Of a stretch of 64,000 nucleotides of DNA, positions 1 through 64,000 are shown piece after piece. The DNA is taken from contig OX638368.1 in the NCBI GenBank assembly GCA_951812925.1, positions 82,256,909-82,320,908 of the forward strand, read 5' to 3'. Position numbers and translations under genes: made by a program. The notes below the pieces were generated by a model. It searched no databases. It was not told where the DNA came from and saw only the letters and a program-made list of their open reading frames with translations. Each line of letters opens with the position of its first letter. The first letter of the stretch is position 1. Origin of the DNA: Calliopum simillimum. Lineage: Eukaryota > Arthropoda > Insecta > Diptera > Lauxaniidae.

Positions 1-252
1 TACATAGTTTTTTTCGCCCTGAAGAAAATCAATCGCTTCTGCTATAGGCCCCATAAGCTTTATGTATACCTCCAAGTACTCAAGCTCGTCACTGAGAATG
101 GTAGGAACTTTGAGCAGAAAATACAATTTCGCCAATTTTTCTTTATGTTGCAATAGCCTCTTTACGGAATCATAAAGTGAGTTCCACCTTGTTTTGGTTG
201 GAATTAATAAACTGCCATTTATAATCGACTTGACTACTTCTGCAGATTTTTT
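1..252 (-). pseudogene. hAT transposase fragment, cut by window edge
   Basis: Read on the minus strand, about 80 codons are open without a stop and give a typical hAT transposase stretch. It runs from a region reading SAEVVKSIINGSLLIPTKTR into the family hallmark TRWNSLYDS, then a charged helix (RLLQHKEKLAKLYFLLK) and LSDELEYLEVYIKLMGPIAEA. The TRW motif with the following LSxELxxLxxYxxLMxPIAxAxD pattern is what I know from hAT transposases of insects and vertebrates. The piece enters from beyond base 1, so its C-terminal part lies outside the window. Upstream, on the minus strand, a stop (TAA) lies just before the poly-A-like run at 249-257, so the frame is broken or spliced there. No terminal repeat is visible. 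It is probably an old broken copy. Confidence 0.8.
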
Positions 253-254
253 TT

Positions 255-455
255 AATGATTACTTCTATTTTTCCAGTAAATAGTAAAATTTACTGATTA
301 CTGATAAAATTTTACTGGTTATTAAATGTTAAATTGCAATATCAGTAAAATTTAGTGCTAACTGATATTTTTTCCAGTAATCAGTAAAATTTACTGGTAA
401 TGCAAATTTAATTTGCACTATTAATAATAATTTATTGGTTACTGCTTTTTTTTTT
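255..455. repeat. degenerate CAGTAAAATTTACTG-type repeat
   Basis: The short palindromic word CAGTAAAATTTACTG and close variants recur about six times in this AT-rich stretch. Related words return at 935-975, on the far side of the fold-back unit at 455-910, so both may belong to one composite element. Confidence 0.55.
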
Positions 456-910
456 AATTACACAGGCCCACAAAAAAAAAAAAGTAGCATGCGCGAAAGA
501 TCAGACCACCTGAACTTTATGTTTTTAAGGACGCTGAATCCGAATATGGTGCCATAATAGCGAAGTGGGTTCGCGTTTTTTCAGAAATCAACAATAATGC
601 TGAAAATTTGAGATTTTTCCTGGTTGCTGAAAAAACGCGAACCAACTTCGCTAATCTGACACTATATTCGGGTTCAGCGACCCCGAAAACATAAAGTTCC
701 GGTGGTCTGATCTTTCGCGCAGGGTACTTTTTTTTTCCTTTTGTTGCAAAAAAATCTCAAATTTTTCAGCAAAATTGCTGGTTTCTGAAAAAACGCGAAC
801 CAACTTCGCTATTCTGGCACCATATTCGGATTCAGCGACCTTAAAAACATAAAGTTCAGGTGGTCTGATCTTTCGCGCAGGGTACTTATTTTTTTTGTGG
901 GCATGTGTTA
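455..910. repeat. fold-back element with three ~100-bp arms
   Basis: A unit of about 100 bp starting GCGCGAAAGATCAGACCACC occurs forward at 491-590 and inverted at 628-729 and 784-887. The outermost pair extends to GGCCCAC at 464 and GTGGGC at 897, giving terminal inverted repeats of about 120 bp. The words are near-identical (for example CGAATATGGTGCCATAATAG against its inverse). No transposase is present. The open frame at 651-923 on the minus strand is only the repeat read through. Confidence 0.85.
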
Positions 911-2127
911 TTTGTAATTGCAAATTAAATTACAATATCAGTAACAAATTTATTTTACTGGAATTGTACTGGTACTGAAAAGTGCTCAACTATGATTTAC
1001 AGTGAGCAATTTTCATTTAAAATATTTGCATAATTACACGGTTTTATATGAAATTTTTTTAACGAGACATTTTACACTTACATTTTTTCAAAGGTTGCAA
1101 TACTAAGTTTTAAGCCTTAACTGGCAGAAACAAATTATCCTTATTACGAAATTTCTGCTAAGGCTTTACATGAGTACATGAGTTGTTTTAATGGATTTTT
1201 ATCATCAATATTTGTGACTAATTCAGCCGTCCAGTGGGGCTTTTTGTAATGACATCCTAGATAATGCGCTTTGTCTTGAAAGAAATGTAGTAGATTTTGA
1301 AGTTGGTATAATGATGACATTTTCATTTCATTTTTCATTTTATTATTATTGAATATTATACAAGAAGGCTTAGCCTTTATAGTAAATCCTTCATACAAAT
1401 CTCTTTTACCAATACGAGTAATTAAAAATCTTAATAACTAACTTAAATTATATCAAAAACATAAAATATAATAAATAAGGGAGCTGCACGTTTGAAGCTG
1501 CTTGTTGATCGAATTCGCCTTAAATCAATTGGGATTGAACTTTAAGGCCTTATGGTGCTTATGAAAAGAAGCGGCTTAAAGTTAGGAAATTACATCTAGG
1601 GACGATGAGTTGACAAGATTTTGTTGAGCTACAAAAATTAAGTTTATTAAACAAGTATGCAGGTTAGGGCTGTTAAAAAAAAAATTTTTTTTTGAATTTC
1701 TTTGATATACTTTGGCATCACGTTCTACATCATGACAGAATATCCCATGAATTTTTTCAGATTTTTAAATTCATTTTTAAAGGTGGCTCAAAGCAAAAAT
1801 ATATTTTTATTATTTTTTTTTAGCATTAATTATAAAATGTTGTCAAACAATTCGAAAAATTTGTTTTAGAGTAACTTAAAAACATTCATTTTGTTTGTTT
1901 TTTAATGAACTTTAAAACCTACGTTGTAATTTTGACAAAAAAAAAAAATTTTAAAATATTTTCAAAGAAAAAGTCATCGTGCTTTAAACGAAATGAACAT
2001 TTTTTAATTTACAAGATCTCATTCGAAAGAGCTCTTAAAAACCTTCAAGACAAGACATGTTAAGACTTTTTTGGGCCAGTAAGTTCGATGATATAACGTT
2101 TGAAACATAGTGATACAGCCCCGTGAA
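911..2127. other. AT-rich stretch without recognisable gene
   Basis: This holds homopolymer runs and scattered AT-rich sequence. An 84-codon minus-strand frame at 1144-1398 has no recognisable domain and no codon signal that I can defend. The last part (about 2060-2127) resembles 62225-62281 and is the flank into which the palindromic element at 2132-3180 inserted. Confidence 0.5.
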
Positions 2128-2131
2128 AGGC

Positions 2132-3180
2132 ACACGGTGGTTTTTAAAAAATTTCAACTTTTTGAAATACCACCCGCGATTTCTTTCGGGGATAGTGTTG
2201 GGGGACCCTTCTAGTATCAGAATCCGGGAACCGCGAAATCGAACGTCCAGCCGTTTTTTTTTTTCGACATTTTAGTTTTTTTAACGATTTTTGAGAATGT
2301 TTTCTTAAAAGTTATGACTATTTTAAGACGACATGTTGCAGCAATACGTATATAAGAAATACTCGTACACTATATTTTAGTGGCACCCCTGTGAGTTTGC
2401 ACTTCATAATGTAATTTTTAAATGGTCATAACTTTGCAGATAAACATTTAATAACTCAATTGAAAGCCAAAAGAAAGTACTAAATGTTTCTGGTAATAGA
2501 AATTCACAGAAGAATTTTGTGTGTCCTGCATATAACATCCAATATAGCCAAAAATCGTGTTTTTGCACTTTTTTAACTTTTTAGGTAAAGATATCTCCGA
2601 CAAAAAAAAAGATATCGTTATCGGTTTGATTGAGTTTTCAAGAAAAAAACTAGGGCTATTAACTGTCGTATCGTATTTTACGGCATAATATTATCTTTTC
2701 TTGTTATATAACTTCAAAAATAAGAAAAAAAGTGGTGTCCTTTATACGTATATGTAGGGATATCTCAAAGTCCAGAAGTAATAGAGCAATTCTAAGACTG
2801 GATTCGGACTAAGCATCGAAAATCACATCTGGTGTGACTATTGCTGTATCCGGTTTTTGTTTGTGTTTTTTTATAAACGAAAAAACCGATTTTTTTTAAA
2901 AATAAATGGTGCGGAAACGATACCTTTTATATGTATGTATGCATGTATGTATATATATACACATGTATATATATTACACATATATACATATACAAGTATA
3001 TATATGTACGTACATACATATATACTTATGTGTACATAATATGTATATAAATCCGAGACATTCTCGACGTTCGATTTCGTGATTCCCGGATTCTGATACT
3101 AGAAGGGTCCCCCAACACTATCCCCGAAAAAAATCTCGGGTGGTATTTCAAAAAGTTGAAATTTTTTAAAAACCACCGTG
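2132..3180. mobile_element. palindromic CACGG element, copy A (deleted form)
   Basis: The ends are perfect inverted CACGGTGGTTTTTAAA / TTTAAAAACCACCGTG. A 4-bp duplication GGCA flanks both sides (2128-2131 and 3181-3184). The left arm (2132-2300) matches the end of copy B at 7155. From about 2300 on, the sequence follows the inverted half of copy B, including a TATATG/CATATA microsatellite at 2925-3045. This copy is therefore a palindrome that lost most of one half. It has no coding capacity. The CAC end and 4-bp target duplication resemble the Chapaev/CMC group; this assignment is inference. Confidence 0.85.
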
Positions 3181-3184
3181 GGCA

Positions 3185-5146
3185 AAACGCTTTTTACTCA
3201 AGAGGGAGGCGTCTTACGGAAAAAGTGCACATGGCATAAAATGCTTAGAATCATCCAAGGAACAAGTGCGAATAGTTGACTGTGTGCTTATGCATGCTTA
3301 TGCAAAAAAATAACATTTCGAATGTTGAAATATTCCATTACACTACAGCCTAATATTCCTCTAGCTCTGACAGATATATGATAAAATTGTCTTATACAGT
3401 AAACATACCTAGCAGCATTGTTAAAGGCAACATTAAGTTTATGTTATGTTGAGAATGACAGTCCAGGTAGCTTAAAGTAGCGTATATTTTACTCACGATA
3501 CTGTTGATATGATTCGTACAAGTTAATTTTGAAATGAATATAAAACCGAGGTTTTTCGTTCGGTACGAGTTCTAAGCATACGAGACCAATATATATTGGT
3601 GGAATATCATCAAAGCTCAAGTCTCTTCTTGAAAGTACTTTCTATTTAGAAGGGAAAATAAATAGGAGGTTTTTATTGGCCCATTTGACTAGGTCAGATA
3701 AGTCATCATTGAGTCTATCAGCTACGTCTTCCACAAGTCCGATGGGTCGAGAGATATATAGTTGAACATCATTTGCATAACCATGAATATTGCAATATTT
3801 AGAAACTGCAAATTTGAGAATAACAAAGGACCTGAGATAGAACCTTGTGGAACCCCCTGACTAACAAATTTTCAAGATGAAAAGGTATTTTCAACACGAA
3901 CCTGTTGCTGCCTACCACCTTAATAATTAGCTATTAACTTAATAGCACTGTCACTAAAATTGAAAAATGTTCGAAGCTTTCTGCAAAGCAAATGCTTTAG
4001 AGAATAGGCAGAGAACTGTCAAATGGTTTTGATCAAAATGGGTACTAAGACCGATTCGAAAACCAGACTGCAGGCAGGATACTAATGGGTCAGAAATCGT
4101 TGGGTACAGAAGCAGAAGCTGTCTTAGCTATCGAAAGAACAGTTGCAATTTTCCAAATATTAGGAAAACAGAAAGTGGTAAAGCAATGATTAATTATATG
4201 TGTCATAGGAGACAAGACATAAGGTAAAATAATTTTAATAAACTTTATAGGAGTGCCATCAATCCCCACAGCATTAAAGGTTATTTTACATACACCAATA
4301 GCTACATCTTATTCACATACACACGGGTGTTCAAAACATTTTTTAACCCTCAAGTTGCATCACTCGGAAAGTTTTTATATTTTCTTGTTCAGGGTACTTT
4401 CCTTATCATATAAAAAAAATTAAGAAAATCCGTCGGGCGCTTTTTTTTTAAATCGAATTTTCCGTTTTTGGCAAAGTTGAGTTAAGTCAAAAATAACATG
4501 CGAAAACTAAAATCAATTAAAAGGAACACGAATAGTCATTTCTAACTAACTTTTTAATGCTGAATTCAAATCCGTTAACAAAATCGATCTATCGCTACAG
4601 AATTTTGAGATATCCTAACCCAAAAATTACCAAAATATAAGATTTTTCGTGAATTTTTCCTACTTTTGAGGTTATGTAACACGACAGAGTAATACTTCGT
4701 CATAAAACCTGTTATGTTAGTCAAAAGCACTTATCTTTGCGTACAAAACTCTTTTTAAATCGTATCAATATCTTTTTTTTTCAAAATTATATCAATATCC
4801 TTTTTTTTTCTAGGAATTATCCTAACCTAAACCTAACCTGATGCAACTTGAGGGTTAAAAAATGTTTTGAACACCCGTGTATACCAGAGAAATGAAACAA
4901 GTTCTAAGTCTAATGTAGAAAGGTTACCGTTGTGCAAGAAGTAATCGTTTTAACACTAAGGGTCTAAGTTGCATTTAAAATTACCTATACTATATATCCC
5001 ATAATTACGAATATTTTGCTATAACAGTTTCGGTGTTAGATTGGTACTGAATTTTGAGCTGAAAAATTTCCTTTTTTCTTGCCTAATCAATAAATTAGCG
5101 TCATTCCGAGTTCTTCTAAATAATTCCCAGTTAGAAGTCGCACAAA
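3185..5146 (-). pseudogene. Jockey/CR1-like LINE reverse transcriptase, decayed
   Basis: Minus-strand translation in shifting frames gives a continuous series of reverse transcriptase blocks. From N to C these are NWELFRRTRND..NLLIRQEK (about 5130-5050), FNAVGIDGTPIKFIKIILP and NHCFTTFCFPNIWKIAT (4300-4180), DF*PISILPA (about 4100), SDSAIKLIANY (about 3950), VPQGSISGPLLF (about 3850), and YANDVQLYISRPIG, where the catalytic YADD has become YAND (about 3760). The C-terminal NVAFNNAARYVYCIRQF..ILGCS follows (about 3430-3340). Stops and frameshifts are scattered, so this is a dead copy. It is interrupted by a MITE at 4321-4880. At its 3' side (about 3185-3265) it runs into the insertion site of palindrome A. 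Family naming beyond Jockey/CR1-like is uncertain. Confidence 0.85.
4321..4880. mobile_element. 560-bp MITE with 42-bp terminal inverted repeats
   Basis: The ends are ACACGGGTGTTCAAAACATT inwards at 4321 and its exact inverse ending at 4880. The inverted repeat is perfect over 42 bp. The direct duplication ATAC lies at 4317-4320 and 4881-4884. The insertion splits the reverse transcriptase relic, whose reading resumes on both sides. Internal sequence (4650-4800: TTTTGAGGTTATGTAACACG, then AATATCTTTTTTTTTC) is distantly similar to the inside of the larger palindromic CACGG elements at 2132-3180 and 7155-9065. The MITE is therefore probably a divergent member of the same superfamily. Confidence 0.9.
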
Positions 5147-5881
5147 GGGGTATTGTATGCGCTTTTACGCATTTAATTGAAAAAAAAAAAAAAAATGTTT
5201 GAAGTACCAGCTTTTTTTGATAACGTTTTAAAGATAATTAAATTCTGCGTCACAAACAATAAAAATTGTTGACCTAACATCACTAGTAAAAAAGTTATAT
5301 GCGGTTGAAGATCAACTTTTTTTGCTTTCGTTCGCGCGCTGTGACAAATTTGAATTTTTTGGCTTTTTTAAAGTACATTTTTATTAAAAAAAAAGTTTTT
5401 TGTGGAAAACGTTTTAATGGAACCTTCAACTTTAGGTAATTGTGGTTCTTACTACATAAAAGTTTTTTTGAGTTAATGTTTAAAAATCTTGGTTTATGTA
5501 TATTAAATATGTGTTAAAAAGTTAAGGTTTCTTATTATTCAAGTGGAGTTAAAGTATTTTAGGTTGTCATAATTATGTGTTAGAAAAATGCATTGATAGA
5601 TTTATATGTAAAATCGATCTTTGCAAATATATGACTAAAAGTTCAATTAAATAAAATCAATTTTCAATATAAAATGTCATTAAGTAACACACTTAAAAAA
5701 TTCTTAAAAGTTATTTGGGAGAACACGCCCTGATAAGGTGGAAACACCTGCAATCGGTATTGAATTTGTTCCAAAGGAACAACTATACCAAATATCAATA
5801 AATAACACAAAAACAACAATTATGATATATCAATACGTATTAACACACAAATAAAACTGGCAAAAAGTCGGCTTCGCAGCC

Positions 5882-5949
5882 GGGCAAGGCTGGTGCAGTG
5901 GTAACGACTTCTGCTACCAACCTGGAGATCCTTGGTTCGTCTCCCGCCC
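5882..5949 (+). ncRNA. tRNA-like Pol III promoter segment, copy 1
   Basis: A 68-nt stretch begins GGGC and ends GCCC, so the ends can pair like an acceptor stem. It has an A box TGGTGCAGTGG (5891-5901, 10 of 11 to TRGCNNAGYGG) and a B box GGTTCGTCTCC (5934-5944, 10 of 11 to GGTTCGANTCC). The spacing of the boxes is that of a tRNA. It lies in the repeat unit upstream of the hammerhead. The seven-base acceptor stem is incomplete, so this is a tRNA-derived promoter rather than a working tRNA gene. Confidence 0.75.
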
Positions 5950-6037
5950 AGACCAAAAACACAAAAAGTTTTCAAACTTGCAATTTTTCAATTATAATTA
6001 ATTTAGTAAAATAAATATAATTATAATTACAACAAAA

Positions 6038-6084
6038 ATAGTCTGATGAGTCTTTGTGGCGAAAGACGAAACATATGTCACTAT
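6038..6084 (+). ncRNA. hammerhead self-cleaving ribozyme, copy 1
   Basis: All core elements are present in order. Stem I 5' strand is ATAGT (6038-6042). The core is CTGATGA (6043-6049). Stem II is GTCTTT (6050-6055), loop GTGGCG, AAAGAC (6062-6067). Core GAA follows (6068-6070). Stem III is ACAT/ATGT (6071-6078). The cleavage base C17 is at 6079 in the triplet GUC, and stem I 3' strand is ACTAT (6080-6084). Both stems I and II are perfect. Stem III is a bare 8-nt palindrome without loop, which is weak in one molecule but can pair between two copies, as known for newt satellite 2 and cave-cricket satellite hammerheads. Predicted cleavage lies between 6079 and 6080. Open stem I gives type I topology. 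Confidence 0.93.
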
Positions 6085-6429
6085 AGCCGTGTTTTTAATC
6101 CGTTCCTTGATTTGTCATAATTATGTGTTAGAAAAATGCATTGATAGATTTATATGTAAAATCGATCTTTGCAAATATATGACTAAAAGTTCAATTAAAT
6201 AAAATCAATTTTCAATATAAAATGTCATTAAGTAACACACTTAAAAAATTCTTAAAAGTTATTTGGAAGAACATGCCCTGATAAGGTGGAAACACCTGCA
6301 ATCGGTATTGAATTTGTTCCAAAGGAACAACTATACCAAATATCAATAAATAACACAAAAACAACAATTATGATATATCAATACGTATTAACACACAAAT
6401 AAAACTGGCAAAAAGTCGGCTTCGCAGCC

Positions 6430-6497
6430 GGGCAAGGCTGGTGCAGTGGTAACGACTTCTGCTACCAACCTGGAGATCCTTGGTTCGTCTCCCGCCC
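6430..6497 (+). ncRNA. tRNA-like Pol III promoter segment, copy 2
   Basis: This matches 5882-5949, displaced by 548 bp, with A box at 6439-6449 and B box at 6482-6492. I see no base differences. Confidence 0.75.
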
Positions 6498-6585
6498 AGA
6501 CCAAAAACACAAAAAGTTTTCAAACTTGCAATTTTTCAATTATAATTAATTTAGTAAAATAAATATAATTATAATTACAACAAAA

Positions 6586-6632
6586 ATAGTCTGATGAGTC
6601 TTTGTGGCGAAAGACGAAACATATGTCACTAT
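6586..6632 (+). ncRNA. hammerhead self-cleaving ribozyme, copy 2
   Basis: This copy is identical to 6038-6084. CTGATGA is at 6591-6597, GAA at 6616-6618, and the cleavage site after 6627. Two ribozymes exactly 548 nt apart in one orientation would release a 548-nt monomer from a transcript that spans both. Confidence 0.93.
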
Positions 6633-6808
6633 AGCCGTGTTTTTAATCCGTTCCTTGATTTGTCATAATTATGTGTTAGAAAAATGCATTGATAGATTTA
6701 TATGTAAAATCGATCTTTGCAAATATATGACTAAAAGTTCAATTAAATAAAATCAATTTTCAATATAAAATGTCATTAAGTAACACACTTAAAAAATTCT
6801 TAAAAGTT

Positions 6809-7154
6809 GTGCAAGGTTTTCATCTTGTTATGATTTTCTTTAACTATGGACTGTCCATAATAAGTGTTAAAAATTTGGTTGTGCCATGTTTTGCTCCTTC
6901 GGAATTATTAAACTTTTTGTAAGAGAACTCCAGTCGCTATAATCATAAGAAGCAAGTGCAGCCACCAACAATGCAATGATTTTTTTTCCTTTTGTTTTGT
7001 TTGTCTTCTTAAATTTTGATGGACCCTTTTAGTTCAGGTATTTTTGTAATAAAAAAGTGGTTTTTGTTTTGTGAAAAAGTGTTTTGTTATATTTAAATTT
7101 TTATTTTTTTTTTTTTGCTCGTTAGTTTAAAATTAGGTGCATTTTGGCTGTATA
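6809..7154. other. unassigned stretch
   Basis: This lies between the tandem repeat and palindrome B. A minus-strand frame reads TYYGQSIVKENHNKMKTLHNF without further support. I recognise nothing reliable here. Confidence 0.3.
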
Positions 7155-9064
7155 CACGGTGGTTTTTAAAAAAATTCAACTTTTTGAAATACCACCCGCG
7201 ATTTTTTTCGGGGATAGTGTTGGGGGACCCTTCTTGTATCAGAATCCGGGATCCGCGAAATCGAACGTCCAGCCGTTTTTTTTTTTTCGACATATTAGTT
7301 TTTTTAACGATTTTTGAGAATGTCTCGGATTTATATACATATTATGTACACATATATATGTATGTACGTACATATATATACTTGTATATGTATATATGTG
7401 TAATATATATATATGTATATATATACATACATGCATACATACATATAAAAGGTATCGTTTCCGCACCATTTATTTTAAAAAAAAATCGGTTTTTTCGTAT
7501 ATAAAAAAACACAAACAAAAACCGGATACAGCAATAGTCACTCCAGATGTGATTTTTGATGCTTAATCCGAATCCTGTCTTAGAATTGCTCTATTACTTC
7601 TGGACTTTGAGATATCCTTACATATATGTATAAAGGACACCACTTTTTTTCCTATTTTTGAAGTTATATAACAAGATAAGATAATATTATGCCGTAAAAT
7701 CTGGTATGACAGTTAATAGCCCTAGCTTTTTTCTTGAAAACTCAATCAAACCGATAACGATATCTTTTTTTTTGTCGGAGATATCTTTACCTAAAAAGTT
7801 AAAAAAGTGCAAAAACACGATTTTTGGCTATATTGGATGTTATATGCAGGACACACAAAATTCTTCTGTGAATTTCTATTACCAGAAGCATTTAGTACTT
7901 TCTTTTGGCTTTCAATTGAGCTATTTAATGTTCATCTGCAATATTTCTCTACAAAGTTATGACCATTTAAAAATTACATTATGAAGTGCAAACTCACAGG
8001 GGTGCCACTAAAATATAGTGTACGAGTATTTCTTACATACGTATTGCTGCAACATGTCGTCTTAAAATAGTCATAACTTTTAAGAAAACTATTACAAGAG
8101 ACCACTTGTTAGCTCATTTTGAAGATAAAGAATGGTTTTAAATGCTTCGGTTGGTAAAAAAGATCAGAAAAATTTCGTCCGTACTGTATACAACCTCAAA
8201 TATAGCCGAAAACCGAGATTTTTCGCTTTAAGTTTCATGGTGTGATTTTGAAGTTAACATAACTTTGCAGAGAAATATTGCAGATGAACATTTAATAGCT
8301 CAGTTGAAAGCCAAAAGAAAGCACTAAATGCTTCTGGTAATAGAAATTCACAGAAGAATTTTGTGTGTCCTGCATATAACATCCAATATAGCCAAAAATC
8401 GTGTTTTTGCACTTTTTTAACTTTTTAGGTAAAGATATCTCCGACAAAAAAAAAAAGATCGTTATCGGTTCAATTGAGTTTTCAAGAAAAAAACTAGGGC
8501 TATTAACTGTCATACCAGATTTTACGGCATAATATTATCTTATTTTGTTATATAACTTCAAAAATAGGAAAAAAAGTGGTGTCCTTTATACATATATGTA
8601 AGGATATCTCAAAGTGCAGAAGTAATAGAGCAATTCTAAGACCGGATTCGGATTAAGCATCAAAAATCAAATCTGGAGTGACTATTGCTGTATCCGGTTT
8701 TTGTTTGTGTTTTTTTATATACGAAAAAACTGATTTTTTTTAAAAATAAATGGTGCGGAAACGATACCTTTTATATGTATGTATGCATGTATGTATATAT
8801 ATACATATATATATATTACACATATATACATATACAAGTATATATATGTACGTACATACATATATATGTGTACATAATATGTATATAAATCCGAGACATT
8901 CTCAAAAATCGTTAAAAAAACTAAAATGTCGAAAAAAAAAAAACGGCTGGACGTTCGATTTCGCGGATCCCGGATTCTGATACTAGAAGGGTCCCCCAAC
9001 ACTATCCCCGAAAAAAATCGCGGGTGGTATTTGAAAAAGTTGAATTTTTTTAAAAACCACCGTG
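7155..9064. mobile_element. 1.9-kb palindromic CACGG element, copy B
   Basis: The terminal words are CACGGTGGTTTTTAAAAAAA and its inverse. TATA is duplicated on both sides (7151-7154 and 9065-9068). The two arms, about 7155-7962 and 8256-9064, are nearly exact inverse copies around a loop of about 290 bp. Each arm carries a TATATG-type microsatellite (7330-7450 and 8780-8890). Open frames in either direction (for example 7706-7984 plus and 8292-8513 minus) are mirror images and therefore not genes. The whole element can fold into a hairpin of about 0.8 kb. It is non-autonomous, with a CAC end and a 4-bp duplication. Confidence 0.9.
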
Positions 9065-9068
9065 TATA

Positions 9069-9910
9069 CATAGACATATAGTTGTTCCAAAAGTGAGCTC
9101 AAACAAAAATGTTTTGATTTTAATAAAGAGTACACATTTAAGTTAGTTTTTATGTAAAAAAGGGTTGCGGGTTTTTGCGCGGCTGTGAGAAATTTTCATT
9201 TTTTTAAGGCTAACTGACATGTCCAATATGTATGAAAGTGGAGCAAAAAATAAATAAAAAGTTAAATACAGACATATAGACAGATAATTACCCCCAAAAA
9301 CTGCAGAGGTTGTCAATAAAGTACGCTGAGTTTTTAAAAATTTTTGAAGGTCATTAAGAGGTCGCTCAGCGCCGTTTTAGGCAAAATCTCGGCTTAGTAC
9401 AGTTTTTATTTTATTACGATTTAAGAAACGCTCGGAATGAGTCATTCTATATAACAAATTTTTTGTCTTGAGTCAAGGTATATAAAAACATTATATCTCG
9501 AATTTAAAATCATTCATATATTGTTGTTTTAGATAAAAAAACCGAAAGAAAACATATTTTCGATATTTCGGCCTGTTGTAAAACTCTTAAACTACATCTT
9601 GGAAAAACTGTTTTTCATAAGTTTATCATAAAATCATACCAGAAACAATTTTCTATAGCTTCTTAACCCATTATATCCTGTTTTTATGGGTCTTCTTGAC
9701 CCTTTTTTCCTAAAACTTGGTTAAAATGGGTTAAAATGTTCTACAAAAATATTCTTCAAAAAATTTCAGTAGGATTCACCGAAGATAGAAATTCTTAAAA
9801 CTATAGAATAATGCGTAAAAAATTTGATGATATTGTGCAACTGCATAAGTTTTCTCCTTTTTATGCATAATTAACTAAAAAAATAAGTTATTATAACCCT
9901 CAATAGTCTG
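9069..9910. other. no gene seen; part shared with 36.5 kb
   Basis: The stretch 9630-9790 (ACAATTTTCTATAGC..CTTAACCC and ATGGGTTAAAATGTTCTAC) matches 36455-36545 and marks another dispersed repeat. The rest shows no coding or structural signal. Confidence 0.5.
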
Positions 9911-9916
9911 GATGAA

Positions 9917-10590
9917 TTAATAGCGTGTTTTGGTATCTAATACCCCACTGTGAGTCGTGCTATTGACTTTCCACTTGGATTTAAGCCTATTTCTTTTCCT
10001 AATTGCAAGCAAAGCCCTTTCTGTAAGCCATGGACAACTGGAGCTAATAGGGTAAACAGGTCGGACCGGCACATGCCGTCTAAAAATATAATATACTTTA
10101 GCCATTAAATCATCTAACTTATCGTCAAGAGAATGGAGATGCCAGCAGTCATTCCATGACATTTGAGGCACCTCCTCTGACAATGCACTCAAGTTGATAG
10201 CCTTGTAGTTACAATAGGAAAAAGAAACAGATGGAGAACTATTTATTGGCAAAGTCAAAATCAAAACAACAGAAAATCAGATCATGAACAGATAGAAAAG
10301 TAATCTGATCAAATTACAACACAGAAGAAGCATCGGAAGCAAGAAAATATCAAGTTTACTGGGTTCACAATCAACACCATAGCGAGTAGATACATCAGAG
10401 TTAACAATCTGCAATCCGCAATTAGCAAAATTGTGGTAAAAATTTTGAACTGTGCCATCATTTTGAAATATATTAACATTGAAATCTCCACAAATAATAC
10501 TAAAGTTATAGTGACAGATGCACTAATTTTGACAGCAATATTTCAAGAATTTTAAAACCAAGAGGCGCGTTGGCACCGTTATCTTTACCA
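9917..10590 (-). pseudogene. LINE endonuclease and linker, Jockey/CR1-like
   Basis: The minus-strand frame opens with the endonuclease hallmark ICGDFNVNIF (about 10500-10470). It continues NCGLQIVNSDVSTRYGV and SKLDIFLL, which corresponds to the SxxD region near the C-terminal end of the domain. After one in-frame stop (about 10280) the same frame continues through LSEEVPQMSWNDCWHLHSL to the linker block SSSCPWLTERALLAIRKRNR and KSKWK. This order (EN end, PWLT, RxRxxxxxKW) is standard for ORF2 of Jockey-group elements. Upstream, GFKILEILLSKLVHLSL (about 10580-10520) may be EN in another frame. It is probably the missing upstream half of the reverse transcriptase relic at 3185-5146. Confidence 0.8.
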
Positions 10591-11954
10591 AAACAAAACT
10601 TTGCATTTTTTTCAAATGTGAAATCAGTTTTTACAAGATTTTCTTTCTAAATTTCAAGAAGTTTTACAGGTATAATGAGCGACCTCTCTATTTTATCTGT
10701 GGCAGGAAGCAAAAACAGCTTAAGTCGATTTTTGATTAGAAAGCAAAGCAGTTTAAATTTTGTTTCATATGTTATGTATAGAATTTATGTTGCTTTGCTT
10801 TTTTTATCGAATATCGTCTTAAGCAGTTTTTCCTTCCTAACACAGATATTTTAATGGGCTAATACGTATATTTTGCACAGTGGAATATTTTTACGAAAAG
10901 AAACTTTAAAATGGGTTACAAGCAATATTCAAGAGATAGTGTTTTTTTTTTGGACAACCATAATACCTCTTTTGTGTGGTATTTCATTTTTAGCACGGCC
11001 AAAAATTACACTCTTCATATGATCCATTTTTCTATAGCCGCTTCTTGTACCATAACTGTACAATAACATTAATTGAGATTTAAATTTCCAACAATACTAA
11101 CATCATTTCCCACATTAACATGAAAAATCGATTTTCTTCAAGCAAAAATTAAGTTATTTATAGTAATGAGTTAATAGTTTTTTTTTTTTATTTGTGATAC
11201 TTTGAGAACACCTCCAGGTAGTTGACCGTTACCATAAGTTTTCGCTTATAGAATGCATCACCCCGAATAAAATTAGTTTTAACCCTTTTATTGATTAAAC
11301 TCCAGTTTTTTACAATCTTTCCTTGTATTATACAAAGCTCAGCAAAGAAGGCGACGGCATAAATCCAAATATCTTTTAATGTCTATCCATCCGTTCCTTC
11401 TAAAACGGATGATGCCTACGTTCCAGTTGACTTTGGAATTTTCTTAACATTCGGCAAAAATATTTCGACTCGCTTCATTAGCAACTCAACGCAGACGCAG
11501 TTCAGTGCTGATCATCATCGTCATCATCCCATGGATGATGCACTACTAAGGCAGAACATTGAATCATGCGCTGTCTGGTTGTTTGTAGTGTTTCTTCTAT
11601 GCGCACCGAAATATCTGTGTGAGTCGCTGCTTTATTTTTTTTCTTTTTTCCTTTCGTTTCGGTATCAACTTTGTGTATTTGTATTTTGGTATTTTAATTA
11701 GAAACCAAAAACATTGAAAATCAAATTTCAGCCTTTTTTTCTGTTCTCTGTTCACAGCATATACTCGAACTATCTTACCAAATCGCTGTAACGCATCAGA
11801 ATGCGTTAACCCTTAATGTTAACTTGGCCTGCAACCGCCTTCCGCTTCGCTTTAATATGCAACCTTAAGTTGAATGAAGAATACCCACAACAATAATAAA
11901 TTGAAATAGCAGCAGAAATCTTCTTAATCAACATTTTTTGTTTTAATTTAATAT
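10591..11954. other. no gene seen
   Basis: AT-rich sequence with GC-rich patches near 11450-11640 and 11780-11870. 11428-11470 (GTTCCAGTTGACTTTGGAAT) resembles 17456-17485, a small shared repeat. There is no reliable reading frame. Confidence 0.4.
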
Positions 11955-13365
11955 ATAGTACCTGGAGACCGATCCCTGCTCGGTCAACAATCTGATTTTA
12001 TTATTTTAGTCGATGTTTTTATTCATAGCTATTTCAAAATCCTGCAGGTGTAATGAAAGTTCTGCAATGGAGACGGATTCAGCGTAAAAAAGTACATAAG
12101 GCTGCATATAAGAATTAAAAAGTTCATTCTAATGTTTTTTTGTACCAGAGTTATTAAGCAAAATTTTTATTTGGTTAAAAAGTAGGCGTGGCAATTATTG
12201 AACAAAGCCTACTTTTCGTTATGCTTTAGATACTCATGATACAGATCCGCATACCAAATTTCATCAAAATTTGTTGTACCATTTGTGAGAAATAGCATTT
12301 AATGTGTTTTACTTATATGGGAGGTTCCACGCACGCCGGCGATATTTTGTCCACTTTTAGGTCATAGGTGCCTCATAGCAAGTAGACTTCCTACAGTTAA
12401 ATTCAGAAAGATTGCTTTAGTAGTTTTGTTCTTACAGCGTATTATATTTTTTGTGGGCGATGCCACGCCCTTCAACGTATTTTCCTAATATAACGTTATA
12501 TCACATATTAATTTTTGTCTGCAGTGGTAACATCTAAATTATCATTAAAATTGTTGGAGTCGTTTTCGAGTAATATTGAATTAAAATTTTCAATGGTCAA
12601 AAAGAGGGCGTGGCACTTCTTCGATATCGCCCACTTTTCGGTTATTAAAAGGAATTGATAAGCAGTACATACATACCAAATTTCATTAAAATATCTTGTA
12701 ACATTTGTGAGATATAGCATTTTACATATTTTGCTTGTATGGGAGGTTCCACGCGCAACTGCGATATTTTGCCCACTTTCAGATCAGAGATGTCCTATAG
12801 CAATTAGGCGCCTCACAGTTAATTTCAGAATGTTTGCTTTATTAGTTTTCTTTTTATACCGTTTTATATTTTTGTGGGCGGTGCCACGCCCTTCAACGAG
12901 TTTTCCCAATATAACGGTGTATCACATAATAATCCCCGTTTGTAAGGGTAACACCTCCTAAATTTTCATTAAAATTGTTGGAGTAGTTTTCGAGTAATAT
13001 TGAATTAAAATTTTCAAGGGCCGAAAAGTGGGCGTGGCACTTCTTCGATCCCGCCCACTTTTTGTCTGTTACAAGGTATAATCAAGCCGTACCCGCTCAC
13101 CAAATTTCATTCAAATAACTTTAATGGTTTGCGAGTTATGATTAAATCAATTTTAAAATTTAGGGCAGTGCCACGCCCCCTGGTGAGCATTTATGAAGTT
13201 TAATCCTAGCTCATTCCTCATTGTATGCTAATATCTAACGTTGTTCCAAGTTTCCTTAAAATCGCTGCATCCGTTCTCGAGAAAAATTTGGGCACATATA
13301 TATTTATAAATATATAAATAAACATACAATTTTATCTCGCATAAGAAGAGAAGATATAAAAAAAA
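11955..13365. repeat. dispersed repeat R, copy 1
   Basis: It begins GTACCTGGAGACCGATCCCT with the hairpin GACCGA..TCGGTC. The body repeats blocks such as ATGGGAGGTTCCACGCGC and GTGGGCGGTGCCACGCCC, with phrases like CCAAATTTCAT. A 424-bp internal duplication is visible (TTTTCGAGTAATATTGAAT at about 12564 and 12988). It ends near CATACAATTTTATCTCGCAT (about 13323). Copies are also at 19277-22640 and 22943-23855. Open frames at 12508-12720 and 12707-12961 lie inside and cross the repeat blocks, so I do not count them as genes. The superfamily is not recognised. Confidence 0.8.
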
Positions 13366-15489
13366 ACGTTTCAGAAGGAATACAAGAATAATGCATATCT
13401 TCAAATTTAAGAGCCCACCGTACACAATATTTTCAAGTTGATTTAATCTTAATGATTCTTAATATCTCCATAAAAACGATTTGAAAATCTGAAATAAATC
13501 CCTTAATACCAATTACAGCTAAAGAAGATAGCAAACGCGCAAGAGGACGGATGGAAAGAGAAAGATGAATATTACAAGAACAAAACAAAATCTGACTTAA
13601 TCTGGCAGCTTAAGCTTGACAGTGACACTGACAGCAAAACTTCTTGTGACAAGTAAATCAATGCGTAGAGTTCATACGCCTGCAAGTATGCAATGCGTTT
13701 GTGTTTATTAACCCTCCTCCCTCCCCATCGAGTTTGCCTGCTGTTGAAATTTGCCATAAACATTTTACAGGCGTTTAATTGTTTGACGTCATGTTGTTGT
13801 TGTTGTTGTTGTTGTTGTTGCTTTGGTTACATTATTTGTTGTTATGTTGATTGCTTGATAATTCAGAGGGTGGTGGGTTTGTAACCGCAGCTGCTCTTCT
13901 TTTTTTCCTTTTTCCTGATTCTTTACATTAATTGTTAACAGATTTTGCTGTTTGTTTATGATACGATGACGCACTTGCTCAATATTTTTATTTGTCATAC
14001 TGAAGGTCTTCTTTTTTTTATTGATGAACCCTTTAAATAAAAAAAATGAATCTCTTAAAAAATAGTACTCCAACAGATGTCCATGATTTATGATATCTAG
14101 TTGTAATTTACCATTTATTACGCTGTTCTAGTTCAAAATATGGTCTGACGGGAAATAGGTCAGTTCTGCTAACCGTTTTGCTGGATTAGTTCATCGCCCC
14201 GTAAAAAAGTTCAAATGAAAATTTCGTCTGGAATGTTGTGCTTTTCATAAAGAATCTCTTATTAAATTCTGATAAATCGATGATTTCTCACCAAAAGTAT
14301 ATTTTCCTGTTTAGGATGTATTAATTGGCATTCAAATTGCTAATTTTTTAAATAATTTATCGGATACTTCTTAACTTTCACTTAATTTTTTGCCAAATTT
14401 TCTTATAGAGAGGGCGCTAGAGGACTTGGAGTATGCAAAATATGAGTACTGAAAACTGAGCTCAGATTCTTATAGGTTTGAACAAAAGTAACAAGAAAGT
14501 GTATGTGTTCAGAATATGTGGTGGTCCAATTTTTAAACCCCTAGTCTCGTCCAGTCCGTCCTCAGTTTTAATAGCCGTTTATGGTTATGGTTTATTCGTA
14601 ATACGAATACGTAATTCTGAGTGCTAAAAACACTGTTTTGAGGTCTTTAAACTATATAACAAAAGCAGCAAATGGTAAAGTTAATTTTTCGTTAATGGAT
14701 GCAGATAGCGAAAACTACTCTCAATAAGCCGTGTTTTAACTATGTTCAATTGGATTGCTACTTCCCGCGTTATAAGCCTTTAAAAAAAGCATATGTCGTA
14801 ATAACATACAAAAACTTTCCGGACCGAAAATAAAAGTTAAAATTTTATTATCCTTAATAATAACAATATTTTATTAAGAAAATTTCGAGCCTTTGCGGAA
14901 TGAGATCGAATGAAAAATGACAGCTATATTCTAGATTGAGTGAATAAACCTACAAATGAATGAGGAAAAAATAAATTTGTAAGAAAATTCGGAAAAATAT
15001 GACTTAAATTGATTAAAAAGATACCAATTCTAATGCCTATTAATACATCCTCAACTGGAAAATATAATATGGTTTTGAAGAAAAATCATTGATTTATCAG
15101 AGGTTAATAAGTGATTTTTTATGAAAAACAGCCATTTCTAGAAGAAATTTCATTTGAACGTTTTGTATGGGGTAAAAATGACTCTTCCACTTAAGCGATT
15201 GTATGCAAATGTTTCCAAAAGTAGCCGTATCCAGATAACATCTGTGTGAGGTAAAAGTTGACTTCACCAAAACTCCTATGTCTAAGAGTGATATGATTGG
15301 AACATTTAGGTTTGCATTCTCTCATATAGCACTCGCACTATAGCATATTGAAGATTTTGCTCGCTCTCTTGTTCAGAGCTTGCCTTAATTGTTTCCTGTA
15401 TTTTTATGTATTTGGTTGAATTATTTTGAAGCATCATTTTGATATTGATTTTCAAATGATTTTTTGTGTCCGCCAATCGAAAAAATTTT
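13366..15489. other. mostly unique DNA; (GTT)n microsatellite
   Basis: (GTT) occurs about nine times at 13793-13820, surrounded by CAA/GTT-rich sequence like fly intron or intergenic DNA. No reading frame can be supported. Confidence 0.5.
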
Positions 15490-15620
15490 AATTGCAATTC
15501 CACGGAGAGACGGATAGACCGACATTGCTGTATTGATTAAGGAGCTGACGCTGATCTCCTATACCTGCCACGACTCCTTCTCTGCTTATAAAATGAAGTG
15601 ACAAAGTGAATATACCCTGG
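15490..15620 (-). repeat. fragment of dispersed repeat P
   Basis: The inverse of this stretch reads GGAGATCAGCGTCAGCTCC, AATACAGCAATGTCGGTCTA and a CCGTCTC run. It follows the start of the repeat at 28020-28140 (GATCAGCTTCATTCC, TCGATATAGCGATGTCCGTC). It is a short truncated copy. Confidence 0.55.
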
Positions 15621-15839
15621 GTGACTTATCGCAATACCAGAACTGCACAGACATAATGATTTTGTCAACACTATCCAAAGTGCTGACGAAAATTCCTTCC
15701 TTGATCATTTAGATAAGATTTTTAATCGTAGGACTACTATTCTAAACACTCCATCTCAATTATAGTCCTATTGTACTAAGCTTATAATTTTTTAGACTAG
15801 TTCTAGGAATCTAGAGAGTTTCAGAAATCATAGAATAAC

Positions 15840-16100
15840 TTATGGATTCATTTCTAGACTATACAACCAGAAAGGCGGTTCTGTTACATAGAGTGCTGTG
15901 CAATCTGTTGGGAAGTACAAAAAGGTTTCGTCATTTTCATGGATGTGTCTACAGATGGAATCTAATTCAAAAGCAAAGGTGTTTTTGCACTCAGTCTATA
16001 GTCTATCTAGAAGTGAGAAGAGAACCATACGAGCAGGTTCATTTGTGTTCAGCTGCAAGCGGTAGATTCTGTGTAAGACTAATGCATTGGAGTTAATCCA
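15840..16100 (+). pseudogene. possible LINE RNase H-like relic
   Basis: One plus-strand frame reads FMDVSTDGI*FKSKGVFALSL then a degenerate stretch to SRFICVQLQAVDSV. This is reminiscent of the RNase H pattern (YTDGSK..GxGVYS..LxxxxSVFQAExxAI) of non-LTR retrotransposons. It has several stops. The pattern is weak and could be chance. Confidence 0.25.
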
Positions 16101-16639
16101 AGTGGAATTAAGTGGGTGCTGTACAAACAGTAACATTGTAACGCGTTGTACGCATTCTATTTAGTTACTTACTTTTTCTTACCACAGATACGCCGACACA
16201 TTCACTTGATTTTGGACGATCAATTCCATAAGTCGGAGGGTTGCAGTATAATTTGCTATAAAGGTTTATCCCTTGGAATTGGACTTCATTAGAAAATGAA
16301 AGGAGTTCACATAACAGAACTGGTTTTGTGAGAGCTAAACTGTTCCTCTTTATGGTGAAAGGGACTAGCATAGTGTTCTTAAGAATCACTGAGAGATAGT
16401 GAGTTGCATATGTTCCATCTTTTTAATAGGATAAGGCCTGACTGCATCGTTTCAGCGGAAAAGCTCCCGAATTTAACACTAACAATAATGGCTGACACAA
16501 AAAGTTTTCATTCCACAAGGCAATGCACATTAGGTCAAATGACTTGCTTTTCTCCGCGATTTGAATCAATAACTGTAGGAAAGGAAGAAGTAAGAATAAT
16601 TTCAAAAAAATTTTTAGACAAATTAACTCTTTCGTGAAC

Positions 16640-16860
16640 ATTAACTAACTAATACCCTTCATATCTGTACGAAATTTCATTTAACTGACTCAAACTGCTT
16701 CAGAGGTGTGACGAATTATGTAAAGTAGAGGGTGTGGCACTACCCATTTTTCTAGTCTATGATCTTTCTCTAAACGATTCTAGTATGTTTTGAAAATTTT
16801 TATCGAAATCAGGTGAATAGTTTTCGAGCTCTTAAAGGTCAGACAAACAAACATTACCAC
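16640..16860. repeat. degenerate R-like repeat piece
   Basis: The order of phrases (ACGAAATTTCAT, GGGTGTGGCACTACCC, ATCGAAATCAGG, AGTTTTCGAG) is that of repeat R, but heavily diverged. Confidence 0.35.
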
Positions 16861-16962
16861 ATTTGTGTATAACACGGTTCGACACAAAAAAAAAAAAAAA
16901 AAAACACATGAGAACCTCCAAAAAATTCTTAAAGTAGGTGCTAAAGAAATAATCTGTGCAAT

Positions 16963-17139
16963 CCCAGTGTGCCAGACGGTTCATACCTCCGCTTTTTTAT
17001 CCGTTACGGATCCGATACAGCTCCAATTGCGGGAGAGATTCCAAAAAAAAAAAAACGATTCACTTTTTTGGGGGTCTCTCCCGCAAACGGATCAGTAACG
17101 GATAAAAAAGCGGAGATATGAACCGTCTGGCACACTGGG
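16963..17139. mobile_element. 177-bp hairpin MITE
   Basis: Terminal inverted repeats CCCAGTGTGCCAGACGGTTC (16963) and GAACCGTCTGGCACACTGGG (ending 17139) continue inwards through ATACCTCCGCTTTTTTATCC. An inner pair TGCGGGAGAGA / TCTCTCCCGCA brackets poly-A and poly-T. Most of the element folds into one hairpin. No clear target duplication is seen. CAGTGTG-type ends occur in hAT elements, but the class is left open. Confidence 0.85.
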
Positions 17140-19264
17140 ATGGTATAAAAGAATTTTTTTAGCTCATTGCTGGATATTGTGAATCCTATATTCTCAAACT
17201 ACTCAGTTTTCAGTTTCTGACTTCTAGTATGCCATTCATATTACCCGGCAATGAAGGAAAAACATTAAACCTCTTCCTGACCTTACACTTTATAGCCATA
17301 GTACCGTTAGTCTGAATAAGTGGAGATGGCGGGTGTCTGTCAAAAGATTGGATAATCTTACGCTGTATAGTAGTAAAATACTCCCCTAATAGAATATTGA
17401 CTTTTTTTGTGTTCCGTGTGTACCGTGTTAAGACCATATTGTATAAAAGCTTTAGTACCAGTTGACTTCAAAGGAATATTTTCGCTGTCATCACTTTTTT
17501 TTCCACTGACATAAATAAAGATCTAAAAGCGATCGACTAAAGCCTTCATAGAGAACAACTTGCAATACGTATGCGTCTGCTTATAATGAAAGTATCATAT
17601 ACTACATATTTTATTTCGACAAGGCTGCCAACTATTTTATTTTCTATGTAATAATTGCTCATATAAAATATGGCAACTTTGCTGCAAATAAGAAAATACG
17701 ATTTGAGAGAAAAAAAAAAAAATATCGAAACTTAAAAAAAAAATCAAACCGAGTATTTGAGAACACGAAAATGTAGTTAAAACGTGCGCACGTTGTACCG
17801 CGTGTAAATCACGTCACTCAGCCGCCGAGTGTTGAAAATTCAACGCGTCGCTTAGCGCTGCGTCATGCTTGCGATAGGCGATAGACAGGCGAATGGATGA
17901 TGCGAGTCAAGTCCTTTGAGTCAGAGCGACACGACAAACTTGCGAGGCTGGCGAGGTAAAAGAGGCGACATGCAAGTTCCAAATAAACCAACGAATCCGG
18001 GAACGCACTTTGATCGCAATCGCAAGAAATATGGTGAAAAAAACAAAAAAGGATGGAAAATATTGCAAATATTTTTTGTTGCAATTGTTGTTGTTTTTTG
18101 GTCTGCACTTCCCATATTTAAAATATGAATGCAGAACAAGTAGTTTAGAGCGGCACAACAACGTGCTCGCATGAAGTCTGTTGGTCTGTTTGCTGCTTGC
18201 TGCAGCTAATAAACCTTCGAGTTGTGGTCTGTCTGTCTGCAAGTTGCAGCATGTGGCAAACAACATGTTGTAGTTGCTGCCGCTAAAGTACATGTAAATG
18301 TCATATTGATATGAATTTATGACATCACGTGGACTCGAATCCTCGAGTATTGTGCGCATGCGCACAAACTGTGGCGAATGAAGCGAAAGAGTTTTTTTCG
18401 CAATTTTATTTTTACTGTTGCATTGCTGTTGTTGATACAGCATTTAAGGTTCTTTTTTTTCTCTCTTATAGACAACTTAAAAAATATCCGCAACAAAATG
18501 TACCTTAAAAGGTTCTTTACTTAGATTTTTCGTTATTTTTAAGCGAATTTATTAAAATGATGTTGCCAACAGCAGCAGGAGCAGCAACAGCATCAGCAAG
18601 CAATGTCTTCTTCCTTCTCATGCTTGCGGCTGCCACTTAAGCAGCACCATTTGCGGTCTAATGAAGCTATAAAGTCAACAAGTGATAAAAATCAACGTCA
18701 ACATTTTTGTTGTTATTGTTGCGGTAAGCAGCGCTTAGGTTTTGCTTACGTCTGGCCCAAATTAAAATGGAATTGAAAATGAAAAAACCCAAATAAAATT
18801 TCACGCTTTATGACAGACAGCACAATGCACGCAACAGAAACAGTAACTGCATGCAACAGCACGTTAACCGCAACAGTAGCAATATAAAAAAAAAAAAAAC
18901 AAAAATCAACTCTCGTTAACAATGATTGGTCAATGGAAGTTTTTGGACCTCTCGATAATGTACAAAATTTCGGATTGAAATTTAGTTTTTCTCAATTTGC
19001 ATCTCACTCGGAAAAAAATTTAATAATTTTTGTTTCTTTTATTTTTTCATTAAAAATAATTTCATTTAATAGAGTAACTTCGGGTTATGTGATATACCAC
19101 CTTAATTTCTTAAACAAAGAATTCTCGACAAAAATGTTCTTGCCAACATAAAAGTGAGGGGAAAAAACAATTGCTGCAAGTCGATACGCCCTCGCATTTT
19201 TTTTTTTAAATCAGTGTGATGAAATAAATTTTTCTGTTCAATCAAAAGTTTTTTTGTGTGTTCT
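17140..19264. other. unique stretch, GC-richer at 17.76-18.0 kb
   Basis: 17760-17960 is unusually GC-rich and CpG-containing for the window (GTGCGCACGTTGTACCGCGT, CAGCCGCCGAGTG). 18060-18900 has CAA/GTT and CAG/CTG triplets. A 178-codon minus frame at 17907-18443 is low-complexity (QQQQ, NNNN) without a domain, and three frames overlap there, so I do not call a gene. A promoter or enhancer is possible but not shown. Confidence 0.35.
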
Positions 19265-20153
19265 TTAAGTGTGAAGTACCTGGAGACCGATCCCTGCTCG
19301 GTCAACAATCTGATATTATTATTTTAGTCGATGTTTTTATTCATAGCTATTTTTTGTGATGAAATTCATATCTTTTTACCTCCAATGTTCATGCTTTCAA
19401 AATGATAAATTAACCGATGAGAATAATAATAAGAAAAACTCGGAAAATATCGAATGGTATAGAAAAATATCAGAAACTCAAAATTTGTTTGGTGAAATAC
19501 AATGCCCTAAAATAAATAAATGGAATATGCTTGAAATATCTTATCTATTAAGGATCATAACTCGGAAAGTAAGAGACCTATTTGAAAAACCTGAAAGTAT
19601 ATTTTGATAAGGAAGTGTACGCCTATTCGATATCACTCATAAAAAAGAATTTCACCTTTTCTTGTAGCTACGCTGTAAGATTGAACACATCGTTTTCTTT
19701 AACTTCAAGCAAGGATATTTCAAAATCCTGCAAGTATAATGTCAGTTCTGCTGATGAAGACGGATTCAGCGTCAAAAGATACATAAGACTGCATATTAGA
19801 AATAAAAAGTTCTTTCCTTTTTTTCTTGTGCCTGAGTAATTAACCAAAATTTTTATTTTGAGGCAGTTATTGCACAACGCCCACTTTTCGTTATGCATTA
19901 GATACTCATGATCCAGGCCCTCATACCATACGAAAAATATCATTTGGTGTGTTTTTTGCTTGTGTGGGAGGTTCCACCCGCACCGGTGATATTTCGCCCA
20001 CTTTAAGTTCATAGGAGCTTAATAGCTAGTAGACTCCCTCAGTTAAATTCAGAAAGATTGCTTCAGTAGTTTTATTATTATAGCGTATTATATTTTTGTG
20101 CGCGGTGTCACGCCCTTCAATGAGTTTTCCCAACATAACGGAATATCATATGA

Positions 20154-20745
20154 GGAGTTATTTTTCAAAAGGGCGTAAAACCATGTTAAACAAATTTTCA
20201 GTAATGAGAAAAAACTTTTAGGGGCTGTTTACAATGACATATTTTGTTTAATGTCTCCTGTATTATAGTAAGTTGACCAAAGATTCTAACCCCTTAACAT
20301 TTTTGTTGTAACATATTTGCGGTAATTGCAATAAGTAAAAAACATTTCGAAATAAGCCCTTTTGTTCTGAAACGTTTGAAAATAAGCCCTTTTGTTTCAA
20401 AATCACTCTTATTTCACAATTTGGAAGTTTATTTTGATGTCTATAGGCATGTTATGTAAGCACCTATATAGCCTGGTGCACATACAAAATATTAAAAGTT
20501 TTTTTTGGACACTATTCAAAATACGTCTTTTCGTATCAAACTCTAAAAATTTCTATGAAATTATATGGAAATAAGCCCTTTTGTTCTGAAATGCGACTTT
20601 TGATCACGATTTTATCTTAGAAAAATTCTTTTTTTGTGATAAATTTTGAACTAGAGGATGCATTTTAGCATGGTAATGGCGATGGCATCCTTAGGTTTGT
20701 TCGAGGTTGGAAGTGGTTTTACGCCCTTTTGAAAAACCACTCCTC
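20154..20745. mobile_element. 590-bp MITE with AATAAGCCCTTTTGTT repeats
   Basis: The ends are inverted: GAGGAGTTATTTTTCAAAAG, GGGCGTAAAACCA on the left and TGGTTTTACGCCCTTTTGAA, AAACCACTCCTC on the right. It lies in repeat R at a site that reads ATATCACATATTAAT when empty (compare 21163-21180), with about 5 bp (CATAT) repeated on both sides. Inside, AATAAGCCCTTTTGTTCTGA recurs at about 20352, 20382 (variant) and 20569. No coding frame is present. Confidence 0.85.
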
Positions 20746-21520
20746 ACATATTAATACTTGTTTTCAGAAGTACAATCCCTTAAATTTTCATTAAAATTGT
20801 TGGAGTCACTTTCGAGTAATATTGAATCAAAATTTTCAATGATTATAACGGGGGCGTGGCATTTCTTCGATACTGCCCACTTTTTTTTCATTACAAGGCA
20901 TTAATAAGTAGAACCTACATACCAAATTTCATTAAAATAAATTGTGACATTTGCGCGAAACAGCATTTAACGTGTTTTGCTTGTATGGGAGGTTCCACGC
21001 GCAACTGCGATATTTCGCTCGCTTTCAGATCAGAGATGCCTTATAGCAAGTCGGCTCCCCACAGTGAATTTCGGAACGATTGCTTTATTAGTTTTGTTTT
21101 TATAGCGTATTATTTTTTTGTGGGCGGTGCCATGCCCTTCAACGAGTTTTTCCAATATAACGGCATATCACATATTAATTCTTGTTTGCAGAGGTAACAT
21201 CTCCTAAATTTTCATCAAAATTGTTGAAGTCGTTTTCGAGTAATATTAAATCAAAATTTTCAATGGCTAAAAAGTGGTCGTGGTACTTCTTCGATCGTGC
21301 CCACTTTTTGTAAATTAGAAGATATTGATAGTCAGTAGCTGTGTACTAAATTTCATCAAAATACGTTTAATGGTTTGGAAGTTGGCTGTGCCACGCCCCC
21401 TAGTGGGCAACTGTAAAGTTAAAACCTTGTTCATTCTCCATTTTATGATAGAGTGCATCTTTTTCCAAAGTTTCATTAAAATCGCTGCATCCGTTCTCGA
21501 GAAAAATTTGGCCACATATA

Positions 21521-22619
21521 TTGGGTGCACAACTTAAAAACCGGAATTTTTTAGCGAAATTTGATGCTTTATTGTGGAAAAATGTTACAATATATTTTAT
21601 TCAAAGTATTGTCCATTGGAAGCTACAACATTTCCCCATCTTTCAGGCAATTTATGAATTCCATCCCAAAAAAATTGCGCCGGCTTGGCGGCCAAAAATG
21701 AATCGAGCCAATTTTCGATATCTTGAACTTAAGTGAACCGTATTTCTGATAGGGCATTCTGCATCGATCGAAACAAATGGTAGTCAGATGGTGCAAGGTC
21801 TGGGCTATAAAGCGGGTGAGGCAAAATTTCCCATCCGTAGTTTTCCAGATAATTTTTGATTGGGGCAGCAATATGTGGTCGAGCGTTATCGTGGTGGAAA
21901 ATGATTGACTCGTGTCTGGTTACATACGTTGGCCGCTCTGCCTAGATTTTTTGCTTCAATCGGATCAATTGTTGACGATAGAGTTGAGCATTAATGGTTT
22001 GGCCACCTGGCAACAGCTCATAATGGATCACACCTAGCTGGTCCCACCAAATACAGAGCATTACCTTCGAAGCGTGAATATTTGGCTTCGGCTGTGATGG
22101 GCCGGCCTCACCTTTCTTGACATACGCTGTTTTGCGCTTGGGATTATCGTAATGGATCCACTTCTCATCGCCAGTGACAAAACGATGCAAAAAACCCTTC
22201 CTTTTGTGGCGTTCAAGCAGCATTGTGGACATCAAAAATCGGCGTTCGACGTCCCTTGGCTTCAACTCGTATGGCACCCAATTTCCCATCTTTTGAAAAA
22301 TTCCCAAGGCTTTCAAGCGTCTGGAAATTGTTGCTCGATCAACTTCCAATGGTTCTGCAAGTTCTTTTTGCGTTTGACATGAATCTTGATAGAGTAATGC
22401 CTCCAATTCTTCATCCTCAAACTTTTTCGGCTGACCAGGACGTTCTTTGCCTTCGACATCAAAATCACAAGCAAACTATGACTTTCCGCAGTAGTTTTCT
22501 TTGCAAAAAAATGACCCAGCAGTACCTTCAAAATGACATATATATAAAATTCGAGCTTTCACGATATTTGTTAGTCGGACATCCACCGTCAAATTCCGGT
22601 TTATAAGTTGTACACCCAA
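21521..22619 (-). mobile_element. mariner transposon, copy 1
   Basis: Terminal inverted repeats TTGGGTGCACAACTTA..AACCGGAATTT and its inverse ending CACCCAA are flanked by the TA target (21519-21520 and 22620-22621). It is inserted in repeat R. A relative at 34685-35582 shares more than 90% of its sequence by eye. It carries a damaged minus-strand transposase. Confidence 0.92.
21597..22531 (-). pseudogene. mariner transposase, inactivated
   Basis: The central frame (21942-22406) contains the helix-turn-helix block QKELAEPLEVDRATISRRLK, then WVPYELKPRDVERR, the first catalytic Asp in FVTGDEKWIHYDNPKRK, and KVMLCIWWDQLGVIHYELL. After a frame break, HHDNARPHIAA gives the second Asp. [13 protein letters not shown] follows with the third (DD34D signature), then QFFWDGIHKLPERWGNVVAS and the stop near 21597. 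Damage: the N-terminal HFFAKKTTAESH block runs directly into a different frame, losing the segment present in copy 2. There are frameshifts at about 22406 and 21942, and a TAA after SEIRFT that copy 2 shares in the same place. Confidence 0.9.
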
Positions 22620-22631
22620 TATATTTATATA

Positions 22632-22832
22632 TCACGGTGATTTTTAAAAAATTTTAATATTTTTAAACAACACCAGCGATTTTTTTCAGGGATAATGTTG
22701 GGGGACCCTTCCAGTGTCAAAATCCGTGGACCGCGTAATCGAACGTCCAGACATTTTTTTTTCGACATTTTTTTAACGATTTTTTGAGTATGTCTCGGTG
22801 TTTATATACATATTATGTACATACGTGTATCT
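22632..22832. repeat. solo end of CACGG palindromic element
   Basis: It starts CACGGTGATTTTTAAAAAAT and follows the end arm of the elements at 2132 and 7155 (GGGATAATGTTGGGGGACCC, AATCGAACGTCCAG) through the start of the TATATACATATTATG stretch, then stops. It is diverged more than the other two. Confidence 0.8.
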
Positions 22833-22837
22833 AGGCT

Positions 22838-24172
22838 GAAAGTTCATTCAATTTTATGAATATTTGCCCAAGGAACCATACCTCTACGTTCAACTTTAGT
22901 TCGGCGCATTTTCGATTGAAAATTTTACCTTACGTTTAATATTTAGTACCTGGAGACCGATCCCTGCTCGGTCAGCAATCTAATCTTCTTATTTTAGTCG
23001 ATATTTTTATTCATAGTTATTTTTTGTTATGAAACTTGTTTGTTTTCACTTCTAACGGTCATGCTTTCAAAATTATAAATAAACCGATGAGAATAATAAT
23101 AAGAAAAAACTCGGAAAGCATCGAATGGTATAGAAAAAAATCAGAAACTCAAATTTTTTTTTGGTGAAATAGAATGCCCTTAAATAAATAAATGGGATAT
23201 GCCACGCACCCAAAATATTTCGTCTTTTGTATGGTGGCTGAAATGTCGTATCTACAAAGGATCATATCTCGGAAAATAAGAATCCTATTGGAAAAATCCG
23301 AAAGGATATTTGGATCAGGAAGAGTGTAGCTATTCGATGCTATTAATAAAAAAGAATTTGACCTTTTCTTGTAGCTACGCTGTAAGACTGAACACAGCGT
23401 TATATTCAAGTTCAAGCAGGGATATTTCAAAATCTTGCAGGTATAATGACAGTTCTGCTGATTTAGACGGATTCAGCGTCAAAAAGAACATAAGAATGCA
23501 TATAAGAATTAAACAGTTCATTCCATTTTTTTTTTGTGCCTAAGTTATTAACCAAAATTTTTATTTTGATAAAAAAGCGAGCGTGGCAATTATTAAACAA
23601 AGCCTTCTTTTTGTTATGCTTTAGATACTCCTGATCCAGATTCGCATACCAAATTTCATCAAAATATGTTGTATCATTTGCGAGAAATAGCATTTAATGT
23701 GTTTTACTTGTATGGGAGGTTCCACGCGCACTTTCGCTATTTTGCTTACTTTCAGATCGTAGGTGCCTAATGGCAAGTAGACTCCCTACAGTTAAATTCA
23801 GAAAGATTGTTTTAGCAGTTTTCTTTTCATAGCGCATTATATTTTTGTGGGTGGATTTTGACTCGTTTATTTTGAAATCGGTTATTTGACCGATATAATT
23901 TTTTGGAATAAATATAATCAATTCCACGCTATCAAGTAAACTTTTCGTAAAAACAGAACCCAATTTAATTGATTACTGAGAAAATACCAGCCAAAACATA
24001 TTATGATATTACTTTTGTCTCTATAAGAATTTTGAAAATTAAGCATAAAAATAAATATTAAACGCAAGGTAAAATTTTCAATAGAAAATGTACCGAACTA
24101 AAGTTGAACGTAGAGGTATGGTTCCTTGGGCAAATATTCATAGAATTGAATGAACTTTCAGCCTAGGTTGGT
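22838..24172. repeat. fold-back family D, copy interrupted by repeat R
   Basis: The ends are mirror images: CTAGGCTGAAAGTTCATTCA at 22838 and TGAATGAACTTTCAGCCTAG ending about 24170. Between the left arm (to about 22942) and the rest (from about 23856) lies a copy of repeat R, so R jumped into D. D hallmarks are TTCCTTGGGCAAATATTCAT and GGTTATTTGACCGATATAAT. Confidence 0.7.
22943..23855. repeat. dispersed repeat R, copy 3 (truncated)
   Basis: It starts AGTACCTGGAGACCGATCCC and has the same order of blocks as copies 1 and 2. It ends at TTTTTGTGGGTGG, before the second half of the duplication. Confidence 0.75.
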
Positions 24173-24199
24173 GTTTGTTTGAAAATATTTATCGAAAAA

Positions 24200-24600
24200 T
24201 ATGAATCGTTTATTTTGAAAGTCGGTCATAATAATCGGCTATTTGACCTATATCACTTTTTTAAATATATAGCATCAATTCCACACTATGAAGTAAACTT
24301 TTTATGTAAGCAGAACCCAATTTAATTGATTAATGACAGAATACCAGCCAAATCATATAAAGACATTACTTTTGTCTTTATAAAAATTTTTAAAATTTAG
24401 TATGAAAGTAAAAAAAAAATATTAATGAAAGGTAAAATTTTCGATCAAGAATGCGCCGAACTAAAGTTGAACGCAGAGGTATAGTTCCTTGGGCAAATAT
24501 TCATAGAATTAAATGAACTTTCACATAGGGGGGTAGCCGAGGTCGATAAAATTTCGTCCATACAATTTGGCCCACCCTCATATTTATATATTTAAAAACA
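24200..24600. repeat. fold-back family D, half copy
   Basis: This runs from the ATGAATCGTTTATTTTGAAA region through GGCTATTTGACCTATATCAC and CCTTGGGCAAATATTCATAG to GGCCCACCCTCA. It matches the right half and right end of the complete D element at 50183-50829. Confidence 0.75.
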
Positions 24601-24767
24601 TACAATTTTAGCTCGTATGAGAAGAAAAGATAAAATCTAAATTGCAATAGATATTACCGCCGAAGTAAAATAATTTGTTAGTGGATGAATATAATTAGCC
24701 ATAATTCAGGTGAGTTTTTTATTTGTTGGAGTGTGTTTTTATAAAATAACCTAATTGTTTAAAAACT

Positions 24768-25668
24768 GAAGTTCGAGTAATGTGATATAGTCCAAGTCGG
24801 GTAAAGTGATATACTATATCACATTACCCGCATACAATATCGCATTACCTACATTTATTAAATATTATTTAAAACAATTTTAGATAATATCAAAGAAAGG
24901 AAATATAACCAAATGGGTTGCGGAATCAATGAGTCAAGCTATCACGGCATTGGAAAAATTGAAAAAAGAAAAATAAAGAAGAGAACTGAGAAGAGATTCC
25001 CAGAGTTAAAATCTAAATAGGGGATGGTATTCAAAGACGGTTCCTCGGAATAAGTTTGAATTTACCGAGCTCCAACGATTATTAATGGGCTGAAACTCTA
25101 CATAGAATGGAAACAATATCCATTTTGTAACAAATCCTCCCAGATGGACACGAAATTTCAAACCTGGGTACAATGCTTGATAATTTGGGCTCGCAGTAAG
25201 TGTCTTACAAGACGGCAAGCAATTTGTGTGTGCGAGTCTTGCTTCTGATATTAATTAAACCAACTCATATTTTTCTTATTTACTTATATGTACATATTTT
25301 CGCTTTTAACTTTCTCTATTAATTTAACTTCCATTCGAAAATGTATTATTTTAGTTCTAGCTTAGTTAATTTTTGTTAATATATTAAGTGAATCAATCCA
25401 TACTATTGATTTAAGAATAATGTTTCTGTTATATTTCACTGTCATATCACATTATCCGCCAGTTTTATTAAGGCGTATTATTTGGCTTTTTCCAATTTTG
25501 TTAAAATATCTCCAAATTGGCTTACCGTATAGAACTCCAAAGCAGTAATATAATCAAAAACGCATAAAGAAACCATAATGCATAAAGCGGTAGCAGCTAT
25601 GCTACATAAGTAACGTGTAATTTAAAAAAAAAATGTCTATGTCACATTACCCGAAGTTACTATAATAA
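24768..25668. repeat. possible element with ACATTACCCG repeats
   Basis: The left edge GAAGTTCGAGTAATGTGATA is inverted at the right edge (GTCACATTACCCGAAGTTAC). The word ATATCACATTACCCG and variants occur about six times, including the near-perfect hairpin GGTAAAGTGATATA..CACATTACC at 24800-24828. On the plus strand 24905-25070 reads KWVAESMSQAITALEKLKKE.. and later TVPRNKFEF. This faintly resembles an HTH_psq DNA-binding start of pogo-like transposases. That reading is weak. Confidence 0.4.
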
Positions 25669-25700
25669 TTTCAAAGTTGCTTAAAAGGAAATATTCCAAC

Positions 25701-26855
25701 TAGGGCTACCAACATTTTTTCAGTAAAATATAGTATTTTTCAGAAAAAGCCTTGAAAAAATATAGTACGCTACAAAAAAATATAGTATTTCATGGAAAGA
25801 GTAAAAACTAGACAAAGATATATTTGGTACTTATTTATTTTTGTAAAAATTTTACTTTTTCTGCGATCGCCCTTCGATTTATAGATGATTTTTTTATAAA
25901 TCGACCCAAGAGAAGTCAAAAAACCTAAATCGATATCTCGCTTTGTTTAAAAAATACCAAGGCTTAAAAAATACGAGAATATTAAATAAATTTCAATAAA
26001 ATTTAGTTTTGACTAGACTTGCAGTCTAAAAGTTTTAAGTCTCAATATCACGAAAACAAGACGAGATGACGAAAGATTTTCTAAAATTTTCTAAACTTAT
26101 TTTGGGTCATTTCATGTGAAAACATTGTCAAACCAAGTAGCTACGGAAATTGCAGTACATATTGCCAAAAAGCTCACCTGGCCAATGCCACTTTTTCCGA
26201 TAGAAAATGTAGCGCTACATGGCGCACATTTTACATTATGGACGTTTTGCGGATCTTTAGTAATCCAGCCATACTCTTTTTCCCATTTAGGTTTGTATTT
26301 TTGGAGCCTTTTTGTATTTTCCGCTTCTTAGTAGGTGTTAGTGGTGCATTTAGATTTGAGGCACTTTCGTTTTCACAACTATGTACTTACCACAATTTAA
26401 TTTGACTTCAACTTTTTGACAGGAAGAGCAACCACTTAGTGAAATAATTAACTAAATTTCAAAATAAAAACGAAGCAAACACTTACTTGATTTTGTCAAT
26501 TTTGAAAAGCAGTAAGACAGGGGCGCGTTTGGTAACACGCACATAGCATAAATCGAAAGGCGCGTTCGTGAATTTTAAAAAGTGAGAAATTTGTTTAATA
26601 TAACTTTCGGTATTTCAAAACTAAAGATGTGTTTTTGTGGACACTTTATCCGTGTTTGTAGAAATACATTCTGATTAACGTATGGAAAAGCAATAACTAC
26701 TGTACTTTACTTAACACAGAAAAATATAGTACGGTCATCATAAATATAGTATAAATATAGCATTTTTGCGTACTATATATTTATTCAACAGTATATAGTA
26801 CGCAAACCCGGAATATAGTACAATACTATATATTATAGTACGGTTGGCAACCCTA
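25701..26855 (-). mobile_element. hAT transposon, 1155 bp, with 8-bp duplication
   Basis: Terminal repeats TAGGGCTACCAAC and GTTGGCAACCCTA are inverse. The 8-bp target duplication ATTCCAAC is perfect (25693-25700 and 26856-26863). Both ends are rich in ATATAGTA words (tens of bp), which probably serve as subterminal transposase sites. Inside is one exon of a transposase on the minus strand. The rest of the transposase is missing, so it is non-autonomous. Confidence 0.92.
26178..26327 (-). pseudogene. BED-type zinc finger exon of hAT transposase
   Basis: Fifty codons are open: a basic start, then QKYKPKWEKEYGWIT, NVKCAPCSATFSIGKSG and IGQ. The W-x-K-E-Y/F-x-W start, C-x2-C pair and SIGxxGxxQ are those of the BED-like finger at the N-terminus of hAT transposases. 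The exon ends exactly at CAG|GTGAGC, a good splice donor. The second half of the finger (the histidines) is therefore expected in the next exon, which I cannot find before the element ends. No in-frame ATG is present; a stop lies at 26328-26330. Confidence 0.7.
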
Positions 26856-27010
26856 ATTCCAACTGTACCGTAGTAAAACTTATCAAACAGAATAGTAAAA
26901 ACTTTTTCTTTGTGTTTAGCATCGGAAAAGATTTGAACTGGAACAACCAGTCGTCTTGTTTTAGTTACGTAAGGTGTAATATATGCGCATATTAGCCATT
27001 AGCACGACGC

Positions 27011-27456
27011 ACAGTGCGGCCAAAACACAAAAAGATGGAATCAATTGAAATTTTCAATTAATTGACTTATCATTGAGCTTTTACACTGAGAAGATTATAA
27101 CTTATTGTGGTGTGCAAATAAATGTGGTTTTTTGGACATGTTTTTTTTTTCCACAGTAATTGATTAGTTTTTATTTCCACTGAAGTTATTGAAAATTCTA
27201 GGCAAAATTATTTACATACGTGAGTTTTTTCTAACTTCTTTATGAAATGCAAAATTTATTCTGAAAATTCTTAACTGTTACTTTGAAATTCCATTTTATA
27301 ACAATCAAATAATTTTTTTTTTTTTCATATAAGTATACATGATTATAAAGACCATATATTCAAAATTATTTGTGTGAAATTTCAAAATTTTTCTGCAGCG
27401 GATAAAAAAGTTACAGACTTTCAAGACGCCTAACCTCATTTCGCCCCATAGTGCGC
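27011..27456. mobile_element. Transib-like MITE (CACAGTG / CATAGTG ends)
   Basis: The left end is CACAGTGCGGCCAAAAC. The right end, inverted, is CACTATGGGGCGAAAT. Both begin CAC(A/T)(G/A)TG like Transib termini, and the left end contains the RSS heptamer CACAGTG. The flanks are GC-rich (CGACG, CGCCC) but do not form a clean 5-bp duplication. Compare 56867-57917. Confidence 0.45.
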
Positions 27457-28010
27457 CCCCCTAAGTTTTGTTCTTCTAGTTTGCTCATCATTTACATTTG
27501 GCGTTAGTATTTTGATATGCACCACCTATAAAATGGTATTTTCGTATTATTTAAACCACTTTATTAATTTGTTGATGATTTAATCCAATCTCTCCCAAAT
27601 ATAGGTTTCTAACTTAGAGGACAAGCTTCGTTTTCATTATGGGTTCAGTAGAAGTACGAATTGATCTCTGAATCCTTCAAATTTTAGCCCGAAAGTTATC
27701 TTGTCGTTTTATTTTAGTAATTTCTAATTTTTTTGTGTCATGTGCCAATGCCATCAGTTTCTTAAGGTTCAATTACTAAATATTTACTTCTAACTGGAGG
27801 CCTAAAATCTGCTACTGCTGACTTGACCGTAGTACTATCGCGTGTTACAGAGCTTTGGGCCATCTGGAATATTATTAAATGTGCAATTCTTTTTTTTTTA
27901 ATCCTTTGACGAGCACTTTATTTAAGAAATTAAATCTTACCATCATGCACTATGACTATATGTAGCTAAGATAACGCATGAGGATGTATCTACCACCATG
28001 ATGCTTTTTA
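27457..28010. other. no gene seen
   Basis: AT-rich sequence without repeats or frames that I can support. Confidence 0.4.
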
Positions 28011-28570
28011 TATTCACTTTATTCTTCCGTTTGTAACGCGGAGAAGGAGGCGTGGCAGGTATAAAAAGTGTATATATTCTTGATCAGCTTCATTCCCAGA
28101 GTCGATATAGCGATGTCCGTCTGTCTGTCTGTCCGTTGAAATCATTTTAATATTTTTTGCGAGCAAGATTCGATGAAATTTGGTACATTGCCTCTGTCGT
28201 AAAAACTAGCTCGAGTTATTGAAAATAAACAAAATTGGGCAACTTACACGTCTACCGCCCATACAAAAAATATATTAAAAATGCAACTTTAGGAGTTGAT
28301 TTTCACGACAATGCAAACGTAATACAATTCAATACTAAGGGCAGCAGGAGCAAGCTCTGAGCAAAAACTAGGGGAACTCGAAGCAGAGGGCGTGGTACCT
28401 CTCATATCAGCGAAGGATCCAAAAAGCTATGCTGAAAGCGTTGTTTTGAGATAATCCAACCAAATTTCACTCAAACACTGAGAACAGTTAGTAAAAGATC
28501 TGAACGAAAGCTCAAAGGTCGTGGCAACTACCGTACAAACAACATTTTTAAAATACTGCAGTTTAGGGTA
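28011..28570. repeat. dispersed repeat P, copy 1
   Basis: It starts near ACGCGGAGAAGGAGGCGTGG and contains TTCTTGATCAGCTTCATTCC and TCGATATAGCGATGTCCGTC followed by (TGTC)n. Then come the GAGCAAGATTCGATGAAATT, GCCTCTGTCG and AGAGGGCGTGGTACC blocks. The same order appears at 42285-42680. Comparable words are common in fly repeats. No coding sequence is present. Confidence 0.7.
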
Positions 28571-30437
28571 TTTAAAGTTTAGCCAGGCCAAAGGTATCAC
28601 CTTCTGTATTCCCAGCGTAGCACAAGCTTACTCCATTAGTACAGACTTGAACCTTCTTCCTCGGTCAGAATGAAACTCTAGCGGGCAAATCCAGTCTCTG
28701 ACATAATTTATGTTTCTTGATCGGAAATGTGGTATAGTTCTAGTCACTTACTGGAGTAATCGAGTACCACCATGATGTACTTATTTCCTGCATTGCTGAT
28801 ACTTGATGAACCGCCATATTCATGGCTATACATAAGTTTGTTTGCAAGCTGCATGACAAGTGCAGCAGCATAAGGGTGATTTTGTTGTGTTTAAAAAAAT
28901 AACGCGTCCTTGCATAACGCATAAAATTGACCGCAAGGACATTGCGGTTAAGCCACACTAATTTAATTTGCCCAAGCAAATGTGCTGCATGTTATTGCTG
29001 TCGCTGATTATTCAATATGTTTGATTTTGAGATAATTTTTCATAAATGCAATACGCGTATCTTTGTATCTGCACATAAGAGTGAGTATCTGTAACAGCAA
29101 GTTGTTGTATTTTTGTTGCTTTGTCATTTGTTGTACTGCATGTGGTGAGTGTTGCTGCCAACGCACGCATGTACGCACGAACGCACGCACTTGTGCACAT
29201 GTCAATTGGTCTGTGCAGAGCCACTTACTCCTGGGGCTTTTTCTTGTGTGCGCGAATTTAAGATTTTAATCGCCAAAGAGCGCAGTGCAATCGCATCGAA
29301 ATTAATTCCAATTTATTGAGGTGAAATCTGTTAATTAAACAAGCCAGACCGCAGCAACATAATGTACCTAATTCGTAAGTAGTAGCAGCAGCAACAACAG
29401 TCGCGATTTATTGGAGGCAACGAGCATCGATTGCGTAAAATCGGATTAAAGTCAATTGCGAGAAAATGCGACATAAGTGCGCAGATAAAGCCAACAAAAT
29501 ATGAATACCCGATAAACATTTTAATGCTGAGCAAATACCTAATTCAGCAACTTAAGAAACTTAGAATCCCAAGTGGTTGTGACCAAAATCGCAAGGCAAT
29601 TTCTATCATCTTGAGGTATTAAAAAATCCGCGAATGAAATTTCCAATTTGTTTCTCAATCTTAAAGTTAATTTAGCCATTGACTTCAGGTTTTTTAATTT
29701 ATTTAAAATGCGATCTAGCAATAAGTTAACTAAATTTGCACACCCCATCCTACCGCAGCTGGAGAGGCTCTAAAGCTCGCTCGCTGTTTGCTACCCTATG
29801 CCATACGCTGTTTGTTGCTCATCGACACAATAAGTTTCGTGTGCTTTGACCTCGCGTATTTTATGCTGAGAATCAGGACGGCATGACAGACAAAATGGCA
29901 AATAGCCAGATAGGCAGACAGATCGATAGACAGACAGACGGACGGATAATTCGTAAGACGAACATTTTCAGAGCAGTGCGCTGTTTCGATTGCGCTAAGG
30001 CTAAAAATAGCAATGCGCCATTCTGAAATTATTAAGCTGGCCATCCATAATAAATCCGAGTCTCGGCTACGAATGGGAGTCAACAATCTCGATGAGTTCA
30101 TCTGCCAATAAAGCTTCCCTTCGACTTCAACTGCGATTAGTTGTTGTTGCTGTTATTATATTGTAGTTGCTGCACTTCACTGTACTCTCGGTATCTACAT
30201 ATATCTGGACATTGTTGTTGTCCAAGTAGTGTAATGTATCTGCGTGCTGGGCGCTCAGATTGCAATTTGGCGGACAAGAAATGTGTTACAACAACAACAA
30301 CAGCAACAATAACAATAGCAACAAGGGCAAAAAAAGTGTTGTGTTAATGCAGCGCAAAAATGAAATTTTTATCATTTTGATTATGCGAGGAAATCTACGA
30401 ATAGCAATGAAATGAAATTATCTAAGTCAGCGCTGTC
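28571..30437. other. unique stretch with CAA/GTT triplets
   Basis: Typical fly intergenic or intronic DNA. It has short CAA and GTT runs (30130-30160, 30286-30325), an ACGCACGC stretch at 29161-29190 and a CAGACAGACAGACGGACGG run at 29919-29944. Several overlapping short frames exist on both strands. None has a domain. Confidence 0.5.
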
Positions 30438-30623
30438 AAAGTTCATATGTGACCATCCAGTGGAAAAGGTTCCTTATCTTCCCAAAACAAATAACCCGTT
30501 TTTATGTTTTTTCTAAAAATACATACAATTTGAAATAAAACGACACCTAGATCACTGAAAAATTCCAAAAATTGACTGAGTTATGGCGTTTTGAAATCGT
30601 AAAATGAAAAACTCAAGTTTGGA

Positions 30624-31359
30624 GATATGACGAAATCAACAAATACAAGCAAAGTTACGTTGCAAAATTGCTGTATCATCCTAATCCATTGGCACGGAGG
30701 TTAAAAAATTTAGACAATTTCTCGAGACTAAAAAGAAAGGATCGTCCTGCTATGAATATCGTTAGCAATTAGCTATGTTAAGCTGACTGAATTCTAAATT
30801 TTGTATGCAGCCGGTATCTGGCGCGTACTTTTTTCTATGCAGCCGGTATCTGGCGCGTACTTTTCTCTATGCAGCCGGTATCTGGCGCGTACTTTTTTCT
30901 ATGCAGCCGGTATCTGGCGCGTACTTTTCTCTATGCAGCCGGTATCTGGCGCGTACTTTTTTCTATGCAGCCGGTATCTGGCGCGTACTTTTCTCTATGC
31001 AGCCGGTATCTGGCGCGTACTCTTTCTTATATTTCTTATTCCTGCTTCACATGCAGCCGGAACTACTGGCGCTAATTTGTATGGAGCTCTTTTCATTCAA
31101 ACATCCTGCTAGGCGGGCGGCATGTTTGTGAGAAGACTGAACGTACAACAACTGCGTTCTTCTGCGCGTTTACCGAACTCCTAGGATGTACAAGTCCCTA
31201 TTAACTCTGGAGACACATTGAACACAAAATTATATATAAGATTAATTATGTATAATAATGTTATTTAGGATTAAGATTTTTAAACTTATTGTTAGTCTCC
31301 TTAGATGAGAAGATTCAATAAATGATTTCAAGCATTAAAAAAAAAAAAAAAAAAAAAAA
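30624..31359 (+). mobile_element. retroposed polyadenylated transcript
   Basis: The 3' end has AATAAA at 31317-31322, 14 nt, then 23 A's (31337-31359). The direct repeat AAGTTTGGAG flanks both sides (30614-30623 and 31358-31367), the mark of LINE-mediated insertion. The body contains the 32-bp minisatellite at 30805-31028. I cannot name the source transcript. It could be a host mRNA, a long non-coding RNA or a truncated LINE 3' end. Confidence 0.75.
30805..31028 (+). repeat. 32-bp minisatellite, 7 units
   Basis: The unit is ATGCAGCCGGTATCTGGCGC, GTACTTTTTTCT. Seven units are exact except that TTTTTTCT and TTTTCTCT alternate, so the true higher-order unit is 64 bp. A degenerate partial unit follows at 31051 (ATGCAGCCGGAACTACTGGC). 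Because 32 is not a multiple of 3, all plus frames stay open and give the same protein in rotation. These frames are not evidence for a gene. Confidence 0.95.
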
Positions 31360-31671
31360 GTTTGGAGTTATCGAAGTTCAAAATTTGTCAATTATCAATT
31401 TATGCAGGGTAGAGTTTCGGTACGACCGCTTTTATTGGTAGTTGTAATTTAATAATCGATCTCACATCAGTTGTAAAATGTCCAGAACATGTCTAAGCAC
31501 TGAATTCCATCTCAAACTGAAAATTGTTAAAATTTACCCTTTCTCTAATTTTAAGCTGTTCTACTAAATTTTGTGAGCGAAGGTAAGGTACCTTTTCCAC
31601 TGGACGGTCACATATCGTCGGCTGAGTATTATTTTGCCGTAAACGCCACTTCGTTGAAAAGGCAAAAGCAC

Positions 31672-31701
31672 ATAACTTGTGTAGAGACGAGCACAAGTTA
31701 T
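31672..31701. repeat. perfect 10-bp hairpin
   Basis: ATAACTTGTG and CACAAGTTAT are separated by 10 nt, exactly where the LINE reading frame loses its homology. Confidence 0.7.
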
Positions 31702-32470
31702 CTCCTTCTATATCAATAAAAGCAGCAAGAGTAAATTCTTTATAAAAGAGAGATTTTTCAATGACAGTTACGGTATTGTGTAAAACCATATCTGTCGATT
31801 TCCCTTTCATATACGCATGTTGATCATTGAATAATCCATAAAATACTGTTTTCTCATGCAAATGGTAATCCAATAATCTCTCAAAAGTTTTTAACAAAAA
31901 TGAAGATAGACTGATGGGTCTAAAGTCCTTTGCTATTATATGGCTAGATTTCCCGGCCTTCAGAATAAAAGAAACCCCCACTTTATTCCATTCCGAGGGC
32001 AGAGAGCGGAAAAAGAGGCAACTCCTATAAATAACCTTCAACCAATTTAGAAGAGTTTCAGGGGCTTTCTGAATCATTGCTGGAATGATATGGTCGGGTC
32101 CAGAAGATTAATAAGGTGCAAAAAAACTAACTGCTAGTCTAACTTTTTCGTCAGATACTATAGTTAAAGCTGAATTGCAATCCTCGATTTAATTTCCATG
32201 TTGTGAGGCACTAGGAAAATTTTGAGAACCTAAAGGATTATTTGGAAAGTGTGTATCTAAAAGTAAATTAAGAGTGTTCTGCGTAGACTCAGTCCATGCT
32301 CCATTCGGACATTTCAAACAGTCGATGATTAAAGAAGAGTAGCAAGAAAAGTTGATAGAACCTGAATTGTCGAAAATTAAAATCGAATCTAAAAGTCTCG
32401 AAATACCTCGGAGAAACCAAAGAAATTGACAAAAGCTAACATAGAATGTGGCGTAGTCTGACAAAACCAC
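31702..32470 (-). pseudogene. LINE reverse transcriptase fragment (R1/I/LOA-like)
   Basis: The minus strand reads first LKCPNGAWTESTQNTLNLLL DTHFP (32330-32250). After a stop come ALTIVSDEKVRLAVSFFAPY and SGPDHIIPAMIQKAPETLLN (32170-32060), then LKVIYRSCLFFRSLPSEWNK, DFRPISLSSFLLKTFERLLD and QHAYMKGKSTDMVLHNTVTV, ending at TLAAFIDIEG (about 31705), the first catalytic block of the palm. Beyond that the frame leaves the family. The blocks are well kept, with only a few stops, so this is a younger relic of a different LINE group from the one at 3.2-5.1 kb. Confidence 0.85.
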
Positions 32471-32479
32471 TTACCAAAG

Positions 32480-33640
32480 CCCAATTTGCAGTACAGTCCA
32501 AAAGATGGCTTGAAGTCAAAATTTCATCTCTTAGATATTTGCACCAAATGCTACTTGCATATTTATGTTTCTCAAGATGAACTGCAAAGTGGTTTGAGTG
32601 CACTTTTTAAGCCTAGGTACTTAATTCTGCTTTATTCAAGTCCTCTGGACAGAACTTAAGGGAATCGCCGCCAATCAGACCCATCTTCTTTTTCCAATAT
32701 CGTACCAAAAATTTCAGCATTATTTCTTAAATTTTTGTAATAAAAAGGTTAATTGAGTAAGTAAAGTGGGGAAAAATAAGTTTGAGCCTTATCGAAAAAT
32801 ATTCATTTATAAAATTGCAGATTTAAGATTGATGCGTTAACCCATTAATGGCCCATACGGTCATACAAAAATAAATTGTTGGTTTTATGCCGCTAATGGA
32901 CTTTACAATTGAAGTTGGTTTTTCTCTTAAGTATTTTACCCTCCGAAGTGGCCATTGTGTTTTATACCCATCACCTATTTCAACGCTTTTTATTGCTCAC
33001 TGAAGAAATCAGCAATGTTAATCATTGCTGCAGAAAATAAGTTTAGTCCTTTTCAATCCATTCTGTGTGGGTTTTGTCCACATTTGATTGATTTTAATAT
33101 TTTTGACTAATTTTTCAAAAATGTACCAAAAACATTAAGCTTTAAAATAAGGCGTGGCATAAAAAAAATCTATAAAAGAGCTAATAAATTGGCCTTTAAT
33201 ATCAAAAATATAAACCTTCGATTATTTACATATGGTTCACCGAAAAAATTGGCAAACATAAGCAATATTCGTGATTCGTTAACGCATCAAAGGTACAATA
33301 TGGGTTAAGTGGTAATTTATCTACAACGTATCTAACATATACTATGTTTGTTTTGGCGAGTACATAGTACAATTAATTACACTGTGAAACATTTTTGAGG
33401 TGATCGAATCCAAACAACGTTCTGGATGTTGTTCCTGAAAAAATATGATGTTACTAGCATAACTCTATTTGGGTTTTGTTAATTTGGCTAATTCGGATTT
33501 TATAGTACTTACTATACATCATCTGGTTAAGGCAACAACTACATAGACCTCTACATTTTTGATGTTTTGAGAAATACGCTTTACAAGTTTTTTGAAATCC
33601 AATTTTTGTATGGGATTTTTTACATAAAACTTTGAAAAAA
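32480..33640. other. no gene seen
   Basis: AT-rich DNA without recognisable features. Confidence 0.4.
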
Positions 33641-33775
33641 CCTACTTTTCGTCGTATATAATGAAACAACATAGTTTTCGTCCAAATAAGTTTGAAACAT
33701 CCTACTTTTCGTCCAAGAATTTATGAAAACCTGGTTTTCGTAGGACAAATGAATCATCCTACTTTTCGCCTCATG
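33641..33775. repeat. degenerate CCTACTTTTCGTC repeat
   Basis: Five spaced copies of CCTACTTTTCGTC or close variants (33640, 33670, 33700, 33730, 33760) at about 30-33 bp. This is an irregular minisatellite next to the palindrome. Confidence 0.6.
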
Positions 33776-34684
33776 CATCGATATGTCGTTCATTATAAAG
33801 CACGCCTGTCCTGTGGGTGATTTGAATAAAATTTTCGAGTACCCCATTTTTTTTACTGAATTCTGTTAAACATCGTATTTCGACATGTTTTCAATAAAAA
33901 ATTTCAAAATCCTTAGAGCACTTCGGAAATGATCGGCTAACGAACGATTTCCATGTTGCTTAAGCCGAAGCAAATAAGGATTATTCTAAAAAATAGTTCC
34001 AAATTAATTTTTTTTTCCGGAATTGTATTCACTAATGCATAAAAACTAACGTGTAAAAAGTACATTGCAAAATCGTATGCCCAAAAAAAGTTATTCAAGG
34101 TCTAAAGTTGCGAAAATAAATTTTTTTTTCAATTATTTCGCTTACGGCTGCAATTACGAAAAAATAGTGGCCGCCAGTTATTTACTGAGTCAACAGTTGT
34201 TTAGCTTTAATGATTAACTACGAAAAAGCCTCAACAATTTTTTTCTATTACTCATGGTTCAGGAGGTATGTCAATTTAAAAAGTTTTAAAACTTCGCGAT
34301 ATTTATATGTTGCACTTTTTAAATTGAGATAACTCCCGAACGGCTTATCGCACAAAAAAAGTAAAGTGTTTTCGCTCGATAAAAAGGAACGGGATCTTTT
34401 TTATTAACATTTACATGATCTACAAATAATACATTTTTTTACTTGAAAAAAAAAAAAAAAAAAAAAAATTGCCAAAAACGTAAAATTGCGACCATTCACG
34501 TTTTCAAAACTAATAAAAAATTCATAAAAACTAGACCAAAATTCTTCATACTTCTTTCTTTTTTTTTTAAGTAAAAAATTTAACGATAATTATTTCGTAT
34601 ATATGTATCAAATACTATTTGTAGATCATGTAAATTTTAATAAAATAGATCCTGTTTCTTTTTATCGAGCGAAAACAGCTCCAG

Positions 34685-35582
34685 GTGTACAACTTAAAAA
34701 CCGGAATTTTTTAGCGAAATTTGATGCTTTATTGTGGAAAAATGTTACAATATATTTTATTCAAAGTATTGTCCATTGGAAGCTACAACATTTCCCCATC
34801 TTTCAGGCAATTTATGAATTCCATCCCAAAAAAATTGCGCCGGCTTGGCGGCCAAAAATGAATCGAGCCAATTTTCGATATCTTGAACTTAAGTGAAGCA
34901 TATTCCTGATAGGGCATTCTGCATTGATCGGAACAAATGGTAATCTGATGGTGCAAGGTCTGGGCTATAAAGCGGGTGAGGCAAAATTTCCCATCCGTTG
35001 TTTTCCGTTGTTTTCCAGGTAATTTTTGACTAGGGCAGCAATATGTGGCCGAGCGTTATCGTGGTGGAAAATGATTGACTCATGTCTGGTCGCATACGTT
35101 GGCCGCTCTGCCTGGATTTTCCGCTTCAATTGGATCAATTGTTGACGATAGAATTGAGCATTAATGGTTTCGCCACCTGGCAACAGCTCATAATGGATCA
35201 CACCTAGCTGGTCCTGACCAGGACGTTCTTTGTCTTCCACATCAAAATAACCACTTTTAAACCACTCACGACAGCTTGATTCAGCTGGAGCATAGTCTCC
35301 ATAAACTTCTACAAGAATGCGATGACTTTCGGCAGCTGTTTTCTTTGCAAAAAAATGACCCACTAGAACCCCCCCGCAAATGCTGTCTTTTTCTCCAATT
35401 TTCGAAGTTATTCATTGTGAAAAATAATAATGATGCACACAAGATAAAATTGTTTTGTTGACTGATTTTGACAGCTGTCAAATGTACCTTCAAAATGACA
35501 TATATATAAAGTTCGAGCTTTCACGATATTTGTTAGTACGGACATCCACCGTCAAATTCCGGTTTTTAAGTTGTACACCCAA
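34685..35582 (-). mobile_element. mariner transposon, copy 2 (left end lost)
   Basis: The right end CACCCAA is followed by TA. The left end starts only at GGTGTACAACTTAAAAACCG, lacking TTGG. About 50 bp of the host palindrome, seen intact at about 59530-59580, are also gone. A deletion therefore removed the left tip together with host DNA. The copy keeps about 115 bp of 5' region (35369-35484) missing in copy 1. Confidence 0.88.
34757..35363 (-). pseudogene. mariner transposase with internal deletion
   Basis: The N-terminal part reads HFFAKKTAAESHRILVE, then GDYAPAESSCREWFKSGYFD and VEDKERPGQ. It then jumps to [35 protein letters not shown] and NYLENN. The helix-turn-helix, the linker and the first catalytic Asp are deleted. 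Copy 1 keeps these but lost part of what copy 2 retains. The C-terminal TAA after the SPDLAPSDY block is shared with copy 1. Confidence 0.88.
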
Positions 35583-36232
35583 TATCTCCTAAACCATAGG
35601 TCGTACGAAAAAAAATGTCGAGAATAGTTTATAGGAAATACAATTTTCTACAAACAAGTATATAATTACTTTTTTTGTGCGATAAGCCGTTCGAGAGTTA
35701 TCTCAATTTAAAAAGTGCAACATATAAATATCGCGAAGTTTTAAAACTTTTTAAATTGACATACCTCCTAAACCACGAGTAATAGAAAAAAAATTATCGA
35801 AGCTTTTTCGTAGTAAATCTTTAAGGCTAAACAACTGTTGACTCAGTAAATAACTGTCGACCACTATTTTTTCGTAATTGCAGCCGTAAGCGAAATAATT
35901 GAAAAAAATGTATTTTCGCAACTTTTGACCTTGAATAACTTTTTTTGGGCATACGATTTTGCAATGTACTTTTCACACATTAGTTTTTATGAATTAGTGA
36001 ATACAATTCCGGAAAAAAAAAGTTTATTTGGAACTATTTTTCAGAATTATCCTTATTTGCTTCGGCTAAAGCAACATTTAAATTGTTCGTTAGCCGATCA
36101 TTTCCGAAGTGCTCTAAGGATTTTGAAATTTTTTATTGAAAACATGTTGAAATACTATGTTAAACAGAATTCCGTAAAAAAAATGGGGTACTCGAAAATT
36201 TTATTCAAATCACCCACAGGACAGGCGTGAAT

Positions 36233-36420
36233 AGTGGTGCAAGTTCATTTAAAGACAAAAGTTATATCATTATATGAATTGGCTGGCATTTTGTTAGAAA
36301 TTAATGAAATTGGATTTTGTTTTCACAAAGAGCTTACTTAATAGTGTAGAATTTATAACATTAAGGTGCAAATACTATATTTGTCAAATAACCGATTAAT
36401 ATGCAAATAATGTGCATGAC
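36233..36420. repeat. fold-back family D fragment
   Basis: The phrases GACAAAAGTTATATCATTAT, TTGGCTGGCATTTTGTTAGA and GTCAAATAACCGATTAAT match the D element at 50183-50829. Confidence 0.6.
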
Positions 36421-36454
36421 AATACTTTACTATTGTCCCTATGTCATCATAAAA

Positions 36455-36545
36455 TCACGCAAAGAACAATTTTCTAGAACATCTTAACCTTGACCCCTTT
36501 TCCCAAAAACTATTTTGTAATGGGTTAAATCATTCTACAAAAATA
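36455..36545. repeat. short repeat shared with 9630-9790
   Basis: The blocks AACAATTTTCTAGAAC..CTTAACC and AATGGGTTAAATCATTCTAC, AAAAATATTC follow the order seen at 9630-9790. Confidence 0.55.
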
Positions 36546-36797
36546 TTCGTTTGTCTTGTAAACATCAGAAAAGTCTATTACTAGAAGTGAATAAAATTTC
36601 GAAGTCTTAACAACCAGAGAAAGACTATATAAAAAAGCCAAGGTTCCGAAAAATATAAAGAAAGTTGAACAGTGGCTGATATCGAGCCCTAACCGCCAAA
36701 AAGACTTAGCCGACATGATTTCAGATCTCCGTTTTTTGATAGAAATCGATAACTCGCATCAATACGCATCTTCTCTTCAAATTTCATAACTGTAAAA

Positions 36798-36969
36798 TAG
36801 TGGCGGATCCAGCATTGTCAAGAGGGAGGGCCGATTGACTACATTTCTACATAATAACAGAATGTTTTTAGAATCTTTACATGCAACTTTAAAAAAAATG
36901 TAGTCACTTGGCTTGAGAGGGGGGGGGCCGATCAGCCCCTTCGCCCCCCCCCCCTTGGATTCGCCACTG
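36798..36969. mobile_element. 172-bp hAT MITE
   Basis: The ends TAGTGGCGGATCCA and TGGATTCGCCACTG are inverse. The 8-bp duplication CTGTAAAA is perfect (36790-36797 and 36970-36977). The inside has runs of G (36909-36917) and C (36946-36955). Size, ends and duplication length fit a hAT-derived MITE. Confidence 0.88.
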
Positions 36970-36984
36970 CTGTAAAAAGTACCA

Positions 36985-38335
36985 TTACCCAGTTATATCG
37001 AAAGCAGTTTTTAATTTTGCACTACAATGTATGCAAAGGAAATTAAAGTATTTTTGGGGGCGGTTAAGGCTCGATATGTAGTATTGAAAAGCTCAGAAAA
37101 TTTATTGAAAAGTAAAATGAAAACTTAAAAGTACATATGGAAAACAATCAAAAAAAGTGTCGAATAGTTTCGGAAAACATCGAATAATTCGTTATAAGTT
37201 CAAAAGTATCGAATAGTAATTAAGAATATTTTTGTTTCACTGATCTTGTGTACGATTGGGCTTATGAATTTTTAAAATGGTTCTGCTTATGACAGCTCTG
37301 ATACCTGTACTTTATATACACACATATATGAAAACAGTATTGCTCTGTTACTGCTACAAACAATTTTTGAACTGCATTAAAAAGTACGAGTACCAACAAA
37401 TAAACGTTAGCTATTTGGCCAAGTTAGTTCGGTCGGCTGCTGCTGCTCCTGCAATCGAACGGCGGTGTTTGGACTGACGGTAAGTTGTTTCATTGATTTC
37501 GTGATGCACTTTAATGAAATGAAATCTGATAGTTTCACAGCGGCTGGCTGCAGCAATGACGGCGTCATTGGACTTTGGCAATACAGTTTCAACCAGCAGC
37601 AGCAATTGCTGTTGTTGGAGCTGCGCGCAAATTATTATCAGCATTTATTTGCAGCAATATTAAATTTCTCATCACGCCCTCCAGGAGAGGTAGCAGCAAT
37701 GCAACAGCATACGTTTCTACATCGACTGCAATGGCGATCAAATAATTAAAAGTTGCTGCTGCTGCTGCTGAGCTGAACAAATTCATTTTAGTTTTGTGCC
37801 AAAAAAAAAACCATTAAAAATGTTCACGGAAATTGCACGTTTTGTAGAAATTAAATGACTGGAATGGGGAGTAAAAAAGGGTGCCGGTTTGTCCCAAATG
37901 ACGATAATAAATTATTTTAAAGTTTACTTGGTAGATAAAAAAATAGTTGTGTAATTTAAAGTGACCCATATATTTAGCTTGCTGGACTGAATTGACATGC
38001 ACATTTCGATACACCGGTTTTAAGGCTCATACCCAACTCTCGAGTTTTGATATACCCAATTTTCATTATACCGAAGAGCCTATGACATTAATCAGCAAGA
38101 TATTAAGACATCCTGGATCATATTACTCGAATCTTAGTGAACTTTTCTTTATACTTAATAGCTTTGTGAAACTTCTCAGTAGTTCCTTAGAAGTTCCTGA
38201 ACCCATCAATGAACCCATCTTACAGCATATTTTTATACACTGTGCAATCGTTAAGGTTTCAAATTTTCTGGAAGGTGAAAGAGGAGGCCTAGACTTAAAT
38301 GTACTCCTGAGGAATAGTAGGACTCCTGAGGAGTA
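36985..38335. other. unique stretch; weak open frames
   Basis: CAG/CTG and CAA triplets at 37430-37770. A 114-codon plus frame at 37992-38336 has no domain that I know and ends in a small local duplication (ACTCCTGAGGAATAGTAGG twice, 38303-38340). I cannot support a gene. Confidence 0.4.
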
Positions 38336-39130
38336 GTAGGGTTAAAACTGATTTTCTAACTTGTTTAGAAAAAAAAAAATTTTTTTAGGGCACCCTAACA
38401 TTTTAGAGAAATTTTTTTTGTTAAAAAACTTTTAGCTAATTGTATGAGTTTTCTACAAATGCATTTGGTTTATAGAGTTTAAAAGGATTTAGCAAATGTA
38501 TGGACCCTTTAAACTTGATACTTATTTTCCACTTTTTGACTTTGGCGGGTATTTTAGTATGAAAAAGGTCTTAATAACACAAGCTTTTATAATTTTTTTG
38601 GAGTCCCCTTTAAATTTCTTTTAACTCGGTAGCACATTTGTTACATCAGTTTTTTTCATTTGAGGTCAGAAAAAAAATACTTTTCTATGTAATAGCACCC
38701 AAATAAGTCACATCCGTTGCGCTGCATATAATGTGCACGCTCCACTTTATCTTGCAGAGCCTTCAAACGAAAAGTAAAAAGTATTTTTTTCCGAACCCAA
38801 ATTGAAAAACTGTTATAATAATTGTACTACCGAATAAAAGGATATTAAACGAAAATTCAAAAAAAAAAAAAAAAATTATAAAAAAAATTATTTTCCATAC
38901 TTAAATCGCGGCCATAGTCAAAAAATAGGTAAAAAAAATTTAAAAAACCAATTTTAAAGGTTCAGAACTTTGCGTAATTCTTTTAAATTCTATAAGCTGT
39001 ATACATTCTTAGAAAGCAGATACTATTAGCTAAAAGTTTCCCATAAAAAAGTTTTCTCTTAAGCTTTAGGGAGACCCAAGAAATTTTTTTTTTTTGTAAA
39101 ACAAGTCAGAAGGTCAGTTTGAACTCCCCA
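38336..39130. repeat. 0.8-kb fold-back element
   Basis: The outer words AACTGATTTTCTAACTTG (left) and CAAGTCAGAAGGTCAGTT (right) are mirror images. The mirror relation continues through GGGCACCCTAA / TTAGGGAGACCC, TTTTAGCTAAT / ATTAGCTAAAAG and the inner AAAAATACTTTTC / AAAGTATTTTT. The centre (38700-38760) is slightly GC-richer. It is diverged, so an old element. No frame. Confidence 0.75.
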
Positions 39131-40640
39131 ACCATATCAATTACACCCTATATAATATGAATATCTCAAAGCCCGGAGAAAAAAACTCTCTGTGGAACAC
39201 AAAAATCTTTTGCATCTATTTGATAACTGTGGGCCTGTGAAAATTTTTGTTCATAATTTTTGCAGCATTTCATGATTATTCTGGAACTATTCAATTCTAA
39301 AACAAAAAAAAATTTAAAACATGCGCACATACAAACAGGTTGAGGACATTTATACAACGCGCAATTAAAAAATAAACAAATGTCCTTATAACCCTAAAAC
39401 AACATGTTGTACATTAAAAAAATTGAATAAAAAAACAATGCACTTGCGCAACTGATCAAATTTTCATGCGAAACTATCACATGCTCAAATTATAAGCACA
39501 ACAGCAACAACAACAAATAAAAAAAATAATCCAAGAACCTGCATTAGAAAAGAAAATCAACCACGAAGCCAATCATTTTCAAATAAAATTTCCACTTGTT
39601 TCCTATGCGCACTGTGTAACTGATACATTCGGTGACTGACTATCAAACACTTAACGCCTCATTTAACACCCCTTTTGCGGTGTGACAATAAAAAAAAGAA
39701 AAAAAAAAAAAACTTACGACTTCCATGCTCTGCATATGCGCACAATCCCAGTACCCTATTTTTTTCTCCGCCTTTCGGATTTGAGTTTTAATCAAATTAA
39801 CAATGGCATTAATTAAAGGAATAAGAGGGATGAGAAACAGCAAAGTAAGTAGATCATGGACAGAAGGGTGGGTTCCAGCCTCCACAATAGCTTAAGCCCA
39901 TAAAGCCAGATACCGCTAATGAAGCGAACAAACATCATGTTCAATAATCGATTTGGAAAATGCGGCAGGCTACTGTGACTTAACCACAAAATCCATAAAT
40001 GCAATGTGTCTGCGGTTGCGGTTGTGTCTTGCTGCAGCAACAAGTTCCAAGTGAATAAGTTTTATTGATTTGTGTACTTGCGCCATGGCTTTGTGTAGGC
40101 AATTGAACACAATTTCAGTTTTTGTAAACATTTTTGACAAATCTTAGTTAAAGCAGTCAAATACAAGACTAAAAAATCAACGTGAGACTAACAACAGAAT
40201 AACTTAATTAACTTAAATCTGTCGTTTCAAAAACCTCGTAATTATCTTTTTACGGGAATCAATAAAACTGTTTTATTCAAAAATAAACGAGTTTTAAAAA
40301 ACTTTTCTAACAGATTGGAATGTCAAAAAATATTCACGATTTATCAATATCTATAATGAAAGAAACATGAAAAACTGTTCTTGACTCATGTTGTTTTAGC
40401 ATGAAACTGTGGTAAAGGTATACAACTCAAACGAAATATTTTCATATTCTAATGTCTTTAGAGTATGCAGAAACCGCTGAAGCCAATGACTTAACTTGTT
40501 TTACCAACGGAACGATATTATGGACGGAGAGCTGAGCGCGAAAAAATGGAAAAACTCGGTGTAGTGGAAATTTATATGGGAATCGATAACTTAGGACTTG
40601 TTTATTACGAGTCCATCAGCCTGTCGTCCTAAATCTGTTG
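39131..40640. other. no gene seen
   Basis: AT-rich with CAA triplets at 39500-39520. Nothing supported. Confidence 0.4.
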
Positions 40641-40654
40641 CCTAAGTGTGATGC

Positions 40655-41514
40655 TTCATTTCATTTCTTTCATTTCATTTCATTTCATTTCATTTCATTT
40701 CATTTCATTTCATTTTATTTCATTTCATTTCATTTCATTTCATTTCATTTCATTTCATTTCATTTCATTTCATTTCATTTCATTTCATTTCATTTCATTT
40801 CATTTCATTTCATTTCATTTCATTTCATTTCATTTCATTTCATTTCATTTCATTTCATTTCATTTCATTTCATTTCATTTCATTTCATTTCATTTCATTT
40901 CATTTCATTTCATTTCATTTCATTTCATTTCATTTCATTTCATTTCATTTCATTTCATTTCATTTCATTTCATTTCATTTCATTTCATTTCATTTCATTT
41001 CATTTCATTTCATTTCATTTCATTTCATTTCATTTCATTTCATTTCATTTCATTTCATTTCATTTCATTTCATTTCATTTCATTTCATTTCATTTCATTT
41101 CATTTCATTTCATTTCATTTCATTTCATTTCATTTCATTTCATTTCATTTCATTTCATTTCATTTCATTTCATTTCATTTCATTTCATTTCATTTCATTT
41201 CATTTCATTTCATTTCATTTCATTTCATTTCATTTCATTTCATTTCATTTCATTTCATTTCATTTCATTTCATTTCATTTCATTTCATTTCATTTCATTT
41301 CATTTCATTTCATTTCATTTCATTTCATTTCATTTCATTTCATTTCATTTCATTTCATTTCATTTCATTTCATTTCATTTCATTTCATTTCATTTCATTT
41401 CATTTCATTTCATTTCATTTCATTTCATTTCATTTCATTTCATTTCATTTCATTTCATTTCATTTCATTTCATTTCATTTCATTTCATTTCATTTCATTT
41501 CATTTCATTTCATT
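40655..41514. repeat. very long (ATTTC)n pentanucleotide array
   Basis: About 170 tandem ATTTC units with one early TCTTTC slip (near 40667) and one CATTTTATTTC variant (near 40714). From about 40720 to 41513 it is uninterrupted. Frames of 300 and 316 codons over it encode only (FHFIS)n and are artefacts. Assembly across 860 bp of pure repeat may have fixed an arbitrary length. Confidence 0.97.
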
Positions 41515-42284
41515 CATGTACCAAGGACCATTATATATAATATTTTTCTTGCATTTGATACTTCCAAGGGTTTCTGTTTGGAAATATATATTTTTTGACG
41601 AAATACCCTACTGTATAGCACTTAAGTTTTAGTGTGCAGTTTTATGATACATACTAAGCTACAAGAGAGAGATCACCTAACTTTGCAGTAAGCCAGGGGG
41701 TGCATTTTGTTTGGATAAGGCCATGCGTTGTTTAATTCAATGCTCATCATTGTCATCATCATCAGCAATATCCTTTTGAATGTCGTCTAATGCTGCTCTT
41801 CGCTCGAGTGGTTTCAAGTTTGGTTTGATTTTGATTGTGTTTAATTTTTTGATTTCTATATGAAAGTAACCCCTGATGCAGTTGTTTTTTATTTTATTTT
41901 TATACTTGCGCTGTGGTGCTGCGCAAGTGTTTTTATGGCGCATGTTGCACCCGTATGATTGCTTGGATTTATAAAAAAAAACCAAAAATGTGTTTCTAAT
42001 TTTTCTAACCTAACACTTGTTCAAAAATTCGGTGACACTTGTTTAGGTAACATTTGAATGACAGTTGCAGGGGTGCTTTTGCAGCCTTAAAAAATATATG
42101 TGACGCAGTCTACCAAAACCATTTTAATAAAGCCCAATCTATGGCAAAATTTTATGTTTTCGTTTTTTTTTTTGCATCAAACGTAACTCTAGATTAACTT
42201 CGAAGTATTTTGCGCGGAATGCTAATCGCAATATAGAATGAGAACTAAGTAATTTTTCGGAACTTTAACGAACTTTCAGTTCAA
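41515..42284. other. no gene seen
   Basis: Includes a CATCATCATCAGC run at 41755 and otherwise unremarkable DNA. Confidence 0.4.
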
Positions 42285-42685
42285 CGCAGAGAAGAAGTGT
42301 GCCAGGCATAGAAAAGTACGATAATTCGATGACATTTGTTACACTGCCTCCGTTTTCAAAGTTAGCTCGTGGAATCGAAATCGGATAAGGGAGACGCCTA
42401 CCGCTTATTCAAAACGCAATATTAAGAGCATGTTTTGCGAAAACGCCACCAATACTAGAGATAGTTAGTACAAGCTTTGAGCAAAAATTAGATGACTTCG
42501 GGCAAGAGGATAATCCAACCGATTTTCACTTAGACACTAAGGATAGTAAATGCAACCTCTGACAAGAAACTTGGTTGAATCGAACAAGAAAGCGTGAAAC
42601 CTCCCATACAAGCAAAATTTTCAAAATGCTACAGTGTATGTAGGGTGTTTAATTTTTACCCAAGCCAATGTTAAGACTCAAAATG
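42285..42685. repeat. dispersed repeat P, copy 2
   Basis: The order GCAGAGAAGAAGTGTGCCAG, ATAATTCGATGACATTTGTT, CACTGCCTCCG, GATAATCCAACC follows 28023-28500. The (TGTC)n part is missing. Confidence 0.6.
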
Positions 42686-42709
42686 CTATAGTATTTTGAC
42701 ATTTATAAA

Positions 42710-44057
42710 AGGACTGCCCCAGAAAAATTTGATACTTTTATTGCTTAAGATTATGATTTACCTAATGATCGTGCAGGTCAAAGTTTGGGTGCTATTTTTT
42801 CTATATAGTATGACGATTACAAAAATATATAACACTTGGTAAAAAAACTTCAAACGATAAAGATGTCTAGCAATCAAGAAAAAAGCGCAAACTCATTTTG
42901 AACACTTACCTGCAAAAACCAGAATTCAAAATATTCAGCCATAACTAAAAAAACAGGTGCATCAAAAATCACTGTCCAAAGGGTTATTTCGAATTATATT
43001 TAGAAAGGGTCAACTTATTACGCGGAAAAAGGGTTCAGGTAGAAAAGCCAGTATAGACCCACAGTTGGTGAAAAAGGTGAAACGCCTTTTTAAGCAGAAT
43101 CCTAACACTTCAGAACGAGATATGGCTGCCAGAGCAGGAACCTCAAAATCTTCTATAAACAGACTAAAGAAAAAACTTAAGCTAAAGACCTACAGAGTTC
43201 AAAAAGTACCAGACCGTTCCCATGAAAAGCAGTTAGAGGCTCAAAAGCGAGCTCGAAAATTATATGTGGGTGACATGACTAAATTTGACTGCTGCATAAC
43301 GGACGATGAAACATACGTTAAGGCAGATTTTAAACAGCTACCAGGAAACGAATTTTATACCTGTTCGGAGAAGGAGCAGGTACAGAGCAAATTTAAAGAG
43401 AAGAAAATTACAAAATTTCCCAAGCAGTATATGGTTTGGCAGGCCATATGCACTTGCGGTCTGAGAAGCAGTTTTTTTGTAACACAGGGCACCATTAACT
43501 CGAAAATTTATATTGATATTGATGAATGCCTTCAAAAACGTTTTTTGCCATTTATTCGTGAGCATGAAGGTACTGTAATGTTCTGGCCTGATTGAGCAAC
43601 CTCTCACTACTCTAGAGCCACCATAGAATGGTACAATAGCAATAATGTAAATTTTGTTCCCAAAAATGCGAATCCATCTAACTGCCCAGAGCTTCGACCT
43701 ATTGAGAGATATTGGGCTCTAGTGAAATCTGAACTTCGGAAAGGTAAAAGTGCTGCAAAAATTTAAAAGATTTCAAAAATAAGTGGTGCAGGTCGTACGG
43801 TACTGTCGAGGAAACGACTGTACAAAATTTAATTAAGGGTCTTAAGAAAAAAGTAAAATATTTTCATATAAAATAAATATTTGTTAATGGTGTCAGGTTA
43901 TTTATGTTCGTTTTTTTTGGCCAAAATGGGGATTATGTCCGGTAACCGTTTTATTTACTACTCATACATAAATAAAAAAAACAATATTTAGAAAAAATTC
44001 ATTTCGTATTTTTTTATTGATGAAAAACAAAGTATCAAATTTTTCTGGGGCAGTCCT
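42710..44057 (+). mobile_element. ITmD37E-type Tc1/mariner transposon
   Basis: Inverted ends: AGGACTGCCCCAGAAAAATT, TGATACTTT on the left and AAAGTATCAAATTTTTCTGG, GGCAGTCCT on the right. TA follows on the right (44058-44059) and has decayed to AA on the left. It is 1.35 kb long with one transposase gene (42863-43876), now broken. It is inserted next to dispersed repeat P. Confidence 0.92.
42863..43876 (+). pseudogene. DD37E transposase, nearly full length, inactivated
   Basis: A start at 42863 reads MSSNQEK. A frame break follows, and ITKKTGASKITVQRVISNYI gives the first helix-turn-helix. After another break the long frame 42957-43595 gives the second HTH (NTSERDMAARAGTSKSSINR), the first catalytic Asp in CCITDDETYVKADF, the VWQAICTCGLRSS block, LQKRFLPFIREHEGTVMFWP and Asp. 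A TGA replaces the next residue, then SHYSRATIEW and NCPELRPIERYWA follow. I count 37 residues from the second Asp to the last Glu, the ITmD37E signature. A further shift after 43765 precedes the C-terminal WCRSYGTVEETTVQNLIKGL. Damage is limited, so loss of function is fairly recent. Confidence 0.9.
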
Positions 44058-44451
44058 TAGTAGGACCAACAACTGAAGGCAAGAATGGTTTGGTCAGACC
44101 ATGTCATTAGTACATATCTACATACTTATAAGACTGAATAAAAAGAAAAAAAATTTGGAAACTCTCAAAATCTTTAAATCAAATGCTAAGTCAGGTTCCA
44201 ACTTGGTTAACTATCTTCATGTTGAATTTCTAACCAGATGTTGAGGACATCGAAATGCAAGGGTCACTAATGCGCAAGCCGTCAACGACAGTCTGCTGTC
44301 AAACATTGGAACAGAGCTCTCAAGGTTGATGGAAGTGTGAACAACTGAAGACATTATAGAAACGATCGAATTCAGGAAATATTGAAGAGATTTTATGCCA
44401 CTATTGCGCTATAGAGGAGTTTTGTGGATCCCTTATGATTTGAGAGTTGAT

Positions 44452-44945
44452 TAGTGATGAGCAAGTCAAGACCAAGATTATAGCAGTCTTGGTCTTGGTC
44501 TTGTTCTTGCACATTGAGTCTTGGTTTTGTTGCTGAGTCTTGGTCTTGGTCTTAATCTTGCTTATTAAATCTTGGTCTCGGTCTTGGTCTTGGTCTTGGT
44601 CTTGGTCTTAGTCTTGGTCTCGGTCTTGGTCTTGAAAAAATTTTCAGAGATATTGAGTATTCAAAATTTCAAAACCATATTTTTCCAAAACAGTTGGGAT
44701 TATAAGATGCCAAAATTCAAATCGAGAGATGATTTTTTCTACAAAAAGGGCGTGAAACAAGTTTTAACTATAAATTACCAAGATTGAAAAGCAGTCGTGG
44801 TCTTGACGATTATCATGAGCAAGAACAAGACCAAGACCATAGCAGTCTTGGTCTTGGTCTTGCAAAAATATCAGCGTCTTGGTCTTGGTCTCGGAAAATT
44901 ACCAAGACAAGAACGCAACACCAAGACTAATTTTGTTCATCACTA
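44452..44945. mobile_element. hAT MITE filled with GGTCTT hexanucleotides
   Basis: The ends TAGTGATGAGCAA and TTGTTCATCACTA are inverse with one difference. The 8-bp flanks GAGTTGAT (44444-44451) and GAGTAGAT (44946-44953) match 7 of 8. The inside is built from (GGTCTT)n and its inverse (AAGACC)n with scattered variants (44483-44635, 44784-44895), around a unique core (44640-44780). The frame at 44572-44787 is repeat translation. No transposase. Confidence 0.85.
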
Positions 44946-44953
44946 GAGTAGAT

Positions 44954-46250
44954 AAAGGAAACAAAATAATGATACATTTTTGAAGTGATTGCATTACTTT
45001 GCATAAAAACAGCTTTATGAATAAACAAAATTCCCACTCTTTATCAACAAAAAAAAAAAAAAAAAAAAATCGAACGCCTTCGAAACACGAAAGTTGTTGT
45101 TGGCTTAAATAAATCATCTTTGGCTGCGGTAACAACAATAAGTTGCAACAACCATTAAAACAAAGTTATTGTTAAACGAAATGTTGTCAACTAGGGAATA
45201 ACTTGTTGCAACAATAGCAACAACAACAACAACAATTGCTCTAAGAAGAAGAAGAAGAAGAAGTAACACAGAGAATGCCCACAATGCCAATTATAACAAA
45301 TGCGATTGCATATAAATCAAATAACAGCAAAAATAGCAACATGGCAACTTTGCTACACCAACCAACAACTAAAACAGCAACAATATAACAAAATCATAGC
45401 AAAAACAACAACAACAAAGCAACAACTCATAAGCTACACAAAATACAAATTTTTTTAACAAATCCAATGAATGTTTTTTGGTTTTAAGCCACTGCAGACG
45501 CTTGGCATTATTGAATTTCTCTTCACAGAAGAATAGCACCAACTTCCAACTTTGTCGCTGCTTTTGCCAAAGAAACTTTTCTTATTGGATTTTTTGACCA
45601 TGTTTCTTCTTCTTCTTGGTAGATTATGACAATTTTAAAGAATTTTTTTTTTAAACTTTTGGCCGCTCATGCGAAGGCGTTCACGTGGCTGATATCAGAA
45701 TACTTTTTTCGGTGGTTACTATTGTTAAGGAAATCATTGTTGTTGTGTATTTGTTGTTGTAATATTATTTACTAACAAACCGCAACAAATATGTGTATGT
45801 TTAAGTTGTTGTTGTGATTGTTGTTGTTGTTAGTATGTCTTGTCTAAGCAGTTGTTGACAGTAGAAAATACAAATTGACTGCACGTGTAACAGTATGGAA
45901 AATATTTTTGACTTAGTGGAAGCAAACAGTGGCACAAGATGATTGAATTTTAAACAAAATTACACTGAGGTCTAAGCTTTTTGTCATATGTCGTTCAGAA
46001 ATATTTCTTGCTCCAGGAAACGTTTCCAGGATGTCCGCGGGAAGTCGATAGTGGTTAACCATAATGTAGTGTTATAAAGTCTTAAAAGAAGGTAATTTCT
46101 TAATACTCTATTACTGTTAAGAATGCATCAAGCAGAGTACGACAAAATCTTTCTAAATAATTTTTGAATAAGTGAAAGTCAACACAAAAGTTTTTTTCGA
46201 TCATTTTCCAAGTGCGATAAATTGATTCAAAACCGAGTGTGGGCCCCGAA
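44954..46250. other. unique DNA with CAA, GAA and GTT runs
   Basis: Poly-A at 45050-45069, (CAA)n near 45219-45235, (GAA)n at 45246-45262, GTT-rich words at 45735-45830. No frame is supported. Confidence 0.5.
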
Positions 46251-46255
46251 TTAGT

Positions 46256-49034
46256 TCGGGTGTGGGCACTAGTGTGTATTGAAATATATGGACGAGTTTT
46301 AAAACCCAATTCCACACTCAAATTATGAAAGAAGAAAGGTAAACAACTCAGGAAATATAAATTTTTTGACTTTAAAATAAATTCCTAGCTGGCCAAATGG
46401 CCATTGTTTATAAAAACCGAGTGATTTTGCACTGGAGCCTATCTAACGGTAAATTTTTTTCCAAAAAACACCATAGATATCGATTTGTGGTCTAAAATAA
46501 CTTATGTGTGCAAATTTTCAGAGAGATCGTATGACGTGCAGGAGCGTCAGCAAAGGAATAAGAAACGATTATCTTCAATGAAACGAATACTTTTTGTACT
46601 GGAGCCTATCTAACGGCAGATTTTTTTCCAAAAAACACTACAGATCTCAGTTCGTAGTCGAAAACAACTTATGTATGCAATTTTTCAGAGAGATTGTATG
46701 ACATGCAGGAGTGTCAGCAAAGAAAAAAAAGCACTTATTTTCAATCAAACGTTTAATTTTTGTACTAGAGTCCATCTAACGATTCATTTTTTTCAAAAGA
46801 AACTTGTGGTACTTGATTCGTCATAAAAAATAAACTATGCACCCAAATTTTAAGATTGGTGGAAGGACGTGTGGGAGTGTCAGCGAAGGATTAAAAAATG
46901 GTATACAGCCATTTCATGCCAATCGTAACAAGATCTGGCACACCCCTTCCGATTTCGCTGAAATTTGGTACATGGTTTCGTTTCATGCTTAAACTTTGAG
47001 AAATGGCAAAAAAAAAAAAAATATTGCGATTTTTTTTGTGGCTTGTGGAGGGGTGCAAAAAGTCGAAAAATAGGTAAAATGTAACAAACTCTCCTCAAAT
47101 AATTACCAATAACTTGGCCATTTCTTAACCGATTTTCATGTTTAGATCTGTTTTGGAAAGGCATTGAATAAGGCTATAGGCTCAAAATAAAATTTTTCGT
47201 AGTTGATAAAAAGTACTACATTTATTACTATTTTAGTACTAAACTACAATAAACGTGCCCGAGTACACTTTTGTTACCTTACAAAATATTTTTTTTTGGA
47301 AAGAAAAAAAAAAAAATCTTTCAGTCAAAAAAGAGAGAAAATTGGTATGTCTCGAGGCTAAGAAGTTATGATTTTTTGGAAATTTAAAAAAAGGTCCGAT
47401 CAGAAAATGGCCCATAGCTGGAACATTTCTTATCTCATTTTAATGTTTGGACCATTTTTAGAAAGGGATTGAATCATTCTATGCGCACAAGTAAAAGTTT
47501 TTTGTATTTGGTAAAAATTACTAAATTTGCTATTTTAGCACTAAACTACTAAAAACGCTTTAGTATCTATTTTCGACCTTCCAAAATATTTTTTTAGAAA
47601 AGAAGACAAAATTACCTTTCAAATGAATCTAAAATTTGGATGGTACCATTAATGGTATAGGAGAATTGATTTTTTGAACATTTCAGTACATGCAATATTT
47701 CGTACAATGTAGGTTTTTTTGTAATTTACATCATTTTGAATTCCTCGAAAGATTTTGAAAATGAAATGCGCAATACGGTTACGGCCTAAGGGAACAAAAT
47801 CATGAAATTTCTGGGTCCCTGGTATGGCTTTTACATTTTGAAAAGCGTTGGAGAGTTGCGATGCAGGTGCTTCATATTCAGCAATTGCACAATATCGATA
47901 AATTATGTCGGACTTTTAACTATTTGCTCATTCGAAAGGTGCCCTGGCATCAGTTTTTTGGCCTTGGTGAGGTTTTTGTAAACTTGCTCTTGAAGTATTT
48001 CGTTTGAAGGAGCCACCAATACCATCTCATAGCCCTTTTTCGTGAGATATAGCTAAAAAGTGCCATTGTGCGTCGAAACAAATTTTTTCTATAAGTCCCT
48101 TTGGACGTAATCGTATTGCAGCGCGGCTTATAGCCTGATTCAATGCCTTTCCAAAACAGGTCTAAACATGAAAATCGGTTAAGAAATGGCCAAGTTATTG
48201 GTAATTATTTGAGGAGAGTTTGTTACATTTTACCTATTTTTCGACTTTTTGCACCCCTCCACAAGCCACAAAAAAATCGCAACATTTTTTTTTTTTTGCC
48301 ATTTCTCAAAGTTTAAGCATGAAACGAAACCATGTACCAAATTTCAGCGAAATCGGAAGGGGTGTGCCAGATCTTGTTACGATTGGCATGAAATGGCTGT
48401 ATACCATTTTTTAATCCTTCGCTGACACTCCCACACGTCCTTCCACCAATCTTAAAATTTGGGTGCATAGTTTATTTTTTATGACGAATGAAGTACCACA
48501 AGTTTCTTTTGAAAAAAATGAATCGTTAGATGGACTCTAGTACAAAAATTAAACGTTTGATTGAAAATAAGTGCTTTTTTTCTTTGCTGACACTCCTGCA
48601 CGTCACACAATCTCTCTGAAAAATTTCATACATAAGTTGTTTTCGACTACGAACTGAGATCTGTAGTGTTTTTTGGAAAAAAATCTGCCGTTAGATAGGC
48701 TCCAGTACAAAAAGTATTCGTTTCATTGAAGATAATCGTTTCTTATTCCTTTGCTGACGCTCCTGCATGTCATACGATCTCTCTGAAAATGTGCACACAT
48801 AAGTTATTTTAGACCCCAAATCGATATCTATGGTGTTTTTTGGAAAAAAATTTACCGTTAGATAGGCTCCAGAGCAAAATCACTCGGTTTTTATAAACAA
48901 TGGCCATTTGGCCAGCTAGGAATTTATTTTAAAGTAAAAAAATTTATATTCCCTGATTTTTTTATCTCTCTTCTTTCATAATTTGAGTGTGGAATTGGGT
49001 GTTCGTTTTTCGATACACACTAGTGGGCACCCCT
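46256..49034. mobile_element. 2.8-kb palindromic element E
   Basis: The outer words GGGCACTAGTGTGTAT (46264) and ATACACACTAGTGGGCACCC (ending 49033) are mirror images. The arms of about 0.9 kb (46256-47166 and 48136-49034) are close inverse copies, for example CTAGCTGGCCAAATGGCCAT against its inverse. The spacer of about 970 bp has its own degenerate tandem repeat (about 305 bp). Each arm contains three 166-bp units. Frames at 46880-47164 and 48220-48414 mirror each other and are not genes. The transposon class is unknown. Confidence 0.88.
46431..46930. repeat. three 166-bp units in left arm of element E
   Basis: ACTGGAGCCTATCTAACGG recurs at 46431 and 46598, and as ACTAGAGTCCATCTAACGA at 46764. 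Each is followed by TTTTTTTCCAAAAAACAC and later by GAGAGATCGTATGACGTGCA, GGAGCGTCAGCAAAGGA. The third unit is more diverged. The right arm carries the inverse set (about 48370-48870). Confidence 0.85.
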
Positions 49035-49732
49035 CTTTTTTGTATGTATGTTTTTTCAAATGGCGTTTTTATGCATTTTGACGCTTTTTTAGTGGAAAGG
49101 AAAGAACTAATAGGCCCTTCAAAGATATCGCAGAAAAAAAGTTGTGAGCCAATGTTTCCAAAATAAATTAATTTTGCTTTCTTCTCAATTTGATTGCGTT
49201 TTACTTCATATTTTCCCGTTTTTAGCTTATTTTCTAAGGGTGTCCACAACCGAACCAAAAATTTTTTTTTTGTCAAAAATGATCACTTCACTATTTTTTT
49301 GATATAATTTTTCCAATTGACGAAATCAATTTACTTTCTTCACCAGTAGTTAGCTAAGGTTTCTAGCTTTCCATTGATACTTATATGTCCGCATAATATA
49401 CATGCATTTGGACAAAAGTTATGAGTCGAAAACAAAATGATGCCTACACCCGGTACTCTTCCCCTATATTTTTGATGAGAAATCATCGATTTTTATCTCT
49501 AAAGAATAAACTGAAAACTAAATTTGCTTTAACAAGAAATGCCCGCGGTGAAATGTCCGAATATGAAGTACGACTTTTATCAAAGCTTATTCAAATTCTC
49601 AAAAAATTGTTCCTTAAAATTTTTTTCATACGACTGCTTAATTTGTAGGATTAGGTTTAATTAGTCTCTCTTAGTTAGTAACGTTCGTTTTGTTAAACGT
49701 CCAAATACATATTTAATAAAATATACTTTTAT
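49035..49732. other. no gene seen
   Basis: A 75-codon frame at 49421-49648 has no known domain. Confidence 0.35.
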
Positions 49733-50058
49733 TAAAATTATCATACTTCAATTTGGAAAAAAAAGCGCGTTGGTACTTTCATTACTACTATACAAGCAGA
49801 AAAAACAGTCACTAAACTAACTTCATAATTTATCTAGGGGAACCTGCCTATCTATCATTAAAATTCTCGTAATTTCAAGAGCCTGCATTGTATGTGGAAA
49901 ACAAATCCGCCCTTGTAGGTTTTAATTGTAGCTAGCGTAGCATGTCTCAAAACCAGAGTGTGTTACCAACTTACAATTTGGCAGGTTTTCACAACAGACA
50001 GCGCTAGAGAGCCTAATGATTTATTCATAATGACGATCCTGTTCAGAGAGTTTATCCG

Positions 50059-50135
50059 TGACCGATAGCACAATCGCTTAAGCACCGCGTTTTCTTTCAT
50101 TAGATAACCGGAGTCACGGGTTCGAGTACGGTTTC
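50059..50135 (+). ncRNA. tRNA-like Pol III promoter segment
   Basis: A box TAGCACAATCG (50066-50076, 9 of 11), then the tRNA-like word CTTAAGCACCGCG, and B box GGTTCGAGTAC (50119-50129, 10 of 11). The ends GACCG and CGGTT can pair with one wobble. The longer distance between boxes suggests derivation from a tRNA with a long variable arm (Leu or Ser type). It ends 20 nt before the hammerhead stem I. Confidence 0.65.
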
Positions 50136-50155
50136 AAACAAAATTTAACCAAAAC

Positions 50156-50887
50156 TGATCTGATGAGGCTATATACATGTTTATTAGGGTGGGTAAAATT
50201 GTATGGACGAAATTTTATCGACCTCGGCTACCCCCCTATGTGAAAGTTCATTCAATTCTTTGAATATTTGCCCAAGGAACTATGCCTCCGCATTTTTGAT
50301 CGAAAATTTTACCTTTTATTAATATTTTTTTTATTTTCATACTAAATTTTAAAAATTTTTATAAAGACAAAAGTAATGTCATTATATGATATGGCTGGTA
50401 TTCTGTCAGTGATCAAGTAAATTGGGTTCTATTTACATAAAAAGTTCACGTGATGGTGTAAAATTGATGCTATATATTTAAAAAAGTGAATCGTTTATAA
50501 TAAATCGGTTATTTGACCGATATAATTTTTTGGAATAAATATAATCAATTTCATGCTATCAAGTAAACTTTTCGTAAAAACAGAACGCAATTTTATTGAT
50601 TGCTGACAGAATACCAGCCAAAACATATTATGATATTACTTTTGTCTCTATAAAACTATGAAAACTAAGCATAAAAATAAATATTAAACGCAAGGTAAAA
50701 TTTTCAATCGAAAATGCGCCGAACTAAAGTTGAAAGAGGTATAGTTCCTTGGGCAAATATTCATAGAATTGAATGAACTTTCACATGGGGGGGTAGCCGA
50801 GATCAGTTTTCAAATCGGCCCACCCTAATGTTTTCATATGAAAATGTATAAATATGTATGTGGAAGTAGCCGAAACATATGTAATCA
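50156..50887 (+). ncRNA. hammerhead ribozyme split by an insertion
   Basis: The 5' part is stem I TGAT (50156-50159), core CTGATGA (50160-50166), stem II GGCTA (50167-50171). The 3' part is stem II TAGCC (50867-50871), core GAA (50872-50874), stem III ACAT/ATGT (50875-50882), cleavage base A17 at 50883 (triplet GUA, permitted by the NUH rule), and stem I ATCA (50884-50887). Stems I and II pair perfectly across 700 bp. What lies between is a loop of about 40 nt plus the fold-back element D at 50183-50829. Stem III is the same ACATATGT as in the ribozymes at 6038 and 6586. Confidence 0.85.
50183..50829. mobile_element. complete fold-back element D inside the ribozyme
   Basis: Inverted ends ATTAGGGTGGG and CCCACCCTAAT are flanked by the 4-bp duplication GTTT (50179-50182 and 50830-50833). 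Nearly the whole 647 bp is a palindrome around about 50500 (CTCGGCTACCCCCCTATGTG against CACATGGGGGGGTAGCCGAG; TTCCTTGGGCAAATATTCAT against its inverse). It has no coding sequence. Relatives lie at 22838, 24200, 36233 and 62790. Confidence 0.9.
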
Positions 50888-51180
50888 ATTTCCATGTTAA
50901 CACTTGCTTGCGTCTGTTGTTGAAAAATTGCAAAAATGACTGTTTAATATAAAATTATCATACCATTATCATATCACTATCATCATCATTACTACTATAC
51001 AAGCAAAAAAACAGTCAATAAACTAACTTCACTTTTATTTATTAAAATTTGATTTGAATCGGAACTATTTTGACTTATGTTTCTTATGCCAATAGGTAGC
51101 TTTTGGGCAAAATACACCTTTACCGAGTGTACCATTTCAAGGAACCTTTTGATTAAATTCATTAATATCGTTTTAAATTG

Positions 51181-51616
51181 AACGCCCGAAAGAAGGCGTT
51201 AAATTATTTTCTTGCAATACATTGGCGTCAATTTCATCACAAGGGGGCTGTCGAGGTTGCTGATTATGAATCTGAAGTCAGAACTTGAAAATTCTTAAAT
51301 TCAAGATGGCGGATGCAAAAATTATGGAAATCTAAATTTTGCCTAATTCTGGCATAAGTCAAAAAAACAATTCTAGAGTTCTCAAACTAGGCAGACATGA
51401 TTCCTAAATATTTCTTAACTCTAGCGTTATTTTTGCGACTTTTAACCAGAACTAGGAAAAATAAGGATTTTCCTAATTTTTTGCATCCGCCATATTGGAT
51501 TTAAGAATTTTCAAATTCTGACTTCAGATTCATGATCAGTGACCCCGAAAATTCCGACTTATGAATTTTACGCCAAAATATTGAAAAAAATAATTTAACA
51601 CCCTCTTTCGGGCCGT
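51181..51616. mobile_element. 436-bp fold-back MITE
   Basis: Left end AACGCCCGAAAGAAGGCGTT, AAATTATTTT; right end AAAATAATTTAACACCCTCT, TTCGGGCCGT. The arms stay inverse through TTCAAGATGGCGGATGCAAA against TTTGCATCCGCCATATTGGA and AATCTGAAGTCAGAACTTGA against its inverse, leaving a loop of about 110 bp. No frame. Confidence 0.88.
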
Positions 51617-53048
51617 GTTACAACAAAAAAAATTAAAATTTTGACATTCAAAACTTTATTTTTCGTCCACACAATTTTTGGCCGCAGACCTGGTCCAGTT
51701 GACGTGAAACGTCCCATGTGTATAAAAAGAATTTTACTGTTCAGGAATATTAGGATTTTCTGCGAAATAATTCCAAGAGTTTTTTTTTCACCATAATAGT
51801 ATTTATTTATAAGGGAGAGTCACCAGGTATGAGACACCTCCGGGTATAAGACAGTCGATTTTTTCTTCGATTCAAAATTAATATTGCCAATCTGACTACT
51901 GTCGAAAAGTCCTCTTGCCATGACCAAGTTTTTAAGCCAACACCGAAGTTAAAAGACCTATTGCTTATTTTAGTTATACACCTCAGGTCGCAACTCGACT
52001 GTGAAAAGTTTTTTATGATATGTTTCAAAATGTTATTTAGTGTTTTCATATATTCGGGTATGAGACACTTTTTTTTGGGTTTTTATTTCATATTTTCTGA
52101 TTTTCATTGCAATTTTCAAGGTGTCTCACCATAACTTTTGCATGTGATGAAATAATTTGTGTTGTGTGGTTGTCTTACCTTTCGAACGATGTATAAAACA
52201 CCTTGAACGGCTTAACCAGTAACGAGTTATGCCTCAAAAACAAAACTATCCCTGAAAAATGAAGAGTAAAAAGTCCAAAGTCATGTGCGCATAAAAAAAT
52301 GTTCAGGCTTAAAGGTTGCAAATATCTTGCTAACGCTTAGTACTACAATACATAATTATTTTGGCTCTAATTTTGTAGCTCAGAAAATTTCGTACAAAAA
52401 TAGATTAGAATTCTTTTCGAACGACTTGTAGGTTAGGACATGGATTAAAAAAGAGGAATCTCCTTCACACTTTGGGATCTTCTTAATCTATGTAAAAGCG
52501 CTGTTCTTAATAAAAAGTGGTATCTTAAAAACCAGTATTTACTTCAATTTCCCCACAAAACTATTATACTTTTGCAAAATCTTTTTGAAAATAATCAATA
52601 AAATTCGAATACGTAGAAAATCGACGAGCAAAATATTAACGAAAAATTGATAAAAATAAATGTTCCTTATGTTTTCTTTAGTCGGGAATCGTGTAATATT
52701 AATTTTTGACTTTTTGAATGTTCTCCGGAGTGGTCACCTGCCTTGTTTAAAGAGGCTTTGCCACTTGTAAACCTTGGTTTGAAATAAAATGAAAATTTCA
52801 TTAGGGTAGCAGAAGAATATTTTGTACCGTTTGAGTTTGACCACTTTTTGGAACCTTCTTAATTTTTTTTTGGGATTCTCTTAAAAACATTTTCACCGTT
52901 TTCGGGTCTTCTTAAAATTTCTTATTTAAGTCCCTGGTTTAGGAGATAAGCCAACTTATAAAACTATGAAAATGTTTGATATTGTTGCAACGTATATATG
53001 CATTAGATGGTATCACAAAAAATAGTTCGCCCATTTTGAAAGCTTATC
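51617..53048. other. no gene seen
   Basis: The phrase GGTATGAGACAC(CT) occurs at 51827-51840 and 52059-52072, with GGTATAAGACAG between. An 80-codon minus frame at 51807-52049 has no recognised domain. Confidence 0.35.
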
Positions 53049-53049
53049 G

Positions 53050-53782
53050 GTTTTGATTTTTCTCGACCTCCGTCATTTGACGTCCGATTATCAAGTATAG
53101 TATACCGTTGATAATGTCTCGATATGGGCTATATTTCATTTATAGAAGTAATTTATCACAAACTTTTTTTCCACTAGTTGTACTCATTATCTCAGTTTCT
53201 ACCACCCTAAGGTGCCAAAGACACTTCATAAAATTGATGCCAATAAAAAATCATAAAATTTATCACTACAAAGTTTCCTCAAATTGTTGAAATTGAAGAA
53301 GTTATAGGGAATCTAAAACTTCATGTTCTAACTTGAATGTTCTATCAACGAAAATCGCACCCGAAAATTATGGAATATTCTTTTGTTTTAACATTTGACA
53401 TTTCAAACAGTATGCAAATAAATAAAAAAAGAATTTTGCATAGCTTAAGGGTTCGATTTTCGTTTTTGAAACATCCTGTTTTTCATATTTTGTACTGAGG
53501 TTTTAGATTCGTTATAACTTCTTCGATTTAAAAATTTTTGGAACCTTTGCAGAAATTATTTTTATGATTTTTTATGGGCTTCAACTCTATGTAGTGCCCT
53601 TGGCACTTTAGGATGGTAGAAACTGAGATAATGAGTACAATTAGTCGAAAAAAACACATGAGATAAATAACATCTATGAATGAAATATAGCCCACATTGA
53701 AACATTTATAACGATACACCATACTTGATGATCAGACGTTAAATAGCGGAGCAAAAAGAAAAAGTCAAATAGCGTATTATTT
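53050..53782. mobile_element. 0.73-kb fold-back element
   Basis: The arms at 53050-53320 and 53495-53782 are inverse: TTTGACGTCCGATTATCAAG against CTTGATGATCAGACGTTAAA, GGGCTATATTTCATTTATAG against its inverse, CTCATTATCTCAGTTTCTAC, CACCCTAAGGTGCC against its inverse. The two short frames 53108-53290 and 53528-53722 are the two arms translated in mirror image. Confidence 0.85.
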
Positions 53783-55955
53783 AGAGGACAGAAAAGAATA
53801 AAATTTTTTTTTCCTTTCAGAATGGGGGGCTTACAGCGAACTTTTTTTTTTTTTGTATGGGGATCGATACTATCTAGAGTATATGCAATTTATAAAGAAA
53901 GACATTTTAATATGCACTTATACATAGCACTTAGTGTAATAAATGTTTAAAATTTTTTAAACTAAAACTTGTAGTTAAGTAGTTCGAAAAGATTCTAACC
54001 TTTTTTTGTATTAAATTTTTTAAGCTACAAAATAAGGGCTCAACATTTTTCTGAAGAATTAAATGTAAGCGAAATATTTGCAAAAAACTGGTTATTACGA
54101 CCTCTGAGCCTGAAGAACTTTTAATGCACACTTTATAAAGATTATTCCGGTTATTATAAATTGCTTGATGTTACATTTTTAAATTTATTTTTCTTATCAA
54201 AATCAGGGATTTCTTTAAACCAAAATTCTGTTTAAAATGATCTACAGTGCACTGATTCTTTTCTCCTACTACTATTGCCTGCTGCAGCAAATCAAAGAAA
54301 AAAGCCAAAGTAACGTGCAACGGTTCTACTGTTTTCCGTCATACCATACAACAATATCACCATAAGACAAAAAAAAAAATAAAAAAACTCAGAAACTCAG
54401 ATTTACAAAACGTCTTCGCGTCTTTGCGCTTTGTGGCGGCATCATAAATTATTGCAATAATTGACGCTTTCAGTGATCTTCAAAATGGGGAAACGCGCTG
54501 CCAACTTGTCAATGAGGCAGTAACAACAGCAACAACACACACATACCAATATACAGATAATACATTTAACTACCAACATTTGCCGCCCCAAGTTTAAGTT
54601 GGCATATGATAGCTGCTAACTTTAACATGATGCTTGTTGTACCAACATGTTGCGCGGCAGCGATAAGATCGATAGTAACGCTAACGCTGACGCTGACGAC
54701 GACTGTGGTGCATTGCATTGTGTGCGGTGTGTGTGACTTTTGTTGTTGTCGCCTTCAATATCCAATTGGCATGATGTTTTTTTTTTTCATTTTACGTTTT
54801 CAGTTTAAACGCATACACACGCACACACTCACATACAAGCATATAATGAGTTTGCCAAACAATAGACGCCCGTTTTCACAGGTGAAGCTGTTGGTGTTGG
54901 CGGTATTGTTGTTGCTGTTGCCGTTGCTCTGTTGACATTTTTAAGCGTGTCGCTTTGAACACGTTCTACCAATGCTTTTTGTTATGATTTCTGTGGTTAT
55001 TGTTGTTGCTGTCTTTGGTTTTATTTACTTTACCGATCGTTTGTCACAATCTCTCGTAAACGATAAGCAGCAAAGGGGGGCATTGTTGCAGGTCGTCATC
55101 GGTATCATCGACAACATTGGTCGCTGCTAATCATATGCGCTGTTGACAGTTTTGAAAAATTATCAAATTAAGCGATTTGAATAAATTAACTGGCAACGTT
55201 TACGTCCAAATAAGGCTATAATGAGATGGCCGACTGCTTTTCTATATCTTTTACTTAACTTGGCTTAAAAGGGAGCCGTTTAAGAAAAATTACACTTTTT
55301 TTTCGGAACTCAATCTATTTGGACAAATTCAGTGAAGTTTTAAAAGCAACTGATTTGCATAAATGTGTCTTTGCTTCGAATATAATGAAAAATGGTGTAG
55401 TTAAATGGTTTCTTAAGTGACAAAAAAAAAAAAAAAGAACTTAAAAAAAAGCCAAAACCAGTACGGACGCAATCTCGCTAAAATGCAATATCAGTAAATT
55501 TTATTACCAACTTTAATTTTATGTTTTTTGAAACCTTGGTAATTCAATATTGCACTGTCAAAACAAAAGACTTAAGAAACGAACTTGAAATTGTGATTTA
55601 TGTTTTATTGTTTTTGTTGTTGTTTTTTTTTAATTGGTTTTTAGTTCTTTTATACTTTTGCGAGTTTTTCCAGAAGTTGATGACTTTGTCGAAATTTCTT
55701 ACCTTCTAACTACAGCTGACAAACTCAATGTTGCGCGAAAGTGGATTTAGTTTGAAAGAACCACCCGAAAACTAAAGAGAGGATAAGAAACAAAGCATAG
55801 ATGAAAAATATGGAAAGTGCATTTTCATGCACGCATCGGGAATTAAACACGGTCGAAATCAAACTATTTTTTAGGCAAAATACATCCGCTAGATTTTTTT
55901 TCTTGTAAAAGATCCAGTGTGGAAATTTTTTTTGATCTTAAAGAGCAGGATTACC
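53783..55955. other. unique DNA; weak frames
   Basis: 54600-55130 has GTT and CTG triplets. The 109-codon plus frame at 54606-54935 is rich in L, V, C and F from these triplets and has no domain. Nothing else is supported. Confidence 0.4.
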
Positions 55956-55957
55956 AA

Positions 55958-56725
<768 letters not shown>

Positions 56726-56866
56726 AATTGCAATTAAAATAAAAATACAGTAAAATTAATTCAAATATTGTTAAAAAAATAAAAGACTAATACGGCTTTG
56801 AAGCTTAGCATAAATGTTTATTGGGCTAAGATAAATTTATAAAAAAAAGTTCACAGCTCAGCGGCG

Positions 56867-57917
56867 CACAGTGCGAAATTTGGGAGGTTTAGCGGAACTT
56901 TATTCAATTTTTGAAATACATAAAACGCATCAGTTTATTAGTAATTTCGGTAGCTCAATATCAGACCTAAAAAACCTCATACTCAGTTTGGTGAATAACC
57001 CTGCAAAACAACTGCAAAATGCACCTGAAACTTGCATTACTTATTCATTCATACTTTTTGACTATAGAAAGCTTTTCGATTTGTTTTGGTTTATAGATTG
57101 GTACATAAAAACGGTAAGTCGGTAGGACGCAAAAAATTTTATTTATTTTTTAATAAAATTGTCACTTACTGGCATTCAAATAATTGCAGAATCTTTTCTT
57201 ACTCGTGTGTGATTTGTTTATGAAAATTGTGCATTTTAAGAAGTTCATAAGATTTACATTTTCAACTTCATTGGATACTTTAAAAGGTGTTACCACAAAT
57301 TGCCATTTTGAAACTTACAAAATTTAAAAGGTAGGTTTATCCTCTACTGGAAACACAAAACATCTTCTGCGATATTTTGCGATCCTTTTTAAAACTAAAC
57401 CTTTTCCAGAATGTCTTTGGAAATTTCATATAACACCGAAACTTCATGAAAAACCGACATTGGACGCCATCGTTGGTTTTGTTTTGGAAAACATAGGCTC
57501 ACCAACACTACCATCTGATACTCTCTACAGTTTTAAGGTAACTATTCGTACGCTAGTTTATAATATACGAAATAGATAGAGGGAATCCTCTCGAAATTTA
57601 GAAGCATTTCTGAATAAAAATGCAAGAATTAGCAAATACCCCTTTGGTTACCCCCTTAATTTTTTATGGTGTTTTGATAAGAAAATGGTTATATCTATCA
57701 AGTTTCATAGCGATATCTGGTATGGGAGCAGAAATACAACGTTTTAAGCATTTCCTTATATGGGGGGTATAATAACCCCTTGTCTGATCCCCCTTAATTT
57801 TTGCATGGTATTTTGCCAATTAAATATATATCCAAGTATTAAGTTTCATAACTATAACTGCTATATGTGCTGAGATATGAATTAAGTTCCGCTAGACTCT
57901 GAAAATTTCGCACTGTG
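56867..57917. mobile_element. Transib-like element with RSS-heptamer ends
   Basis: The ends CACAGTGCGAAATTT and AAATTTCGCACTGTG are exact inverses. Further in, TAGCGGAACTTTATTCA against TGAATTAAGTTCCGCTA. The 5-bp GC-rich duplication CGGCG is perfect (56862-56866 and 57918-57922). A CAC(A/T).TG start and a 5-bp GC-rich duplication are the Transib hallmarks, and CACAGTG is also the V(D)J recombination signal heptamer. At 1051 bp it is too short for a whole Transib transposase. Confidence 0.8.
56871..57537 (+). pseudogene. three exon-like open frames with short introns
   Basis: Exon-like A (to 57113) ends at ACG|GTAAGT. B (57190-57330) starts after ATAATTGCAG and ends AAAG|GTAGGT. C (57410-57537) starts after CCTTTTCCAG and ends TTTAAG|GTAACT. 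The introns are 76 and 79 bp, normal for flies, and the second has CTAAAC as a branch site. A reads through with SISDLKNLILSLVNNPAKQL. B is open for 45 codons, then a TAA at 57325. C is open for 42 codons, including PTLDAIVGFVLENIGSPTLP, but in a phase one base off. One missing base near the end of B would explain both defects. There is no ATG at the start. I do not recognise the protein; it may be a transposase remnant or captured host exons. Confidence 0.5.
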
Positions 57918-57922
57918 CGGCG

Positions 57923-58421
57923 GGCTGAACCCCCTTTTTAGGAACTAACAGATTAAAAAAATAAGTTTTTGATGAATTACTTTAAAGTTAGAGTTTTTCC
58001 TATTGTTATTGTCGTTGGGGGTTGGAGAAACCTGGCAGAAGTTAGAGTCAGTTAGCAGTCTCTCTTGTTTCGTACTTGGTAGAGCTTGGAGAAGATAGTC
58101 TCTTCCACAACTCAGAAGGAAGGCAATGGATTGGTCCGGTTCAGCCTTTCTAAACTTGTGTTGTGCACGGCCGGTTATAAGAGGAGTCAAAATTGTGGAC
58201 TGAATGATCGCAATGGAGACGAAAGATAGTGAAGCATGGGGTGATGTAGGGCAGGCCCTGACCTACCATCCCCAGCACATTGGAGCTTTTTCGATGACGA
58301 CTTATCATATTTTATTCTGTAAAAATAAATTGATGGTAAAGATGATTCGTATAACAAAATAAAATGACTAACACTTTCTCCGTTTTGACTATGATGCCTC
58401 CGGGTAACATTCGGAAACCTT
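57923..58421. other. no gene seen
   Basis: Moderately GC-rich. An 81-codon minus frame (57945-58190) has no known domain. It may be 3' UTR of the LINE at 60235, which lies on the other side of the palindromic insertion. Confidence 0.35.
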
Positions 58422-58426
58422 CGGCA

Positions 58427-60234
58427 CGCCTGTCCTGTGGGTGATTTGAATAAAATTTTCGAGTACCCCATTTTTTTTTCGGAGTTCTGTTATACATCGT
58501 ATTTCAACATGTTTTAATAAAAAATTTCAAAATCCTTAGAGCACTTCGGAAATGATCGGCTAAAGAACGATTTCCATGTTGCTTTTGCTGAAGCAAATAA
58601 GGATAATTCTGAAAAATAGTTCCAAATGAAATTTTTTTTTTCTGGAATTGTATTCACTAATGCATAAAAACTAACGTGTGAAAAGTACATTGCAAAATCG
58701 TATGCCCAAAAAAAGTTATTCAAGGTCAAAAGTTGCGAAAATAAATTTTTTTCAATTATTTCGCATACGGCTGCAATTACGAAAAAATAGTGATCGACAG
58801 TTATATACTGAGTCAACAATTGTTTAGCTTTAATGATTAACTACAAAAAGGCCTCGTCAATTTTTTTCCATTACTCATGGTTTAGGAGGTATGTTAATTT
58901 AAAAAGTTTTAAAACTTCGCGATATTTATATGATGTACTTTTTAAATTGAGATAACTCTCGAACGGCTTATTGCACAAAAAAGTAAGTATACTCTTGTTT
59001 GTAGAAAATTATATTTCCTACAAACCATTTTCAGCTTTTTTTTTCGTACGACCTATGGTTCAGAAGATATTTTTCACAAACCGTTAAAATTTTGAAAAAC
59101 TAGTTTTTAAGGAAATCTCTGGAGCGGTTTTCGTTCGATAAAAAGAAACGGAATCTATTTAATTAAAAGTTACATGATCTACAAATAATATTTGATACAT
59201 ATACATATATGAAATAATTATCGTTAAATTTTTTTACTTAAAAAAAAAAAAATAAAAATGCCGAATTTTGAGTGAATTCTTTAAGTTTTGAATAAAAAAT
59301 TTCTTTAAAAGAAGTATGAAGAATTTTGGTCTAGTTTTTATGAATTTTTTATTAGTTTTGAAGACGTAAATGTGCGCAATTTTTAAGTTTTTGCCAATTT
59401 TTTTTTTTTCAAGTTAAAAAATTTAACGATAATTATTTCGTATACATATATGAATCAAATATTATTTGTAATTCATGTAAATGATAATAAAATAGATCCC
59501 GTTCCTTTTTATCGAGCAAAAACAGCTCCAGAGATTTCTTTAGAAAACTAGTTTTCAAAATTTTAACGGTTTGTGAAAAATATCTTCTCAACCATAGGTC
59601 GTACGAAAAAAATTGCCGAGAATGACTTGTAGGAAATATAATTTTCTACTAACAAGTATATATGTAGTTACTTTTTTTGTGCGATAAGCTGTTCGAGAGT
59701 TATCTCAATTTAAAAAGTACATCATATAAGTATCGCGAAGTTTTAAACCTTTTTAAATTGACATACCTCCTAAACCATGAGTAATAGAAAAAAAAAAATT
59801 GATGAGGCTCTTTTGTAGTAAATCATTAAAGCTGAGCAATTGTTGACTCAGTAAATAACTGTAGACCACTATTTTTTCGCAATTGCAGCCGTAAGCGAAA
59901 TAATTGAAAAAAAATTATTTTCGCAACTTTTAACCTTGAATAACTTTTTTTGGGCACACGATTTTGCATTGTACTTTTCACACGTTAGTTTTTATGTATT
60001 AGTGAATACAATTCCAGAAAAAAAAAATTTCATTTGGAACTATTTTTCAGAATTATCCTTATTTGCTTCGGCAAAAGCAACATGGAAATCGTTCTTCAGC
60101 CGATCATTTCCAAAGTGCTCTAAGGATTTTGAAATTTTTTATTGAAAACATGTTGAAATACGATGTTTAACAGAATTCCGTAAAAAAAATGGGGTACTCG
60201 AAAAATTTATTCAAATCACCCACAGGACAGGCGT
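58427..60234. mobile_element. palindromic element C, copy 2
   Basis: The ends CACGCCTGTCCTGTGGGTGA and its inverse are flanked by a 5-bp duplication TTCGG (58422-58426 and 60235-60239). The arms of about 0.8 kb mirror each other around 59330. Without the mariner it shows the intact centre that copy 1 lost. Frames 58514-58819 and 59936-60145 are the same sequence in opposite arms. Confidence 0.92.
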
Positions 60235-60239
60235 GTTCG

Positions 60240-60980
60240 GGTGTTCTAGGACATAATGCAAAGTATTGAATTGGCCAAATGTAAATGTTATAGATTAGGA
60301 CGATAGAAAAAGTAATGTCAGTGAACATTTGTCTAAAAATTAACCGATGAGAATGCTGTTGGGACAACGCTTTCTGGAAGATCATTCCATAACTTTACCG
60401 TCCGAACGAATTATCTCTGTAATGCGATATTTTAGTCAGCATCGAGGTTACACAAAAGATGGGCCCTAGTAAAACGAGAGAACACACAGACTGATGGCAC
60501 CAGGCCAAGTATCTCTCCTGAGCAATGGCTAAGGTAGTAACGATAAAAAATTGTTACGTTACCATCGTCGATTAACTAGCAAATCACTGGATTATGATAC
60601 AGTTACACCATCTATCAGTTTTATCATACGTTGTTGAATTCGGTCGAGCAGTTCCAAAGAGGTTTTTGGAGCGCCAGCCCATATGTGTAAGTTGCATTCC
60701 ATTTCAGGCCGGCCTAACATAGGAGCGGATATCAACTGGTATGGCCGCTTCCTTTGACACATTAAATATGTAATCTGTTCAGCTCAGATCCGATTGAATT
60801 AGTAGCCAAAGATCGCCAAGAGCTATTGTCTAGTCGATTGTGAACAAACGAACTACCAACACCAAAAGCAAGAAGTTTGGATATGAGTGGACTACATATG
60901 CTAAACTCGATCGAATGCTTTGGAAATATTCAAAGCTACAACCTTCTTTTCACTACGGAAAACAACAAAAAAACAAAATA
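60240..60980 (-). pseudogene. third LINE type, reverse transcriptase to C-terminus
   Basis: The minus strand gives, with frameshifts, VVALNISKAFDRV (palm start, about 60945), LLSKLLAFGVGSSFVHNRLD (about 60870), then a gap, LEMECNLHIWAGAPKTSLEL, LDRIQQRMIKLIDGVTV (about 60690-60600), FYRYYLSHCSGEILGLVPSV (about 60540-60490), TRAHLLCNLDAD and VRTVKLWNDLPESVVPTAFS (about 60400-60340). The catalytic ADD part is deleted. This tail pattern is distinct from both other LINEs in the window. Confidence 0.8.
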
Positions 60981-62031
60981 AAAATGTAATTCAGGACTCT
61001 CCGAGATAAAAAAAATAAAAAAATGCGGGACAAAAAGAGCAAATTTTGCTAAGCCTGCCAAAGGAGAAATATGCTGTCACGATATACAGATAGACTGATG
61101 CTCAAGAAAGCTTTGGTTTTTTTAGAGGGTGGTGCCACGCCTTTGAAGGGAAAATAGGTTCTAACGCTTCGAATGAGGTTACGGTGGCGGTTTGGTGATG
61201 CAAGCTGAATACCCTAAATAGCACTAAATGTGTCATTTTAATATCATAAGTGTGATCCGACAAACTGACAGCGAGCCCATTGCAATGTCGGCGATTTAAC
61301 TGGAGTCGTTGAAGAAAGGTTTCTCTAGACCAGCGGGGAATGTTCTAACACCGCGCTGGTGACGTTAAGGGAGGAGGCATGCCTTGCCAGTTCGTAATCA
61401 CTTCGATGATTTTTGAGCAATGAAAGTGGATGAAAAAAACCAAAAAAACACCAAGGAATCAAATTCTGTTTGACAAAATTCAATTCATTGGGAAAACAGG
61501 TCTTACCAGCTTGAATGTTGATTGCACAAGAAAGTTAATTTCTTGAAGCTAACAGGAAGTAACTTAGATTGTTAACAATATGAATAAAAAAATAAAATTA
61601 AATGAGTCAAAAAAGGAAGAAGCTACACAAAGTAAATAATTGTCGTAGATAGTGGTTTCAAAGTTAAGACTGACAGTGCCATCTACCCACTGAGCTCTGA
61701 CTGGAGGCCATACTCGAAAGTTGTTTTCAAAACTAAGTATAGGACATGTCTAATCTATTAAGCTGGTTAGTACGGTTTGCAGATTTTTCAGAATGAAAGA
61801 GTAACCATACTGCTATGGAACAGCCAGTTTCCCTGAGTCTGACTGCACTGCATGATGCAGTAGCTTTAATAAAAGAGGTAGGAGGAAACAGGTATGGAAT
61901 GACTGAGATCACCCGTTACACCGACACATCCAAAGTACCATTCTTGGTTGAAGTCTCTCAAATGATAAGTGTTTTTTTTTTTTAAATATGTTTACGAATA
62001 TCCTTTTATTTTTATATTTTGATGTATAAGT
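60981..62031. other. no gene seen
   Basis: One R-like phrase (GGTGGTGCCACGCCTTTGAAGG at about 61120-61142) and mixed unique DNA. No supported frame. Confidence 0.4.
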
Positions 62032-62763
62032 CTAAGAGCCAGTGCTCAAAAATTACTTTGCGTTTCTAAAAGCTGGTTTTGTTACAGTTGGTTATAGAAG
62101 TCAGTCAAGCGTACTGTAGAACAGGCGGCTAATATATGGTCTCAAGCATGTCATGATTGGGATGGTAATGAAATGAATTTATAAAAGGTGAAAATTGTTA
62201 TCCAGATTGTATAATGCATATAAATAACAATTATGTCGGTCAGTCAGTTAAACGTTAGAACAAGGTTGGTCAGCAGCCCCGTGGAAGGTAAAATGCTTTT
62301 TTAACTCAAGAGGAAGACATCTTACGAAGAAAGTGTACGTGGCATAAAATCGTCCAAGGATAACGTATGAATTTTTTTTTTCCGAAAAATTTTTAAAAAG
62401 TGACGTTAAAAATTATCAAAAAAAAAAAAAATTCATTCCCTCTTGAGTAAAAAAAGCTTTTTGGGTTTTTGTATAACAATTTTCAGCCTTTTCACCACGC
62501 CTCGACATGGAATTATTTACGTTATAATTTATATTATAATTTTTTTCTTGTGTCAAAATTGATGTGATTTGATGTTATGAAATTTTTATTTCATAACATT
62601 TTGGTGTCTCCACTAGATATTTTGCTGTTATGACCTGATCTATTGCATGATTTATTGCTCGTCGATTAGGGGTGTTAGAAATTAATTTGTGTACACAACT
62701 ACTACAACCAAATGTAACAAAACCAGCTTTTAGAAACGCAGTCATTTTTAAGCGCTGGCTCTC
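62032..62763. mobile_element. 0.73-kb element with ~55-bp inverted ends
   Basis: Left AGAGCCAGTGCTCAAAAATT, TGCGTTTCTAAAAGCTGGTT, TTGTTACA is inverted at the right (TGTAACAAAACCAGCTTTTA, GAAACGCA..GCGCTGGCTCT). It contains a LINE-derived fragment (62225-62372). Target duplication is unclear. Confidence 0.8.
62225..62372 (-). repeat. repeat holding the empty site of palindrome A
   Basis: CAGCCCCGTGGAAGGTAAAA, TGCTTTTTTAACTCAAGAGG, then ACATCTTACGAAGAAAGTGT. This equals 2114-2131 joined to 3181-3240 without the 1.05-kb element between. It is probably the C-terminal or 3' part of the LINE family at 3185-5146. Confidence 0.7.
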
Positions 62764-62784
62764 CGGCTATATATTTTATATACT

Positions 62785-63010
62785 CGTATGAGTTGTTTAT
62801 TTTGAATGTCCAGAACATGATGATGTGCCACAATAATAGGTTATTTGACCGATATCATTTTTTCATCTTAATACCATCAATTTCACATCATGAAGTGAAC
62901 TGTTTGCGAAGGCCCAATTTTATTCATTTCTAACAAAATGCCAGTCAATTAATATCATGATATTGCTCTTGACTCGTTGTGAACTTACACCACTTTCAAA
63001 ATAAACAGCT
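62785..63010. repeat. fold-back family D fragment
   Basis: GGTTATTTGACCGATATCAT, ACATCATGAAGTGAACTGTT and ATGCCAGTCAATTAATATCA follow the D element at 50183. Confidence 0.6.
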
Positions 63011-64000
63011 TATATATTTCAAAAGTATTCGCTCAAAGATTTCCGAGATGGATAAATAACTATCGGGCGTGTAGATTGTGCATTGTGCAATTAAAGTTTG
63101 TAAAAAAAGCCTCTTAAAAAATACTACCTTCATTAAATAATGAAATGTATTTTATTTATAATTTAAGACATGATTACCTTAAGTAACTAATTATTATGTT
63201 TTATTACTTTTCAAAAAAATTTATTTATAAGCGCCATTTATAATTTGTAAAACGGAAAAGTGACAAAAAGGCAAACAAACAAACAACCCAGCCATACAAG
63301 CGACATCAACTCGACCAAAATCGGCTATCTAAATTAATTATCAGCCAATTCAAAAATTCCTTAAGTTAATTTACAGCAAAATATTTTCACACCTGATTCT
63401 TCGCGCTTAATTAGCTGCATGCAGCGCTTTGGCAGCGTCTAATATCGAAAACACAAATATGGCCAGAAGCAAAGCCACAGGCCACAGTTAACTCCCAGGC
63501 CAATAGACAGTTTTATGATTTGGAGTTGGAGTTTGAGAAAAGGAGCGCACAATGGAGAAGCATCAGGCAGTCAGCGGGTGAGTGTGCGGGAGATGGCAAC
63601 ACCGGTTGGTTGACTACTTATGTATTTGTCGACACATATGGCAAAAGCCAGTGGAAACACTTGCTAAACATGTGAGCAAAAATGCAGCAGCAGCAGAAAG
63701 ATCCAAGTGAGTGAAATATTTCACTTTAATTGGCAACATTTTTGTATGCCAGATAATTAGATTGTGGAAATTGTTGTATGTTATGATGAGGTGCTGCAAT
63801 TGTTGCACATGCTGCATGCACCAGATGCAGCAGTTGGACAATGCTGTTCGTTCTATTTCACGTATGCAGCATTATGCCATAAATGCGCGTCATTACAACA
63901 GCAGACGCGCATGTTGCCCGTAAAGGATGTGACTGGTTTTTTTCTTCTTCGATTTCGTTCGTCTTCATCTTGTCAACTGCGCGGAACTAGAAAACTGAAT
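63011..64000. other. unique DNA with CAG triplets
   Basis: Fly-like intergenic or intronic sequence (GCAGCAGCAGCAG at about 63682, CAAACAAACAAAC at 63272). The short opposite-strand frames at 63614-63923 have no domain. Confidence 0.4.

Follow-up and report, generated by a model that had tools for sequence, protein, structure and literature searches.

A 548-bp unit repeated in tandem in this fly genome is probably a non-LTR retrozyme of the animal type that carries a tRNA-derived promoter segment internally and is moved by a Penelope-type enzyme. That a Penelope-type enzyme moves the unit is, taken by itself, highly likely, since the 3′ ends of its arrays fall at two sites, these sites are paired at the two ends of head-to-head arrays, target duplications flank many insertions and the flanks are AT-rich. 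What is new is a longer animal retrozyme that has a tRNA-type promoter and whose insertions give evidence of Penelope-type mobilisation. The mover of animal retrozymes has been an open question. Dozens of insertions here carry start sites of the Penelope kind, so that it can now be tested, and end mapping of the same kind could be applied to the retrozymes of other animals. In the portions of the literature available, Penelope-like elements have been named a strong candidate for moving animal retrozymes (PMC7229834), and retrozyme repeats have been described as lacking any conserved motif that would point to the partner (PMC7761336). No paper showing Penelope-type insertion ends for retrozymes was found in the literature searched.

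The repeated unit in the window

The window, meaning the whole 64-kb stretch of DNA analysed, contains 2.27 head-to-tail units of 548 bp each at 5564-6808; the insert proper spans 5564-6805, as chance identity may explain the final three bases. Positions within the unit are given as q coordinates, in which q1 is 6258, q548 is 6805 and the predicted ribozyme cut is q370/371.

5564-6808, + strand: tandem array, 2.27 × 548 bp
5564-5709, + strand: 5′-truncated first unit, q403-548
5710-6257, + strand: full unit, q1-548
6258-6805, + strand: full unit, q1-548, terminating at start site B
5882-5949, + strand: tRNA-derived segment; A box 5891-5901, B box 5934-5944 (one mismatch)
6430-6497, + strand: second tRNA-derived segment; A box 6439-6449, B box 6482-6492
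5969-5988, + strand: T-runs (TTTT, TTTTT) past the promoter and ahead of the ribozyme that may terminate Pol III; also at 6517-6536
6038-6084, + strand: type I hammerhead, predicted cut 6079/6080 (Rfam at loose threshold, motif descriptor)
6586-6632, + strand: type I hammerhead, predicted cut 6627/6628 (Rfam at loose threshold, motif descriptor)

The tandem array named in the original prediction was confirmed, with its start corrected from 5566 to 5564. The two full units differ at 2 of 548 positions (5719 and 5726), and 5564-5712 is identical to 6660-6808 at all 149 bases; the 147-bp direct repeat that had been presented as a feature of its own is merely the partial third unit. No ORF of 110 aa or more was found inside the array, and the unit is non-coding and non-autonomous. 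Its GC content of 31.2% lies below the 45% that bounds retrozymes. The circularly folded RNA of the unit was unusually structured, even with local composition kept in the shuffles (z −5.8, −5.1 and −4.7 for blocks of 548, 100 and 60), and the antisense strand was also well structured (z −5.2, −3.6 and −3.9 for the same blocks). Exact patterns of 27-30 bases gave no matches in a viral contig collection, and the exact ribozyme pattern gave none in a general genome-contig collection.

A complete hammerhead in each unit, 548 nt apart, had also been proposed, and on this the motif descriptor and the standard pairs agreed. The motif consists of a 5-bp stem I, CTGATGA, a 6-bp stem II, GAA, and a 3-bp stem III with a 2-nt loop; all 14 pairs are standard, C stands at 6079, and the conserved core, three stems and open stem I place it in the type I class. 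When both strands of the window were searched, a strict motif descriptor gave exactly these two matches, with none in 3000 dinucleotide shuffles, while a looser descriptor and one admitting wobble pairs returned the same two matches with 2 and 11 hits in the shuffles, respectively. Rfam at gathering thresholds gave no match in the whole window; at a loose threshold, Hammerhead_1 matched both motifs with 21.5 bits (E 0.038 for 1601 bases; the gathering score is 34). Self-cleavage is predicted. The local minimum-energy fold of the RNA (−8.9 kcal/mol) is not the hammerhead, whose pairings were calculated at −5.0 to −5.9 kcal/mol, and a 95-nt local segment was no more stable in folding than its shuffles (z 1.3). 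Inspection showed complementary GGC/GCC in loop II (GUGGCG) and in the inner loop of stem I (AGCCG), a possible loop contact of a kind not rare by chance. Because the stem III sequence, ACAUAUGU, is palindromic, two ribozymes on the same transcript could also pair as a dimer. Dimer pairing has been proposed for the hammerhead repeats of Aedes aegypti which, in the available text of PMC3088659, resemble the unit in being dipteran and interspersed and in having a palindromic stem III; that text contains no analysis of promoter or insertion.

The tRNA-like A/B-box segment predicted at 5882-5949 also proved real. Its A box matches the consensus, the hammerhead begins 88 nt past its end, and the box pair is restricted within the window to the two units, against 10 hits in 2000 shuffled windows and none in 20,000 shuffles of the GC-rich block alone. 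Default ARAGORN found no tRNA, and the Rfam tRNA model gave no match in the region 5400-7000 with E up to 10; relaxed ARAGORN drew a decayed tRNA-like fold. The unit has both an A and a B box, as do tRNA-derived SINEs, which would be transcribed by Pol III. The further suggestion that Pol III read-through would yield a 548-nt RNA is doubtful. T-runs occur downstream of the promoter at 5969-5972 (TTTT), 5984-5988 (TTTTT) and, just past the ribozyme, 6092-6096 (TTTTT), and they make it unlikely that Pol III transcribes the full unit. The boxes may instead give rise to a short Pol III RNA or bind TFIIIC, or the unit may be transcribed by read-through from Pol II.

The schistosome elements Sm-alpha and Sj-alpha have a Pol III promoter. 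These SINE-like elements also carry hammerheads (PMC2770079, PMC8490949, in the portions available), and of 2368 tRNA-Gln genes predicted in S. mansoni, 2342 were assigned to SINEs and found to resemble Sm-alpha; the combination of tRNA and hammerhead, which had been thought to lack precedent, is therefore preceded by them (PMC2770079). They share with the unit a tRNA-derived sequence, a type I hammerhead and a high copy number, a likeness drawn from published description and not from sequence alignment, and differ from it in being dispersed and SINE-like.

Several other features were seen in the window. An inverted repeat at 7719-8500 has 267-nt arms, 94% complementary, around a 248-nt gap; ORFs that resemble each other at 7115-7504 and 8715-9077 hint that the arms extend further. 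At 40655-41514 the motif TTCAT is repeated about 172 times with 99% regularity. Two arrays of 167-bp period (46425-46803 and 48502-48879) have units that are apparently reverse complements of each other, and mariner-type transposase fragments (Transposase_1) lie at 21942-22406 and 34965-35363.

Copies and insertion ends across the genome

The 690-Mb assembly comprises 334 contigs, among those listed six large ones (C1 to C6); the window lies on C1 (C1:82256909-82320908). Rfam Hammerhead_1 gave no genome match with E up to 10 (73 of 75,100 candidates scored), and the strict pattern was used for the genome count because the Rfam search missed even the window copies. This pattern gave 1934 matches (944 + 990), up to 232 of which are a sister variant, and none when read backwards. 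A search with the unit returned at least 209 matches, those listed being 95-100% identical; these counts are lower bounds, as 40 of 1749 candidates were scored. Many further copies with a conserved ribozyme were thus recovered by the hammerhead pattern and by the search with the unit, the latter a check that the original prediction had proposed. The mechanism of that prediction held by about half; the Penelope-type insertion ends and the sister arrays at contig ends, which it did not include, could not have been seen in a single window.

Forty-seven arrays were mapped, 39 from the best-scoring rows listed by the unit search and 8 from 19 further listed places, and the array of the window was mapped as well; young copies are over-represented by this choice of best-scoring rows. 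Outside the window the unit is mostly 545-547 bp, and tandem arrays reach ten units. The family is young. Among the majority letters of the arrays, 2 of 2167 cells in the ribozyme were changed, against 84 of 25,132 for the whole unit; the two changes, of the cleavage base from C to A and of one loop II base, are both presumably tolerable. Single units vary more, some of them in the ribozyme core (for example at q368 in arrays L034 and L044, and in L054 with C changed to G at q370), and all 11 units of array L063 have a lengthened GAA. The latter (C5:79063200-79072100) is a mirror-like array of 6.5 kb in which units of about 547 and 509 bp are mixed.

The 3′ ends of the arrays defined two putative start sites for reverse transcription, with a hairpin between them.

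6752-6771, + strand: putative start site A (q495-514), where 29 of the 75 array 3′ ends fall; repeated at 6204-6223
6801-6805, + strand: putative start site B (q544-548), placed from 38 of 75 array 3′ ends (also 6253-6257)
6776-6792, + strand: weak AC-rich hairpin between sites A and B, −2.3 kcal/mol (also 6228-6244)

Together, 67 of the 75 ends fell at A or B, compared with 3.4 expected if ends were uniform, and 8 fell outside both. The cut right arm of L064 was excluded from 3′-end and pair counts, and L055, which has the same flanks as L054, from the end, pair, duplication and private-letter analyses. Both sites are A-rich and lie about 46 nt apart, B following AATTCTTAAAA and A following TTAAATAAAA, at about 127 (A) and 178 nt (B) downstream of the predicted ribozyme cut; the spread inside site A is partly due to alignment continuing into similar target letters. 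Of those 8 ends, three (in arrays L032, L046 and L070) lie at q471, which may be a third start site, and the sister unit is without sequence from about q471 onward. In 28 of 46 classed arrays the copies are head-to-head, so that both outer ends are 3′ ends. A stands at one end and B at the other in 20 of these, B is combined with another site in 6 and A with another site in 2, with no A/A or B/B pair; shuffling of the ends gave none of 100,000 without a same-site pair. Two of the 20 A/B arrays (L053 and L057) depend on short arms of 81 and 86% identity. The 18 arrays of one orientation terminate at B (11) or at A (7).

Exact direct repeats of 10 bp or more flanked 24 of 44 arrays, compared with 43 of 1892 mismatched flank pairs (28 of 44 and 384 of 1892, respectively, at 8 bp or more); L044, L064 and L071 were excluded from this count because of N or a stretch edge. 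Duplication lengths reach 19, with chance or microhomology letters included. The array of the window itself has no recognisable flanking duplication. The GC content of array flanks was 0.236, compared with 0.332 for the window. Arrays L054 and L055, about 13 kb apart on C4, have identical flanks and an identical duplication, and their shared flanks and duplication mark them as a local segmental copy.

These ends closely resemble those of Penelope-like elements in the available parts of the published accounts. The Penelope-like protein studied by Frangieh and others cuts AT-rich DNA on both strands and extends both, and copying starts at two adjacent internal sites, mostly within a stem-loop rich in A and C that lies downstream of the hammerhead; the 30-40 bp tail of Penelope copies is thereby explained (PMC11167929). 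Rotifer Penelope inserts include head-to-head inverted repeats with an optional 31-bp tail and duplications of 8-10 bp, some being joined by microhomology without duplication (PMC3846280). The unit likewise has a hammerhead upstream of two adjacent starts, a tail at one end, head-to-head copies with similar short duplications, and AT-rich targets. It differs in that it encodes no protein, has a full hammerhead with stem III, and has its starts about 127 and 178 nt from the cut, rather than about 85-92 nt as in the anole element (PMC11167929). Without an ORF for a reverse transcriptase and GIY-YIG nuclease of its own it is not itself a Penelope-like element, and it appears to behave as a Penelope template while encoding nothing.

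A SINE mobilised by the reverse transcriptase of a LINE, which would prime at A-rich sequence and twin-prime in the manner of L1, would account for the tRNA-type promoter, the A-rich 3′ ends, the target duplications and the head-to-head inversions. This reading is nevertheless unlikely, given two fixed internal starts of which the same one is never used at both ends, arrays of up to ten units, and no poly(A) tail at the junctions inspected. A TRIM or LTR retroelement of the Helenus type, in which the 147-bp repeat would be the LTR, was suggested by the tandem arrays, the tRNA-like sequence and the terminal direct repeat of the window copy, and Helenus/TRIMp3 is also non-autonomous with a tRNA-like sequence; according to the available text of PMC10886601, it has true LTRs, a PBS, a PPT and 4-5 bp duplications, unlike the unit. 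End mapping contradicted this reading, since 5′ ends are variable and duplications longer than 4-5 bp, and by inspection no polypurine tract precedes the repeat. The LTR interpretation of the repeat was therefore rejected as extremely improbable.

The assignment to animal non-LTR retrozymes agrees with the type I hammerhead, low GC, tandem copies with one hammerhead per unit, structured RNA, duplications longer than 4 bp when present, and lack of LTR, PBS and PPT, all in common with the elements of PMC7229834 in the part available. The unit differs from these in its length of 548 nt, its tRNA-type promoter and its insertion signature; a circular RNA, as expressed by those elements, is a prediction for it. 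Typical repeats are 150-450 bp in that source, a range that the unit (545-548 bp) exceeds and the sister unit (385-410 bp) does not, although its discussion allows 150 to over 1000 nt.

Mobilisation model and template

In the proposed model, the hammerheads would release unit-length RNA from transcripts spanning two units, and this RNA may be circularised by a ligase of the host. A reverse transcriptase of the Penelope kind, supplied in trans and equipped with a GIY-YIG nuclease, would bind the RNA downstream of the ribozyme and cut AT-rich DNA on both strands, and the cut ends would prime copying at internal sites A and B. Repeated passage along the unit would produce tandem arrays in which the 3′ ends are fixed while the 5′ ends vary, and extension of both DNA ends would produce a head-to-head array with A at one end and B at the other. 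Units, ribozyme motif, promoter boxes, end positions, A/B pairing, duplications and copy number were read directly in the DNA, whereas cleavage, ligation and the enzyme are inferences of the model. A GIY-YIG search of the genome, in which 150 of 209 candidates were scored, gave at least 100 matches at an E of 0.01 or lower, in open frames of up to 1022 aa (long frames lie, for example, near C5:100794742, C1:89200406 and C1:11927870), the nuclease domain alone having been searched. Two GIY-YIG matches on small contigs (C104:11024-11251 and C183:63226-63453) lie in frames of 622 and 612 aa and are perhaps, as a guess, bacterial UvrC of a symbiont.

Whether the template was a circle or a linear multimer was judged to be evenly balanced. 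Array 5′ ends were scattered; the fullest 3-nt window, with 5 of 76 ends, was q371-373, at the predicted ribozyme cut. The associated p of 6.6e-5 assumes uniform ends, which these are not, and is optimistic, as unexplained clusters of four ends each within 3 nt also occur at q81-84 and q234-236. The ends at the cut hint that cut RNA served as template. If instead a Penelope-type enzyme copied linear multimeric read-through RNA, with the hammerhead a relic or acting later and no circle formed, cut linear RNA would also yield 5′ ends at the ribozyme cut. This alternative, to which we give somewhat less than an even chance, follows a published scenario: in the available part of PMC11167929, the ribozyme of the anole Penelope is dispensable for insertion and uncut RNA is the main substrate, so that circles are not required.

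Divergence between arms was no lower than between arrays (946 of 36,764 letters versus 0.016; without L053, L057 and L063, 225 of 20,501, or 0.011, versus a between-array median of 0.0113). Arm divergence therefore failed as proof of a single template, and confidence in a circle was lowered; the linear reading is favoured to the extent that these values give no sign of a single template. Against it, the ribozyme is identical in the two families, a loop II insertion aside, despite differences between the units at 46 of 363 aligned letters, and this identity, together with the low number of changed ribozyme cells within the arrays, suggests that the ribozyme is selected.

Private letters (n = 81; L063 excluded) were found in one unit in 75 cases, in some units in 5 and in all units in 1 (L038, both arms), and of the 5 shared by at least two units at positions that both arms cover, 4 occurred in both arms. 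A few indels extend across all units of an array. The rarity of letters at intermediate frequency fits the birth of an array in one event, a point against the linear template which nonetheless leaves the choice of template undecided. Growth of arrays by unequal crossing-over is disfavoured by the same rarity. A satellite spread at the DNA level by unequal exchange, with the hammerhead incidental, would be in keeping with tandem arrays in general and with the tip of C1, where a block of two units and an inserted element is repeated, yet it is very unlikely in view of dispersed insertions with duplications, fixed 3′ ends and the few intermediate-frequency letters.

Sister arrays at contig ends

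The first five matches of the strict pattern lay at the start of C1 and had a loop II 4 nt longer. The sister unit there (L078, 406 bp) is identical to the window unit at 317 of 363 aligned letters and in the whole ribozyme except loop II, and is without about q472-548, i.e., sites A and B. Rfam Hammerhead_3 matched it with 37.8 bits (E 2e-6), under the gathering score of that family. The A and B boxes are kept in both families, the sister B box being the consensus, with T5, T6 and T5 runs between B box and ribozyme in the sister unit, a further reason to doubt Pol III read-through; default ARAGORN found no tRNA on the C1 tip.

The exact 34-base sister variant had 98 + 134 matches, and all 100 matches listed lie near contig ends. 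The sister unit (385-410 bp) occurs at or near 7 of the 12 ends of the six large contigs, always with its 5′ end outward; spacing is 406 bp within blocks at the C1 start, 398 at the C3 start, 385 at the C3 end and 410 at the C4 end. The array was read at the very tip at the C1 start, both C5 ends and the C6 start (the terminal 150 bases of the latter three being sister satellite), and was placed there from spacing at both C3 ends. At the C4 end, where listed matches reach 11.8 kb from the contig end, the array was placed near the end. The C1 end, both C2 ends, the C4 start and the C6 end terminate in other sequence. At the C1 start and both C3 ends, the array passes proximally into window-type letters to about q503, near site A, and beyond this into the same subtelomeric sequence; with junction and subtelomere identical, these are copies of one junction and not three events. 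A 42-mer of this subtelomeric sequence has just five occurrences in the whole assembly, at the C1 start and both ends of C3 and C5, at distances of 3.6 to 21.9 kb from the respective tip.

Arrays in a single orientation at contig ends, presumed to be telomeres, are the mark of dipteran terminal repeats, and the common subtelomere and uniform orientation argue for true chromosome ends, though long arrays can also end contigs in the interior of chromosomes. The sister family thus appears to be a telomere-type satellite with a hammerhead, with a telomeric function suggested by its position. Penelope-type reverse transcriptases are related to telomerase, and HeT-A likewise points its 5′ end outward. 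We put forward, tentatively and as a minority expectation, that sister units form the telomeres of this fly, a hammerhead-processed and probably circular RNA being copied onto the ends by a Penelope-type reverse transcriptase. If this is true, long complex telomere repeats of flies would be retrozymes living or domesticated at the tips, for which the sister arrays offer a concrete RNA-templated model. Terminons are known from rotifers. As described in the available text of PMC7761336, they are telomere-attached retroelements with Penelope-type hammerheads, in which they resemble the sister arrays, and giant coding elements, unlike the non-coding unit here. Dipteran telomeres of long complex repeats, for which an RNA intermediate is suspected, have similar long-unit arrays at chromosome-scale scaffold ends; the accessible text of PMC12051294 mentions no hammerhead in them, unlike the sister units. 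The open-licence literature searched yielded no report of hammerhead repeats at the chromosome ends of Diptera.

Two further observations were made at the contig ends. In the C1 tip array (C1:1-3586), a 668-bp insert with CCCAAC-type inverted ends and, by inspection, a TA duplication breaks stem I of the ribozyme and has been duplicated with the array (L078:1226-1893 and 2708-3375). The C2 end (L081) and the C4 start (L082) have a 143-bp repeat in common, with 90% identity.
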